From assembly GCA_001931875.2 (NCBI GenBank), contig MSJH02000840.1, positions 124,001 to 188,000 of the forward strand: 64,000 bases of DNA, in the 5' to 3' direction. The notes under the pieces were generated by a model that was not told the origin of the DNA, did no database searches, and was given only the letters and a program-made list of their open reading frames with translations. The position numbers and the translations under genes were made by a program. This stretch comes from Byssochlamys sp. IMV 00236 (Eukaryota; Ascomycota; Eurotiomycetes; Eurotiales; Thermoascaceae). Positions 1-64,000 of this stretch are shown here, piece after piece (the stretch's first letter is position 1; each line of letters begins with the position of its first letter).

Positions 1-623
1 AAACGCGGCACTCTCGAGCAGTCCATGGCTGCATTGAAAGGTATCAAAAAGATCTTTGGCTTCTCGCGAGGGTCCTCTTCGAGGATATCGGTAATAGCCC
101 TGATTGCCCGCATAGACGTGTATAGGCGATCGATCAGGTTATCTAAACTTTCCACGACAGAATGACCCGCTTCACTGTCCTTTGCGCTGCAGTAATCGAC
201 ACGCAGGAACCATTTATCCCCCTGAAATACATCCTCTGCCTTAACCCCGACTGTTGTAGTCTTAGGGAACAAGGACTTTAATTCCTGACGAGTGTCATCG
301 CCCAAATGTCTGCCCGAACACCACGTTAGATACAGCGAAGCGAGTTCCTCTGCTAAATAGCGCGATATCTCGAAAACATGCCATGTCCTCATTCCTTGAG
401 TTGAAGCAATCAACCCGAGCCAATGGCTAGTCCTTGTCAGGTAGATACTCGGTTTAACGTGACGGAGACCGTTCTCTTCCGGAACCACTGCTAATATCTC
501 ATCGGTCGTATGATGAGCCGTATTAAAGTTTCTCGTCTCTGTCCACTCGTTCCTAGCTTCGGTGATGGAATCTTGGACGTCTGCGAACGGTAGAAGGTTA
601 ACGTTCACTTTAACGCTATCCAT
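1..623 (-). CDS. Hypothetical protein, 3' end cut by window edge
   Basis: An uninterrupted minus-strand frame of 207 codons runs from an ATG at 623 to the first base of the window without a stop, so the C-terminus is missing. The protein begins MDSVKVNVNLLPFADVQDSI. It has a normal soluble composition with a Trp- and Cys-containing middle (HWLGLIAS, RTWHVFEISRYLAEEL, YLTWCSGRH) and no signal peptide or membrane segment. The frame stays open upstream of the ATG to a TAG at about 718-720 without another ATG. A pyrimidine-rich stretch ends at that TAG, so an additional 5' exon is possible. I do not recognise the family and assign no function. The long open frame supports a real gene. Confidence 0.6.
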   Translation of the reverse strand, partial: MDSVKVNVNLLPFADVQDSITEARNEWTETRNFNTAHHTTDEILAVVPEENGLRHVKPSIYLTRTSHWLGLIASTQGMRTWHVFEISRYLAEELASLYLTWCSGRHLGDDTRQELKSLFPKTTTVGVKAEDVFQGDKWFLRVDYCSAKDSEAGHSVVESLDNLIDRLYTSMRAIRAITDILEEDPREKPKIFLIPFNAAMDCSRVPR

Positions 624-1634
624 GCTTGTCTGTAACGGATGTTTAACCAATTCTTCGTCAAGGATGCTTCTGTACTCGGATGAAGTATGTAGTAAAGGAA
701 GATGGGGGACTTCTAGGTACTATTTAAGGTAAAGAAAAGGAAAACGGAGAGAAAAGTGAAATTGGAAGGGATTACCCGCACACTGAGTACGTCAATAGGC
801 AACCGGCACGAGTTACTGGGAGTGAGATGATCCTAGGTTAAGGTGATAAGCGACCATGGCTCTATTGACTTCATTTTCAAAGCATGTGGAAACAACTTAT
901 ACCTTCGATTGTGGTATCATAATCAGTAGAGAATGTTCACCTCTCCTCTTCGAGCAGTTGAGCATGTGATCTGCCCTCGAAGAAGAGGACGCCTTTTCGG
1001 CATACCGCTAAAAATAAAAGCTAACTACTGAGACGTGACTCAGAAAGGTTGGAAGCACTGGGTAATATTGTAATGGTCGGATCATAGCTCTGTCTCTCTC
1101 CTTTAATGACTGAGGATCTTCCCCTTTTTCATGTGGCCATGTCTCTACTCCGTACGCCTTCCCGGCAGTGGTTGGATAGCCATGTGGCTGTCCAGGGAAA
1201 ATAACTAGTCCTGAATGCATCAATCGCTCGCGGTGCTATCTTAATCGGCCTATCACCTGGCGTAAATACTGTCTAGATCTGTCAAATGTCATCTCAGCCT
1301 CCAGCACAATACGACTGCCAATGTGTCATGATAGTTGAAATAGTTTCACCTGTATACACTGCTGTTTGTCTCTCAGACCCAATTACCAATCTCTCGAGAG
1401 CTTGCCAGGAAACATAACGACAAGCTGAGCTCTTGTCAGGGTATTCTAATAATGGTAGTTACGTTCCGAACTGGTCTACGGCGGCAGCCATTGCCGTCTA
1501 TTCATATTGGATCCTCCAGTGCAACAAATAAAGCTCATTATGAATGAAATACATGGACCTGATATGGCGAGAATGAGATTCGATTTCATGGCTCTATTCC
1601 TCAAACTCAATCTTCCTAGCAGCCACCAGTTCCT
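624..1634. other. Intergenic, nothing recognised
   Basis: About 1 kb between the left-edge gene and the dehydrogenase. A 71-codon minus-strand frame at 1008-1223 has no recognisable features and is not called. I see no repeat, RNA gene or clear regulatory array. Confidence 0.5.
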
Positions 1635-2691
1635 TCACAGCCACTTCTTCGTGCCTAGGTGAGAAATAAACTGTCCTCCATACCCACCTTGAACACTAGC
1701 CTTTTCCACCACGGAGAGTACAGCCTTCACGGACTCTTCTGGCGCCAATGGCCCCTTGAAGTCTGGCGCATATGCCGCGAACTTGGCAGCCAAATTACCA
1801 AAACCTTCTTTCTCCTCTTCGGAAACTTCTATGCAATTGTCTTAGTTTCCAAACGACTACTTCATTCTCAAGCAAAAGGACCATCACTAACCTTCAGTTG
1901 CTCTCTCTGTCGCCACCATACCCGGTGAGATGGAAAGGAAGAGGATCCCTTCTTGCTTGAAGACAGCGTTGTACTTGGCCATGGCAACATTCACGGCGCC
2001 CTTGCTGATAGAATATGGAGCCCCGACAGGTATCTCGAGGTCGTTAATCAATTCGAGATCGGCCATTCCGCTAGATATCGTGATGACTTTCTTGATAGTT
2101 CCCTTCTTGATAAGCGGGAGAAAGGCATTGATCGTCTTGATGACGCCTAAGACATTGATGTCGAAACTGTCACGGAGATCTTTCTCCATGGTAGAGAAAT
2201 CATCATCGCTGTTATTGAGTTACATGTTAGAATCTGGACTGTGTACTTTCCATCTTGGAGACCAGGACGACATACAAATCAGCCAATGTCTTGGAAGAGC
2301 TAATATGGGATACAAGGGCGGCGTTATTGATTAGGTAGTCGAGACCACCGCCAGTAAGACCCTTTACTTCCTCGGCCGCTTTCTGCGTCTCTTTGTTAGC
2401 ACTCTTGAAAGGCAATTGTTATGGTGCCCTATACCTTCAAAGACGGAAGGTCAGTGTAGTCGACTTCGATGATGTGAACGTTCTGAAGTCCCTGTGCTTG
2501 GACTTTTAGATCCGCGGCGGCTTTGTTACGGACCAGGCCGATAACGACATTGCCTGGCTTCTGGGACAATTGTCGAACGAACTCGAACTGTATCAGAGGA
2601 TAAATGGTCAGCATGTATGGATGTGGAAATTCAACCTCTTGCAACTTACACCAAGTCCTCGACTAGCTCCTGTGATAGCATAGGAAGGCAT
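1635..2691 (-). CDS. Short-chain dehydrogenase/reductase (SDR), five exons
   Basis: NAD(P)-dependent oxidoreductase of the classical SDR fold, predicted cytosolic; the substrate is unknown. Exons on the minus strand are 2650-2691, 2435-2587, 2276-2382, 1892-2208 and 1635-1828, all with GT-AG junctions. They sum to 813 nt and 270 residues, the usual SDR length. The protein starts MPSYAITGASRGLG, which holds the glycine-rich cofactor motif TGxxxGxG. It continues with the structural motif NNAA, a serine in the TISSG segment and the catalytic pair in YSISK (YxxxK), followed by SPGMVATE. The ATG at 2691 places the Rossmann motif right at the N-terminus, as expected. Membership of the fungal SDR group close to the sniffer/carbonyl-reductase-like proteins is inference from overall layout only. 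Confidence 0.9.
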
Positions 2692-3317
2692 TGTTGCGGT
2701 AGTTCACTCAAGAAATCAATCGTAAAGCTAACGAGGTAGTCTCAATCTACGTATGATACTGCGAACCTGTAGATCGAATGAATTCCAAGAAAGAAAAACA
2801 GGATGCCATCTTCCTATTTATGTCTATCGAAAACTCTGCAGACTCTATAGAATTGATCCATTCTCGTGCCTCCGATCTAGATCCACAGTTTTCAACGTAC
2901 TATACAGAATCCACGGCAGGGGCGTCAGTACGACCTTGATCTTAGGAGTTTCGCCCACATTTGGACCGAGAGTATACAATATGGATAGAAAATACGCATT
3001 TGATTGGCCCAAGAGTATAGATCTCTTGCCGCTTTTACACCATAACCCCCAACTTTAGTCAACCAGGAAGAGTTTGCATTTGTTTGCGACCAAGACAAAC
3101 TTGCCTGAAAAGGTTATCTGTATTGAATATCATTTACGGAGGAAAAATGTCCGTTCGAACTTCAATGAGCAAGACGGATGATTTTGTCCGAACAGATCTG
3201 GTGGAGGAGAATGCCTTATGCAAGAAGACAATCACGATATTCTTGTAGAGTCAGTTAGCGCGCATCGAAAGAACAAAAAGACTTCTCTTCCAGGCTACCT
3301 AGACTTAACGTCGGACT
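2692..3317. other. Intergenic, nothing recognised
   Basis: A 5' flank of the dehydrogenase merging into retroelement relics. A 101-codon plus-strand frame at 2753-3058 lacks recognisable features and is not called. Confidence 0.45.
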
Positions 3318-3322
3318 TTGAA

Positions 3323-3478
3323 CTACTGTAGCTCCTCGATACGTGCTTGCGCATGTTGGACCTGTTGAAGATGATGAACTTCACATTGTTCCACTAGGAG
3401 ATATCTGAGCATGGTTTCCATAGTCGCATTGGTCCGCTCAGACTGTCCGTCAGCACTGGGGTGATACGCTGTAGTCAT
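3323..3478 (-). pseudogene. Retroelement integrase core fragment
   Basis: The minus strand encodes MTTAYHPSADGQSERTN followed by ATMETMLRYLLVEQCEV and a stop. This is the signature TTAYHPxxDGQxERxN segment of the DDE integrase of Ty3/gypsy elements, including the catalytic-region glutamate in SER. The upstream part of the integrase domain is interrupted by several stops between about 3480 and 3600, so the fragment is not functional. It is clear evidence that a Ty3/gypsy pol gene once occupied this place. Confidence 0.75.
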
Positions 3479-3669
3479 TCGCAGTTTGGACAAGATAGGC
3501 AATACCTAGGATCCTTGGGGACTGGATTTCCGAGGATATGTTCCCTAGAGTGCGAGTTCGTTTGGTAGGAACCACTAGTGCCATAGGGCCCTGGAGAAGT
3601 CGTCGTTGAACCTGCCCTTATTCAGATAGCATATGCACTGTGTACATTGTTCGCACTATCTTCGTCGAT

Positions 3670-3925
3670 TCAGCTGTATGTCGTCCCTGGAGACCTATTC
3701 GGAAAGAGCTCGAGTGTCCTTATTGAATTAAGTAGAGGACAGTAACGAGTCAGCTTTTCGCGTGCTTCCATCTCCTCGATATACAGAACTTCCGGATCAG
3801 AGGACGGGGAGGATATAGACCTACTCAGGTCACTCAGGGCCCGGGTTAGTTGCGAGTCTGTCATGATGAAAAATATAGAAAGAGCTTATATCTAGAAGAA
3901 ATGAGAGATAGCTCGAACCTTAGGG
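3670..3925 (-). repeat. Retroelement segment, copy A of a two-copy dispersed repeat
   Basis: A segment that starts in noncoding sequence and runs into an open frame beginning MTDSQLTRALSDLSRSIS is clearly homologous to plus-strand sequence at about 13695-13900, where the frame begins MIDSQLTQAISDLSGCLS. The two share the downstream peptide pattern YIEExxAREKL and about 80 nt of upstream sequence. Most differences look like C/T or G/A transitions. The relation to gag is inferred only from the association with the neighbouring integrase piece. Confidence 0.65.
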
Positions 3926-5489
3926 TGGCCACCTCTTGAAACATCGCCACGAGTAGCTGCAATCCGATGGAGAATCCATTGCATTTGCACAGATCATTAA
4001 AATGTCAAAGAATGTTTATGTGGGCCATCTGTCTTAAAGGTTACGACGTCTCCAGACTTCACTAGGCAGTCGGTTTAAGCATTGAACAGTCTTGAACAAC
4101 GTCCTGTTGATTAAACATCTGATTGTAGGACAGGCTAGGCCCTGAGAAGCATTCGTGGGGGGAAGATTCTTCCCTTTGGTTGCAGGAAGCCAGAAAACCC
4201 CTAGTTCTATAGCTTTCATATCAATGGAAGGAGGGCGTGGCTTTAATGCGAAAGATTATCCCAGTACGCGTGAGCACTCGGAGAGAGGGTAATAAGGTTT
4301 TGACACTTTTCAGTGCCGTCATCCCCCGAGAGAGCATGTGACAACATAATCGATAAGGAATAGAATGCTTTGAGGAAATTGCTCCTTGTAAACAGACGGC
4401 CTACCGTCGTATCTGAAGGCTGCACACTGAAACGCTGTAGTAATGAGAGAGTGGGAGAGATGAGGCAGGTGAATTGCTGACGACGTAGAATTGGATCGGA
4501 CATGGCACGTCGTCGTTGTGGCAGTTTGGCAATACTCGAGACTCAAGCGAAATGGTGCGAGCAATAGATACTCGCGATGCCTATAACTCAGGCGGAGATG
4601 GTGCTGGTGAGGTCGTCCTGGCGAAAGGACATGCTACCAAATGTGACAACATTGGGGGGTGAGAAGGTTGAATTCCTCTAAGTCCTGCTCGAGCTGCTAA
4701 TATACATCATATGTCTGGCAGAATAAGGCGAATTCTAGCCTTTGGGGTGTTCTCACCTGATTAACAGCTTGTTAATCCAATCCGCCTTTATGACATCCTG
4801 TATGTCCAGGAATAGCGCAAAGAGTGAGGTCCAGATATTGCGGATGTCGTCTTCCTGAAAACTTAGGTTCGAAAGTTTGTAATAATAAGAGATACGAAAA
4901 AAAGAGAAAAAGACAGAAGGGAGACTTACTTGCACACGGTTCTCGTATATACCCAGTGCGTATGGGATGATAACTATAGAATGCACTGGTCGGAAACATG
5001 CACTCCTCGTACATACATGCGGTCAGAGATGTCTGGGAATTTGTCTCTGCATCTTTCCACTCCTCGAGGGACATATCTTCTTAAGCATCTTTTGATGATT
5101 AAGGGAGCTAGATTCGCTTATATTTTGAGCGACGTAGCCTGACTCTCCAAAAGGAGATGGCGTTATTGCAGAATCTGTCCACCGCAGGCCCTCACTACAT
5201 ATCATAGCCTTGAACATTTGCAGATCTGAACAAGGTCTAGTTGCATAGGACTAGCAATGACCGTGGACGCTACAATCAAATCCCAGGTTGTAATCCTGCG
5301 CAGGGGTCCGATATCAGCTTGCCAGAGGGCAGCCCAGCTTTTAGCAAAAGTGTTAACTGAGTAATTTGCTTCAAGGAGGCTTTTCAAACTTTCTAGTAGA
5401 GTCGCCCGCCTTTAGGAGTTCAGATTCTTAGTAAGACTCATGTTAGAGCTGAAAACGAAATGTATAGCACGATATAAAACATGTGCACG

Positions 5490-6171
5490 TCAATGAATAA
5501 TGAGGATAATACTGAAGAAAGGCGAGAGAAAGAAAGTGAGGGACGAAAAAGTATTTGGTCGGCAGGGCGTCGTATTCGGATAGTTGGGACGGTTATAGCC
5601 TTGATAGTTTCTATTCTGCGTAAACTGTCGTGGGGCTCCACCTCCAGTCTGATTGGCGTCGTTAGTATTGCCTTGGTTCTGCCTTGGGGAATTCGATGAG
5701 AAGGGAGGACGATAAGAAAAGGTTCTAGTGTTACCATAGTCGTATTGCTGACGACAGCGTCGATTCTCCTCCGCTTGCTCTTGCCATACCGTATAGGCTT
5801 CTTCGACCATTTCGATGAATGCGGACACTGTAGTATTCTCCCGTGGCGCTCGTATGTCGCGCTTGAACGATGGGGAAAACCTGTTCCACGCGGCCAATAA
5901 TTGACCGTATGTCTCCCTTGTTCCTGTAGCGTTAAAAGGAAGCAAGGAAAAAGAGTAAAGAAAAGAACGCGTCTCCTGTTGTGTTGGTAAAGCATCTATT
6001 GGAGAACGAGGCCTTCTCGACCAGTCGATCAAACACAAATTCTGAGTTTCGATCATCGACTAGACGTGCTAGTTCCCTGAGGAATACCACAAGTGCTGAG
6101 TTTACCGTAGCTTCCGTTTCGATTTCTACCTTTTCATTGGCAGTGTTCGCCAACGTAGATAGGAAAAACAT
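5490..6171 (-). pseudogene. Decayed gag-like / hypothetical coding remnant
   Basis: Two overlapping minus-strand frames carry protein-like sequence. The first (about 5932-6171) reads ALVVFLRELARLVDDRNSEF and resembles a widespread fungal hypothetical family. The second (5490-6056) has a helical part (FIEMVEEAYTVWQEQAEENR) followed by a Gln/Asn/Pro/Tyr-rich tail (RQNQGNTNDANQTGGG, NRNYQGYNRPNYPN), typical of the region next to the zinc knuckle in retroelement Gag proteins; no CCHC knuckle is visible. The two are joined by frameshifts. A retroelement Gag remnant fused or adjacent to another decayed gene is the best reading, with moderate doubt. Confidence 0.4.
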
Positions 6172-8364
6172 TGACGAGACACCTCCGTCTCCAAAAATGG
6201 TAAGCTTAAAATCTGCAAAAACTGCACATCAGCACAAGAGCTAAAGATATAATGGTAATAAGGAATTCAAGAAGCTGGTTATAGTTGGATGGTTCGGAAT
6301 GATACGAGCACAAGCAACGATGGAGAAAATAAGAAAGAAGTTGATAAAGACCGCTGATATAACTGATGCTTTGGTAGAAATTGTAGAAAGAGATTGCAGA
6401 CCTTTATAGTTTGATCTTGGCCTAAATGACGAACTCGACATTCCATGATCTCCGTGCCATATGCTATGGTCCGACTTTCCGGTCAGGAGGAGGTTAGCAT
6501 TTATACATAATAGTAGTAATATGCCCTATTTGGATCGATAGCAGCAACACGTTGCTGCTCGAGCCTAACGCAGTAATGAAGAATAATATCCAACCGTCAT
6601 CGCACCGGCGGCTTATTTGTGGGATCTGTTCTATTTCTTCTATGCGGGAAACTGGGAAAGTTAGAATTTAGGGACTGCAGGCCCGAAGCTGCGGAAGGAT
6701 TTGAAGCTTTCCAGACATCTATACGAGAAGCCCAGGCAAAAGGGGCACTGGTTGACTTCAATGATGGTAGATATAGCACTCTATATAGAGCTATTGGGCG
6801 CATGATCGGTAGTAAAGAACTTGATTTTATGATATCCTTATATATCCACTCAATCTGCTTGATAATAATACATAACAAGTCATGCTGGCGTATTATGTAT
6901 AATAATCTCCTAATTGAGATTTGGAGCATTCAAAGCAGAAGGTGGGAATAGGTGAAGATGTTTGTGTATAGGGATTATTGGGTTTATTTAGCTTTGGTAT
7001 CTGTCAAAATGGTGATCAAGAAAGAGGGAAACGAAGAGATTCCCAGGCCACGAAAGATTGTACTAAAGATTCCAGTTACAGTTCATGGGAAGGAACGACC
7101 ATAGACACAAATAATGTGAGATGTTGAAAGCAATAGAGTTGACCTTGCAAAAAGGATAAAACCGTTTTGGAGATATGATGAATCCATCCTGGATGGGAAA
7201 GTAATCAAGAGTCGAGGCCACTCGAGAGCGGGCTATATACTTGAATGCTCGCCCTTCGCCTGGTCGAGCGGGGTCAAATAGGAGGAGGATTTCACCAGAT
7301 ACTGGGTGAATAACCGCTCAGGCATTCTCAGAAATATTCATCGAGGCCTTTTCCGGTTGAGCTGCATTCACACATGCTGAATCTCGAAGCCTTGGAGAAG
7401 TCACTATGACATGCATTCATGGAGACTGTTAAATGTGCACAGCAGACGTCTATGAAAGCATCATTCCGTGTCTGGGGCTCACCAGAACTGCAAACACCTG
7501 TGGTCCATTATCAGCATGTGTCAAATCCTGAATGGCACGGAAGCGGATAGTTATGCGGATCCATCTAGCGAACAGCTAGTTGCTTGCTTAAAACCCCTGA
7601 GCCCCGGGCCCTCTTCAGTATACAGAACTGGCGCGGGCACGGTGGGCAGCAGAGCTCAGTCCAGCTCTGATTAAAGCGTGTTGGGTTCAAGCTCCCGACG
7701 AAGATAATCGGCCGTGGTGTCGTTTATATCTTTTCCCAATCAAGAAATGCATGTTTCATTCTGAGGACTATTATTATATTAATCCATATTTTGGTCAAAT
7801 TTCCAATTTATGAACCACATAATGCAATGACCATTGGAAACTGTTGAATTGTGAATTCAAGGACTTCCATCATTATGGACACTTCAAACGAAGTTTTCGC
7901 CCCTGTTATGCCAATCCCACTGGTCATCGACTCGCAGGAAAAACATCGATACTTACGGGCAGACTTTATACAAAACGACAAGAGGGCAACTATTTCAAGG
8001 CATATGACAACTCGCACCTGATGGAAGTACGGATATTCAAGAGCTCTTACCACTTATTCTGAATGGGGCATCTTTCGGTCCAGTCTTTTCTCTAACATCT
8101 ACGATTAGCTCAGGGTTGCGCGGAATCAATAGCGCTGCCCAGGATGCCAATCCTGCAACATTCGGTGCGGCAGCTCAAGACACAGATGAAATACATGATC
8201 TATGTAAGGCCATATGGAGTCTATGGTATGCTATTGAAATATGCCATATAGCGGTATATTATACTAGAAGCTGAAAAGCAAACTTTGATATCATTACCGT
8301 GATCCGTCATTGCAGTTCCCGCAGCATATTCAGTGGTCTCTGCACCCCTATTGTCCGAATCACT
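6172..8364. other. Long gene-poor stretch with one coding-like remnant
   Basis: About 2.2 kb with no gene I can defend. A coding-like remnant is listed separately at 6619-7109. A stem-loop at about 7655-7700 resembles a tRNA T-arm but does not fold into a full tRNA. Minus- and plus-strand frames of 70-80 codons at 7.8-8.1 kb have no recognisable features. The rest is AT-rich and featureless. Confidence 0.45.
6619..7109 (+). pseudogene. Possible remnant of a fungal hypothetical gene
   Basis: Two protein-like pieces lie on the plus strand. The first (about 6619-6830) reads RPEAAEGFEAFQTSIREAQA and then NDGRYSTLYRAIGRMIGSKE. The second (7011-7109) is MVIKKEGNEEIPRPRKIVLK ending in VHGKERP and a stop. 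Their composition is more protein-like than the flanks, but the segment between is AT-rich and carries hydrophobic low-quality sequence. I could not join them with convincing splice sites. It may be a decayed gene or chance; no function is assigned. Confidence 0.25.
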
Positions 8365-9534
8365 TCATGTAGCGTTCTCCTCTCCATCAGCCACACTGGC
8401 CTGCGTACTATCACCTGCACCTGCCAAAGCCGCTTTCTGCTCCCTTGCCTTCTGTCTTCTCTTGATCTTCTTTTCGCGGTTTCTTTTATTGCGTTTTTCT
8501 GCTTCCGTGAGCTTGGCTGCCTCTGCAGCTGCGGCGCGCTTGCGCAGAACGAGCCGACGCTTCTTTCCTGGCTTCTTGCGCGATTTCGGTGACGCTTTGA
8601 TACTCGGATTGACGAGTTGAATAACGGTGGGGTCGGCAGAAGGACGTGGGAGTTTTGTCTTTGCACGATCGAGTCGGATGACACGCCAAGGGAGGTGGCA
8701 ACCGGGCTTGTAGAAACACAGTCAATTAATCGAAACCAAAGACGAAGCAGTTACTCTCCAGAAAAAGTAATCCCGAAGAAATGTAATATGCAGTACGGGG
8801 AAGGTTCATACCCAAGGCTGCTTGGCCCACTCAAATAATTGAGTCTGGCTAACGGCAATGCTCTCAAACTCCGCCCTCTTAGCAGCAGCTCTCTCTTCAA
8901 TGCGCGCAATATCTTCTTTTCCATATCCACCTAGGAGAGTCGGGGTCGTGAAATAATACTCCCAGCCTCTGAAAGGAACCACAAATCGCCCTTCACCAAC
9001 GCTCACATCTCCAGGTGTCGGTGACCGGATCCTGATTCGTAACTTTTGTGTACGTTCTGCATTTCCATCTCCTGTTGTATCTGCGCTGGTGCCAGCAGGA
9101 ACTGCACCGTCCGTCTTGGGCTTCGCTGGAGCGCTGCTGAACAGTCGAAACTCAAACTCCTGCTCTGCTTCCTCTGAGGCGGGGGCATCGACCGGATCAG
9201 GGTTGTTGGCCGCTTGATCAGGGGCCTCAGTTGAATTCACATCTAGAGGCGGTATTTCGAATTGAAGGAGTTTTCCCAGACGTTCGTTGGCATCGTTCGT
9301 AGAGAGTGCTGGAGATGAGGGCGCTGAAGAGGAAGGGGAGCTTAATTCATCGCGACGGACGCTGGACACGCAGAGTTAGAATTTTGATCTCTTGGGTGGA
9401 TCTTGCAATATATATGTAGAAAGGATACTGTATTTTCCTCATATGAATGTCTCATAATAAATGCAAAGATGATCATATGAAATTCAGATTATTGGGAGTG
9501 GGACATACCGTTTTGCGTCTGGAAGATCGAACAT
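8365..9534 (-). CDS. DUF2011-family basic nuclear-type protein, three exons
   Basis: Conserved fungal protein of unknown function. Exons on the minus strand are 9509-9534, 8812-9361 and 8365-8706, giving 305 residues. The tiny first exon encodes MFDLPDAKR and splices onto VRRDELSSP. This yields the family-typical start MFDLPDAKRVRR and is the reason for choosing this start over a downstream ATG at 9369. The middle contains an acidic Ser/Ala-rich part and a conserved block (LRIRIRSPTPGD, FVVPFRGWEYYFT). The last exon (PGCHLPWRVIRL) ends in a strongly basic coiled stretch (KSRKKPGKKRRLVLRKRAAA, KKIKRRQKAREQKAA) that looks like nuclear or nucleolar targeting. It is divergent from the LAMTOR1-like gene. 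The function is unknown; a ribosome-related or nuclear role is only inference from the basic tail. Confidence 0.85.
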
Positions 9535-10120
9535 TCCGTGTTGAGCTGGAACACTGTCCCAAGAAAATCGCAACAAGTCCCAAATTTATATATCAGTCCC
9601 CACTAATGAATAAGTTACCGGATTGATACAGCATGAGGAACAATCTGCGGAGTTGATCGCTGTGCGGAGGGTTCCGAATCAAGCTTGATCTGAGGTCTAA
9701 AATCACTGCGCTATCGACACGGGTTTCGAGCCGTTGCGGCCACGTCCCAATTCTCGGAGGTAAATGCTCGGTGTTAATTTCTGGCGAGGATGCCGAGGTA
9801 TTGGACGTGGATATATGAAAGTGCGTGCGCTCAATGATAGGAACTCCGGACGCAACGCACGGGCCAGTCCCAGCCCATCTCATCATCCGTAACTAACGCA
9901 ACTGTCCATCTCGATTGTGAGCAGACATCTCTCGTGGATGTCCCTCTCAATCCCATAGCTCTTCTGGCACTGCGCCAATCGCCCAAAGTACTCCATGGGT
10001 CTACCGCTGAAACGGATCGCAAAGGAACAATTTCAATCCCGATTGCCGCGTTCCTAACTGTCGCTCGTCGCCTTGAAAGAGTCGCAAACAGACGTGCCCA
10101 CCAAGCAACCAGTGGCATAG
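9535..10120. promoter_or_regulatory. Divergent promoter region
   Basis: The 586-bp interval separates the start codons of the DUF2011 gene (minus) and the LAMTOR1-like gene (plus) and must hold both promoters. I see no unambiguous TATA box or repeated operator. Longer frames on either strand here are chance. Confidence 0.5.
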
Positions 10121-10837
10121 ATGGGCGTGTGCGCATCTTGCCTTGGCCTCGGTCGCCGAGAAAGCCATGATGTGAGTGCGACTTTCCCAGCATTCCTTTT
10201 CGACGGCTGTTATGATGATGAAGGATATGATCTTCTCGTATCAGCGAATTCGAATCGTTCCGTACAATTCTTTGATAGCACGCAGCTGACTCCTGGTGAT
10301 ACAGTCCGAGGCTGCTCGGCTTCTAGACGATGAGCTTTATCAGCCAGGATATGGCTACGGCGCACTAAACCAGGCCCACCACCTCTACCAGCCTGACCCA
10401 GAAGACCTCAAGCGCGAGCGAGAAGCTCTCGAGGCGATATGTCAACGGACATCAGAGTGAGTAGTTCTTACATCTACATTCACTTCAAGAAGGCCCATTT
10501 TAATACTGGAACCATCACTAACTTCCCGACCCTCTCTAGTGCTGTCGTTGACATCTGGGCTCTCCAACCTCAACCACATCTCCAGCCACGAGCAGCCCTT
10601 CCTAGTACGTCATCCCGAGCAGCAAGCGGCGAGACAGGCAGTGTGAGATCTACAGGAGGTTCATCACGTCCAGGCACTGGAGACGATGCGGCGGTGATTC
10701 CAGCGCAGAAGCAGGTCGCTCCCGTACCGAAGCACTGGGGTGAAGTAGTTATCCCAACACGGAAAGGAAAGAAATCTCGAGGATTCGAAACCGCGGGCAA
10801 TGGGGGTGATGTATTCGGCGTGTTGAAGGTCACCTAG
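10121..10837 (+). CDS. LAMTOR1/Ego1-like lysosome (vacuole) membrane adaptor
   Basis: Likely scaffold that anchors the Ragulator/EGO complex on the vacuolar membrane, where it recruits Rag GTPases for TORC1 signalling. Exons are 10121-10171, 10305-10456 and 10540-10837, giving 166 residues, similar in size to LAMTOR1 and yeast Ego1. The N-terminus MGVCASCLG has Gly2 for N-myristoylation and Cys4 and Cys7 for palmitoylation, the hallmark of this family. The second exon gives SEAARLLDDELYQPGYGYGA and an EREALEAICQRTSD helix that matches the LAMTOR-domain region. The C-terminal part (VVDIWALQPQP, Ser/Thr-rich, then KHWGEVVIPTRKGKK) is fungal in character. No enzyme motif is present. Identification rests on the lipidation signature plus the DDE/LEAI helix; no sequence search was possible. 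Confidence 0.75.
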
Positions 10838-12000
10838 AGTGCACGGCGTTTTCATCTTCCGAACTCCTCCCGTGGAAAGTCAGCATGCCATCCGTCTTCA
10901 CTTTCTGCACACACAACCTATATGCTCTATGACTGGACATAGTGAGCACGTTGATCGTCAGGTTTGGCTTCGGGGTCATATCCCAGAATGAGGCAGATCC
11001 TTACTACCCGCTATCATACCCCATTCCTCTTTGTTTTTCCTTTGCTTTGGACAGATCTGAGGTTGGCAGGAAATCCTTCATCAGACATCACTTTCTTTAC
11101 GCTTTTCCTTAAGTACTGTCTTGTGACCGGGTTTCAGCATTTTTGTTCGCGTAGCACTCTTTCTCAGTTTCAGTTTTAGCATCCGCGTCTAAAGTCGACA
11201 ATTCATTTCGGAATAGGGTCAGATCTGTATTTATTATAGGCCGCCCGTGACTCTTCCATCCATTGCTTCCATATTTTCTTATTCCCCTTTGTCATCACTT
11301 TCTGCCTCTAGTTTAACCTTCTTTTTTGATATGCATGGTATGCCGGCTGGTCGGTAGACGGGGCTCTGGCAGATGTTTCTTATAGATACCAATGAATGCG
11401 ATTTCCAACCAGTATACTAGAACATGTCGCGGATATGAACATTGACACGGTTTTTGGCGTCCCGTTATCACCATATCCTGCACAATCTAGAGCAATGTCT
11501 AGAATTGGGTATGATTGCGTGGAGTTCTCGTTATATATATATATCTTATACTAATTTGTTATTCTAGAATAGGTCCGAAAAGTAAATGACAGGAAGTATC
11601 ATGTATGAAGTCCGGGAAAGACCAAAAACCAATGCTAGATGGTGCTCGTGCAGAGCCATTGACTCGCTTAGGAAATGTGATAGGTTGCAGAACTCCGATG
11701 TCAAAGGTTGAAGCCAGTAGCCGGAAGACGAGTGAGCGAAGCAGTCTGATCATAGATCTTGAGCATCCAAGTTGTCGCCGGATCCCAACCGGCCGATCGC
11801 GGCATGACGAATGTGCCTGCCTATACTCCCCGCTATTGCCGCCAGGCAAGAGATCCTCTCAACTCCGCCCAGATAACGCCAGCTAGCCAGATTCCTGTGA
11901 AACTAAACCGTGAGAAGGGGGGAATATGATGCAATACAATATGAATAGTCCCTGGTAATCCAAACCCGTGTGCCAGATGTCCAAGTGGGGGACTAGGCGT
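10838..12000. other. Intergenic between convergent genes
   Basis: About 1.2 kb holding the 3' flanks of the LAMTOR1-like gene (plus) and UBC8 (minus). Frames of 60-100 codons here lack recognisable features. A short (AT)n run sits near 11535. Confidence 0.5.
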
Positions 12001-13098
12001 TCAGACGTCATCCATCTCACCAGCAGGCTCTTCGCCGCCAGACTCATAGCTGCCAACTGAACTCATCTCGTCTTCCGACTCGGTGTCCTCCCCAGCCTCG
12101 TCCGCAGCTTCTTTGCTGGCATACTTCGCCACATATTCTGAGAGCATCCTGGTTAGATAGCATTCCGAGCGAAGCGTCAACAACCACCTACCTCGGACTT
12201 TAGCGTCATAACTCTTGGGTTCTCTCATGAGCATGGCCGCTGCCTCGCCGTTCAGGGGATCGGAAGGGTTGGGGTAACGCAAAAGCTGCGGAAGAAAGAC
12301 TTCGAAGATGTTGATCATATCATACATAGGAGACCAAGTTTGGTTGATAACATCGAGGCAGACGGAGCCGGAACTAATGGAGTCAAGTTAATCCTGTTTC
12401 GCATACAAAGCCACTCCACGGAATCTCACAGTTCGTCAATGTTCGGGTGGAATATACGGTTGACGAATCCAATGCTTGGACTCTTGTATGGGTATTGATC
12501 GGGCAGCTCTACATGGATCTTCCAGAGACCACCAGCGAATGGCGCTACAGCATGGTCAGTAATGCGGACTATTGGATCACAAGGCTTGGCACCTACTTTC
12601 TTCAGGTCCCTTGAAACGAACGTAGAATTCTTGCCTGTGGAGAGGCTGTATGAACATCAAATACAGAAGTAATCCCTGGAAAATCAATTTTGACGTACAC
12701 TGGGAGCGTAGTCAGCGACAGAGAATACCAGCCATAGGGAAATCACAAGTACTGACTGTTATCATTCACTAGAGTAACCTCGTAGTCACTCATCAACCTG
12801 AGAATTTATATCGTCAATATCCCTTCATTTCCCAAAATAATGTGGATTGAGCCGTCGGACGAGGCAGACGGAGGGAAAGGCGGTGGCAAAGGATTAACGT
12901 ACATCCTAAGTTCCATGTTAGCTAAACCACAGAGCACATTTGTATAGATCAGGTTAAAGACTTACTTCATGACCTAAATGAATGCGAAAAAGAACCCCAG
13001 GTCAGCTTTCAACTCCATAGAAATGCCATAGATCTGTTGCGCCCTAAAGTGTCACAGCCACTTACATCGGTCTCGATTCTGCGCTTGGGGCTGCTCAT
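12001..13098 (-). CDS. ubc8: Ubiquitin-conjugating enzyme E2, Ubc8/UBE2H type, nine exons with microexons
   Basis: E2 enzyme that receives ubiquitin from E1 on a catalytic cysteine; in yeast Ubc8 acts with the GID ligase in degrading gluconeogenic enzymes. Exons on the minus strand are 13066-13098, 12966-12973 (8 nt), 12903-12905 (3 nt), 12757-12797, 12699 (1 nt), 12597-12634, 12430-12544, 12192-12373 and 12001-12137. They sum to 558 nt and 185 residues. The product starts [19 protein letters not shown], continues [13 protein letters not shown], and has FHPNID and the catalytic cysteine in [11 protein letters not shown], then the acidic C-terminal tail typical of the family. The 3-nt and 1-nt exons are needed to obtain the family peptides DVMK-M-LMSD and NDN-M-QEF, which match the spacing I recall for yeast Ubc8 (DVMKLLMSD, NDSMQEF). 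Both are flanked by strong acceptors and GTACGT donors. The enzyme identity is near certain; the microexons are inference from sequence. Confidence 0.93.
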
Positions 13099-13694
13099 CT
13101 TGAAATATGCGAGGCTGTTCGGTGCAGTATTGAACTATCTGCTTTAAGAAGAGCTAAAAGACTCTGAAAGCGAGTGCGTGCTGAAATGAGGGGACTGATA
13201 AGCTCGGTGCACACCTAAAGTATCGGCGGGCAGAGCGGGGCAGTTAGAGAAGTATGTCGGTTGCAACAGGCAGAGAGAACCCTGACAGCAGCAGGGCTTA
13301 AATATTTCAGAGGTAAAGTTGCGAGAAGGGCAGCAAACACTTATGGACGAAGCGTGGTATAATCAGGCGAGAGAAGGAGAGGTTGGCAGGAGTGGCAGCG
13401 GCGGCGATGATGATATGGCAGGCTAGAATTGGAGACGCCGGTCACGGATCAGCGGGTCAGGTGCCCCGCCGATTATTGAAGCCAACCAGGCTTCAGCGGC
13501 CCCTTTGCCTGGCCTTCTCGCCTGGAGAGCTTCAAGTCTTAACCGCCTCATTCCAATTGGAACCTCCTAGATCCGGCGAGTTCTCTTTCAAGCTATCATT
13601 AATATTGCTAGCTACCTAAATGAGCAAGAACGGGATCGTGGAACACTTCACTCCGACATTCACCAAAGTTGGGCTGCGCGACAACTCCGACAAC
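13099..13694. other. Promoter side of ubc8 and flank of retroelement piece
   Basis: About 600 bp upstream of ubc8. A 78-codon plus-strand frame at 13383-13619 is Ala/Met-rich, unlike a known protein, and not called. No repeat is seen. Confidence 0.4.
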
Positions 13695-13998
13695 CAGGTG
13701 GCCCCCAAGGTTCGAGCCATCTCTCATTTCTATCTAGATATGAGCTCTTTCTACATTTCTCGTCATGATAGACTCTCAGCTCACTCAGGCCATAAGTGAT
13801 CTGAGTGGGTGTTTATCCTCTCTGTCCTCTAACCCAGAAGCTCTGTATATCGAGGAGATAGATGCACGAGAAAAACTGACCGGATACTGTCCTCTATCCA
13901 ATAAGGACAAGACTGTGAAGATCATTGAGAGTTTCTTTATATCACCTACCATTTGGATGAAAACAAACTTTTTGCTGTTGTATCACTCAGAAAATTGA
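13695..13998 (+). repeat. Retroelement segment, copy B, inverted relative to copy A
   Basis: Plus-strand homologue of the minus-strand segment at 3670-3925. It shares the leader GGTTCGAGCCATCTCTCATT (copy A has an A-type variant of it) and then an open frame MIDSQLTQAISDLSGCLS with SNPEALYIEEIDAREKLTG. The frame ends at 13998. No pol sequence follows, so this is a solitary fragment of the same element family. Confidence 0.6.
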
Positions 13999-15223
13999 TT
14001 AATGTTCTCTCTCCAATCTTGCTCACCGTTTATTCACTGCAATCCTCAGTCCCCGCAAGTTCGTCCTTCATTTTATCATGCCATTTTATAATATAGCTAA
14101 TGTTAGAGCCGGGGAGACCATAAAGGAGTTCTCCTTTTCGGTCGAGCGGTATGGAGTTCCCATAGCTACACAGGATGTCATGAAGGCAGAGTGGATAAAT
14201 GAACCCGGAATTCAATGACCGCAACTCCTATTCCTAAACGATCAATTCGGCCGATTCAAACTTGCTCTCGAAAGCACTGTCAGTATATACCCCAAAGTAC
14301 ATGAAGAGAATTTATGCTTACTAAACCAGGATGAGGAGAACGTATATAAGATCAAGACTTGTCTGTATCTCCTGCCTCATGCTCTCAATCACCCTGAGGA
14401 TGGCCGCCCGGAATATGTTCGTTTCACAAGGCCACACGGCAACAATACTGAGCTTCCTAGCCATGTTCTTCTCCAAACGCATGCTGCAATCGCCCAGATT
14501 TACCATGCCTCCGGCATGGTACGCCAGCATCACCCATTAGGTATCATTATCATCAAGCAGATTAGGTGGATATCAGGACATTATCGAGTTCTCTGCTACC
14601 GATCGCGCGTTCAACAGTCCTTTCTGGGAGTGTTGTATCTGCTATCGTAACTTCCGTCAGCGACACGCCCTGAACAGTTATCTGAGCTCTCCAGTGCACA
14701 ATCAGAGCGTGTATCGTCGTCCGAATGCCAGAGCTTCCTATGGTAAGCAATTTTCCACGTCGCTCGCACTGTTCAGCTATCTGGAGAACGAGGCATATTC
14801 CTTTATGAGATTCGAAAGAGTCCAACAACAAGTTGTATGAATAGTATGATAGTATGATCGCTTGAAATTTAGTGAATCGAAATAGTAAATGCTCAATATG
14901 GCTAGACATGAAATTATTTCTTCATTTTCTACATGACATATTTATACCAAGTCTGGCCCTTTTCAATGCGTTGATTGTTTCGGATCAAGTGGATCGGATG
15001 CTGTCTTCCGCTGCCTACTAGGTACTTAAGCACCCCGCCCTTTCTAAGTATGTAACTAATTTACCTCGCTATCTTTCCACCCGTCAGAGACCAGCAATAA
15101 AACATCTTAATCCAATATCAAATCCCACTATCATCCTACGCCCTGAACTCCCCCTAGACATATCGACTTAATAACACACCCAAGGCCCTTCTGGAAAGAC
15201 ACGAAAATCTATCCATCGAAACC
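13999..15223. other. Gene-poor stretch before ATG12
   Basis: About 1.2 kb. Minus-strand frames at 14321-14533 and 14562-14909 look weakly protein-like (for example PERTVERAIGSRELDN and YHAGGMVNLGDCSMRLEKN) and could be pieces of a decayed gene. They are short and unconnected, and I do not recognise them. The final 200 bp is CT-rich and likely the ATG12 promoter and leader. Confidence 0.4.
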
Positions 15224-16269
15224 ATGGAGCCCTCCCCCTCCCCAGATCGCTCCGCTCGCAACTCACCTAATCCGTCCAGTTCAGGCACCGGAGCAGGTCT
15301 CGCGCGCAGACCAAGAAGCGGAACACCCAGTAACGAGGGTGCTACCAATGCTGGAACTACTCCTATCCCAGACGATGAGCATGGTGCGGATTTGCCGCTG
15401 ACGATGTCTGCGTCGGTCGTCTTGACGGGTCTTCCACGTGACGCTCATCAGGCTCTTGCGGATGTGGAGGCTTTGGATACGGGGAAAGGTATGTTTTGTT
15501 TCTTTAACTTTTATTGTATTTTGAGGGTATTATATTTGTTGGGTTCCTGGTTTTAATCTATCTTTTTTTGGCATTGAGGCATTCTGGTTTGTTTTCTTGC
15601 CGTCCCCGAGCTCGAAAAGCTATGGCGAGATGCCAATGTTTCGAAAGATAAAAGGATCCTGCACTTTCTCGAAACACGAGACATAGAGACTTTTTACTTT
15701 ACTACTTCTTTCTCCCTATGTTTTCTTTTCTTAATGCTATTTATGTACAAGCTTCGTTGCCTACTTTTTCGTTTTCATTATCATGTGGCCCTTCTGTCGT
15801 GACCGTTTCAGGATGAGGATGTCCCGCCATACCCATACTTTTTGCGTCATCAGCACTAGCCTAACAGTTGTTCCTACTGTACTCGCATTCTATCACTTTC
15901 GATATGATATGTGATTGATGAGTTGGAAACTCTCTGACATCAAGGGAATCTCCAGTGACAGTTCGTTTCCAGCCGCTGCCCTCAGCACCTATTCTGAAGA
16001 ACAGAGTCTTTAAGATTAGTGCTTCTCAAAAGTTCGAAACTGTGGTGAAGTTTCTTCGAAAGAAACTAGACTGCAAAGATACCGATTCTGTTTTCTGTTA
16101 CGTGAACAGTGTCTTCGCGCCGGGGCTAGATGAAGGCGTAGGTGGTCTTTGGAGGGTAAGTAACAATATCATTTGTTATCGATACAAATTAACAGGATGT
16201 AAACTGCAGTGCTTCAAGACAGATGACCAACTGATAGTTGCATACTCCATGACGCCAGCGTTTGGATGA
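15224..16269 (+). CDS. atg12: Autophagy-related ubiquitin-like protein ATG12
   Basis: Ubiquitin-like modifier that is conjugated to ATG5 by ATG7 and ATG10. The ATG12-ATG5/ATG16 complex promotes ATG8 lipidation during autophagosome formation. Exons are 15224-15488, 15956-16155 and 16210-16269, giving 174 residues. The first 75 or so residues are a Ser/Pro/Gly-rich disordered extension. The ubiquitin-like fold follows, with [47 protein letters not shown] and [19 protein letters not shown]. The C-terminal glycine needed for conjugation is the last residue. The first intron is 467 nt, far longer than any other intron in the window. The gene is convergent with panB, 314 bp between stop codons. Confidence 0.95.
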
Positions 16270-16583
16270 AGCAACTTTTGGAAGAACGACTTTCGTCTGC
16301 CTCAACTCAGGTCATGTCATCATGCCGATGACTAGGACAAAAAGACAAATACTATTTACATACGATGCCGCTCCATCAAACCATGCCTTGTCTGCGCAAT
16401 TGTTCCATGAGGTCATCGACTAACAGTGGTATCACGGAGCGCCAGGGTATCACAGATGATGTGAACTGACGGCTGACAGCAGGTGTAGCGCTTGTCATGA
16501 TCGTGATGCTCGCAGGAATAAGACAAGAAACGGTCGCATGAGTCATCAGTGTGTATATTACCTGCAGAGTGAAATCGACATCG
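16270..16583. other. Shared 3' interval of atg12 and panB
   Basis: A 314-bp interval between the two convergent stop codons must hold both terminators; nothing else is visible. Confidence 0.5.
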
Positions 16584-17705
16584 CTATTGTTCCCGTTCGG
16601 AAACGAGCTTTTCAAACTCTGCAAGCTCCTCTTTGGGGATAGGATAAGTGTACTCCTGCGAAGGATATGCACGTGACTTGACTTCTTCCCGGTATTGCTG
16701 GATACCTCTGATGGCCTCGCCCCAGACGTCGGCATATTGTTTGACAAACTTGGGCAGAAAGCGGCCGGGCGGGAAGTTGCCAGACATGTCTATCTGCACG
16801 AGGACTTGGCCGGAACAGCCGTTACCTGCACCGATACCAATGGTAGGGACCCGCAACTTCTTCGTGACAATAGTTGCGACCTCAGCGGGCACTGCTTCGA
16901 GGACCATAATGAATGCTCCAGCTTCCTGGACAGCAAGCGCATCCTCGAGAAGCTTCAATGCTCCAGTCACTGACTTCCCCTGCACTCTGAATCCTCCGAG
17001 AGCGTTCTGGCGCTGCGGCGTCAAGCCAATATGCCCCACGACGGGGATTCCGGCCTGGGTGATACGCTTGATCGTCGGGGCCATCTCCGCTCCGCCTTCA
17101 AGCTTGACCCCCTGCACACGGCCTTCTTTTATAATGCGAATTGCTGACTGGAGAGCCTGCTCGGGGGATACCTCGTACGATCCCATGGGAAGATCCGCGA
17201 CCTATTGTTACGGAGTTGCGTTAGCTACATTGACAGAAATTCAACTGTGAGGGGCAAGGGGACATACGGTGAACGCGGCCTTTGCCGCTCGGGCGACACT
17301 TCTGCAGTGCAGAATCATCTCATCCATCAAGATCTCACTCGTGTCTTCCATGCCCAAAGCCACCATGGCCAAGCTATCCCCCACCAGGATCATGTCCATG
17401 CCGGCGGCGTCAGCAACGTGCCCGCTTGGGAAATCATGTGCTGTGAGCATCGTGATTGGCTCGCCCTTCTTGTAAAGATTCTGAATAGTGTTTATGGTGA
17501 CCTTCTTTCTTGGATTTGGGGACGGGGTACCCAGTGGAGAGTGGGAGCTGTGTCGTACGAAGGGAGCTGAAGAAGACAAAGGCGGGGTACGAAGGAAAAC
17601 CGGCGTCGACAAGCAATTGATCGAAGAAAAACGATTAATTACTGCCATGTTCTTGATGAGAGGCCGTAGCGGCAACCTCAGTTGTGCCGCAGCCTTGGAA
17701 GCCAT
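16584..17705 (-). CDS. panB: 3-methyl-2-oxobutanoate hydroxymethyltransferase (ketopantoate synthesis), mitochondrial
   Basis: First committed enzyme of pantothenate (vitamin B5/CoA) synthesis. It transfers the hydroxymethyl group of 5,10-methylene-tetrahydrofolate to 2-oxoisovalerate, giving ketopantoate. Exons on the minus strand are 17268-17705 and 16584-17201, giving 351 residues. The first 60 or so residues are rich in Arg, Ser and Leu and poor in acids (MASKAAAQLRLPLRPLIKN), fitting a mitochondrial presequence. The core has the family blocks ITMLTAHDFPSG, MDMILVGDSLAMVALG (metal-binding Asp in VGDS), VADLPMGSYEVS (second Asp), VKLEGG (Glu), PVVGHIGLTPQ and PTIGIGAGNGCSGQVL. Bacterial PanB is about 260-280 residues; the excess here is the N-terminal targeting part and a short C-terminal tail. 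Confidence 0.96.
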
Positions 17706-18417
17706 GATGTCGAGGGTCGTCTGTTCGGCAAACTGGTATTTCTATGAGTATTCACTTGAATGCGGAGTATCGAGATCGTATCTAGATCTCGTGGGCGCCT
17801 TAGGGTGCCTTGAGTGGCAATCACTCCGCGGGTGGCTGTAGTGGATGGGAAAATGGAAAGGATATTGATATTAAGGAGAAGGGATCCATTGTGTGCGGCA
17901 GCCAGTGCCTCGAGGTGTTCTTATAAAGAAAGCGGGCCTTGACGTGCTGGTATATGCTGCGTAGTTCGGAGCATCTTCGATTCTGCCGGCGTTGATTTTC
18001 TTTCCCCGGCTTCCGGGTTGGCCGTTGTTCCGCGCCGACAGGCCGACCGAGGTTCTTTCCATATCGGGACTGGCTATCTAGTTACCCCGCGATCTCCAGA
18101 CAACGCTCTGCTGCTTAATCGGCACTAGATACTGTTGCACATCAAGTTGGAATTGTATTGTGACAGAAAGCTCATGTTGTAGCTAAGAACAGACTAGCAA
18201 TCTCCCGACCAGCTGTGTCATTCCTTAATGATGACGGATTCGAATAACTTCGAGGCTAGTTTAGTTATTCAACAGGGATTGAAACTGTAAACAGAGTATG
18301 TGAATATGAACATGAATATGAGACGAAGTCGCAAAAAAATTAATCAAACCGAAAGGGAACAAATCGCAAGGAACAGGGAATAGGGATCAGAGACTTTTCT
18401 TTCTGCCTTCTCCAGAC
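17706..18417. other. Intergenic
   Basis: About 700 bp containing the panB promoter and the 3' flank of the next gene. A 63-codon minus-strand frame at 17871-18062 is not supported by any feature. Confidence 0.45.
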
Positions 18418-19253
18418 CTAGTCGGAATCCAGACGCCGCCTCTTTTGCGGAGATGCTGTATCAGGCTCTGATTTTATAGAAGCAGAGGAACGTCGTCGGG
18501 TATTGCGGCGGTCTGCGCCATCCGGTTGTGGGGCTGCAGAGATATCTTGCACTAGAGGGTCTGTCAGGTAAATAGCCTTTCCAAGTAAACAGAGGAGATG
18601 TACATACCTTTCCGTTCCAAATGGAAGACGAGTCGATGTTTAGCAGAAGTCGCGTCCTGAAGAAGTTGCATGATGGCAGCCGCCCATGAGATCTCATCAA
18701 TGATTGCAGCAGAGCCGTTGCGATCCTTATACACGATCTTAGATTCGCCATCGCCTATCCTTGTCGCTACTGTGGAGTTGACTCTCTGCAGAAACTTCTG
18801 GTAGTCAAGATCTTCAACCCTGATTGTATCCCCCGTTGGTGTAATGTCGTCCTTCATGAGATCGCGGAAAGCGCAAAGACCATAGTCTTTACTCTGTTTA
18901 TCGTCAGAGAACCGAAGGCCAATTGTTGCCAGGGCACTGATACAGGTATCCGAGTGAGCGCGACTGTTGCGTTTGGCGCGTTGGCGGCATTTTTCCATGA
19001 TCTTCTGCTTGACGAGAGCGACAAGCCTAGGAAAATTTTGATGATCACGCTTGATACGAAATGCATCTGGGAGAGTCGTGTTCTCAGCAAGCTTCTCTTC
19101 TATGAAATGTTCGAGCCTGACTCCATCGCGACGGGATAAACGGGTTCTGCAAAGCTCGCTGCCGTCGATGAATATGCCAATGTACTCTCTCAGTTCCTGG
19201 ACATCGTTGACAGAGACGTTGAATAGGCTGGCCACATCTCCTGCATTTACCAT
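18418..19253 (-). CDS. Hypothetical protein with C-terminal nuclear localisation signal
   Basis: Exons on the minus strand are 18608-19253 (the frame stays open to an upstream ATG at 19490) and 18418-18551, with a 56-nt GT-AG intron. From the preferred ATG at 19253 the protein is 259 residues, MVNAGDVASLFNVSVNDVQE onward, with basic central stretches (KQKIMEKCRQRAKRNSRAHS). It ends ASIKSEPDTASPQKRRRLDS. IKSE fits the SUMO consensus and PQKRRRL is a nuclear-localisation-type basic patch. Starting at 19490 instead would add 79 residues including a hydrophobic repetitive stretch (LISTVPLISTPLIITIVLL) encoded by an imperfect 54-bp duplication; that looks less natural for a nuclear protein. I do not recognise the family; a role in chromatin or transcription is only a guess from the tail. 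Confidence 0.65.
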
Positions 19254-19264
19254 GTTGACGAGCG

Positions 19265-19349
19265 CAGTCGAGATCAACAACACAATCGTGATGATCAGTG
19301 GGGTCGAGATAAGCGGCACAGTCGAAATCAAGAACACAATCTTGATAAT
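19265..19349. repeat. Imperfect 54-bp tandem duplication
   Basis: The 31 bases at 19265-19295 recur at 19319-19349 with about five differences (for example CAGTCGAGATCAACAACACA against CAGTCGAAATCAAGAACACA), a period of 54 bp. It lies just upstream of the preferred start codon of the hypothetical gene, within its possible N-terminal extension. Confidence 0.6.
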
Positions 19350-19911
19350 GATAGTAGCACTCAAGGGAGCGGCGACATCAGAATCTCGCAACGGGTTGGT
19401 AATAGTAGTGATTAAAGATAGAGCGTGGTGACAGTTTTGCAAAGTGATAGGAGAAGTGACAGTAGTAGTGACTTGGCGGTCATGGAGCACTTGATTTCAA
19501 TGTGAAAGATGAATGAAAAGATTCGTCGCAACGCGTCCAGCTACCTCGTCCAAAATCAAAGCTCAGTCCCGGCCTACTAAGACGACTAAGTTTATTGAGA
19601 AGGTCGTAGCAGTATATGGAGCTCTACGGATTTCGCCGCAAGACTCTGAAATAATTACCTGGCAAGGATGACTTACCGGCAAGAAAGAGATGTAATCCCA
19701 TTATCAATTTAGGATGCTTCTGAGAATGTGAGAACGATTGAAGAATGAATATCTCATTGTTGTGAAATAAGAATCAAGTAGATAGAATTATCAAATAATA
19801 AGGCACTGCGTCACTCAGCAGGCCGGGTGGGCTTTATACCCAGAAAGTGTGAGAACATTGAGACAGTCCCTGATAGCTCATTGGGTTGATATGAAGCTTA
19901 TTGGTAGCCAC

Positions 19912-21159
19912 CTACAACACAGACTTAACCACAGTATTGATATCTTCAGTCGGCAGCTCCAGGAGCTCGTTCGAGGGGTTATAATCAAAGTTATTCCCAC
20001 ACTTAGGATCAAGGAGCGCGCCAGTAATCAGGATTCCCACGCCGCTGAAGTCAGACTTAGACAGTTTCTCCTGTGCATCCTTGACGCTTGCATCAAGGTC
20101 TGCCTCCGCGACCGTCCACTTCTTGCCGGTAGCCTTTTCAAGAGCAGCGAGGATTTGGGTCTGGGATGTGGTGAAGCTGCGCACGCGCAGCCGCTGGTTG
20201 GCGGTCTTGGGGGCGATAGATGGCGAGAGAGTCTGTGCGATGGCTCTGCCAATGAAGTCAAGAGTCGACGTTGAGAAGAGGACGTCCTTTTGGGCCGGGA
20301 AGATGGTCATGGTGGCTTCAGGGAGGTTGCATCCGAGGAAGCCAACTTTGAGGCCCCTGTGTGTGAGACTGGTCAGTTTAACGCTAACGAGAGGGCTTCC
20401 TTTTCCTATATGGTTATACAGAATGGAACACATACCAATCAAAGAAAGAACCTGTGTAAATAGCGGTCCATTCAATCTGGTCCTGCTTGCTCTCCAAGTA
20501 CTCCCGAATCTGGTTCTTGGAGTTCAACGGCGGGACCCTCTGAAGAGTGACCGCGTTGCTAGAATCGCATCCAAATTCTGAAGGGATGAATCGCTTCACA
20601 CCAGCAGCAATAGCAGCATCAATGATCTTCTTCTGCTCAAGGACGGCGGAGGTCGTAATAGCGGAGACGACTGCATCTTGTCCCTTCAGAGCAGAAACAA
20701 GGGAGTCGGGGCTATAGTCAGTTTTAATAAGGGTGACGCCCTCCGGAGCCTTGTAGCTGGATTCTTGGCGGGAGAGAACGGAGACGTTGTAGTTGTGAGG
20801 GGATGAAGTGAGGTTCTTGACAATGGAAGGACTAAGAAAGTCATGCTATGTTAGTATGGTCCTTGGCCGGAACTAAGAGGTGGCTTGTGAGTTCTGCTTT
20901 CTGGAAAATGGAGACACTGCATACCCTAAGTTTCCTCCAGCCTGCACAGACTTGTTAGTGATTGTTTGGCATCAAATAGTGACTTGACAGTAAACAAGGC
21001 AGGGTTATTCCATGGGGAATATTCAGCGGATATTCAAGTCACAAGAAATGAATGAAAGCTGACGATTAGAAAAATAATCCGGATGAATTCAAAACTTCAC
21101 TGAAAAAGAGAGCTACCAGGAAAACATACTCCGATGATCGCAACATTCTTGATGGCCAT
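19912..21159 (-). CDS. NmrA-like / isoflavone-reductase-like NAD(P)-binding protein, four exons
   Basis: Atypical SDR that binds NAD(P); such fungal proteins are redox sensors or reductases, and the substrate is not predictable. Exons on the minus strand are 21130-21159, 20925-20941 (only 17 nt), 20436-20831 and 19912-20356, giving 295 residues. The joined N-terminus MAIKNVAIIG-AGGNLG-PSI carries the glycine-rich motif GxGGxxG split over the first three exons. Later blocks are VSVLSRQES, the NmrA-typical GQDAVVSAITT, IDAAIAAGVKRFIPSEFGCD and WTAIYTGSFFDW. The catalytic YxxxK of classical SDRs is replaced by the NmrA/PCBER arrangement. Length and layout fit the fungal isoflavone reductase-like group. 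No biosynthetic cluster surrounds it. Confidence 0.9.
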
Positions 21160-22628
21160 ATTGCTAGGTGATGTATAAGTCTAATAGCAGATGGAAGTCT
21201 TGGAGCGCAAAGTTTCCTCAAAAAGAGACTTGAAGGCAGCACTTTGATAAATGAAGCTCAGTTAACCAACACTCTGAAAGGTACAGACTCAGTCGATAAG
21301 TTCCAAATCATGACCGTGCTGGCGACAGGTATAATAATTATATGCATCTCCTCCCTCCCGGACCGTACGGTCCCGCCGCAGGAGTACGCCACCTCCCACT
21401 CGGAAGAAGTCAGTCAATCTCCCCTGGTCCTCACCCCATCTCGTCAAGTCGAAGCAGATAGAAGACAAAAGAGGCAAGACGCGCGGGGCTATTGTCACTG
21501 CTCATTTATAATCATGCGCATAATTACTGAACCTCCATGTATATTTTCCATTGGTCTGCTTATGCTTCCGAGACGTCTGCTAGTTAGCGCACCCAACGTG
21601 GTGTGGAATATGCAATAAGATGTAATATGGTGCAATAACTTAGTCTAGCCAGGATCTCCGTTGCAGATCGATATGTAAGCGGAATATCTTGCACTGGTCG
21701 GCAATTTGACGTCTCCGAATAGATACTGATACGTCTTCAACGGGCAATATATCCCAAAAGTTTTACTCAGTGTCTAGCCATCTCTCAGAACAGAAAGAAA
21801 GGCATTACACATTACACATTACACTACCGGATAATACAGAGCATACAGTCATAGGACATAATCGCCAGACTGATCTTTCCCAGTCATAGCAGAAATGGAT
21901 AGCTAACTCAGCAAGAATAAGGTCACATGGCTAAATATACCATCGAAATGAAATACCATGAATTGACCAGTTTCCGGAAATACGCTCCTAAATAAGTAGT
22001 CTTAAAATCCTTCTACCGATCTACTCTTGTATGGAAATAGTAGGAATGCTAATGCATAGACTTGCTACTGGGTAGATACGCTCATTGTAGTTAACAAAGG
22101 ATATTGACATATAGTCTATGGGCAGCAAATCATTGCACTTCAACCATAGTGAGTTAGGCCAGTGATAATATTCTATGTAGAGGTTATGCATTAGCTTAAA
22201 TAGCCTTTTCTGGCGGTACGCTGATCTATATCAGGGGTGCTATAAACCAAGTGGACCCCAGGACGTATACTTATAGTCTTATACAGACGGAATCCCCCCT
22301 GGACAGCTAGTGCTTAGGAGAGTTCTACGAGCTGCAGGATTGCTTTCCCATTAGCAGTATGCAACGGTTAGATCACTGAAAAGATATGCAGAAAACCCCA
22401 GACACGAATGATCTTCTTCGAGTGTCCCGGATTGTCATTAAGGACAGTTAACCACAGCAATCACAACTACTAGATTTCTCTACCGTACCAATGCATCCAA
22501 TATAACATCTCTCAGTAAAACTCTCGGGTCATCTCTTCCCACGTGACGCCGCCCCTTCCAGGTCCCGCAAACAAAGAAAAAGCCCCCCTATATTCCAGAA
22601 TAACATGATCCCCTTTAACAGCGGAGTC
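21160..22628. other. Gene-poor, AT-rich stretch
   Basis: About 1.5 kb. Frames of 60-124 codons at 21.2-21.6 kb on both strands lack recognisable features. A short tandem repeat of CATTACAC (about 2.75 copies) is at 21803-21824. Nothing else is seen. Confidence 0.45.
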
Positions 22629-22887
22629 CAGATAGCGCAGTGGTTGGATTACCACCCACCCACCGCTCTATCTAGCTGGAGGCTCCCTGGTTCGAACCTC
22701 GAGGTCGGCGTGAGGGCGTCAGAGCAAAAACAGCAGCTCTGGGCACCAGTGACCGTCAGAAATGTTCCTCAGTTCCCAGAAAGGTAAAATCCTGCCCGCC
22801 AAAAGCAAGGTGGGGTTTTCGTAGCATCTTCACAGCTCTCTGATATAAAGGAGAGGTGAGGATGTGAGCTTTTTTGTATTTTTTTTT
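22629..22887 (+). other. Orphan RNA polymerase III promoter-like element (tRNA-like relic or SINE-like)
   Basis: TAGCGCAGTGG at 22633-22643 matches the pol III A box and GTTCGAACC at 22690-22698 matches the B box exactly. Spacing is 57 bp, longer than in a simple tRNA. The T arm and acceptor stem do not pair properly, so no functional tRNA can be drawn. T-runs that could stop pol III lie at 22870-22875 and 22879-22887, which would make a transcript of about 250 nt. It could be a tRNA pseudogene, a SINE head, or chance. Confidence 0.35.
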
Positions 22888-23500
22888 ACGGTGGGCTGAT
22901 GTGTTGTGTTGTGTTGTGTTGATTTCCGTTTTGGGAAGTTGGGATGGTGCAGTGGCGTAATAACAGGACAACTACATTTACAAGGCCTATTAAGTGGCAA
23001 ATGCTAACATATTTCGCAATAGCATTTAGATGAAATGTAGCAGTTTTATTGTCTGTAAGACCAGCGTCTGCTACTTTGGCTGTAAATCCAGCATCCAGGA
23101 GAGCATATTGCTGCAAGCCGACGGCGTCAGGACCAGGGTCTAATATCTGGGCGATGACGTGCTCTCCAACGGCCAATTTGGCTGTGGCTTGTCCAGAAGG
23201 TCCAGCGACGTCGTTGGCTATGACATAGGGGTTTCCATCAAAGAAGAGAACGTAGTCGCGGACTTTGTCGTCATAAGGCTTGTGGTATGGCTTCACTAAT
23301 GTGATATCAAGTATATCAGTTTTAATGCTCCCCCAAACAAGACTATAAAGCCACCATTGAAGAAGAATCAACCAGTAGATTCAACCAGAAGAAAAGATAC
23401 CTCATACCCAGCGACAGTAACTTTCACAAAAAGCCGTCCCTCCCCAGGCGTCAGAACATATAGCCTTGAGTCTTTAGCAAGGTCATAATCACATTCTCAT
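22886..23500 (-). pseudogene. Hypothetical protein gene, probably incomplete or broken
   Basis: A minus-strand frame at 22886-23371 encodes a protein-like stretch (VKPYHKPYDDKVRDYVLFFD, DVAGPSGQATAKLAVGEHV, DPGPDAVGLQQYALLDAG). Just upstream at about 23410-23500 another stretch reads DSRLYVLTPGEGRLFVKVTV. They look like neighbouring exons of one beta-rich protein. However, the obvious donor and acceptor (GTATCT, ATTAG) leave a frame mismatch, and no good start codon is found. The end runs into the (GTGTT)n repeat and low-quality sequence. I do not recognise the family. A broken gene is the simplest reading, but a missed intron is possible. Confidence 0.35.
22901..22920. repeat. (GTGTT)4 microsatellite
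   Basis: Four perfect copies of a 5-bp unit directly visible. Confidence 0.9.
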
Positions 23501-25002
23501 CCATCTTTTGAACAGGATCGAAGTATTAATATTTTCATTCAATTCAATGTTACGATGAGTTGAAACTTCCAGATGTTGAATTATACTTACACTTTGTGCT
23601 CTATGCCAAAAAGTAAAGTAACAGAGAGGCTACATCATACGATATCGATATGTAAGTATGGACCTCAAACATCCCTGCAGGAAGAGACTTTCCTTTCTCT
23701 TTTGTTTTACAAATGAACTCATCCCACTTCTTTCCGCATCACATTATCTCCCATTCTCCCTCCTTCATCTCACTTTCCCATATTAGGATAAGTAATCTAT
23801 CTAGTCAGGTAGGGATTGATCAAGGCTTCGGTCGAATTCATCGTACATGCTGTATTTCCAGGACGATCTACGGGTTCGCAACGATTACTAGTCCCGAAAT
23901 CCATTCGGACTAACTACTCTACAGTCTGAAGTTTGCGTGTGAGAATTTAGAATGACAAACGAGGCGGAACTCGGTAGTTATGGATTGAATTCCCCTGCTT
24001 CCGATGCCGAATAGTATCTGGGCTGACACATCTGTCTGAGCATGTCGCTGGTGAGGACGAATCTTACTAAATATTATTACCGGTTATTGGCTAGGGAAAT
24101 GCTCCTACTTAGTACAGGTGCAGTTGAAGTTATTCGATTGCTAACTAAGAATAAGAGCAGAGTACAAAGAAAAGTCAGCCGCAAAACCAGAAACCAATAC
24201 TATCCCCCCCATCAGGTATCGCCCAGCGGTCAGCTCTACTGTATGGAAATGGAAACCCCCCTCATCATTCGATCGAGACGAATGCGAGAGTCCCCAATAG
24301 TATGTTGGGAGATTCTCTCTTCCGGCCTTGAGATCACGGAATGTTACGTTTATGAAATATCACTTTCCTGTATTGAAACCGCCACGAATCAGACCCCATA
24401 CTCTTGTGGTCTTTCCCCATTTGGAACAGTCATGATGTCGTAGTAGGTTCCCCTGTCATCATGAACGTTTCCATCAAACAGGACATTCGCTTCCGTCGAG
24501 ATAATATAGTCTCGCGGAGGACAGACAAACCTGTACATACCAACGCCAGAATTATGAATACACGCCTCAAAGCACGAATGCAAGCATCACCGCGTAATCA
24601 AGGAGAGAAAGAAGAGAATGGTGAAACTTTTTAGAAGAGAAGATAGAAGAAAGTGTAGGTGGTAGAAAAGAAAAAGTAGTATAAAGGCCAGGCCGTATGA
24701 GTCTTGTGGATCGTAAGCGGCAGACGCCTAATGATAGTAAAATGGACGCCACAGAATGCATGCATGCCGTTGCCGCCGAGAATCGAAAGCTCAAAATTAA
24801 GTGCGACAGTAAGACAACTCCTATGCAATGGATATTCGTGTCCACCAGATTCGAGGCAGACAAGAGAAGGAATAAATGAATGGGAGCATGATGCGCAAAA
24901 TTAGTGGCAGCAGATGTGTCACGGCACGGCTGCCAGTTGGGAACTTGGCGCTAGATATGAGTTTGATGATCTTGCAAACGGCGACAGATATATGCACCCT
25001 TC
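23501..25002. other. Gene-poor stretch
   Basis: About 1.5 kb between the broken gene and nimO. Frames at 23713-23913, 24042-24443 and 24567-24863 have no recognisable features. One minus-strand piece (TEANVLFDGNVHDDRGTYYD, near 24430-24510) is protein-like but isolated. Confidence 0.4.
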
Positions 25003-27258
25003 CTATATATAGTCGTATTCTTCCTTCAAAGGACGCTCGAGCTGATAAAGGAGCGCATCCAGCTCAGCCCAGTTCGACAATGTCGTCGCAAACTTGCGAT
25101 GCTTTCTCGACATGATATGCTAAAGCATGGTCAGCACAACGCAGTACACACAATTCTTGAAATCCACGCCGACTTACCTCGTCAAAGTCGTCAAACTTGT
25201 CCCGACAGTTTTCACAATAGCCCGGCTTGGGATCCCGCTTCTTTTCCTTCTGCTTCTTCTGACTGCTAGCTTTCTTAGCTGCTGCGCGCTGCTTGTTACC
25301 GTCGTCATCCTCCGACTGGGTCGTTTCTTCTTCATTAATGTTGGCAAGAGCATCCTGCGTCCTCCCTCGGCCCGTCTTTGTGGGCTGTCCCCTTGCTGCT
25401 TTTGCCGCTCCTGACAGATCGGTCGTGCGGAGGGACGAGGGCACTCCGCTTGTCGAGATTCCGCCATTGCTCTTCTCAAGAACTTTCCTTTTCAGTTCGT
25501 GAACTTCCTTACTGACACCAGCCCTTGCTCCTGGGGCAGCAGCGGTAGAGGAAATCATCTGAGAACGAATCGCTGACGTGATGTTGGATGGCTGGACACC
25601 AGATGCAGCGGGTTCCCGGCCAAGGTGGAATGGTCCGGCGCGTGGAAAGTTAGGAGGAATAAAGCTCTCTGAGCTCTTCCTAGGAGAGGCAGGTCGTACG
25701 GGAAGCATTTTTTGTGGTTCCGTCTCCTTGGAAGCGGGCACGCTTTCCTCTCTCTTCACAGGTGCAACAGTCTCAACGTCGGTCTCCTGGGCTTCTGCTT
25801 TCACAACTGTACGCTCCGGAGGATCCATGTTCCTGCTCTCTTGTTCAGCGTCATGCTGTATCTTAGCGGCAGCCTTCTTTTCCTTCTCTTTCTGAAGGCG
25901 CGCCCGTTCGATTTCTTTCCTCGACGGTGGCTCGTCGATGAAAGGACATTTACCCAGTGGAGCGCTTCGAAATTGCGGCCATGCACCATCCTGGCGTTTT
26001 GCAACTTTGGGATATTCTCTAACCATCACAGGTCGCGTCTTTTCATCCATATCGTGAACGTAGATAAACGGCCCTTTGAACATGACCATATCCTTCATAT
26101 ACGAGGAAGGATCACGTTCTGAAGGGCCATTAAGCTCGTTTCGAAGGACCTGAGATAGATCTGTGTCTCCTCGGTTTCGTCCAGTTCCAACCGTGTGACT
26201 GCGGGCTAAGTGATTCGACAGTGCGGCATCTCCATCATTGATTGTAGTAATCATCCGCTGCAATTTTTCCAAAGCCCATATTTTCATACCCATTTGGCGA
26301 GCCCTGTGAAGCACATCCAGTCCACCTTGATCACGTCGAAGATCTGCATCTGCCCGTCTATCGAATGGGTTTCTCGACTTCAGCGACATATGTGAGCTGA
26401 GTTCCGCGTTCTTCTCAAGCAAGGACGGATTAACTGTCTGAACAGGACCATCGACAGACTGTTGCTCCATCGCTGTCGTAGCGTTCATCTCGGTGGCAGC
26501 AGGGACGTCGGTCTCGGGGGGTATAGGGCGAGTCGTAACGACATGGGTGACAGTACGAGAAAAGAATTTTTCCTCACGCTGTTACCTTTCATTAGCACGT
26601 AGGATGGAAACAAGGAGTGCATTGAATTTAAACGCTCGAATGTTTCCAGATTCACATGCCCCGCGAGGCATTGAACAGGACGAGCCCCTAGAACAAGTGA
26701 AAGGAACCAATAAGACGACCCAACGAAATAGTCACTTACCGCACCCAAAGCCGTCACCTGTCTTGAGCATTTGTTTCGAACATCTTCGGGGATGCTGTCA
26801 AAGTAAAATACGAACTGCGGGAATGCCTTGCGGTAATGTCTCTGCCACTGCCGTATATTGTCGAGGGTCTCCGCCGATGTCTTCTCATATCTGACCCCTT
26901 TGGTCTGTGATAGCCGTTCCTTATCCCGAGCTGCTACCAGCTTCTTCTCAAAAGCACTTGGCTGAGCATTGTTGGTCCGCTTGGTGAAGAATTTGGACTC
27001 TGCGCCTGGATAGATGGTCGTCTTTGGTCGAGTCGGTGACCGTGGTTCCAACTCCTCTCGGTCCACGTGTTGTTTCTTTGGGGGAGGCTGGCCATAAGGG
27101 ATATCGACCTGAGAGCCCGCTGTCCGGGAGCGCTTCATTGCAGCGATCCCAGTCCGGTGGGGTGAGTTGGCGGCATTGGGCACATTCGCGAGAGGAGCTC
27201 GTCGAGTCGACATGGCAAGGGATGTCCGCGGCGAAGGAGGTATGAATACTGCTGCCAT
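25003..27258 (-). CDS. nimO: DBF4/Dfp1-type regulatory subunit of Cdc7 kinase
   Basis: Regulatory subunit that activates the Cdc7 kinase (DDK), which phosphorylates MCM proteins to start DNA replication; the A. nidulans homologue is nimO. Exons on the minus strand are 26740-27258, 25178-26578 and 25003-25119, giving 678 residues. The N-terminal half has the BRCT-like motif N region (PQFVFYFDSIPEDVRNKCSR, then FFSRTVTHVVTTRPIPPET after the first intron). Motif M is MFKGPFIYVHDMDEKTRPVM with REYPKV. The C-terminal motif C is a DBF4-type zinc finger split by the last intron: PGYCENCRDKF, FDE then HIMSRKHRKFA, giving two Cys and two His ligands. The middle is long, charged and low complexity. An in-frame ATG exists further upstream at 27363, but the 27258 start gives a family-like N-terminus. 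Confidence 0.93.
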
Positions 27259-27930
27259 ATGGTAACGATATACACACAAGCAGGGGACACAACAGAGAGC
27301 GACAGTGACCAGCGAAGGGAGGGGTACTGGACCACTTAATGGAAGAGCACGCGACGTGCCCACGTCTGTACAGGCTCAGGGGACTTCAGAAGGCACCCAT
27401 AGCGGACAACAACAGGCAATGGGGGTGTAATAGCGATCAATATAGCCAGCTATCGAGTCCCTGCAGTCCAGCAATGGGTGGTGAGTCCGTATCAGCCTCT
27501 TGGGCGAGCTGCTGCTAAATGGGAGGAAGTAGAGAGAAGAGCAGTGAACGTGTGAGGGAAGCTTCTTGTTTGGTGGAGACGCCCGCGAATTGTTTTGGGG
27601 GCTGCCGGACAACCAACCGTAGCGCGCCTGTCGCCTCGGCATGGACCTTGAACATCCAGCGCGCAACTACAGAGCATTCTTCAGCATGGCAGAACGCGTC
27701 TTTCAAGTAGTTGTTTTGTTCACTTGCTCGCTAAAGGACATTGAGCTCGTTTTACAGCCTTCTTGCCGTCCGCAGTGGCCTGTTGTTACGTGTACTACAG
27801 ATTCAAAACAACTACTGCCCATGGTAAACAATCCCAAAAAAACAGCCGATATCCTAGTTGTCATGCTTTTCATTGCAATAATTCTATGGTACAGGAATAT
27901 GCTTTGGGTATCTTTCCGTTAGTCTACAGC
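27259..27930. other. nimO promoter and Icp55 3' flank
   Basis: About 670 bp; short frames on both strands overlap each other without recognisable features. Confidence 0.45.
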
Positions 27931-30008
27931 TTAACCCCGCAAGGCCTCGATATCTTCCACCTATTTACTTGTTAGTGCTCAGCAACAACCGACACAGGGA
28001 TGGAGACCCCATTGAGTCGACAAACTGTACCTCTTTCACGGCCTCTGGTGACAGGACGATCGGGCTGTCATCTCCGACGCACACACTGTCCTCTATACGG
28101 ATCCCAATGCCTCGGAATTTCTCAGGCCACCTGTCGTCGTCAGGAACGTAGATACCGCTGGAGGACGTTAGTAACCGCATCAAATCTGGTGCAGAGAAGG
28201 AGATTAGCCTACGGCTCGATCGTTATGCACTGGCCAGCTTTGAGGTTATAGCGCCTTGGATAGCCAGCGCAGTCGTGGACGTCGAGGCCAATGAAATGAC
28301 CCAGATGATGGGGGAACAGCGTCCGTATGGCCTAATCACATGTTAAGCTCCAGGTGTCTCAGATGAGGGAGTCGGCATTTGACATACGTTCCCAGAGACA
28401 TCAAAGCCTAGCTGCTTCAATTGGTCGCGGAGACCGTTTTCTGCAATCTCGTGTAGCTTATCAAGAGACAGCCCAGCATCTTCGTGGCAAAGTGCCACAC
28501 AGCTGCGGTGCACGTTTAACACAGCGGTGTACAGGTCTCGTTGGGGGTCAGTAAATTTGCCGTTAACGGGCCAGGTCCTCGTGATATCGGTGATGTAGTG
28601 GCCGTATTCCTGCTAACCGTCAATATGTCGTACGTTGGTCATGAGGGGAATACTCACACCACCACCATCCACCAAAACCAGCTCTCCGTCTCTGTCATAA
28701 CACTTAGCTTGCACTCATCGACTATCTTGGCAGTAATTACCTAAGGACATCATCGTTTCTTGTGTAGTGTATGCTCAAAGCGTTCTGGAAAATATTAGGG
28801 TCAATTTTGGTAAGAGCAGGCTGTTGAAGCTTACACGACCACCCGCAACAACAGGGACAAAAGCATTTCCATCGCAGCCATTAGCCTTGAACTGATACTG
28901 CAGAAATGCACTAAGCTCCTTCTCTCTGGTGAAGTCCCCCTTCATAGAATCCGTGAAAGCTCTGCCAGATGCCTGGCCAGCCAGCCGCATATTTACTACC
29001 TCACTCTCACTTTTGAATAATCTCATTTCGTTGAGGATTGGTCGCAGCGGCTTAACTTTGCGAGGGTCGACAAGCTTTTTGATTGAATCTGACTCTCCAG
29101 CAGAGCCATAGAGGTAATGAGATAGTACCGATCGTGAGGGATCGAAAGCCTTGATATCCGTGTAGACTTCTGTAGCCCCAGAGAGAATCGAAGGGAGGAT
29201 ATCTTTAATCTTCTCGATATCGCCAGTCTAGTAGTTACCGTAATCATCAGCATAGACCAACATACAAATAAGACACCGCACCGCATACCTCATCCGCATT
29301 AAACACATCCATGGCTGCCTGTGTACCAGACCGTGCTCCGTCCCACAGCTCAACTCGAGGGTCTTTTTCCCGCACGTAAAGGTGGAAGATATGGTTGTTG
29401 CCGGATCCATCATTGGCTACACCCATAGTCAGAACCTCCATCTTGCATGATGTGCATATACTATGCCTTACCAACAATGGCCAGGGCGCCTGGTTCATTA
29501 AACCCTAAAAAGACACAACCATAAGCTTCAGCTCAACTTGTTTTCCAGCCATGCAGGACTCGCGCACCTGTCAGATAGAAGAAGTCCGGGTCTTGGTGGT
29601 ATTCATAAAATATCCCTGCTGCACGGTATTTGACTTCCGCAGCTGCCACCACAGCAATGGCATGCTTGGGGAGCTTATTGGCAAGCTTGGACCGACGCTG
29701 GGCGTATTCGAGAGCGGTTATCCCTGGAGTCACTACTCCAATATTAGTCGCTACTTTTGACAGCTATAAGCTGCAAGAAATCCAATTCACTCACGTTCAC
29801 CAGCTTGGAGGATATGGGGATGTGTCTCGTGGACTGGCTGTCCGAACTTGCACTCCGCCGCGGAGACCGTGGCATAGCCTCTCGGAGCTGTCGTCCTCAG
29901 ATGAGCAAGCTGCAGACGTGCTTGCACATAGCACAGTCTGGAGATGCGACCAGACGGCCGACAAAGGAGACGCGGCCATTGGCGCAACAATGATCTACTC
30001 GCCGACAT
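27931..30008 (-). CDS. icp55: Mitochondrial intermediate-cleaving Xaa-Pro aminopeptidase, Icp55 type, 11 exons
   Basis: M24B metallopeptidase that removes one residue from the new N-terminus of imported mitochondrial proteins after MPP cleavage. Minus-strand exons are 29795-30008, 29568-29732, 29472-29504, 29289-29416, 28835-29227, 28741-28784, 28658-28691, 28388-28609, 28213-28331, 28031-28157 and 27931-27960, giving 502 residues. The N-terminus [20 protein letters not shown] is Arg-rich and free of acids, a mitochondrial presequence. The AMP_N domain has [17 protein letters not shown] and [11 protein letters not shown]. The pita-bread domain shows all five metal ligands: Asp in LVDGGGEYGHY, Asp in TDITRTWP, His in [13 protein letters not shown], Glu in CITIEPG and Glu in GIRIEDSV. 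The last exon adds VEDIEALRG. The start codon lies 447 bp from the divergent FMN-protein gene. Confidence 0.93.
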
Positions 30009-30455
30009 AGTCGCGAGTTCAAAGGCGGGCTGCTACAACAAAGCAATGAACAACGCCGTTTTGCTGCTTTGCCAGTTTATCTCCGGAGAGCTCAGGCCGA
30101 GGACTCGGGCTCGGCACAATCCACCAATCAGGCAGGCGGTAATCACGGTTGTACCTGCCGGGAAGGGGAAAGGCTCGCGATCCCCCGCGACTTACAATCG
30201 TTATCGCCCCAATAGATGGCGCATTGAGGGAACAGAATGCGGCGGACAGGGTTCAGGAGAGCTCTGGCTGACTCGAGTCATCATTATAGCTGATAGGAAC
30301 CCGGAGGTATAAGTAAAGGCGGAGAGACTGCACGGACGTATACTTTATTCATCTGCCAAGCAAGATATCTCCTATATCAAGGCTGCTTTTCAGTCTCAGA
30401 ATCCTATATTCGTCCCTTGACACTCTATTTGTCGTGATTCATAGTATAATAAATC
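30009..30455. promoter_or_regulatory. Divergent promoter region
   Basis: A 447-bp interval between the start codons of icp55 (minus) and the FMN-binding protein (plus) holds both promoters. No clear motif is identified. Confidence 0.5.
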
Positions 30456-31313
30456 ATGGGAAAGACACTCACGTATCCAAAACGTCCGTCCAGCACGGTC
30501 AACAGGTACAAACACCGCGGTAAGTATGTCAGCTCCAAGATCATATTAAGGAGACCATGAGTGCTTAATATCGTAGCAACATATGACCTGGGAGCTATCC
30601 ATGGCATTGTCAACTCGACGCCAGTTCTTCATGTCTCCTTCAGTCCAGGCCGCTCCGATCCCTTCCCCGCCATTCTCCCCATGATAGGGCAGATGGGTTC
30701 CTTCGACTACCCGTCAGCGGGTATTGATGAGCCTCTAGACTGCTACTTGCATGGATATGTCAGTTCGCGGATCATGAACCTGGCACGATCCTCAGAAGGA
30801 GAAGGTCTTCCAGTCTGTATAGCAGCAACCAAGGTCGACGGCCTGATTCTGTCCCTGACGCCCAACTCACATAGCTACAACTACCGGTCCGCCGTTCTGC
30901 ACGGATATGCAAAGCTCGTGACGAATGAGCAAGAGAAGCTGTGGGCTATGAAACTCATTACTAACTCGGTCGTATTTGATCGGTGGGATAACACTCGTGT
31001 CCCACCCGACAAGGCCGAGATGTCCTCGACCGTTATTCTCAAGGTCAAAGTAGTTGATGGAAGTGGTAAGATCCGAGATGGGGGCGTATCTGATGAGCGG
31101 AAAGACAAAGACAAGGATGAGATTACTGGGCGTGTCTGGACCGGTGTTGTCCCCGTCTGGGAGACATATGGAGAACCACTTCCTAGTCCTGAAAATCGCA
31201 TCAAGGAGGTACCTGAACATATCACCTCCTATGTGGCACGCATGAATGAACAGAATCGAGCTTATGCGATTGATGCGGTCAATGTCACCCTTCCAAAGGA
31301 AGAACAGCATTAA
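30456..31313 (+). CDS. FMN-binding split-barrel (pyridoxamine 5'-phosphate oxidase-like) protein
   Basis: Predicted flavin-nucleotide-binding protein of the PNPOx-like split-barrel superfamily (COG3467-type); the reaction is unknown. Exons are 30456-30519 and 30577-31313, giving 266 residues. Exon 1 encodes MGKTLTYPKRPSSTVNRYKH, and the splice restores ATYDLGAIHGIVNSTPVLHV, the first barrel strands with the typical VLHVSF element. Further blocks are YLHGYVSSRIMNLARSSEGE, PVCIAATKVDGLILS, HSYNYRSAVLHGYAKLVTN and LWAMKLITNSVVFDRWDNTR. C-terminal extensions include a charged loop (DERKDKDKDEITG) and VWTGVVPVWETYGEPLPS. Both the small first exon and the pattern of conserved His/Tyr residues fit the fungal members of this family. 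Confidence 0.85.
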
Positions 31314-32110
31314 TTGTCAGATACGATTCATGATTCATTTTCAATCATTATTTTACTCTTTTTGTGGGAATTTCTACAACTGTGGCTCTTATGGTCCTTC
31401 GATGGAGACTTTTCGGTCTGAATACTACGTTATGATGCCTTTATAGTCCACCTTGCAGCAGTATTTGCGCCAGCAATACAGTTGGCTTCTCACTGACCTC
31501 TTTGATTCCTACCTGGGATCATTCAGATACTCGATGAGCAACCCTGTATCGAATCGACAAGATTACAGAATGTACTGACTGGGCCGTCATCCACTGGCGA
31601 TCCTGAGTACGGAGCGACATGGCTCCCAGTGTGAACCCCAAGGGAGAGGCGGCTGGAATGTCAACAGCGAATCCCACATATGTCCGCTTTCCTGATACTA
31701 CCTTTATTTAGTCTGGATTGGGATGTTATGTTATTGTTTCTCGCAACGTCACAGTAATCTCCTAGTTCGATCATTCTTTGCCTATTCTGTCGGAAGTCTG
31801 TAGTTTCTTCTGCGTGCTTAACTGATGTTTTTCAATCGCCACTTGCTCTATAGCTGGATCCCCATTTCAGATGTACCATTGGTATAGCTGCGGGTTAGCT
31901 TCTTTAGTTATCTAGATTTTGATACAGTCTCTCGATGCTCTGCGCGCCTGTTTGTTCTACGCTTAGTATACAAATTAGCTAATGATCATTTCGTAAACCG
32001 ATGGAGGGACCGAACGGTCAAAAAAAAACCGATCTTCACAATGAGGAAGGAAGCTCGGTGAAGGAAGGACATAAGTGGGTGGCGATGCCCAAAAAAATCG
32101 AAAAAAGAAA
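31314..32110. other. Intergenic
   Basis: About 800 bp between the FMN-protein gene and the tRNA cluster. T-rich sequence just below 32111 on the minus strand serves as the terminator of the first tRNA. Nothing else is seen. Confidence 0.45.
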
Positions 32111-32219
32111 TGCCTCCGACCAGGATCGAACTGGTGACCTCGAGATCGCTCCTTGAAGTTACCTTCAAGGTCATATATAGATATGAGACTCGCGTGATGA
32201 CCAACTACACCACAGAGGC
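32111..32219 (-). tRNA. tRNA-Met(CAU), elongator, with intron (copy 1)
   Basis: Minus-strand cloverleaf: acceptor GCCTCTG pairs with CGGAGGC, discriminator A. The D arm is GTG/CAC, the anticodon stem CGAGT/TCTCG and the T arm ACCAG-TTCGATC-CTGGT. The T-T mismatch at the last pair of the anticodon stem is also seen in human elongator tRNA-Met. The loop CTCATA gives anticodon CAU. An intron of 35 nt follows position 37 and contains an 8-bp hairpin (CCTTGAAG with CTTCAAGG, loop GTAA). A T-run follows the gene. Its D loop is 2 nt shorter than in copies 2 and 3 and is the canonical length. Confidence 0.93.
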
Positions 32220-32573
32220 TATTTCTTGAGATTCAGCTAAAGATGTGTGGTACATGAACCAAGCGCGAGCTGAGCGTTCTTGGTAACTTGACGCTGAGTA
32301 CTAACAGTAGTACACATCACGCACCGCAAATTTTTACTTTCTGAGAGAGTGAAAAGTAATTTCTCGGTTAGCAGCATAACTATATTAACTGAGCAAGCTG
32401 GTTACTAGTTAATATATGACGTTACTAAGAATATCCAGATAATTTGCTCGATTATATAGCTCAAAACGCTTTATGCATAGGCACCCGCAGAGGAAAGGCA
32501 AAAAAAAAATTAGCAACGTATTGTATAGCAGGCTAGAGTTAAGCAAAATACACTGCAAAAAGTGATACAGCAA

Positions 32574-32685
32574 TGCCTCCGACCAGGATCGAACTGGTGA
32601 CCTCGAGATCGCTCCCTAGAGTTACCTCTAGAGTCATATCATAGATATGAGACTCGCGTGATGAGACCAACTACACCACAGAGGC
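32574..32685 (-). tRNA. tRNA-Met(CAU), elongator, with intron (copy 2)
   Basis: Same mature sequence as copy 3 and differs from copy 1 by two extra bases (TC) in the D loop. The 36-nt intron differs in sequence from the other two, but its hairpin is preserved by compensating changes (CTCTAGAG with CTCTAGGG, loop GTAA). A TTTTT run follows about 15 bases past the 3' end. Confidence 0.93.
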
Positions 32686-32781
32686 GGTTTGCTTGTGACT
32701 TTAAGCGAGGAGTACGGTTTTTGACGGTTCTTGGCATTGACGACGGAAAAAAAATTGGAAAAAATTTGTATAAAAAAGCAA

Positions 32782-32892
32782 TGCCTCCGACCAGGATCGA
32801 ACTGGTGACCTCGAGATCGCTCCTTGAAGTTACCTTCAAGGTCATATATAGATATGAGACTCGCGTGATGAGACCAACTACACCACAGAGGC
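32782..32892 (-). tRNA. tRNA-Met(CAU), elongator, with intron (copy 3)
   Basis: Mature part identical to copy 2 and intron identical to copy 1 in the visible hairpin (CCTTGAAG with CTTCAAGG). TTTTTT follows shortly after the 3' end. Copies 2 and 3 lie only 96 bp apart, and all three share a CAAGNAA-like 5' leader, indicating local duplication. Confidence 0.93.
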
Positions 32893-33986
32893 GAATTGCT
32901 TGATATTTTTGCGCCGATGCTTTTACTTATGCTTATACTGCGGAAATCCAGAAATGGTAAGTTCGACGAACTACTCCGTAGTAGTGCTGGTGTCAAGTAC
33001 TAATAGTGAAAAAAAAAAAAAAAAAAACCATCGCATTAGAACGAATATTCTAGTTGAAAGGAGTGATGAAAACGATCTGTTATCAATGTCATTATGTTTC
33101 TTTGTCTTCACTTTAGATTATCTGCGGGGAATGAGTACTCGGGTAATGGGCAGGGGCATTCAAAGATATATATATTGTCGGCGGGCAAATGTATTGTCGC
33201 GGAGCGCTGGCGAGACGTTAAACGGGATCAACAGCCAGCAGAATTTTCCGACTAATTGTCTACACCGTGGACATTCGGTAGTGTATCGCATTCTGCTCGG
33301 AGATCAAAGTAAATACTAATCTGCATACCTATTCCATCTACTCCACCACCCCTGCTAATCTGTTGGCCCTGGCTATCGTACCTACCCTGCCAGGGTTGCC
33401 AGATCTGTTGAATTAGCTAGACCTGCTCTGCGAGCCCTGTTGAACCTACCAGGTCTATATTTCGCTATAGATTATTTTGTAAAGATTCGAACATAATCTC
33501 ATGTGAACTCTGCACTGCTTACGTACTCAGGCGCGGAGCGCCTCCCGGGGACCGTCGTAGGTCCCTGGTTGGCTATTCCAACAGGGACGATTAGATAGTC
33601 CCATAGCATTATTAACTAGGGACAAATGATAAAGTTATAAACCCCTCAAGCGATCGACACTACCATACACTGGGCGGGTTTGAAATGCGGACAAAGAAAG
33701 TGGCCCATACTCCGCGTCTCGGATGCAGAGATGTGAGCGGGCAGACAAAGAAAGTGGTCCAGACCCCACGTCATACGTCGCACGGCAGCAGAGATCTGAG
33801 TGGGCGGAGCTAAGAGAGTATTATTCCTCTCAACGCGCAAATATATGCTCTTATCTCTCCATGCCAAACTTTGGTATATCGCACCAGTCTGTCATATATT
33901 TTCTATTTCTCGTCAATGCGCAGCTGAATCTACCTGACGCACCGGCCGCCAGAGTGTAAACACAGATCTCTGACCATCTGCCCGCC
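32893..33986. other. Intergenic between tRNA cluster and sirtuin
   Basis: About 1.1 kb. It has an A-rich homopolymer run of 18 at about 33009-33026 and one copy of the recurring 9-mer TACTCCGTA at 32972-32980. The last 300 bp hold a short partial repeat (ACAAAGAAAGTGG twice, near 33692 and 33744) and the sirtuin promoter. No gene is recognised. Confidence 0.45.
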
Positions 33987-35020
33987 ATGGCCTCGATCCC
34001 CGCAGCAGATCTCCAATCCTTCACCGAATACCTCCAAGGCTGTAAGCGGATACTCGCTCTGCTGGGAGCTGGTCTCTCTGCGTCGTCTGGCCTACCGACA
34101 TTTCGAGGTGCCGGCGGTCTCTGGAGATCACACGACGCTACATCACTGGCCACACCTGGAGCCTTCAATGCAAATCCTGGTCTGGTCTGGCAATTCTACA
34201 GTTATCGGCGACACATGGCATTATCGGCCCAGCCGAATCGGGCACATTATGCTCTAGCTGAGCTTGCCAGGAAGAACAATGATTTTATCACACTAAGTCA
34301 GAACGTAGACGGTATGATCGCCTCTGGAAATGCGGCATCCGCAGTCGCTAACCATCCCATGAACCAGGTCTTTCCCAACGTGCAAACCACCCGCCAGAGC
34401 AGCTACACCTGCTGCACGGCTCCTTATTCGATGTAAAATGCACCTCATTCTACTGCGATTACTCAAGAAAAGACGACTTTACTGACCCAATCGTCCCTGC
34501 TCTCGCTATTCCCAAAACAGGCCCGGAGCCAAAGCCCTCCGCCGATGATAAAACCGGAGAAGAGGCCACAAATTCCCTCTATAGTGCAATGGAATCTAGG
34601 CTAGCACAGCCCGGGTTTGAACAAGGGGAGTCTGATATATCGGACGCCAGAGTACCTATACCAGAGTTGACATCTGATGATCTACCACACTGCCCCAAGT
34701 GTAATACGGGACTGCTTCGCCCGGGAGTAGTATGGTTCGGCGAGTCATTACCATCGCGAACCTTGAATGCCGTTGACAGGTGGATCATATCAGGCCCCAT
34801 TGATCTGATTCTCGTCATCGGCACAAGTGCCAAAGTCTGGCCTGCTGCAGGATACGTTGACAAAGCTCGTCAAATGGGTGCAAGGGTTGCTGTCATAAAC
34901 ATGGACTCCAATGATGTCCCCGGAGGTCCCAATGGACTGAAGCCCGGAGACTGGTTCTTCCAAGGGGACGCTGGGACTATCGTCCCCGAGATCCTAAAAA
35001 GTGTGATTGGAGAGTTATAA
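33987..35020 (+). CDS. Sirtuin, class III (SIRT5-like) NAD-dependent protein deacylase
   Basis: NAD-dependent removal of acyl groups from lysines. Exons are 33987-34311 and 34368-35020, giving 325 residues. The NAD-binding motif is GAGLSASSGLPTFRG. The catalytic part is SQNVDGL-SQRANHP across the intron, with HGS (catalytic His) after it. Zinc ligands are in KCTSFYC and HCPKCN, and IGTSAKVWPAA and INMDSND complete the Rossmann fold. The segment WQFYSYRRH contains the Tyr-x-x-Arg pair that in SIRT5 binds succinyl, malonyl and glutaryl groups. Desuccinylase/demalonylase activity is therefore likely, by family knowledge. The insertion after the zinc module (PKPSADDKTGEEATNSLYSA) is fungal-type. 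No convincing mitochondrial presequence is seen, so the location is open. Confidence 0.93.
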
Positions 35021-35998
35021 TCTGATAGCCATTATACTATAATCAACTTAGTTTCCTATTTCCGGGCCGATGTCAGTCGATTAATTGTTGCTCTTGGTTT
35101 CTCCGGAAATATGCCTGCTTGGAGGTATAAGCGTGAGTGATGGGGACGGTTAGCTGGCTACATATATATATTACTTGGCCCAGATAATATTTTGGATATC
35201 TAGCTATAAGCACATAACGAACAATAGCACATGTATTTGATGATGACACGCATTCCTGTTGATTTTCGTAGCGGGACTATGTAATATGTATTGAGTGATA
35301 GCGTAACCGGCAAAGCAGGATCACTTACGAGGCAATATGAGATAAATTGAGACCCCCAATCTCACGCAAATGCTAACTGAGAGATTTTAAAACATCTAAG
35401 ATGCAATACCAGTGCAAGGAACAAAGAATCTAAAATGTAACTATCTACCTAGGTAGTCTAGGTAATGTCGACGCTGCGATAGTCCGCTGGGTTGCAGCCT
35501 GAGGCGCTCAATCCGTTGCTGGGGCATCTCACCGCCCACCCCGGAAAGCGGGACAAAACAAAAGAACCGCTATCGATAAACGAAAGTTCAGAAGAACATT
35601 TTGGTGGGAAATCTGAGAGACCGCCCTTTCGACTAACGACGTCTAGTCTAGACCGCTATTCCATTGTACAGGTGTACTATCTCAGACAGCTCCATAGGAT
35701 AAGTTCTGGCACTGAGCCAGGTGAGTCACTTTGTTCCTTTGTACCCCTCCATGTACGCGTTCCCAAGGAGTGGACGTCACCAATATCTTTAATTTCGCTT
35801 GCTGATCAGATCAAAAGAATACCAGAACGCTACACTGGAAGCTCCTCATGGGTCATTCATCTGTACTCTTCTGAGATAGACATTCGTTCTTTTAGAGCTT
35901 GTGAAGTCAGATCTGGGGACCTCGAGCACAACATCTGAACTTGGTGCGTCGAGCCGTCACAATCGCAACGCCTAACGACAACACCTGTATCATCCAAA
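35021..35998. other. Intergenic
   Basis: About 980 bp with the 3' flank of the sirtuin and promoter of the SNF2 gene. It contains the palindrome TACCTAGGTA near 35450. The 148-codon plus frame at 35492-35938 has no recognisable features. Confidence 0.45.
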
Positions 35999-38900
35999 AT
36001 GGTCAATGAAAGACAACCGCCGCAGGGGCCCGTCTCCCCTCGGAAGCCAGTCGAAAAGTCATCTGCTGCGCATCCGGAATTCGGTAAACCGTCGCCTCTC
36101 CGCCCGATGAACAGCCAGTCAATGCACCTTTTCAACATACCCAAGCCGAGTCAAGCACGGCCTGAGCATCATAGACCAGCTCAGTCCCATTCACAACCAC
36201 ATCATTCTCAGCATGGTCGTGATGTCAGTCCATCAAAACTGGCAAGGACGCCTGGGCCCCTGGCCACCCCGGTCGCAAAGCGCAGTCATCCTTTCGACCC
36301 ATTCAAGCCGGTCAGGCCGTCTGAATATAATCACCAAGGAAAGTCATCTCTCGCTGATAATGACGTTTTTGAGATTGCTCGTCCTACGAATCACACGTGG
36401 ACTACTCCGCGAGCACCCAGGCAGATCTTCTCCTCGAAGCCGAATAAGACGAAAATGACCAGCGCATCGAATAACCTCAAGAACTTCATTGATCTCACGA
36501 CAAATGAGGTCGGTTTCGCAACCAACAGCAGCCACTACAGGGAAGAAGTCTCGGCGATGGATGCGTACTCCTACGTGGATGCCGCCAAGGCCAACGAGAA
36601 CATCAAGGCTTTGCTCGAGGGTGCATTTGAGGACGAGGAAGATAAGCCAGAGCGTCGGAAAGGCAGGAAGAAATCTGGGAAAAAGAAAAAGCAGAAAGCC
36701 AAACCGGACAGAAAGCTCGAATCCGACATTGACGATTTGGCTGCTCAGTTAGAGGGAGTCAACGTCAACGATACCAAAGCTGAGACGGAAACGTTAAAGG
36801 AGGACAAAGGAAAAGAGGTGGCAAATGATAAGAGCGGTACTGATGACGAAGTCAAAAGACCAGAACAAGAAGAGCAGGAGGATCATGAAGAAGAAGAAGA
36901 AGAAGAAGAAGGAGAGGAGGAGGGTGAAGACGAGGAAGATGAAGAGGAAGACGACGGCACGATAGAGGGTCTCAAGGTCAAACTTTTGCCTCATCAGATT
37001 GATGGTGTTAGATGGATGCGTGATAAGGAAACCGGACAGAAGAAAACCCGAGGTGTCCTCCCTAAAGGTGGTATACTCGCAGATGATATGGGTCTCGGAA
37101 AGACAGTACAGGCGATTGCACTGATTCTCACCAACCGCAAAACTTCCCAGAAAGATGAGGAAACTAGGAGAGCGAGCGACGATGACGATGACGATGACGA
37201 GGAAGACCAAAAAGAAAAAGCCAAGCTTTCCCGTGTCATTGATAAAGGTACACTTGTTGTTGCTCCTCTGGCCTTGATCAAACAGTGGGAGTCCGAGATT
37301 GCAGTCAAAGTTGAAGACTCCCATCGGCTTCGCGTGGGCGTTTATCACGGTGCTGGTCGGAGCAAAATGGCCGATGATCTGAAGAAATACGATGTGGTAA
37401 TTACCACTTACGGTACCCTTAGCTCAGAACATGCGAGCTCCGGTGAAAGAGCCAAGTCTGGCCTATTTTCAGTTTACTGGTATCGCATCATACTGGACGA
37501 AGCGCATACGATCAAGAACCGAAACGCAAAGTCGACACAGGCGGCCTGTGCGTTGAACGCGGAATATAGATGGTGCCTGACTGGTACACCGTTACAGAAT
37601 AACCTGGACGAGCTTCAGAGCTTGATCAAGTTCTTGCGAATCAAGCCATACAATGATCTGGCAGCTTGGCGCGAACAGATCACCAAGCCGTTGAACAACG
37701 GTAGAGGTGCTCTCGCCATCAAGCGGTTGCAGGTCTACCTCAGGGCTTTCATGAAGCGCCGCACTAAGGATGTCTTGAAGCTGAACGATGATCTCAAACC
37801 TGGAGAGGCTGACGAGAATGGCGAGAAGAAAACATCTAATGGCTTTCAAATCACAAAACGAGAGGTTATCAAGGTCGATGCAGAATTCACGCCTGCGGAG
37901 ATGGAGTTTTACAAACGTCTTGAACAGCGTACCGACCGCAGCCTGGAGAAAATGATGGGAGGTGCGAAGATGGATTACACTGGTGCCTTGGTTCTGCTGC
38001 TTCGCCTTCGTCAAGCTTGTAACCATCCAGACCTTGTCAAGAGTGACCTAGCGGACGACAAGGATGTGCTATTGAATAATGTTTCTTCGAAGCAGTCTAA
38101 AGCAGCGAAGGAAGATGACCTCGACAGCGTTGCAGATTTGTTTGGTGGTCTCAGCGTCGTGACTAAGAAGTGTGATGTCTGCCAGACAGAGCTGAGCAGA
38201 GAAGATGCTAAGGCCGGTGGCAGCAGATGCGCCGAGTGTGAGGCAGAACTAAAGTCTGACGTTATTGCGAAGCCTGAAAAGAAAAAGAAGAAGCACAAGA
38301 AGCATCGAAAGGAGAAGAAGCAAGATACATCAGAGTCATATCATAGTCTATCAGAGGCCCAGAAAGCCCGCTCTCGGAGAAATAGGCGTGTCATAACTGA
38401 TAGCGATGACGAGGATGACGGCGAATGGATCGTTCCTGAAGATCAGCGGACAGCGCCTGATCTTGGTAAAGCTGGGGGTTCTGATGATGAGGATGCAGAA
38501 GGTGGGGGCGAGTGGATCAATGCCGAAGACTCAGAGACGGATGAAGACGAAATCGAGTCCCCTAGTCGCAAAAGGACCGGTGTCATCAGCCTCCCTGACA
38601 CTGAGGACGAGTCTGACAGCGAAGCTGAAACAGAAAGCGAAGAGGAGTTCGACGATGATGAAGATGACGACGTTCTCGCCTCCACCAAGATCAGATATCT
38701 CATGCGGATCCTCAAGCGCGAGTCGCACGACTACAAGTTCATTGTCTTCTCATTTTTCACCTCAATGCTGGATAAGGTCGAGCCTTTCTTGAAACGGGCA
38801 GGCATCGGTTTTAGTCGCTACGATGGTGGAATGAGAAATGACATGCGCGAAGCAAGCCTTGAGAAACTGAGGCACAGCCGAGGGACACGTGTATTGCTTT

Positions 38901-39477
38901 GCAGTCTGCGTGCTGGTGCCCTAGGGCTGAACCTTACTGCTGCAAGCAGAGTAGTCCTCCTCGAGCCATTCTGGAATCCGGTGAGTAACATGTGATCCCA
39001 TGAGAGATCTATAGAGACAATTTCTGACGCTTCTTTTAACAGTTTGTGGAGGAGCAAGCTATTGACCGAGTCCACCGCCTCAATCAGACCCTTGACGTCA
39101 AGATCTACAAGATGACTATCAAGGACACCGTCGAGCAGCGTATCCTGGATCTTCAGGAGCGTAAGCGCGAACTCGCGAATGCTACCATCGAAGGAAAGAC
39201 GGCCGCTGGTAAGCTTACAATGCGCGACATGATGGCCCTTTTCGGTCGCGATGCCGAGAGGTTCGAAACCGATCCGGGTGCCTTGGAGCTCAACCAGAGA
39301 ACGAAACTGCTGGCTCCAAGGGACGAGGACGAGGAGAGTGGCAACTACTCCCGTAGCATCTCGCAGTCGTCCAGCTTCTCCGGTCAAGCACGTCGTACAA
39401 CTCCGCCGGCTATGGAAAAGGACAGGAAAAAGAAGCCTCCAAGGGCTGAAGATTCAGTCTACGGCCGGCGGTGGTAA
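35999..39477 (+). CDS. SNF2-family DNA-dependent ATPase, Rad5/Rad16-TTF2 group
   Basis: Nuclear ATP-driven DNA translocase, likely in chromatin remodelling or repair. Exons are 35999-38980 and 39043-39477, giving 1138 residues. The N-terminal 320 residues are basic then extremely acidic (runs of Glu/Asp), with a KKSGKKKKQKAK nuclear-targeting patch. Helicase motifs in order: motif I ADDMGLGKTVQA at about residue 361, Ia LVVAPLALIKQWESEI, II DEAH at about 500, III LTGTPLQNNLDELQSLI, then IV FSFFTSMLDKVEPFLKRAG, V SLRAGALGLNLTAASRVVLL and VI EEQAIDRVHRLNQT (split by the intron). A long insert between the two lobes has two CxxC pairs (CDVCQTEL, CAEC) and acidic repeats but no full RING finger. 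That separates it from canonical Rad5/Rad16. The closest subgroup is inferred, not proven. Confidence 0.9.
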
Positions 39478-39715
39478 AGCTGACGTGTGAAGCACTGGGC
39501 TGCCATGTGGTTAAGGTTCTCACATGGGCGTATAACTGGATGTCCTAAGCAATTATGATAGGGTCTTGCGCTTTTCTGAGCGGACTAATCTATAGTCTCT
39601 GATCAATTGTTTGTTTTGCTGGGCTACGGTGCGATGGATATCTTGGAATAAGGGTGGATAATGCGGCGTCAGGCGATAGTATGTATTTCGAGGGTTTCCG
39701 TACAACTTTACTTTG

Positions 39716-39735
39716 GTCTCTCTCTCTCTCTCTCT
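39716..39735. repeat. (TC)n microsatellite
   Basis: About ten perfect TC units read directly. Confidence 0.9.
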
Positions 39736-40934
39736 GGCCTGGTGTCATCTATATGGGATATGTGATTGGCCTCTTCTATCTGGCTTCCTGACTTTTGTAA
39801 AAGCGGAATATTCTGACCCGACTACAGCGTAGACGCAGCTCCATAGATCGGTCCTAACCCCATCGCTTAATGTCGCGTAAAGATGATACGAATGGTAAAT
39901 AGACGTCACATGGATAGGCGATGGATCATTCGAAGCATGGCTTCTCTCGTCAAACTCCACTCTAAATACTGCGATCCATCTTATCTCACAATATATACTT
40001 GTAACATGACGACATGACGACATGACACACGGACGAGGTGATAAACTCTACATAGATTTTGATGAAGAGAACTCCATTTTTCCATTTCACTCCTCCATCT
40101 TCTTTACACTGCAGCCCCAAGGACCTCTAAGAAGAAGCAGAAAGATAACAGAGGAAACAAGAGAAAGGAAAAGAGATGGTAGATACAGTCCTTTATAAGC
40201 TAGGAAAGAGAAAAGGACGATCTTAAACAGTGCACTAACCAACTACTTTACGGAGTAGTTAAGTTAAGAGTTGCTCTCCATCCAAAATCCCTTTTTTCTC
40301 TTTCCCTCATTTTAAATAACTTAACTAAGTTAACTTAGAAGGGCCAGTTTCAACTGACTGGGTCTCTAACTAAGCACTTAGTCTAGTTACTTAGTTAGTT
40401 ATTTAGTCTAACTAGATATCTAGATCAATTTCTTTGTTTGTCAGACGTCGATTTTGCTCTAGTTTCAGATTGTGCTTTGTTTACTTTACTCTCGTCCCTT
40501 TTAGGGGAGGTGGGTACTTAGTTAAGTGTCGGCATATGAGAGTGAGAGTCGGTATTTCGAATTTAGGGTTTTCTGGGGGGCTTTTTTTTTGCCTCCATTG
40601 AATTCGAATAATGCATGATGATGTCTTGTCGATCTTGGATGGACTTAGTTAGTTACTAATATGTATTTGTAAGGAGGAGGGGAGTTTAGGGCTCTATGTT
40701 AGTACGGAGTAGATTCGAGTTATTTTATTTGATTTTTTATTTTTTTCTGGAATGGTGAGCTTTTGCTGGTTTAATACGTATACTTGTCTGTCTGGCTAAC
40801 TTATATGTCTATCTATCTTCTAGAGTACGTATTTGATCGGATCTTGCGTCGGAGGCGTTATTATTGAATCATCGCTGTGTTTTCCTTACGGAAAAGCTCC
40901 GGGATGGATCTTTAATGGAGACAGCATACTCTAA

Positions 40935-40960
40935 TGATGATGATGATGATGATGATGATG
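40935..40960. repeat. (GAT)n microsatellite
   Basis: Eight or more uninterrupted GAT units read directly. It is not within a supported gene. Confidence 0.9.
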
Positions 40961-43900
40961 GAACAGATCCACTTGGGGCACTACCCAGGGGTTGTCGGTT
41001 CTTTGTTGAAGCTTCGCGAAAGCTTGTCCCGGGTCGATCATTAAGAGGAGAGGCGAGCTGTTAGCAGTGTTGTCGTTTTGGAAGAAGGTCATATAAAAGA
41101 AGGTCATATAAAAAGGATAGCTAGCTATGGTAGACTACCGCCTATAGATAGCCTTGGATAGAGTTGATTTTTCTTTTCTTCTCTTTTCTTTTTCTCAGTA
41201 GTAAATAGCTCCCCTGTATCCGCTGTCAAGCAACAATCTATGGAGCCACGATACGTCACAGGTGGATGTTACCGACCAAAAGACACTGCTAGTGAGTAGT
41301 CCTATGGAGCAGTCTGGATAGGATCATAATAATATGGATAATAAGGTGACCGCCAATTTCAGAGCGAGAGAAACGTGAGAAGTCGTAGTACGAAGTACGG
41401 AGTAGACTGTAGAGTAGACTAAAACTAGGCTCGAGTCGACCTGCCAAACTCATAGTAGATGGGCCGGGTTAGTTTAGAGCACTAACGATTCCATCGGTCC
41501 AACCCCTGCGTGACACAACTAGTAAGTTGGTTAGATGCATGCAGCGCTGAAAAAAGATGCCACGCAACCGCGCCCCTGCATGGAAGGGGGCCTTTTTCTG
41601 GAAGCTGTGGCTGCTGGGCCAAGTGAGCGCTAGGGGGAAATGGAGCTGACTCTGAGTTTCGTATATCGTATCCCGGGTCTTCTCGGGTGCTTAAACATGG
41701 ACTCGAGTGTGATTATGCTCGCAGGTCTGTGCAAAAGTCCCAGTGATGATCATAAATTGTCTTGTCTTGAGAGTTCATGCGAACGCAACAGGCGTTTGCC
41801 AATTTAGAGCAGGATGGATAGGACGAACGCCAACAGCCGTCCGGGGGGCCGAGTTTAATCCTCCCTAGCGGTGGATCCCCGAATCTTGATGCTCTCGAGA
41901 GCCTCGATCCAAACGTTAACGGTTGGGAGGAGCATCTTGTCTGGAGCCGCAAACGATATACTAGTCATAGTAATCAAACTATACTAATATGAATCAAACT
42001 GTCGTTATCACTTGTGATCATTATAATTAGTTGCTTCGACGGTCGGCACTAGGTGGCTGGATGGTTGGATATGACAGGTGTTCCGTTAACGCTCGGTTGC
42101 TGCTGATCCTGCCCGTTGCGCCAGGTCTCAGGTCGTGTCCGTATTGACGGGCGCCATCGTGAAAAATCAGAGGACACCCCCAATTCCTCTCAATGGTAGA
42201 TAGTAATAGCAAGGCAAGAAAGTTTGCTCGGTGCTGCTTGTTGACCAGGAGAGTGATCCCTGTTGGCAATCCAAGTCGACCCGTCACACTAAGGACAAGC
42301 ATAGCTGTCCAGTCCTTTCAGAAGCTCAGGGTTCTGTGAACCATTCATGCAACAACATTATTATTATATGGCCCATGTCATATTGTTTTAAGCGTCGGCT
42401 ACGGCGTCAATAAGTCCACTCCCCTTCAGCCAGTTCCCTGGTTCAGTGTGAGGGAACCGTGTATCATCACGAGTATCTTCAGCGTTTCAACTTTCTTTGA
42501 ACTTCCAGCAGCCAGTGACTGAAAACGTGGCGGCCACGCGCCCGACCGGCGGCTGCTGAAGCATTCCATGCGTGATTGGAGCTGCGGATGCAGATCGACT
42601 GCAAAGAGAAAGGACGCCGAGCCGGCCCCAACGCTACCAGGAGGAATGCTCAGGACTCAGGAGAGACGAGCTTCGGTCGCAGCGGTCAGCAGATAAACAT
42701 CCATTATGGGTGATGGGATGGTTAAGGATGTATTCTTGTATGTAGGACTTCCCTTTGGCCGCTTGGTAACAGATGTAACCTCGATCGAGTTCTGTCAAGG
42801 GGGTCACCCCGTCAGCCGGGAATTATTATTAGGGGGACAAGCGATGGATCACAGAAACAAGCAGCAATCATGGTCGACGACTCGATGGAGGATCTGCCAG
42901 ACCAGCGGAGAAGCCTGAATGTTTCTCCAAGTGGTCCCATCACAGTGGTCCTTAGAGTTGATAGTAGTGATGCCCTAGAGTAGAAGAATAATACGAGTAG
43001 AGTATTATACCGGTCGGGACAGGCTGCATGCATATATGTACACGAAGGAGGCTCAATCAGCCCATTAGTTATACCTCTAGATACTATCTCGTTAGCATCG
43101 ATCATCTTCTCCGGGGCTGGGGACGTGGTCAACCTTCTTCTCTCCCCTTCATTTTCCCTCACTAGACACAAGCTCCCTTCCCCTGGTCATCTCGTCTTGT
43201 CCCGATTTCGCGATCTATCTATGATGCGCCGCTAGCTGGTGGGCTGTCGGTTCCACTGCTGGTGGTTGTTTAGCCTCGCATCTTTTCCCCCCTCGTGGGT
43301 CTAAGCGGCCGCCTGGCGTTCTCCCCGTCCTCCTCTGGCAATGCTCGACACTCAAGGCGCCACTTCGCGCGCGACAAGAGACCATTGAGCCTTCATTCAC
43401 TGCTGGTTGCCGTCTCCAGGTGCTTTGGTCTCGAGCCCCGTCACGATAGACCGCCTCCCCCGAGAAGTCGTAGGGGAAAGCTAAGATTTCCGACGGCGAC
43501 GAGGGTCTCGTGTATGGTCCTCGACGTTTTTGCTGATCTCTCTCCGTCCAGCGCAACGACCGTCGAGCAAGTTATCTGGTCTACGTAGGACAGGTCTCCT
43601 TCGACTCTCACTGGACCGCATAGCAGCAAGTCGACAAGTTCTGTTCTCCTGTGTGACTGACGGGAGACAACGCCCGCTCCCGCTCCCGCTGCGATAACTG
43701 CACCTCCGCGCAACACTTCGCTGGCCCTTAGTGCTCCTGACAACGCCCATTGCGCGTGTCCAAGCTGCCGGAGATATTGTCATCGTCAGTGGAGTTCCAC
43801 ATCGAGTTGTACTAGGCGTGCCCCGAGCGAAGTACGGGGTAAGTTCCGAGCATTATTCTTTGTCTCTTCGTCCATCTGGACTCCTGGGGCTGTCCGGGAA

Positions 43901-44250
43901 GTCAACCGTGACTTTTTTTCATTCAATACGGCCGTTGAGCAGCCCAGGTCTCTCATGGAACCCGTTTCTTCGTGCTGACCGGCCTAGCCTTACAGGGATT
44001 GTCCCCAAACTCGAATTGCTCAACCTTCTGGTCCTCGATCCAGCTTCCCTCTCAGCCGAGAACAAGCCATCCCATCCCACACGTCGCCCACCGGCCTCTG
44101 ACAACCCCCCTCCGTCCGGCGGCTGCGATCCTTTGCCAGCCGTTGCAGGTTTGCCTCTGTCATAGTCGGATACTCCTAGCCGTCCGGGAATGCCGACAAG
44201 AGGAGACAATTGTTGAATGAGCGCCTGGTCCATCCGAGGTACAGGTCGAG

Positions 44251-46350
44251 ATGGGTAACTCTCAGGGAAAGCCGGTGGTTTTCACCGATGAAGGTTCGTG
44301 TTTGCGGTCCACTGGCTCTGTGGGATGCCTCATCGGGGGCATGCTTCCATTGGGGAATAATTGTTATGTTTGGGCAGGTGGACTGACATTGGTTTCCTTC
44401 CAGTGAACCTGAACCATTTTCGCCTCCTGCGAGTCGTTGGTAAGGGAGCATTTGGCAAGGTCCGTATCGTGGAACGGAAAGATACTGGCTTGACCTTTGC
44501 CTTGAAATATATTCGGAAAGAAGAGGGTATGTTGGAACAAAAAGAGCTCATGGATGGGAAGAACTACCGGCTGACTGTCCTAACTCGACAGTGGTTCGAT
44601 CAGAGAGCGTACGGAATATTATCCGGGAAAGGAGGATGCTGGAGCATCTGAACCACCCATTCCTATGCAACTTGAGATACAGTTTCCAGGACATTGAATA
44701 TATGTACGTCCCGCTACACCTTAGCAGTCCCTCTCAGCTGCCTCCCAGAACTAACTGTCGCGAAGTTACATTGTGGTGGATCTCATGAATGGTGGTGATC
44801 TCCGGTTCCATATCTCCAGGAAGTCCTTTACGGAGGAAGCAGTGCGATTTTGGATGGCAGAGCTAGGATGCGCATTGAGATACATCCACGGACAGGGCAT
44901 TGTGCACAGAGATGTGAAGCCCGATAACGTGCTGCTCGACTCCGAAGGCCATGTGCATTTGGCTGATTTTGTAAGTCCTTACGAGTCCACGAAACACACA
45001 CGATCATCTCTAACAAGTTCCATCTGATCTAGAACGTGGCTTCTGATTTCAAGCCCTCAAAACCCCTCACGAGCAAGTCCGGAACTCTAGCATACCTGGC
45101 TCCAGAAGTCTATGAAGGCAACGGATACCTCTGCGAGGTAGATTGGTGGTCGCTGGGTGTTACGTTCTATGAGTGCATATACAACAAGGTCCGTGTCCAA
45201 ACTGCTTCTGTTCCGGCGACTATACAGCTAACACGCAGCACAGAGACCTTTCGACGGCCGTTCGCAGGAGAGCTTAAGCGAAAACGTTATCCGGGCCCAG
45301 CCGAAATACTATGTCACCAACCCAGCCGTTTCTGTTCCGTGTCTGCGAGCTATGGCTGCATTAATGGAAAAGGATCGGTCAAAGAGAATTGGTGCTGCCG
45401 GATTTGAAACCTTCACGTCTCATCCCTTCTTTGCTGAGCTCGACTTTGAAGAGCTGGAAAGGAAACAGATACCTCCTATCTTCACACCGTCGAGTGAGAA
45501 GACGAACTTTGATGCAACGTATGATCTGGAGGAACTGTTGTTGGAAGAAGCTCCTTTGGAAGCTAGGGCACGGCGGCAGAAGCCTCGAGCGGAATTGAGG
45601 GAGGATGCCACCGCGAAGGAAATCCGCGAAGATGAACTTCATCGCATGATCGAAACGATGTTCGAACCTTTTGACTACACAACTGTCCATTACCAAGGGT
45701 ACGTTTTCCATATAATTGCGGGAAATGTATCTTCTCTGACTCATTGATCCTAGAAACGCCGCAGCTGCACTCGCCGCGACGATGTAAGTACCTGCTAGAA
45801 GTTTCGTTCGAGAGAAGAGACCTGACTTTTCTACAGGAATCCCGAAGAGGCCGCGACCCAGGGTGGCTCTACCCATTCAAGACAGCTTTCTGACCGAGAT
45901 TCTGGAAGAGGCTCCCCTGGTCCTCGGACAGAGGGATCCATGAGTCGATCAAATCCAGCCGACAACATTTCGCCGCTTGGAGAAGCACTCAGCCAGAGTA
46001 GGACGACGCCCGAACCGTCTCCATCCTCTCCTCCGGACCGACAACCCCCTCCACCACCCCCTGTCACATCATTCTCTCGACCTCTGCCTCGCCAGAAGGG
46101 ATCAACGCGTAAACCGAGCAAGGGTGGTGGCGTCCAAATGGTCCTGGATGAAACCGCTCCCTGGAGTGAACTAGCTGACCAGAGTTCCACTTTGCCTGCT
46201 GAGGGATATGAGAGTCTTGGTGGGAAGGGCAAGGCTGGCAGCGGTGGCATGCTCTCGTTCCTGAGCCGCAAGAAAGGCCGAGACCGCAGTCCCAAACCGC
46301 AGGAACCTGGTGTGCTCGGCAAGGAGGGAGCACGACAGATCATCAGCTGA
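44251..46350 (+). CDS. AGC-family Ser/Thr kinase of the YANK/STK32 type with DFN motif
   Basis: Protein kinase, probably membrane-associated. Exons are 44251-44293, 44404-44526, 44592-44703, 44766-44970, 45033-45188, 45244-45698, 45754-45783 and 45837-46350, giving 545 residues. The N-terminus MGNSQGK offers a Gly2 myristoylation site. Kinase motifs are GKGAFGKV (P-loop), FALKY (Lys), HRDVKPDN (catalytic), ADFN instead of [11 protein letters not shown] (APE) and [12 protein letters not shown]. The DFN motif and the C-terminal extension [17 protein letters not shown], comparable to the FELEEMILE segment of STK32, place it in the YANK family rather than YPK/PKA. Exon 7 is only 30 nt. The last 170 residues are a Ser/Pro/Gly-rich disordered tail with a poly-Pro stretch. 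No biological role is known to me for the fungal member. Confidence 0.9.
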
Positions 46351-48258
46351 ACAGGTGTCAGTGGAACCGCACGGAATTGGCTATGCTGGTATCCCGTATT
46401 TTCTGGCGTCATTTTGTGCTGGGTTGGAGACGCCAATCTGCATGATCCCTTTGCATGACGAGTCGGCAACGTGGCTCCCCAGAAACTTTATACGCGATGG
46501 CTGAAGACTTTCCCACTGAGGGCACCGGAGTTTGCAATCAGTGGTCACCTGCGTATCGCCTGAGATGGAAACCACCATACTAGAGCAGTATACCGTGAGC
46601 AAAAGCCTGTTCTTCTGACAGGGTGGAACTCATTGACAGATCATCCACCCGAAAAGAAGAACAGAATTGTTTGGCCTTCCATGAAGACCTTTTTATCAGG
46701 CATCCTCACCCGGCCTGATTTGTATCCGACGTGACTCTCGACAATGTCGATTGATACCGTGTTTATTTTCTTCGCGTCTCGTTCCCAGTACCCCTGACGT
46801 TTGCATCTCCCAGTGAGCATGGCGGCTATGATTTGTGGACTCCCTGTCGTTGCTCTACAGACTTTAATTTGACGCTGTATTTGCAGCCCACCCCTTTCTG
46901 CGTGTTCTTCAAACTATTTCTCTTTTTGTTTCGGAGTTGTGCAGACGGTGAGTGAGCCGGCTGACCGGCCTAGCTACGAATCCATACAAGTTGGGAGTTG
47001 GCGTGATACTCGGATATCCACGCTGATGTACTCTATGCAATTTCTCGTTTTCTCATTTTCTTCGGGCGTTTGGAAACTTGCATGACCAGCGACGGGGATC
47101 GGTCTGTCTCGTACATACATGATTTTGAATTTGTGGGCAATGTTCCTGATTTTGCACATCCGAGCACGATACCAGCCCTTTTTCTTCTTGTCTTGATACA
47201 ATACACGCGCCCCGTCTGTAATTATCTGAACGAATTTCTGACATAGATTTATTTCTGTTAATGGTCACATTCCAGAACTGACAGCGGTCAAAGATCGCCA
47301 TGCGCCGTTTTCTGCCCAAGCACGTAGAGTAGTTAGTTACTAGTAGCATTCCTGGATCCTTTCCAGAGCTCGACGATCATTCCTTCCCCAGATCTATCTA
47401 TATCCGGAGAATATAGAAGTAGGAAAATCAACCAGCTACTCTGTGCTTGGTCCATGACGCGAAAACACTAGGTATAGGAACAATATCTACTCTAACAAAA
47501 GTGAATACTATAGATAGAAACCCGCACGAGAGCCCTACGACCCTCGTTGCTTCGGGCAACCATCGACTGTTAAATCCATCTCCCCGCTTTCGCAGCTCAA
47601 GCGGCTTGGCAGAACCATCTGACCTCGTGAAGCTCGAAGAAGCACTTGGAAGTCTTGGTGATCGGTTTCTGATCAGAAAAAGGGAGAAATCGACGTATAG
47701 TCCTCTCGAGGAGCACTTCTGGCTTTCCTATCATCGATTGAACGGGGGAGCTGTGGCGTGCGTGCGCGTGTTGACATCGAATCCTCGTTCTTTGTTTACA
47801 TCCGATCCTGTTTCGGATTGATACGAAAACCAGCAAGCCAAGAGGATAATTATTAACTAAGTAATACCTGTCCAACTTAGCCTCTTGTTTGCTTGGCTTT
47901 TTCTTTTTTTGCAGGGGATTTATTTCTCTTTTCTCGAGGAGTGACTTCTTTTCTTGCCTTTACCTATTATTATTATCTTTCTTTATAAGTAATGATAGTA
48001 ATGATCATGATCATGACGATGGTGGATGTTTGACGACGACGAGGATGATGATCGCGATGCATTCTTGATTTCGGATTTACGCTCCTTGTTCGATTCAATT
48101 CGAAGAAGCATCAGGGTGTTCAGTTCTAATCTCGACATTGACGGTATTCTTTCTCCCTTTTAACGACTACACTTCTTGCTGCGGGGACGATCTACAACAT
48201 TGCGAAAGCGTTTCTTTCTGTTCTAGTTTGAACAGCGAACTGTCGACATAAATACCCC
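46351..48258. other. Intergenic, gene-poor
   Basis: About 1.9 kb between the kinase and exgD. A 124-codon plus frame at 47447-47821 has no family features. The last 350 bp is T- and CT-rich and likely the exgD promoter/leader. Confidence 0.45.
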
Positions 48259-50948
48259 ATGCCGAGCCAGGCACGCAGTCGTGATCGCTATCGCAGCGAT
48301 CGCGATCGCGATCGTTCGTATAGCAGATACCGCAACGATGACGACGATGAATTCGTCTACGACGAGAGCCCTGATGAAAGGAGGAGGCATCGCGCCCCTC
48401 GCCATGTGCGCGGCGAGTCGCGAGACTACGACTCCCAGGATCAAGATGTCGATGATGATAGGGGATGTGAGGAGGATCCGATGATGGTTGATTCGCGAAG
48501 GAGACTTGCAGAACCGGCGCCTATTCGGTTCAGTCCTCCTCATGAGAGGGCTGGAGAGAGTAGCAGGAGGAGAGAGAGGTCAAAGGCGAAGGAGTCACCG
48601 GCTACGTCGCCTATTAAGAAGAGAGATCGCGAACGGGATCGCGAGGGCCATCGAAGACGGGAGAGGGCACTGGATTATGATGGGAGTCCGATCAGAGGGG
48701 CCAGAGTCAGAGAGAGAAGACATCGTGATTTGGATATGGAGGATAATTTTGATAGAGATAGGGAACTGGAGAGGGAGCTGCGCAGGCAGAGACGGAGAGA
48801 AAGAGACCGTGAGAGAGAGCGAGAGCGATATGAGCGCGAGGTGGTTGCTACGAAGCATACCAGCGCTGACTCGGCAAATAGCTCGTCTCAGCTCCTGAGC
48901 AGTGACGCATTGTCCAAAATTGATACGCAGTACGAGAGGAACGAGATACTGGAGAGGGAGTTAATGCGAAAGGAAGAGAAGAAGCAGCGGCGAAGAGAGA
49001 GAGATCGCGGCTTTATATCTGCGGAGGATACACCGCCACGGAGGAGCAGAAAGTCAAGAATCGTTTCAGGAGCCATAATGGAGGAGGGCAGGAGTCCCCA
49101 TTCCAAGCTGAAAGGACGAGGTGGTGGTGGCCCGGAATTCGAGGAGCGATGGCGAAAAGAGGGTGGAGACGAATATATGGAACAGCAGAAGGCCAAAAAG
49201 AAAAAGAAGTGGATATGGATTGCCATTGGAGTTGTCATCATCTTGCTCATTATCATCATCCCAACGGCCGTTGTTGTCTCGAAGAAAAAGAGCAATGATT
49301 CAAGTGACTCCAGCTCTTCCAGCGGGGATTCTAATTCGAACCTCAAAGGCATTAGTCCGGATAGTATTCCGGTAAGTTCATTCTTTGCTTGTTCTTCGGG
49401 AATATAATCATAGGTAATTCAGTGTGGTCTTTGCTAATCTATACTAGGCGTCTGCGAAGGGGACTGTTTTGGACCCTTTCACTTGGTACACTACGACAGA
49501 CTTCAATGTCACTTACACAAATGAGACCGTTGGTGGACTCCCGATCATGGGTCTGAATTCTACATGGGACGATTCTGCTCGTCCAAATCCTAATGTTCCC
49601 CCTCTGAACCAGAACTTCACGTATGGGAAGACGCCTATTCGTGGAGTCAACCTGGGCGGCTGGCTATCCATCGAGCCTTTCATCACGCCTTCTCTGTTCG
49701 ACTCCTACTCGTCTCAGGCCGGTGTTATAGACGAGTATACACTATCACAGAAACTGGGACAGTCGGCTGCATCGACGATCGAGAAACATTATGCTACGTT
49801 CATCACCGAGCAAGACTTCCAACAAATCGCACAGGCCGGTCTCGACCATGTCAGGATCCAGTACTCATACTGGGCCGTCACCACCTACGACGGTGATCCG
49901 TATGTTCCCAAGATTGCCTGGCGATACCTTCTCCGGGCTATCGAGTACTGCAGGAAGTACGGACTGCGAGTCAACCTGGATCTCCACGGTATTCCTGGAA
50001 GTCAGAACGGATGGAACCATAGCGGTCGTCAAGGCACTGTTGGGTGGTTGAACGGAACCGACGGTGACTTGAACCGGCAACGTTCCATTGATATCCACAA
50101 CCAGCTCTCACAATTCTTCGCTCAGCCCCGGTACAAGAACGTCGTCACGATCTATGGTCTTGTTAACGAACCAAAGATGCTTAGTCTGCCAATTGAGTCG
50201 GTTCTCAACTGGACGACGCAGGTGACTGAGCTGGTCCAGAAGAACGGGATCACCGCCTGGATTGCCTTTGGAGATGGATTCTTGAACCTAGCTAAATGGC
50301 ATTCGATGCTGAAGGATGGCCCTTCGAACATGTTGTTGGATACGCACCAGTACACGATCTTCAACACAGGCGAGATTGGCATGAACCACACGGCCAAGAT
50401 CAATTTGATCTGTACGGATTGGGTCGGTATGATTGGGCAGGTAGACAGCACGAGCGCGGGGTAAGTCATTATTTCTCGAATACAACTATGAAACAAGAAC
50501 TGGCAACTGACATCTCCTCTCTCTCTCCAGCTGGGGTCCGACCATTTGCGGCGAATGGTCCCAATCCGACACCGACTGCGCGCAATTCCTCAACAACGTG
50601 GGCTGGGGAACGCGCTGGACCGGCACCTACGACACAGGCGATTCCGACACGTCCGTCACGACCCCTCTATGTCCTACATCACCAAACTGCGAGTGCAGCG
50701 CCGCCAACGCTGACCCAACCACCTACTCTGACGATTACAAGAAATGGCTCCTGACCTACGCGGAGGCACAAATGTTCGCATACGAAAAGGCCCACGGCTG
50801 GTTCTACTGGACGTGGAAGACAGAGTCTGCCGCGCAGTGGAGTTATCAAACAGCATGGCAGAATGGTTTCATGCCTAAACTGGCGTATCAGCCGGATTTT
50901 ACCTGTGGGGAGATTCCGTCTTTTGGTAGTTTACCGGAGAATTATTGA
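48259..50948 (+). CDS. exgD: Glucan 1,3-beta-glucosidase D, membrane-anchored GH5 exo-beta-1,3-glucanase
   Basis: Cell-wall glucan hydrolase releasing glucose from beta-1,3-glucan ends. Exons are 48259-49371, 49448-50460 and 50531-50948, giving 847 residues. Residues 1-315 are an unusual, very charged cytosolic domain dominated by Arg-Asp/Arg-Glu repeats. A single transmembrane segment (IWIAIGVVIILLIIIIPTAV) lies at about 318-340, preceded by KKKKK, which predicts a type II orientation with the catalytic domain outside. The GH5 domain has GVNLGGWLSIEPFITPSLF, HVRIQYSYWAV and NLDLHGIPGSQNG, the acid/base Glu in LVNEPK (about residue 612) and the nucleophile Glu in CGEWSQ (about 717). Several N-glycosylation sites (NFTY, NGTD, NWTT) are present. 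The layout matches fungal ExgD proteins. Confidence 0.95.
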
Positions 50949-51802
50949 TTTGGATATATCCATTTTGTGCTTCTTCTCCTTGTTTTCTTGGCGATTTCTT
51001 TTTTTTGGGGGGGGGGGGGGACATACATAGATGACTACCTAAGATATGAGTGCAATTTTGGGGTTTTGTTGTTTGTTTGTATTATATTTGTGAGCGGATT
51101 GGTAATTCTGGTCCTATTTGAACTGCACATCGAGACGTCGAGAGTATGTATGCATGTTAGGTAGATGAGTACATATCATAATGAATCATAAATAATGTCA
51201 GCTATCGGGTATTAAGAATAATGACTCGACTTTCAGTTCCGAGGGGCTTATTTTGTGATTTCTCGTTTCATTTCTTGTAGGGATAGAAGAGAAATTGCCG
51301 CTTAATGGATTGCAATAGTAGTTATAATTCTTCCATAGCATGATCTGCTAGGCATCCCCATCGTTTCACGACTCGAAGGATCAATATCAAAAAAAGACAT
51401 ACATCATGACTAAAGAAGGTAAAGAGATAGTTAACCAGCTAGCTAGCTCGCTAGAGAGGGAGGGACTTGGTCAGATTCTCATCATCTCGTAGGTCATATG
51501 AGAATTGGAGGGAGAAAAAGATCATAAACGGCCAGGAACCCATCCCTGCTGAATTCGTTGCTTTATGATATGATATGATAATGGTGCGTAGTTATCTTGA
51601 CTTAAAGGGGAAAGAAAAGTGGTCGAAGTATTCGATGGTTGGAACACCCAGAGAAAGAGAAACGTATGCGTTTAATGATAGCGTAGGATGTAAAGAATTC
51701 TACCTGGTGTATGGTACACCTAGGATAAGGGGTTAAATTTGAGTCAGACTGAGAAGGGAGTATGATGGACTTACCTTCAGGTATGAAAGGGGGTGCTTTT
51801 TT
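50949..51802. other. Intergenic
   Basis: About 850 bp of 3' flank shared by convergent exgD and the small spliced gene. A G homopolymer of 14 lies at 51007-51020. No gene is recognised. Confidence 0.5.
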
Positions 51803-52176
51803 TCATATACGTTTTAACCACCGTAAGGCGACATAGACGGCTGACATGGTGGCGTAGGTTGCTCCTCCCGCTGTCACCCAGACGGGGCGATGGATTGCCA
51901 GCGAGGTTCGAAGTATTTGGCCTTCTTTCTTGGCTTTATCTGTTGTTCACGATGAGGTTTGTGTGATTAGTATGACTTGTCGCTCAAGTGAAGAGGGTCA
52001 GATAGAATGAGATGGATGGAGACGATGATGGAGGAGGAAAAGGAGGGGGCGGCAATGAAGATGCCATCGTACTACATACCTGTGCCGAAGAGCCTGCTTC
52101 TCAGCGTGCCGGAACCCTGCCTCGAACGGGCGGGGATAGTGAGGAGCTTCTCGAAGAGTTGAGGTGCAGCGGACAT
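51803..52176 (-). CDS. Small spliced protein, possibly mitochondrial membrane
   Basis: Two exons, 52080-52176 and 51803-51939 on the minus strand, with a GTATGT donor and an ACAACAG acceptor, give 77 residues (78 codons with stop). The N-terminus MSAAPQLFEKLLTIPARSRQ is basic and amphipathic without acids past the Glu, like a mitochondrial presequence. The C-terminal half (HRPVWVTAGGATYATMSAVY, then VALRWLKRI) is a likely single membrane helix followed by basic residues. The splice sites, matching phase and stop support a real gene. The pattern resembles small inner-membrane subunits, but I cannot name the family. Confidence 0.7.
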
Positions 52177-53728
52177 GATTGATGAAGATATTCAGTTATC
52201 TGTAATGAATCTGTTCAGATGCCCCCTCTGGGCTGTGTTTGGTGTGTGTGTCTCTTGATGGCAGATATGTAGACTGGGCATGACAGTCCTAGTGCTAAGA
52301 GTGATTAGGGGGGAGGCAGCCAGAAACCCTTATATCGCTCCCACCTGCACAGCAGGGAGGACAGCAGCATTAACCCCGGATCACCGTCTCGTGGATATCA
52401 TTCATTGGCATGCGGGGTAAATCACAAGAACGAAACCGTGGATGGCATCCTGACGGGAAGGGATGTGGTGAATCCCTGCTACAGTGGCAGTCGGAGGAAG
52501 CAGACGAGTCACGACCATTTCCTTCAAGTTCGATTTACCCAGTCACAGGAATGATGTCTGGGAGCTCTACCTCCAGCATCTGACACGGAGGCATATTTGT
52601 ATGGAATTTCTGGTTAACTGCATGGATTATTCGTTCCACGACAGGACGATGGCTGAGCGAAGTGCCAATCATCGATGCACCTTTAGAAGCCAGGATGCTG
52701 GACCTGGAAAGGTGACGGCGGGTAAAGGGCGATTTGACGCAACTAGAGGCTTACCCCAGATAGATCCCATGGTTCTTTTGGATATGTATCGCGTGCAGAG
52801 TGCGAAAGTCTCCCAATGGGGAGCAGACGAGTTTCTAAGCTGTCCGGGGTGAACCAGGATGCCATTGGACTAAATACCAGCCAGCCAGCCTGTCCTCTGT
52901 TGCGATCGAATAGGAATTGGATTCTAGAGAAATGTGTGCCGCCTCTCGCGTTGTGTACCGATCGACCCCATGGGGTTACAAGGGATATGCCCTCTCGTGT
53001 TGCCTCGCGTGTATATTGGTCCATGACGTCTGACGGGAGAAGAAGAGAAGTTCCAGGAAGGGCTGAACAGCAGCATTTATCCGAGGGACTCCTGGCTCAA
53101 GTATATGTAAGTGCCCAGGTGGCTCCATACTCTGTTTTTCATGAGTAAGTCCTCGATATCAATCTATGAGTAGACTAGGATCGAGGTCGGATTTGTGTGG
53201 AGAGACATGAATTGCTTCGTTTGACAGCGCAGAGCGAAGGGGAATTCCATGGGGACTGTCTCTGGAATTGGCGTCAATATAGTTGTAATTCCCACTGAGA
53301 ATTGAGCATGATTTCTGTGTAGGGAGGATGATATCGACTGTAATTTTTATGATGGTCGACACTGGCGATGTTGATGTTTGGTGGGGCTGGTACTTTAAGT
53401 ACTTGGCCTAAAAGTAAAGTTAACTAGGTAATTACCATCTCCACTCTCTTCTTCTGCTAGTTAGATACTGAGAAGAAGCAATAATCAGAACCATCTGGTC
53501 TCTCAGGTTTGCATTTGAAAGAGCAGCTAGACGACCACTGCTTGCATTCCGCTCAGGCACCAGGGTCATAAGCAGCACTGTATTGATCCGTCCTCTGGAT
53601 ATATCCATTGCTTCAGGATCGAAACACGCGACAGCTATCGCCAGCTCATGCGCCACTTAGTTAACTAACTCCATACTCTGACAAACCACCGGCCTGAGAG
53701 TACCATAGCCATTCTACTCCGTAAACAC
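52177..53728. other. Intergenic, gene-poor
   Basis: About 1.55 kb. Overlapping frames of 90-122 codons on both strands at 52.5-53.15 kb have no recognisable features. A TACTCCGTA copy is at 53715-53723, at the 3' end of the Cys-rich gene. Confidence 0.45.
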
Positions 53729-54043
53729 CTACATAACACCACAACACCCCGCCACTGTAACCTCCACACCAGGCGCAGTTCGATCCGCGCTCTTCCCAAT
53801 CTTCACGCCTGCACGTTCGCTTTTCACCATCTGTATCATGTTGCTGTCACACTCCCCCTTCAAGTCGCACAGAGGACAGCTCTTGGGCTTAGCTTTCCTA
53901 GTACCCGTCCAGCTCGATGTGATTGCTCCATTTCCTTTGAGGACTGGACAGGAGTCGAAGCCGCGGGATTCTTCGCAGGGCTTGGAAATCGTGAGCCAGC
54001 GATGCGGACATGTAGGAGATTTGAGAGCTGTAACTTGGCACAT
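53729..54043 (-). CDS. Small Cys-rich conserved fungal protein
   Basis: Single-exon frame of 104 residues starting MCQVTALKSPTCPHRWLTIS. Nine cysteines are spread along it (SKPCEESRGFDSCPV, SCPLCDLKGECD) and it ends GCCGVM. The layout (CxV, CPHRW, CPLC, terminal CCGVM) matches a family of short fungal proteins of unknown function that I recall from Eurotiales genomes. The CPLC...C arrangement suggests metal binding. There is no signal peptide, so it is probably intracellular. The chance of a random 104-codon frame with this pattern is low. Confidence 0.65.
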   Translation of the reverse strand: MCQVTALKSPTCPHRWLTISKPCEESRGFDSCPVLKGNGAITSSWTGTRKAKPKSCPLCDLKGECDSNMIQMVKSERAGVKIGKSADRTAPGVEVTVAGCCGVM

Positions 54044-54550
54044 CCTATGACTGTAGAATGTAGACAGAGGTATAAGCGAGTCTTCTTCTTTATCGTGTAT
54101 AGTTATTTCTATATATACACATTGTCAAGTTTATAATGAGAGAATGAGTCAGGTGCAAAATGCATGACAAGACAGTAGTCCGCGAGTCATCAGCCAGCGT
54201 ATCTAAGATTGATTGCCCTATTCACCTCAAATAAAAAGAGAATCAGAACCTAACCGCTAGAGTTATTTGACAAATCTCAACATCATTAGCCTGGAAACCA
54301 TAATTCGTATCTATTTTACTCCAGATCCAACGAAGGCGGGTACTTAGGTATTTAAGTAGGCAGCGGCGGCAGAATCCGAGGCATTGAAAGCTGACACCCG
54401 ATAAGAACAACCCCCGCCATTCCATTTTGTTAAGGATCTTTAGCCATCAAACCGTTTCTCTCAAGGACCATTATTACGCACAGTTCCATCCACCTTAGCG
54501 AATGATATGATACCTGAGCATCAAGGTTTTGTCTTTGGGAAGTAGACATC
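54044..54550. other. Intergenic
   Basis: About 500 bp of AT-rich sequence between divergent genes; the promoters of both are expected here. Nothing specific is recognised. Confidence 0.5.
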
Positions 54551-55763
54551 ATGGCGAGCCCGGTCCGCATTTACATGGGGAAAGCGACGCGGCTCGGCGC
54601 ATCAACATCAGTTCAAGAAGCAATTGCGAGGATAAAGTCTTTGATAGATGATGGCGAGCCCTTGTTCACAAAGAAAGAACTCTATGCGGTCTGGCAGCAG
54701 TTGAGACACGCCCAGGGTAAGGCGGATGGCCAGAAGATATTCGTGAAAGGATTAGACGGTGTCGCGGTCGAATTTGCTATAGAGACGGGTGATACGCATA
54801 GATCACCCCTGCCTGGGTATAAATTTATTGTGTAGGTGGACATGACATCTATCTATTTTCCTGCCTTTTCTTTGAATATCGTTTATAGTAAAATGGACCA
54901 AGTACTTAATCTTCAGTGAAGCCAGAAGCCATTTATTGAATACGTGCCCATGCAGGACCTTATATCCTCGCTCTGGAATCGTAACCCTGACGTGGCATAT
55001 TGCAACTTACGGGTTTATCATTATCGCGTCCTACGGAACATATCCACAAAACAGTTATGTGACACTCAAGCTGTGATGTCGAAGAATGAAACGGAGATAT
55101 TCTTTCAAACTCAATTACAGGTTTGGAAGGCTAGCGAACCATGCAAACGGCTGAGATCGGCTCTCTTGTCAAAAGGATGTATCACTAATATTCGCAAAGT
55201 TGTTGGGTTCGCACTTGGGTCGATTGCTTCTAATGATCGGCCTGATCTCTTTACTTCTCCCTCAACTGCATCGGCATTCCAGCACTCACTCATCTTGACA
55301 TTACGGGATGCATTGTGCGAGAGAGAAGGAGAGCGACGCGAAGATATTCTGTGCTATGTACAAGACCCTATGTACACCGATATCGACAAGTCGATTCTAG
55401 AGTCCTCTGGAATTGATATCCTCGACGACCCAGAGGCTTTCCTCCAGGTCGACGATGCAGCAATTGTGGTTTCATGTGCGTCAAATGTCCCTGTCAAGCA
55501 AATTGTTTCGGATCTGGCTCGACCTGCAGTTATGATATGGGATAGGATCAGAGACCGAGAAGAGGACCCTCTCGGGTGAGTTATTTATAGAAGAATTGAT
55601 TAATATGATGCTCATTATGCCTAGCACTGACCCGGACTCTTCGCGCTTGAGAAATCTCATCCGAAACCATTACGAGGAGATCGAGTTCCCCGGGGATGGG
55701 GACAACTTTAGAGACCTTGCTGTGTATATCTACCGCTCTGATGTATCCTCAACAGGCCGATAA
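54551..55763 (+). CDS. SRR1-like domain protein
   Basis: Fungal protein with an SRR1-like domain; the plant founder is a circadian/phytochrome regulator, and the fungal role is unknown. Exon 1 starts at the ATG at 54551 (MASPVRIYMGKATRLGASTS) and runs to about 54832 (GYKFIV). The next exon covers about 54922-55575, but the exact junction is uncertain: the best acceptor leaves QKPFIEYVPMQDL. The last exon starts after the acceptor at about 55622 (TDPDSSRLRNLIRNHYEEIE) and ends at a TAA at 55761-55763. The domain shows INIRKVVGFALGS-like strand-turn (TNIRKVVGFALGS), FQHSLILTLRDAL, ILCYVQDPMYTDIDKSILES and AIVVSCASNVPVKQIVSDL. A further ORF-like stretch just downstream could be an alternative 3' end. 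Confidence 0.7.
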
Positions 55764-56495
55764 TAATTTTCTATCATGTTTTTTCTTCCATGTATAGATA
55801 CACTATTGATTTGCGAGGGGATGTTACCTATCTCAGGGACCTAATATGCCCATTAACAATAAACAAGATCTGGTAAGTTCATCGTAGCATCTTCTTTTCT
55901 TTTGTATTCTTGAGGCGGGCCCCAAAAGCATATAGGCACATATAGGTTTATTGCATAAGAGGAAACTATTGGATCAGGTCGCTATTTAGGATCTCGTCGA
56001 TATAGAAACTCCGTTTTTGCTCTTTGTGCTGTTATTCATTGTCCCATATGGAAAAGAAACTGTAGAATCCTAGGAGTCAGAGGGAATATTGATATCCGTA
56101 CCTGTATTTGGGAGTAAGACATGCGGATACACTATCTATTCCGAGTAGAAATGGAGTGGAGAAGCTGAAAACAATAGATTCTGACTCAGGAGATTCACAA
56201 CTATGAAACGGGCGGAGACGGAGTCGTTAAGTAGAAAGAACTCATCTAATACAGAGATAACCAATAATATGTGCGTTGTAGAACGGATAGAACGAAGTTG
56301 CGACAGAATGGCTGTGTCGAGCCCAGAGCCAATCAAAGACCTTGTCACCTTGCCCGTCTGCGCGACCAACAAGCCAAATCCAGGCATCAGTCCTAGAAAA
56401 TCATCTCCTCCAACTTGCAAAATATCAAGAACAAAGATTAGAAACCATCCACTTGATGGATACTGCAAAGCCTCCTATACCTATGCTTCCACAAA
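55764..56495. other. Interval before the HET gene
   Basis: About 730 bp. A 98-codon plus frame at 56203-56499 touches the HET start and may belong to its 5' leader or an unspliced upstream exon; no family features are seen. Confidence 0.4.
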
Positions 56496-59114
56496 ATGAC
56501 GTTCCGCTGGCACGAGTCTGGCTGCAGGCGACCAGAGGTCTCTACACTCAGTGGCACACCATATTGCCATTACTGTTTCGCTCTCCCATCGCTGGAGGAC
56601 GCTGGGAATAATCCTGACATTCCCATTGCACAGCCTCCTCAACTTGGGAACCGAGCTCAGATGGGCCTTGCATGGCCATCTGTGGTCAATTACACCAACG
56701 AAACTATGTCCTCTGATGGCGAAGCCTCCTGCTATCCGCAGTCTCAGATGTCAGGTGAAGAGGGCCTGGGAAAGAACAACGGACAAGATCAGGGTAGCTT
56801 TCCAGCATTGAAATCCCCGACACGGACTTCCCCAGAGACTTTGTCCCATGGCGATATTCGTCTTCTTCGATTGAGACCTGCTCCGGCTGATGACCCAATC
56901 CATGCCGATATCGAGGTAGTACACCTCCAAGATCCTTTACTTCCAAGATATGAGGCCTTATCATACACTTGGTCTGACGATTCTGGTGATTCTGACCGAT
57001 CGTGTCCAGTATTCCTTGGTGAATACTGGGATATCACATATGTTACACATAATTGTGAGCAAGCTCTTCGAGCTATCAGAGATCACCAGGTCGACAGGTT
57101 GATTTGGATTGACTCCCTGTGCATCAACCAGACATGTTTAGACGAAAAAAGCCACCAAGTTGGCCTAATACGTGAAATTTTCTCGAAGGCATCCAAGGTT
57201 ATAGCCTATCTTGGTGGCGAGTCTCCTGAGAGCAGCACAGCTCTTCGTTTTCTCCGGGAGACTTCAATAGCCGGACCAATAACTTCGGAGATTACTACGG
57301 TTATTGATCGAGATCTCCGAAAATGTCTCCGGGTTCTATTTCAGAGACCTTACTTCACGAGACTGTGGGCTGTCCAAGAAGTCCTTCTAGCCAAGGACCT
57401 CGAAATAGTCTCTGGGAGACACTCAGCGTCTTGGCCAAAATGGCTTTCCAAATTTGTCGATCTGAGTCTTCAAGTCCCGCCCTGGCTCTTTCGAGATGAG
57501 TCATGGTACGGCTTTACCGGTCAAGATCTGCTACGCATACTGCTAAAAACGTCATCGTATGAATGCTCAGATCCTCGAGACAGGGTCTTTGCAGTCCTCG
57601 GCCTAATCTACGAAAATGACATAACTGCCGACTACAGACTACCTGTCGAAAGCATATACACAGGGATAACTGCGTATATTATTAAGAACTGCAAGATGAT
57701 GGATGTTCTTGCACTAACTGGGACGAACAAGAGAACATTCAATACGCCGTCATGGGTCCCTGATTGGTCTCAAAAATCAGTGCATGTCTTTCCAAACAAC
57801 CTCCTTGGCCCGGAAGGAGAGTTTCTGGCTGAGGACGGCATCCTGCAGCTCTCAACACGGGTGATGTTCCATGGAATTGTGGACTGTAACCAGGAAACGC
57901 AGATTAGTGCTGATACGGGGTCTATGCGAATTTGCGCCGTGAAACTCTGCGATATTACTGGAATGGTATGTAACCGTAAGGACTATACCTATATCGTAAT
58001 GCAAATCGGACAGCGAGGGACTTTCATTATCACTCTTCCTGGTCCGAGATACGAAATCAGCACCGATGCTGTGTTCCTGCTCAGTGGATGGGATCATCCT
58101 GTGATTCTCAGATATCACGCGGATTCAGACACTTACTCGCTGGTATCACCATGTATTCTTTCCTTTGGACCTCCTCCCTCACGGACTTGGTTCAGTCCCT
58201 GGGAGCTGAAGACGAGTTATTCTCGACAAGATGGAATACAAGTGTCAGCATTTGTCCCAGAGGAACACGATCTGCTTCTGGAATTTCATTCAAGGCTGCA
58301 AGAGCTATGCAGCATCCCCACATCTTTGACATCTCAACAAGATACGAGCCCATGTCTCTCCACCATCACAAACAGCACGCTGAGCTTCTTTCTGTTATCA
58401 TTGACATCTCTTCGGGATATTGAAACCCGCCTAAGAAAAGCATGGGATCAGTCAAACCGCAGGATGAGATGGATGTTCCATGATCAGGCCGCCACCTGGA
58501 AACTAATGCAGGAGATGAGCAGAGGACATGTCGACCGACTATCCGGTGAGGGCGAAATACGATTAGAGAAGTCCGAGTCTGTATGTCTCGCCAAGTACTG
58601 CAGTTTCGAATTTCCAACCACTTACCACTGGGACCTGCGTCGATTTTGTTGGTCATTTTTGCGACCACCTGTCCCTGACTTAGCCGCTACTGAGCATGTT
58701 TGGTCCCCTGTCTTCGACGAGTTAAACTCCCAGCTTCGTGAAATCCGAATCTGGACTAAAGCAACGGAACAATTACTCCAAGTATTCGAATTTACACAGA
58801 GAGTCCTGGGCGACGACTGGATCGTATATCCAGGGAACGGATTACGACGAAAATGGCTCGATAATTATCAGAATTTCCAGCATGTCATGGGAGGGGCTAT
58901 GCAGTCACAAGCACAGCCAACGGTACACATTGATGCATCCTGTCTTTGGGACTGGGAAGAGTTCGAAACGCATTTGAGAGCAAGGGAACGGCTGTGGGAC
59001 CAGAAAGTGCCTCGTGAACTTGACCCTTCTATAAACAGCAACATTGCTGCCATCATAGGGCTAAAGTCTTTGGGACTGGATTTCTATAACAAACGGACTG
59101 TTCGGATCAGATAA
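56496..59114 (+). CDS. HET-domain (heterokaryon incompatibility) protein, 872 residues
   Basis: Single-exon gene. HET domains (PF06985) mediate cell-death reactions after fusion with unlike individuals; many copies have unknown roles. The domain begins at about residue 152 with YEALSYTWSDDSG, then LIWIDSLCINQ (about residue 202), HQVGLIREIFSKASKVIAYL and LFQRPYFTRLWAVQEVLLAK, all standard HET blocks. It continues with SYECSDPRDRVFAVLGLIYE and YRLPVESIYTGITAYII, as in the typical HET-N-terminal architecture. The first 30 residues hold Cys/His pairs (HESGC, YCHYC), possibly a small zinc site. The 480-residue C-terminus has no recognised domain. HET genes vary strongly between strains and species, so limited conservation is expected. 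Confidence 0.92.
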   Translation: MTFRWHESGCRRPEVSTLSGTPYCHYCFALPSLEDAGNNPDIPIAQPPQLGNRAQMGLAWPSVVNYTNETMSSDGEASCYPQSQMSGEEGLGKNNGQDQGSFPALKSPTRTSPETLSHGDIRLLRLRPAPADDPIHADIEVVHLQDPLLPRYEALSYTWSDDSGDSDRSCPVFLGEYWDITYVTHNCEQALRAIRDHQVDRLIWIDSLCINQTCLDEKSHQVGLIREIFSKASKVIAYLGGESPESSTALRFLRETSIAGPITSEITTVIDRDLRKCLRVLFQRPYFTRLWAVQEVLLAKDLEIVSGRHSASWPKWLSKFVDLSLQVPPWLFRDESWYGFTGQDLLRILLKTSSYECSDPRDRVFAVLGLIYENDITADYRLPVESIYTGITAYIIKNCKMMDVLALTGTNKRTFNTPSWVPDWSQKSVHVFPNNLLGPEGEFLAEDGILQLSTRVMFHGIVDCNQETQISADTGSMRICAVKLCDITGMVCNRKDYTYIVMQIGQRGTFIITLPGPRYEISTDAVFLLSGWDHPVILRYHADSDTYSLVSPCILSFGPPPSRTWFSPWELKTSYSRQDGIQVSAFVPEEHDLLLEFHSRLQELCSIPTSLTSQQDTSPCLSTITNSTLSFFLLSLTSLRDIETRLRKAWDQSNRRMRWMFHDQAATWKLMQEMSRGHVDRLSGEGEIRLEKSESVCLAKYCSFEFPTTYHWDLRRFCWSFLRPPVPDLAATEHVWSPVFDELNSQLREIRIWTKATEQLLQVFEFTQRVLGDDWIVYPGNGLRRKWLDNYQNFQHVMGGAMQSQAQPTVHIDASCLWDWEEFETHLRARERLWDQKVPRELDPSINSNIAAIIGLKSLGLDFYNKRTVRIR

Positions 59115-59464
59115 TGAGTATTACTTGATTGAATGATAACTTGCCCCCGTCCGCGTTTCAAGCTTCCAAATCTGATATTAAATACCTATATTTCTAGCAT
59201 ACTTACCTAGGTAGGTAGTTCTAAGCAGTAGCGCCTTTTTTACAGCTTTAGCTTTAGCACGGGCCGCCGTAGGAATAACAAATATGACTAAGTAAGCGAA
59301 TCCTAGTTAACTAGTTATCTGATCTGGAGATTACAATTAGTTATAGGGCGTGATAAGCCTATATTCTTCCTCATTTCTTGATTCTAACCATAATTCCTAT
59401 TCTGATTTACATTCTTGCATATCTGAATTCCATCCCCCAAAGAACTCATATCACAACCATCACC
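59115..59464. other. Short intergenic interval
   Basis: About 350 bp between the HET and GNAT genes. It contains the palindromic word TACCTAGGTA near 59206 and TAGTTAACTAG-type words. It must hold the GNAT promoter. Confidence 0.5.
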
Positions 59465-60379
59465 ATGCCAGGTTCAATTATGGAAAACACCGACGCGCCA
59501 ATCGCTCCGCCCACCACACACATCCAGAATGCCCCGCGCTTACAACCCCGCCACGCGACACTGAAGAAGAACAACAACAACAACCAAAACACCCCCATCA
59601 CTCTGTATCCGATCTCCAGCGGTGCGAGCAGTCTCCCAGCGGGTCTAGTCGAATTTTTATGGCGGGAATTCAACGCGGAGATCGAGCGTGGATCTACGTA
59701 TCCGATGGATAGGACGTTCTTGCTAGAGAAATTTGCGGAGTATTGGTTCGGGACGTTTGCGGTTGTAGTGCTAACGGGTGAAGAGGAGGAGATTAAGGAT
59801 GGGAGGGATTGGGAGAGGGAGTGTTTGGGGACGTTTTATATTAAACCGAATTATCCAGGTGGGTTAAATCTGAGTCTCTTGTGCCTTTTGCTTTCTTGTT
59901 AGATAATAGGGGTTTTTTAGAGAGTGTGGATTGAAATGGGTTATGATGGAGAGAGTCATGGACTAATGAATATGCAATGGTTTACTTATTTAGGTCGTTG
60001 TTCACATGTTTGCAATGGCGGATTCATCACCACGACTGCTGCACGGGGTAAAGGCGTAGGTTCTGTGATGGGAGAGACGTATTTGGAATATGCACCAAAG
60101 TTGGTAAGTAGGGAATGAATCAGTCCTGATGATGCGATTTTATAGATTTCTTTCTTCCCTTTTTGCGGTGTGTAGAAAGAAGAAAAGAAACCTAGTCTAA
60201 GTAGAAACTAGGGCTATCGATACTCCGTCTTCAATCTCGTCTTCGCCAATAATCCCGCTTCTATCAGGATTTGGGAGAAGCTGGGCTTCAATGTCATCGG
60301 TCGTGTACCTGGTGCTGCGCAGTTGGCCAACAGTGAGGAGCCGGTAGATGCGTTGATTTTCGGGCGGGATTTAGTATAA
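59465..60379 (+). CDS. GNAT acetyltransferase, Mpr1/Ppr1-like
   Basis: Acetyl-CoA-dependent N-acetyltransferase. Exons are 59465-59858, 59994-60103 and 60212-60379, giving 223 residues. The N-terminal 60 residues are disordered, with a KKNNNNNQN run. The GNAT core reads ECLGTFYIKPNYPG-RCSHVC, GGFITTTAARGKGVGSVMGE (acetyl-CoA-binding R-x-x-G-x-G loop in ARGKGVG), EYAPKLGYRYSVFNLVFANN, SIRIWEKLGFNVIGRVPGAA. The blocks TFYIKPNYPGRCSH and FNLVF resemble the proline-analogue acetyltransferases Mpr1 (yeast) and Ppr1 (fission yeast). An analogous detoxifying or proline-metabolism role is plausible but unproven. The intron-restored frame ends ALIFGRDLV. Confidence 0.88.
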
Positions 60380-62553
60380 TGCATGCATATATTTTAGTCT
60401 AGATAACTCTTTTGCGACGTTTGCCTGCACTGCAACAACTTTGAGCTTTCAGTCATAGTACAGTACATATGTGTTCTATCTTCAGGTTACGTTTGTATAT
60501 AGTTGGAAGAATATACCATGTGGAGTATATCCAGCATAGATCAACACCAGGTATTAGTCTTTGCATCTGGGCTGGGTGGCATCGCGTCAGGGAGCATATG
60601 CGAAACACGGCACGACGAAATGTGCGCGTGCAAACATTGACGCTATTCGACAGAAGTTAGGAGATAGATGAAACCATCGTATACTCCTATTTCTTCCCGG
60701 TGGCGAAAAAATCAAGGTCTTCCCGGTGAGCGATCCCCCTTGGGTATAATGATCTGGCAATCATCCTCAAGAGCTGCCCAACCAGCGGAGCCACAATTTT
60801 AAATTGTAACTTGCATCCCTAGCGGTACATACTGCACGGACGGTGCTAGTCGACCACTCATTCTGATATCGCAAAGCGCGGATATTTAACTTCAGTCTCA
60901 CCAGTGTCATCACGCACCGAGAGACGAGATCGCGATATTGATGATAGATATGCGCGTCGTCCACTGGGCGACCATGCCAGAGGAAACAATACCAACGGTC
61001 CACGTCAGACTGAAAGGGCGCGAACGAGATGGACCATCGTTGGGCGAACCAATGAGATATTGCGCATGAAGAATCACTCGAAATAGAGTAGTTGTACTAA
61101 GATGACGACTAAGTTAGATCCATGATCCATCATCCTCTATGAAAGAGCTCAGGAGTCAGGACACTCCATCTTTGTTCCTGACCCACTGGCGCATTGCCAG
61201 CTTTTTTGTATCCACCCAGATTCAAAGCCAGAAGGGAGGTCATGTCCGTGAAGTACATATTTAGTTATGCGACGCACTGTGGCTCAAGGGGTCGAGGCCG
61301 CGACGGTTTGAAGGACCGTCGATTCTGATAAGACGAATGCGATGTGAACCCTGAAACTATGCAAGACCGTTCATGGCATTCGGGCCGTCAGCAAGCATTC
61401 TTCGGCGGCTAGTTGAAACCCCGACACGGGAACATAGGACGGTATTGCCGATCTGACTGCTTCATCCGGCCCGTAGAATAGTCTAACGAAGACATCGGAG
61501 ACCAGGGATTATTGTGCAGAGGTCGGTGGTCACACAGCAGATCAACCATTATGATTATTATGTTTGTCGCAGAAAGGATTGGAGCAATAAACTTCTGACC
61601 TGGCTAAAGGGCTGTTCCCGATTAGCGTGCTGACAACGATCCACCGAGTTACGCAAGCTGGATGCGACAGGGGCGCAGTCGAGCATTGATGGTGAAGACG
61701 AGATAACGCTAAAGGTCTAGAATCTCTAGAGCATCGTTAGTCAGGATATCTATCTTGCTTTTTTTTCTGCGCCGGCAAAAGCCCTCTGATCCGGGCTGTT
61801 CTTGTTGCCAACTTCTCCCCCACGCGAGAGACTGAACCAGAGAGGACATTTACATGATTTAGGTTGTGCTAGAGGAACTTACAAGAAGTGGCGGTGGGCT
61901 TCCAGTTCGTCCGAGCTTTGGATGCCGAATAGGGATGCAGCGTGTGTTTCTCCAGTTCCCCCGGTGTTCCGGAAGAAGAGTCGAGCCTCGAAAGTCTCTC
62001 CATAATAATTCTTAGATAAATTGTTAGTTCAACCCGCAAACCCACGTTTCCGTCATGACGTTAGTGAGTAGCAGAAAGGGGATATTTTCGGGTTATGTGA
62101 GCCGCCAGGTTCGCATAAAACAGAATCGTGCCACCCCCGCCGTCGTGATGTCTGGCCACCTGCTGTTCTTTTCTTTAGTATAACAGAGCGATGTTGATCC
62201 TACCCTCTCTCTCTGTCCCTCTCCACCTGAGACTAGAGTAGGCCAAAGTTTATCTCCTCTGGATCTGGAGGAGAAGAGGTTCCAGACCTGACGGGAATAT
62301 TCGACCGGGTCATCACCGTTTCCCCCGCTCGTCCTGCAGACAGCGAGAGTACGTTCTCTATTTGCTTTGGACGACATCCGTACTCGATGAACTGATCGTC
62401 CGCTTGTCAAGACCTCGCTCGCCCAATATCTCCGCCAGAGGGAGACCCCGCTAAACAGATTCACAGATAAATCGGCATATCTGATGTACCCGGTACATAC
62501 CGCAGACGTTGTACGACTCGTCGACTGGGAGTTGAACGGTTGATCTGCCCATT
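60380..62553. other. Gene-poor stretch
   Basis: About 2.2 kb. Frames of 60-120 codons on both strands (for example at 60767-61003, 61802-62005 and 62093-62464) lack recognisable features. The last 400 bp likely holds the promoter and leader of the ThrE-type gene. Confidence 0.45.
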
Positions 62554-64000
62554 ATGTCAGACGAGCCTACGGAACAGGACCTCAAGAGAACCCCGTCGAC
62601 GCTATCCTCTCGTACAGCTGGGTCGCCGCAGCAGGAGATAAACCATGAAGTGAACCAGGGGTTAGAGCAGGAACCAAAAGATGAACTACACCACGGATCA
62701 GATCAACATGAGGCGTCGCATCGTCCCACCCACATCGATCTGGGAGCAACCTATCCCCCGACGCACATCGATCTGGAGCCATCGTATCCTCCGACACACA
62801 TAGATCTCGAGGCAGCACATGCTCCCGCGCATATCGATCTGGAGGCATCGCATACCCCCGCGCACCTCGATCTGGATCGAGCGGAGACGGCAAGAGATGA
62901 TCAGCATTCCGAATCCAACCAACAGGGCCGTATGGTTTCGAAGGTCGCGTCCGGCATAGACAAGGCACGGCATATCTTGTCAAAGTTGGGACGTCCGGAG
63001 GACCACGGCGATGCCCTGATCCCACCGGTCACGGCCGCTGAGTTCGTCAAGGATGGAGACGCCAATGCCAAAGGCGGAGAGACGAAAGCAGGACGAAAGC
63101 TGAGGTTCGACCCGTCCCTGGAAGCGCACCAGCTAGTGAGAGGGTTCTCGGGTCGAGACCGTCTGCGAAGACGAAGTTTCAAACCACAGACGCCCATCAT
63201 GTCGGGGGACGCTACGCCCGTGGGATCGGATACGGAATCAGAGTACTCTCGTGGAGTGCATGCTGGCATCCTTTCGCAGCTCCTCAAACTCCAGCAACGA
63301 CAGCAAAAATATGATACTTCACAACCTCCCTCGCCCAATGCCCGTACTCCCAGTGAGTTCCCTGACGGTGGTGACTACTTCACACCCCCTTCTGGCCTCT
63401 CCACGGGCCACACGACCCCCAAGCGGGAAAAGATCAAATGGTACAAAAAGGAGGGGAGTCGTTCTGCCGTCTCTCTGATCGAAGCGGGCCTGCATCTGGG
63501 TGCGTCTGGCGCTCCCCATCACTCCACCGAAGGGAGAGCAGCGACAGCCCGGTATCGCGGCCATCGGAGGTCTGCGAGTAAACCGCGCATGGATGATGAA
63601 GCACAGATCGCTATCTATATCGCCCAGATCATCACTCGTCAGAAGTATCTGATCAAGCTCTGTCGCTGCTTGATGAAATTCGGTGCACCCAGTCACCGGC
63701 TGGAGGAGTACATGCAGATGACGGCCAAGGCTCTCGATCTCAGCGCGCAGTTTCTGTACCTGCCCAACTTCATGATCATGTCCTTCGACGATGTCTCCAC
63801 GCGAACAACGGAGGTCAAGATGGTGCGAGTGGCACAAGGAGTCGACCTGGCGCGTCTGGATGACACACAGGATGTCTACAAGAACGTCATCCATGACAAG
63901 ATCAGCGTGGAAGAGGCCATTGAGCATCTGGACGAGATCATGACGAGGCCAGACAAGTTCCCCACCTGGATTCTAGTTATCGTCTACGGACTTGCAAGTG
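62554..64000 (+). CDS. ThrE/Prm10-type membrane protein, 5' part (runs off window)
   Basis: Family of multi-pass membrane proteins (ThrE exporter domain, yeast pheromone-regulated Prm10); the substrate in fungi is unknown. From the ATG at 62554 the frame stays open for 482 codons to the window end. The first 110 residues contain 33-bp tandem repeats encoding THIDLGATYPP-like 11-residue units at 62728-62877. A basic, Ser/Pro-rich disordered part follows. The conserved ThrE N-terminal region starts near residue 346 with DEAQIAIYIAQIITRQKYLI, LCRCLMKFGAPSHRLEEYMQ, AQFLYLPNFMIMSFDD and RVAQGVDLARLDD. The window ends near the first transmembrane helix (FPTWILVIVYGLAS). Identification rests on the conserved GAPSHRLEE and LPNFMIMSFDD blocks. 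Confidence 0.88.
   Translation, partial: MSDEPTEQDLKRTPSTLSSRTAGSPQQEINHEVNQGLEQEPKDELHHGSDQHEASHRPTHIDLGATYPPTHIDLEPSYPPTHIDLEAAHAPAHIDLEASHTPAHLDLDRAETARDDQHSESNQQGRMVSKVASGIDKARHILSKLGRPEDHGDALIPPVTAAEFVKDGDANAKGGETKAGRKLRFDPSLEAHQLVRGFSGRDRLRRRSFKPQTPIMSGDATPVGSDTESEYSRGVHAGILSQLLKLQQRQQKYDTSQPPSPNARTPSEFPDGGDYFTPPSGLSTGHTTPKREKIKWYKKEGSRSAVSLIEAGLHLGASGAPHHSTEGRAATARYRGHRRSASKPRMDDEAQIAIYIAQIITRQKYLIKLCRCLMKFGAPSHRLEEYMQMTAKALDLSAQFLYLPNFMIMSFDDVSTRTTEVKMVRVAQGVDLARLDDTQDVYKNVIHDKISVEEAIEHLDEIMTRPDKFPTWILVIVYGLAS

Follow-up and report, generated by a model that had tools for sequence, protein, structure and literature searches.

One-nucleotide exons are already known. The available excerpt of one report describes a single-nucleotide exon in Arabidopsis APC11, for which sequential splicing by intron definition was proposed (PMC4674806), and the excerpt of another describes micro-exons of 1 nt in APC11 and VPS55 that are conserved across land plants (PMC8831610). 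A fungal example is found in the Fusarium CYP621A P450 genes, whose one-nucleotide exon was confirmed by SRA reads in two species and termed the first for a fungal gene by its authors; the available text reports the exon in 20 Fusarium orthologues and also mentions 24 sequences (PMC12940212). Among the matches listed from open-access titles and abstract openings, none described an exon of this size in the gene for a fungal ubiquitin-conjugating enzyme, and the UBC8 case presented here is new as far as the literature searched goes.

The candidate UBC8 exon resembles those of APC11 and VPS55, as these are described in the excerpts, in that one coding base lies between two introns, is missed by annotation and appears to be conserved over long times, and APC11, like UBC8, is a gene of the ubiquitin system (PMC4674806, PMC8831610). 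The plant genes encode a ubiquitin-ligase subunit and a sorting protein, whereas UBC8 encodes a fungal E2 enzyme, and the plant exons are backed by cDNA, RT-PCR or reporters, whereas the UBC8 exon is a candidate read from sequence (PMC4674806, PMC8831610). With CYP621A, going by the available text, it shares the fungal host, a base located inside a conserved motif and essential for the frame, and gene models that are mostly wrong, but the CYP621A base is a G in AG/G/GT in Fusarium, while the UBC8 base is a T with signs in six classes (PMC12940212). As in the stwintrons of Aspergillus and other fungi, two intron units would be removed consecutively; in a stwintron, as outlined in the excerpt, one intron interrupts the signal of the other with nothing exonic between them, whereas the UBC8 introns both look complete and the coding base would stay (PMC5639578).

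The gene is encoded on the minus strand of positions 12001-13098 of the window (hereafter, the whole 64-kb stretch of DNA that was analysed) and is a complete UBC8 gene for an E2 ubiquitin-conjugating enzyme. Its coding sequence comprises nine exons of 33, 8, 3, 41, 1, 38, 115, 182 and 137 nt, which sum to 558 nt and encode 185 residues and a stop (Table 1). The identity of the gene and its exon coordinates had been proposed in the initial annotation and were confirmed by our reading of frame and splice sites; the 186 codons given there hold if the stop is counted, the protein itself having 185 residues. Using phmmer, the protein matched yeast Ubc8 (PDB 8PMQ chain E) over residues 1-173 with an E value of 3.4e-70. 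It has the E2 domain, including the HPN and catalytic Cys region, and by sequence belongs to the family of yeast Ubc8 and human UBE2H E2 enzymes (PDB 8PMQ, 8PJN, 2Z5D). The yeast structure also contains the Met that the initial annotation had given for yeast Ubc8, as NDSMQEF, with spacing equal to NDNMQEF of the window. Human UBE2H, unlike the window protein, has one residue fewer at the junction loop in the alignment.

Table 1 Exons, introns and branch-site-like motifs of the UBC8 gene, in positions of the window.
Feature	Position	Strand	Description
Exon 1	13066..13098	-	33 nt, start ATG
Exon 2	12966..12973	-	micro-exon of 8 nt, GTCATGAA
Exon 3	12903..12905	-	micro-exon of 3 nt, GAT
Exon 4	12757..12797	-	41 nt, 3' end AACA
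Intron 4	12700..12756	-	57 nt, GTCAGT...CCCAG
Intron 4 branch-site-like motif	12711..12715	-	CTGAC, A at 12712
Exon 5 (candidate)	12699	-	single T, middle base of ATG codon (Met29)
Intron 5	12635..12698	-	64 nt, GTACGT...CCACAG
Intron 5 branch-like motif	12656-12660	-	TTGAT, weaker than intron 4 motif
Exon 6	12597..12634	-	38 nt, 5' start GCAAGAATTC
Exon 7	12430..12544	-	115 nt
Exon 8	12192..12373	-	182 nt
Exon 9	12001..12137	-	137 nt, stop TGA

T12699 is flanked by the acceptor CCCAG and the donor GTACGT, with exactly one base between AG and GT. When it is included between exon 4 (12797-12757, minus strand, last letters AATGATAACA) and exon 6, the codons AAC-ATG-CAA give NDN-M-QEF. Joining AACA of exon 4 directly to GCAAG of exon 6 breaks the frame, with a stop after 52 residues, and translation reaches a stop after 32 residues if intron 4 is kept and after 60 if intron 5 is kept. 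T12699 is thus required for the frame and the conserved Met, and an in-frame alternative without it exists (NDNSQQEF, see below). Introns 4 and 5 each look complete, with GT, a branch motif, AG and a normal length, the other introns of the gene spanning 52-105 nt. The branch A of intron 4 sits 12 nt before the final base of the intron; the GCTGAC site that the initial annotation had placed here is present, but its distance of "about 10 nt" from the acceptor is corrected to 12 nt. An earlier AG (ATACAG, at 12646) is found in intron 5 between TTGAT and the modelled acceptor. The 3-nt exon GAT is required for K-M-LMSD, and skipping it keeps the frame at the cost of one residue. The full 185-residue protein with the conserved NDN-M-QEF is obtained only when T12699 is read as an exon. 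We are highly confident that T12699 is a one-nucleotide coding exon of the UBC8 gene of a Paecilomyces, probably constitutive, between two separately complete introns, and it is predicted to be part of the mature mRNA of this species.

The two introns would enter a single ATG codon, intron 4 after A (phase 1) and intron 5 after AT (phase 2). Two sets of splicing factors could hardly occupy one base simultaneously, and introns 4 and 5 would therefore probably be removed one after the other, as has been argued for APC11 (PMC4674806). If intron 4 left first, the product would be AACA/TGTACGT, in which the T is the last base of an ordinary exon and is followed by a good donor; if intron 5 left first, it would be CCCAG/TGCAAG, and either order is workable on paper. 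As these short introns (57 and 64 nt) fall within the size range of the gene and are complete in themselves, intron definition could suffice for their sequential removal.

To evaluate chance occurrence, we considered the motif YAG/T/GTRNGT, which occurs once over both strands of the 64-kb window. The 122-nt stretch was then shuffled 20,000 times, with the six end bases fixed and the inside dinucleotide-shuffled, and a match required this motif, a branch motif and a length of at least 45 nt for each of the two introns. A legal match was obtained in 2 of the 20,000 shuffles, rising to 7 when any base was accepted as the exon under otherwise the same criteria; a bare AG/T/GT was in a legal position in 610.

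We also enumerated the in-frame GT-AG paths that lead from exon 4 into exon 6 through at most one internal exon, each intron being 40 nt or longer. There were 13, only one of which gives NDNMQEF. This path ranked second by splice score (14.62), and the top-scoring one (14.70, 12769/12676) truncates exon 4 at 12769, with loss of the conserved VNDN. The scores are rough, as the splice matrix was built on a strict set of just 14 introns; a hand-set branch term was added to them, and a two-intron path was scored as the mean of both introns. Branch positions followed a hand-set rule independent of the matrix. Two other intron sets were left unused for the scores: the first ab initio set was noise, and a looser set drifted to an implausible acceptor and scored most UBC8 acceptors badly. 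Paths using the acceptor inside GCAAG (NDNKF, score 9.06) or the AG at 12646, which inserts extra residues or loses VNDN, were rejected.

To reveal how relatives read this junction, we performed three protein searches and kept the best 120 of 5621, 5349 and 5813 matches, the second and third queries being models in which the junction takes a rival form (SK and SE). The resulting 225 distinct homologues comprised 59 transcript-like sequences on short contigs (jgi, lgn, ena, merc) and 166 named sequences. The 59 were taken as probable transcript assemblies because their frames run without interruption over all or nearly all of the protein, on contigs of ~0.9-7 kb, some with in-frame 5' extensions; for P0148, which is one of them, the contig size is not given. 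M was found at the one-base junction in 59/59 of the transcript-like sequences among the matches listed (56 by a narrower pattern and 3 by eye; a wider pattern alone scored 59/59). Because truncated mis-spliced forms would largely escape a length-limited protein search, this count speaks against in-frame rivals and not against minor mis-spliced forms. The residue of the 3-nt exon was retained in 56 of the 59, and the remaining 3 start at MSD. Patterns for the other junctions matched in 51/59 (3-nt exon), 49/59 (exon 1/2), 57/59 (exon 6/7), 55/59 (exon 7/8) and 59/59 (exon 8/9).

The named sequences are mostly genome-based, and 158 of them were assigned to Pezizomycotina by name. Just 15 of the 158 listed Pezizomycotina models have M at the one-base junction and 143 fail there, while the same models matched downstream at 144 (exon 6/7), 156 (exon 7/8) and 155 (exon 8/9). 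At the 5' junctions, 44/158 matched at the 3-nt exon and 116/158 at exon 1/2, and the 5' half of UBC8 is generally hard for named models. The match counts are lowest at the micro-exons, so the trouble of the gene models peaks there, and most at the single base. Models misread at the one-base junction were found in six classes of Pezizomycotina (taxonomy was checked for one species in each), and all eight named sequences outside Pezizomycotina among those listed have M or L at the junction. Over the C-terminal part that was compared, six transcript-like sequences showed no difference from five of the named models, those of Aspergillus carbonarius, Penicillium chrysogenum, Ilyonectria destructans, Lepidopterella palustris and Morchella importuna (matched twice). 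All six have M, and the paired models have MYVQK, K, TPFLP..., SMRSPQM or SKLPTT... instead. In the best 22 of the 59 pairs of transcript-like sequence and model, the model agreed on M in two, both involving P0157.

The errors of the named models were decoded by the residues that they carry at the junction. The 166 sequences included 27 with Sx before QEF, 39 with longer S-insertions, 16 with K-FYVRF, 19 with M and an insertion, 21 with M directly before QEF (by the narrower pattern), 7 with R and 25 others; 12 were unparsed, among them P0006 and P0104 (M and an insertion) and P0157 (M). The Sx class is the expected result of moving the donor A/GTNN^GT by 4, and the K-FYVRF class that of using the AG inside GCAAG. 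Adding P0006 and P0104 to the 19 gives 21 NDNM read-ins, in which M is followed by Y (16 models), F (2) or, in a single model each, S, P or H, and then by V (14), A (2), M (2) or, again in a single model each, G, N or P; a residue with a TNN codon (Y, F or S) thus follows the M in 19 of 21. Read-through of T/GTAYGT predicts Y and then V, in agreement with these read-ins.

Nine models have S...R insertions of at least 26 residues, and six of them permit exactly one YAG/T/GTNNG split when both introns are required to have at least 40 nt, a criterion that 1.5-9.6% of shuffles also fit. The six are from Aspergillus niger (P0049) and Fusarium (P0126, P0132, P0133), together with P0137 and P0152, whose insertions are identical; they represent about three independent lineages, with intron lengths of 56/67, 47/52 and 49/56. 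The models of A. niger and two Fusarium groups thus appear to retain both introns with YAG/T/GTNNG between them. The insertions of P0074, P0146 and P0150 do not fit the donor pattern, and two such introns would not have room in two of them. Closer to the window, the Paecilomyces model P0032 contains exact translations of window introns, and P0006, also from Paecilomyces, contains such translations with one residue different, its M being joined to the read-through of intron 5. In a separate group (P0037, P0055, P0073, P0080, P0131, P0211 and P0217) the junction reads NDN-R-QEF, which fits none of the decoding schemes; perhaps these models predicted a one-base exon G (AG/G/GT). Upstream, 14 named models read VMKMY..., as if entering a GTAY donor after the 3-nt exon.

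Three other readings of the junction were weighed against the one-nucleotide exon. The donor may instead lie four bases downstream, with exon 4 extending to AACAGTCA and a single 118-nt intron running from GTACTT (12752) to 12635. This path is in frame and without a stop, and the same kind of junction, Sx before QEF, is seen in the 27 named models mentioned above. The initial annotation had listed it as a weaker rival, and we obtained the same result: its product, NDNSQQEF in a protein of 186 residues, adds one residue relative to yeast, and GTACTT has no G at +5 and scored 1.81 compared with 4.53 for GTCAGT in the 14-intron matrix, giving path scores of 10.39 for the shifted donor and 14.62 for the one-base exon. 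The form was detected in 0/59 of the transcript-like sequences among the matches listed, and the second residue inserted in the 27 models (K, E, M, T, R, G or Q) can in every case be encoded by donor positions 3-4 plus G, as read-through of a donor predicts. We thus consider the shifted donor very unlikely.

A stwintron, in which an internal intron interrupts the splice signal of an external one and no exonic T is retained, has still less probability, close to none. Such introns do occur in Aspergillus, where their removal takes consecutive splicing reactions, as described in the available excerpts (PMC5639578, PMC6616335), but removal of the T from UBC8 breaks the frame and leaves a 52-residue product, and the listed transcript-like relatives have M in 59/59. 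Introns 4 and 5 are moreover each equipped with a GT, a branch-like motif and an AG, which leaves no need for a split signal, and the arrangement around T12699 does not fit a stwintron. It is equally improbable that one exon base was lost beside a single 122-nt intron, through a sequencing or assembly error or decay of the gene. A one-base frame problem is the typical product of an indel, but the remainder of the gene reads through, the 143 of 158 named Pezizomycotina models that fail at this same junction come from many separate genomes, and other Paecilomyces records carry the same intron text.

The decoded model errors and the M in 59/59 listed transcript-like sequences suggest that the same one-base exon is present in many other Pezizomycotina, its conservation in other ascomycetes being read from their protein sequences. 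The expectation of the initial annotation that relatives keep the arrangement is therefore supported, indirectly, but its scope of Eurotiales was too narrow, given misread junctions in six classes. Within the assembly of the window (47.4 Mb, 840 contigs), a second UBC8 was detected on C47, C303 and C304, at the same coordinates on the latter two, with NDNMQEF in one unbroken exon and 35% GC at the locus compared with 48% in the window. This copy is apparently from another organism, and the assembly may be a mixture. Scanning for related DNA gave no match in the viral contigs, and in the genome contigs three prokaryotic loci with E2-like matches, uninformative for UBC8.

The one-base exon looks old and is perhaps ancestral in Pezizomycotina. 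A more specific and rather doubtful proposal is that it predates the radiation of the group and was retained with the 3-nt exon, the 8-3-1 cluster serving as a splicing-fidelity gate for Ubc8, as failure at the single base would yield a truncation of 32, 52 or 60 residues and not an active enzyme. In yeast, Ubc8 is the E2 of the GID ligase.

The apparent breadth over six classes of Pezizomycotina makes this case unusual among fungi, and the misannotation is notable as well. If the reading is correct, a large fungal group would have preserved exons of the smallest possible size in a conserved gene, and such wide retention would mean that the spliceosome must handle one-base exons routinely there. 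It would also supply numerous natural variants, some of them in fungi that are easily handled in the laboratory, with which the order of splicing and its limits could be tested. At the same time, 143 of the 158 listed Pezizomycotina Ubc8 models would be wrong at the junction, and wrong models of Ubc8 affect alignments, structure predictions and pipelines with a minimum exon length.
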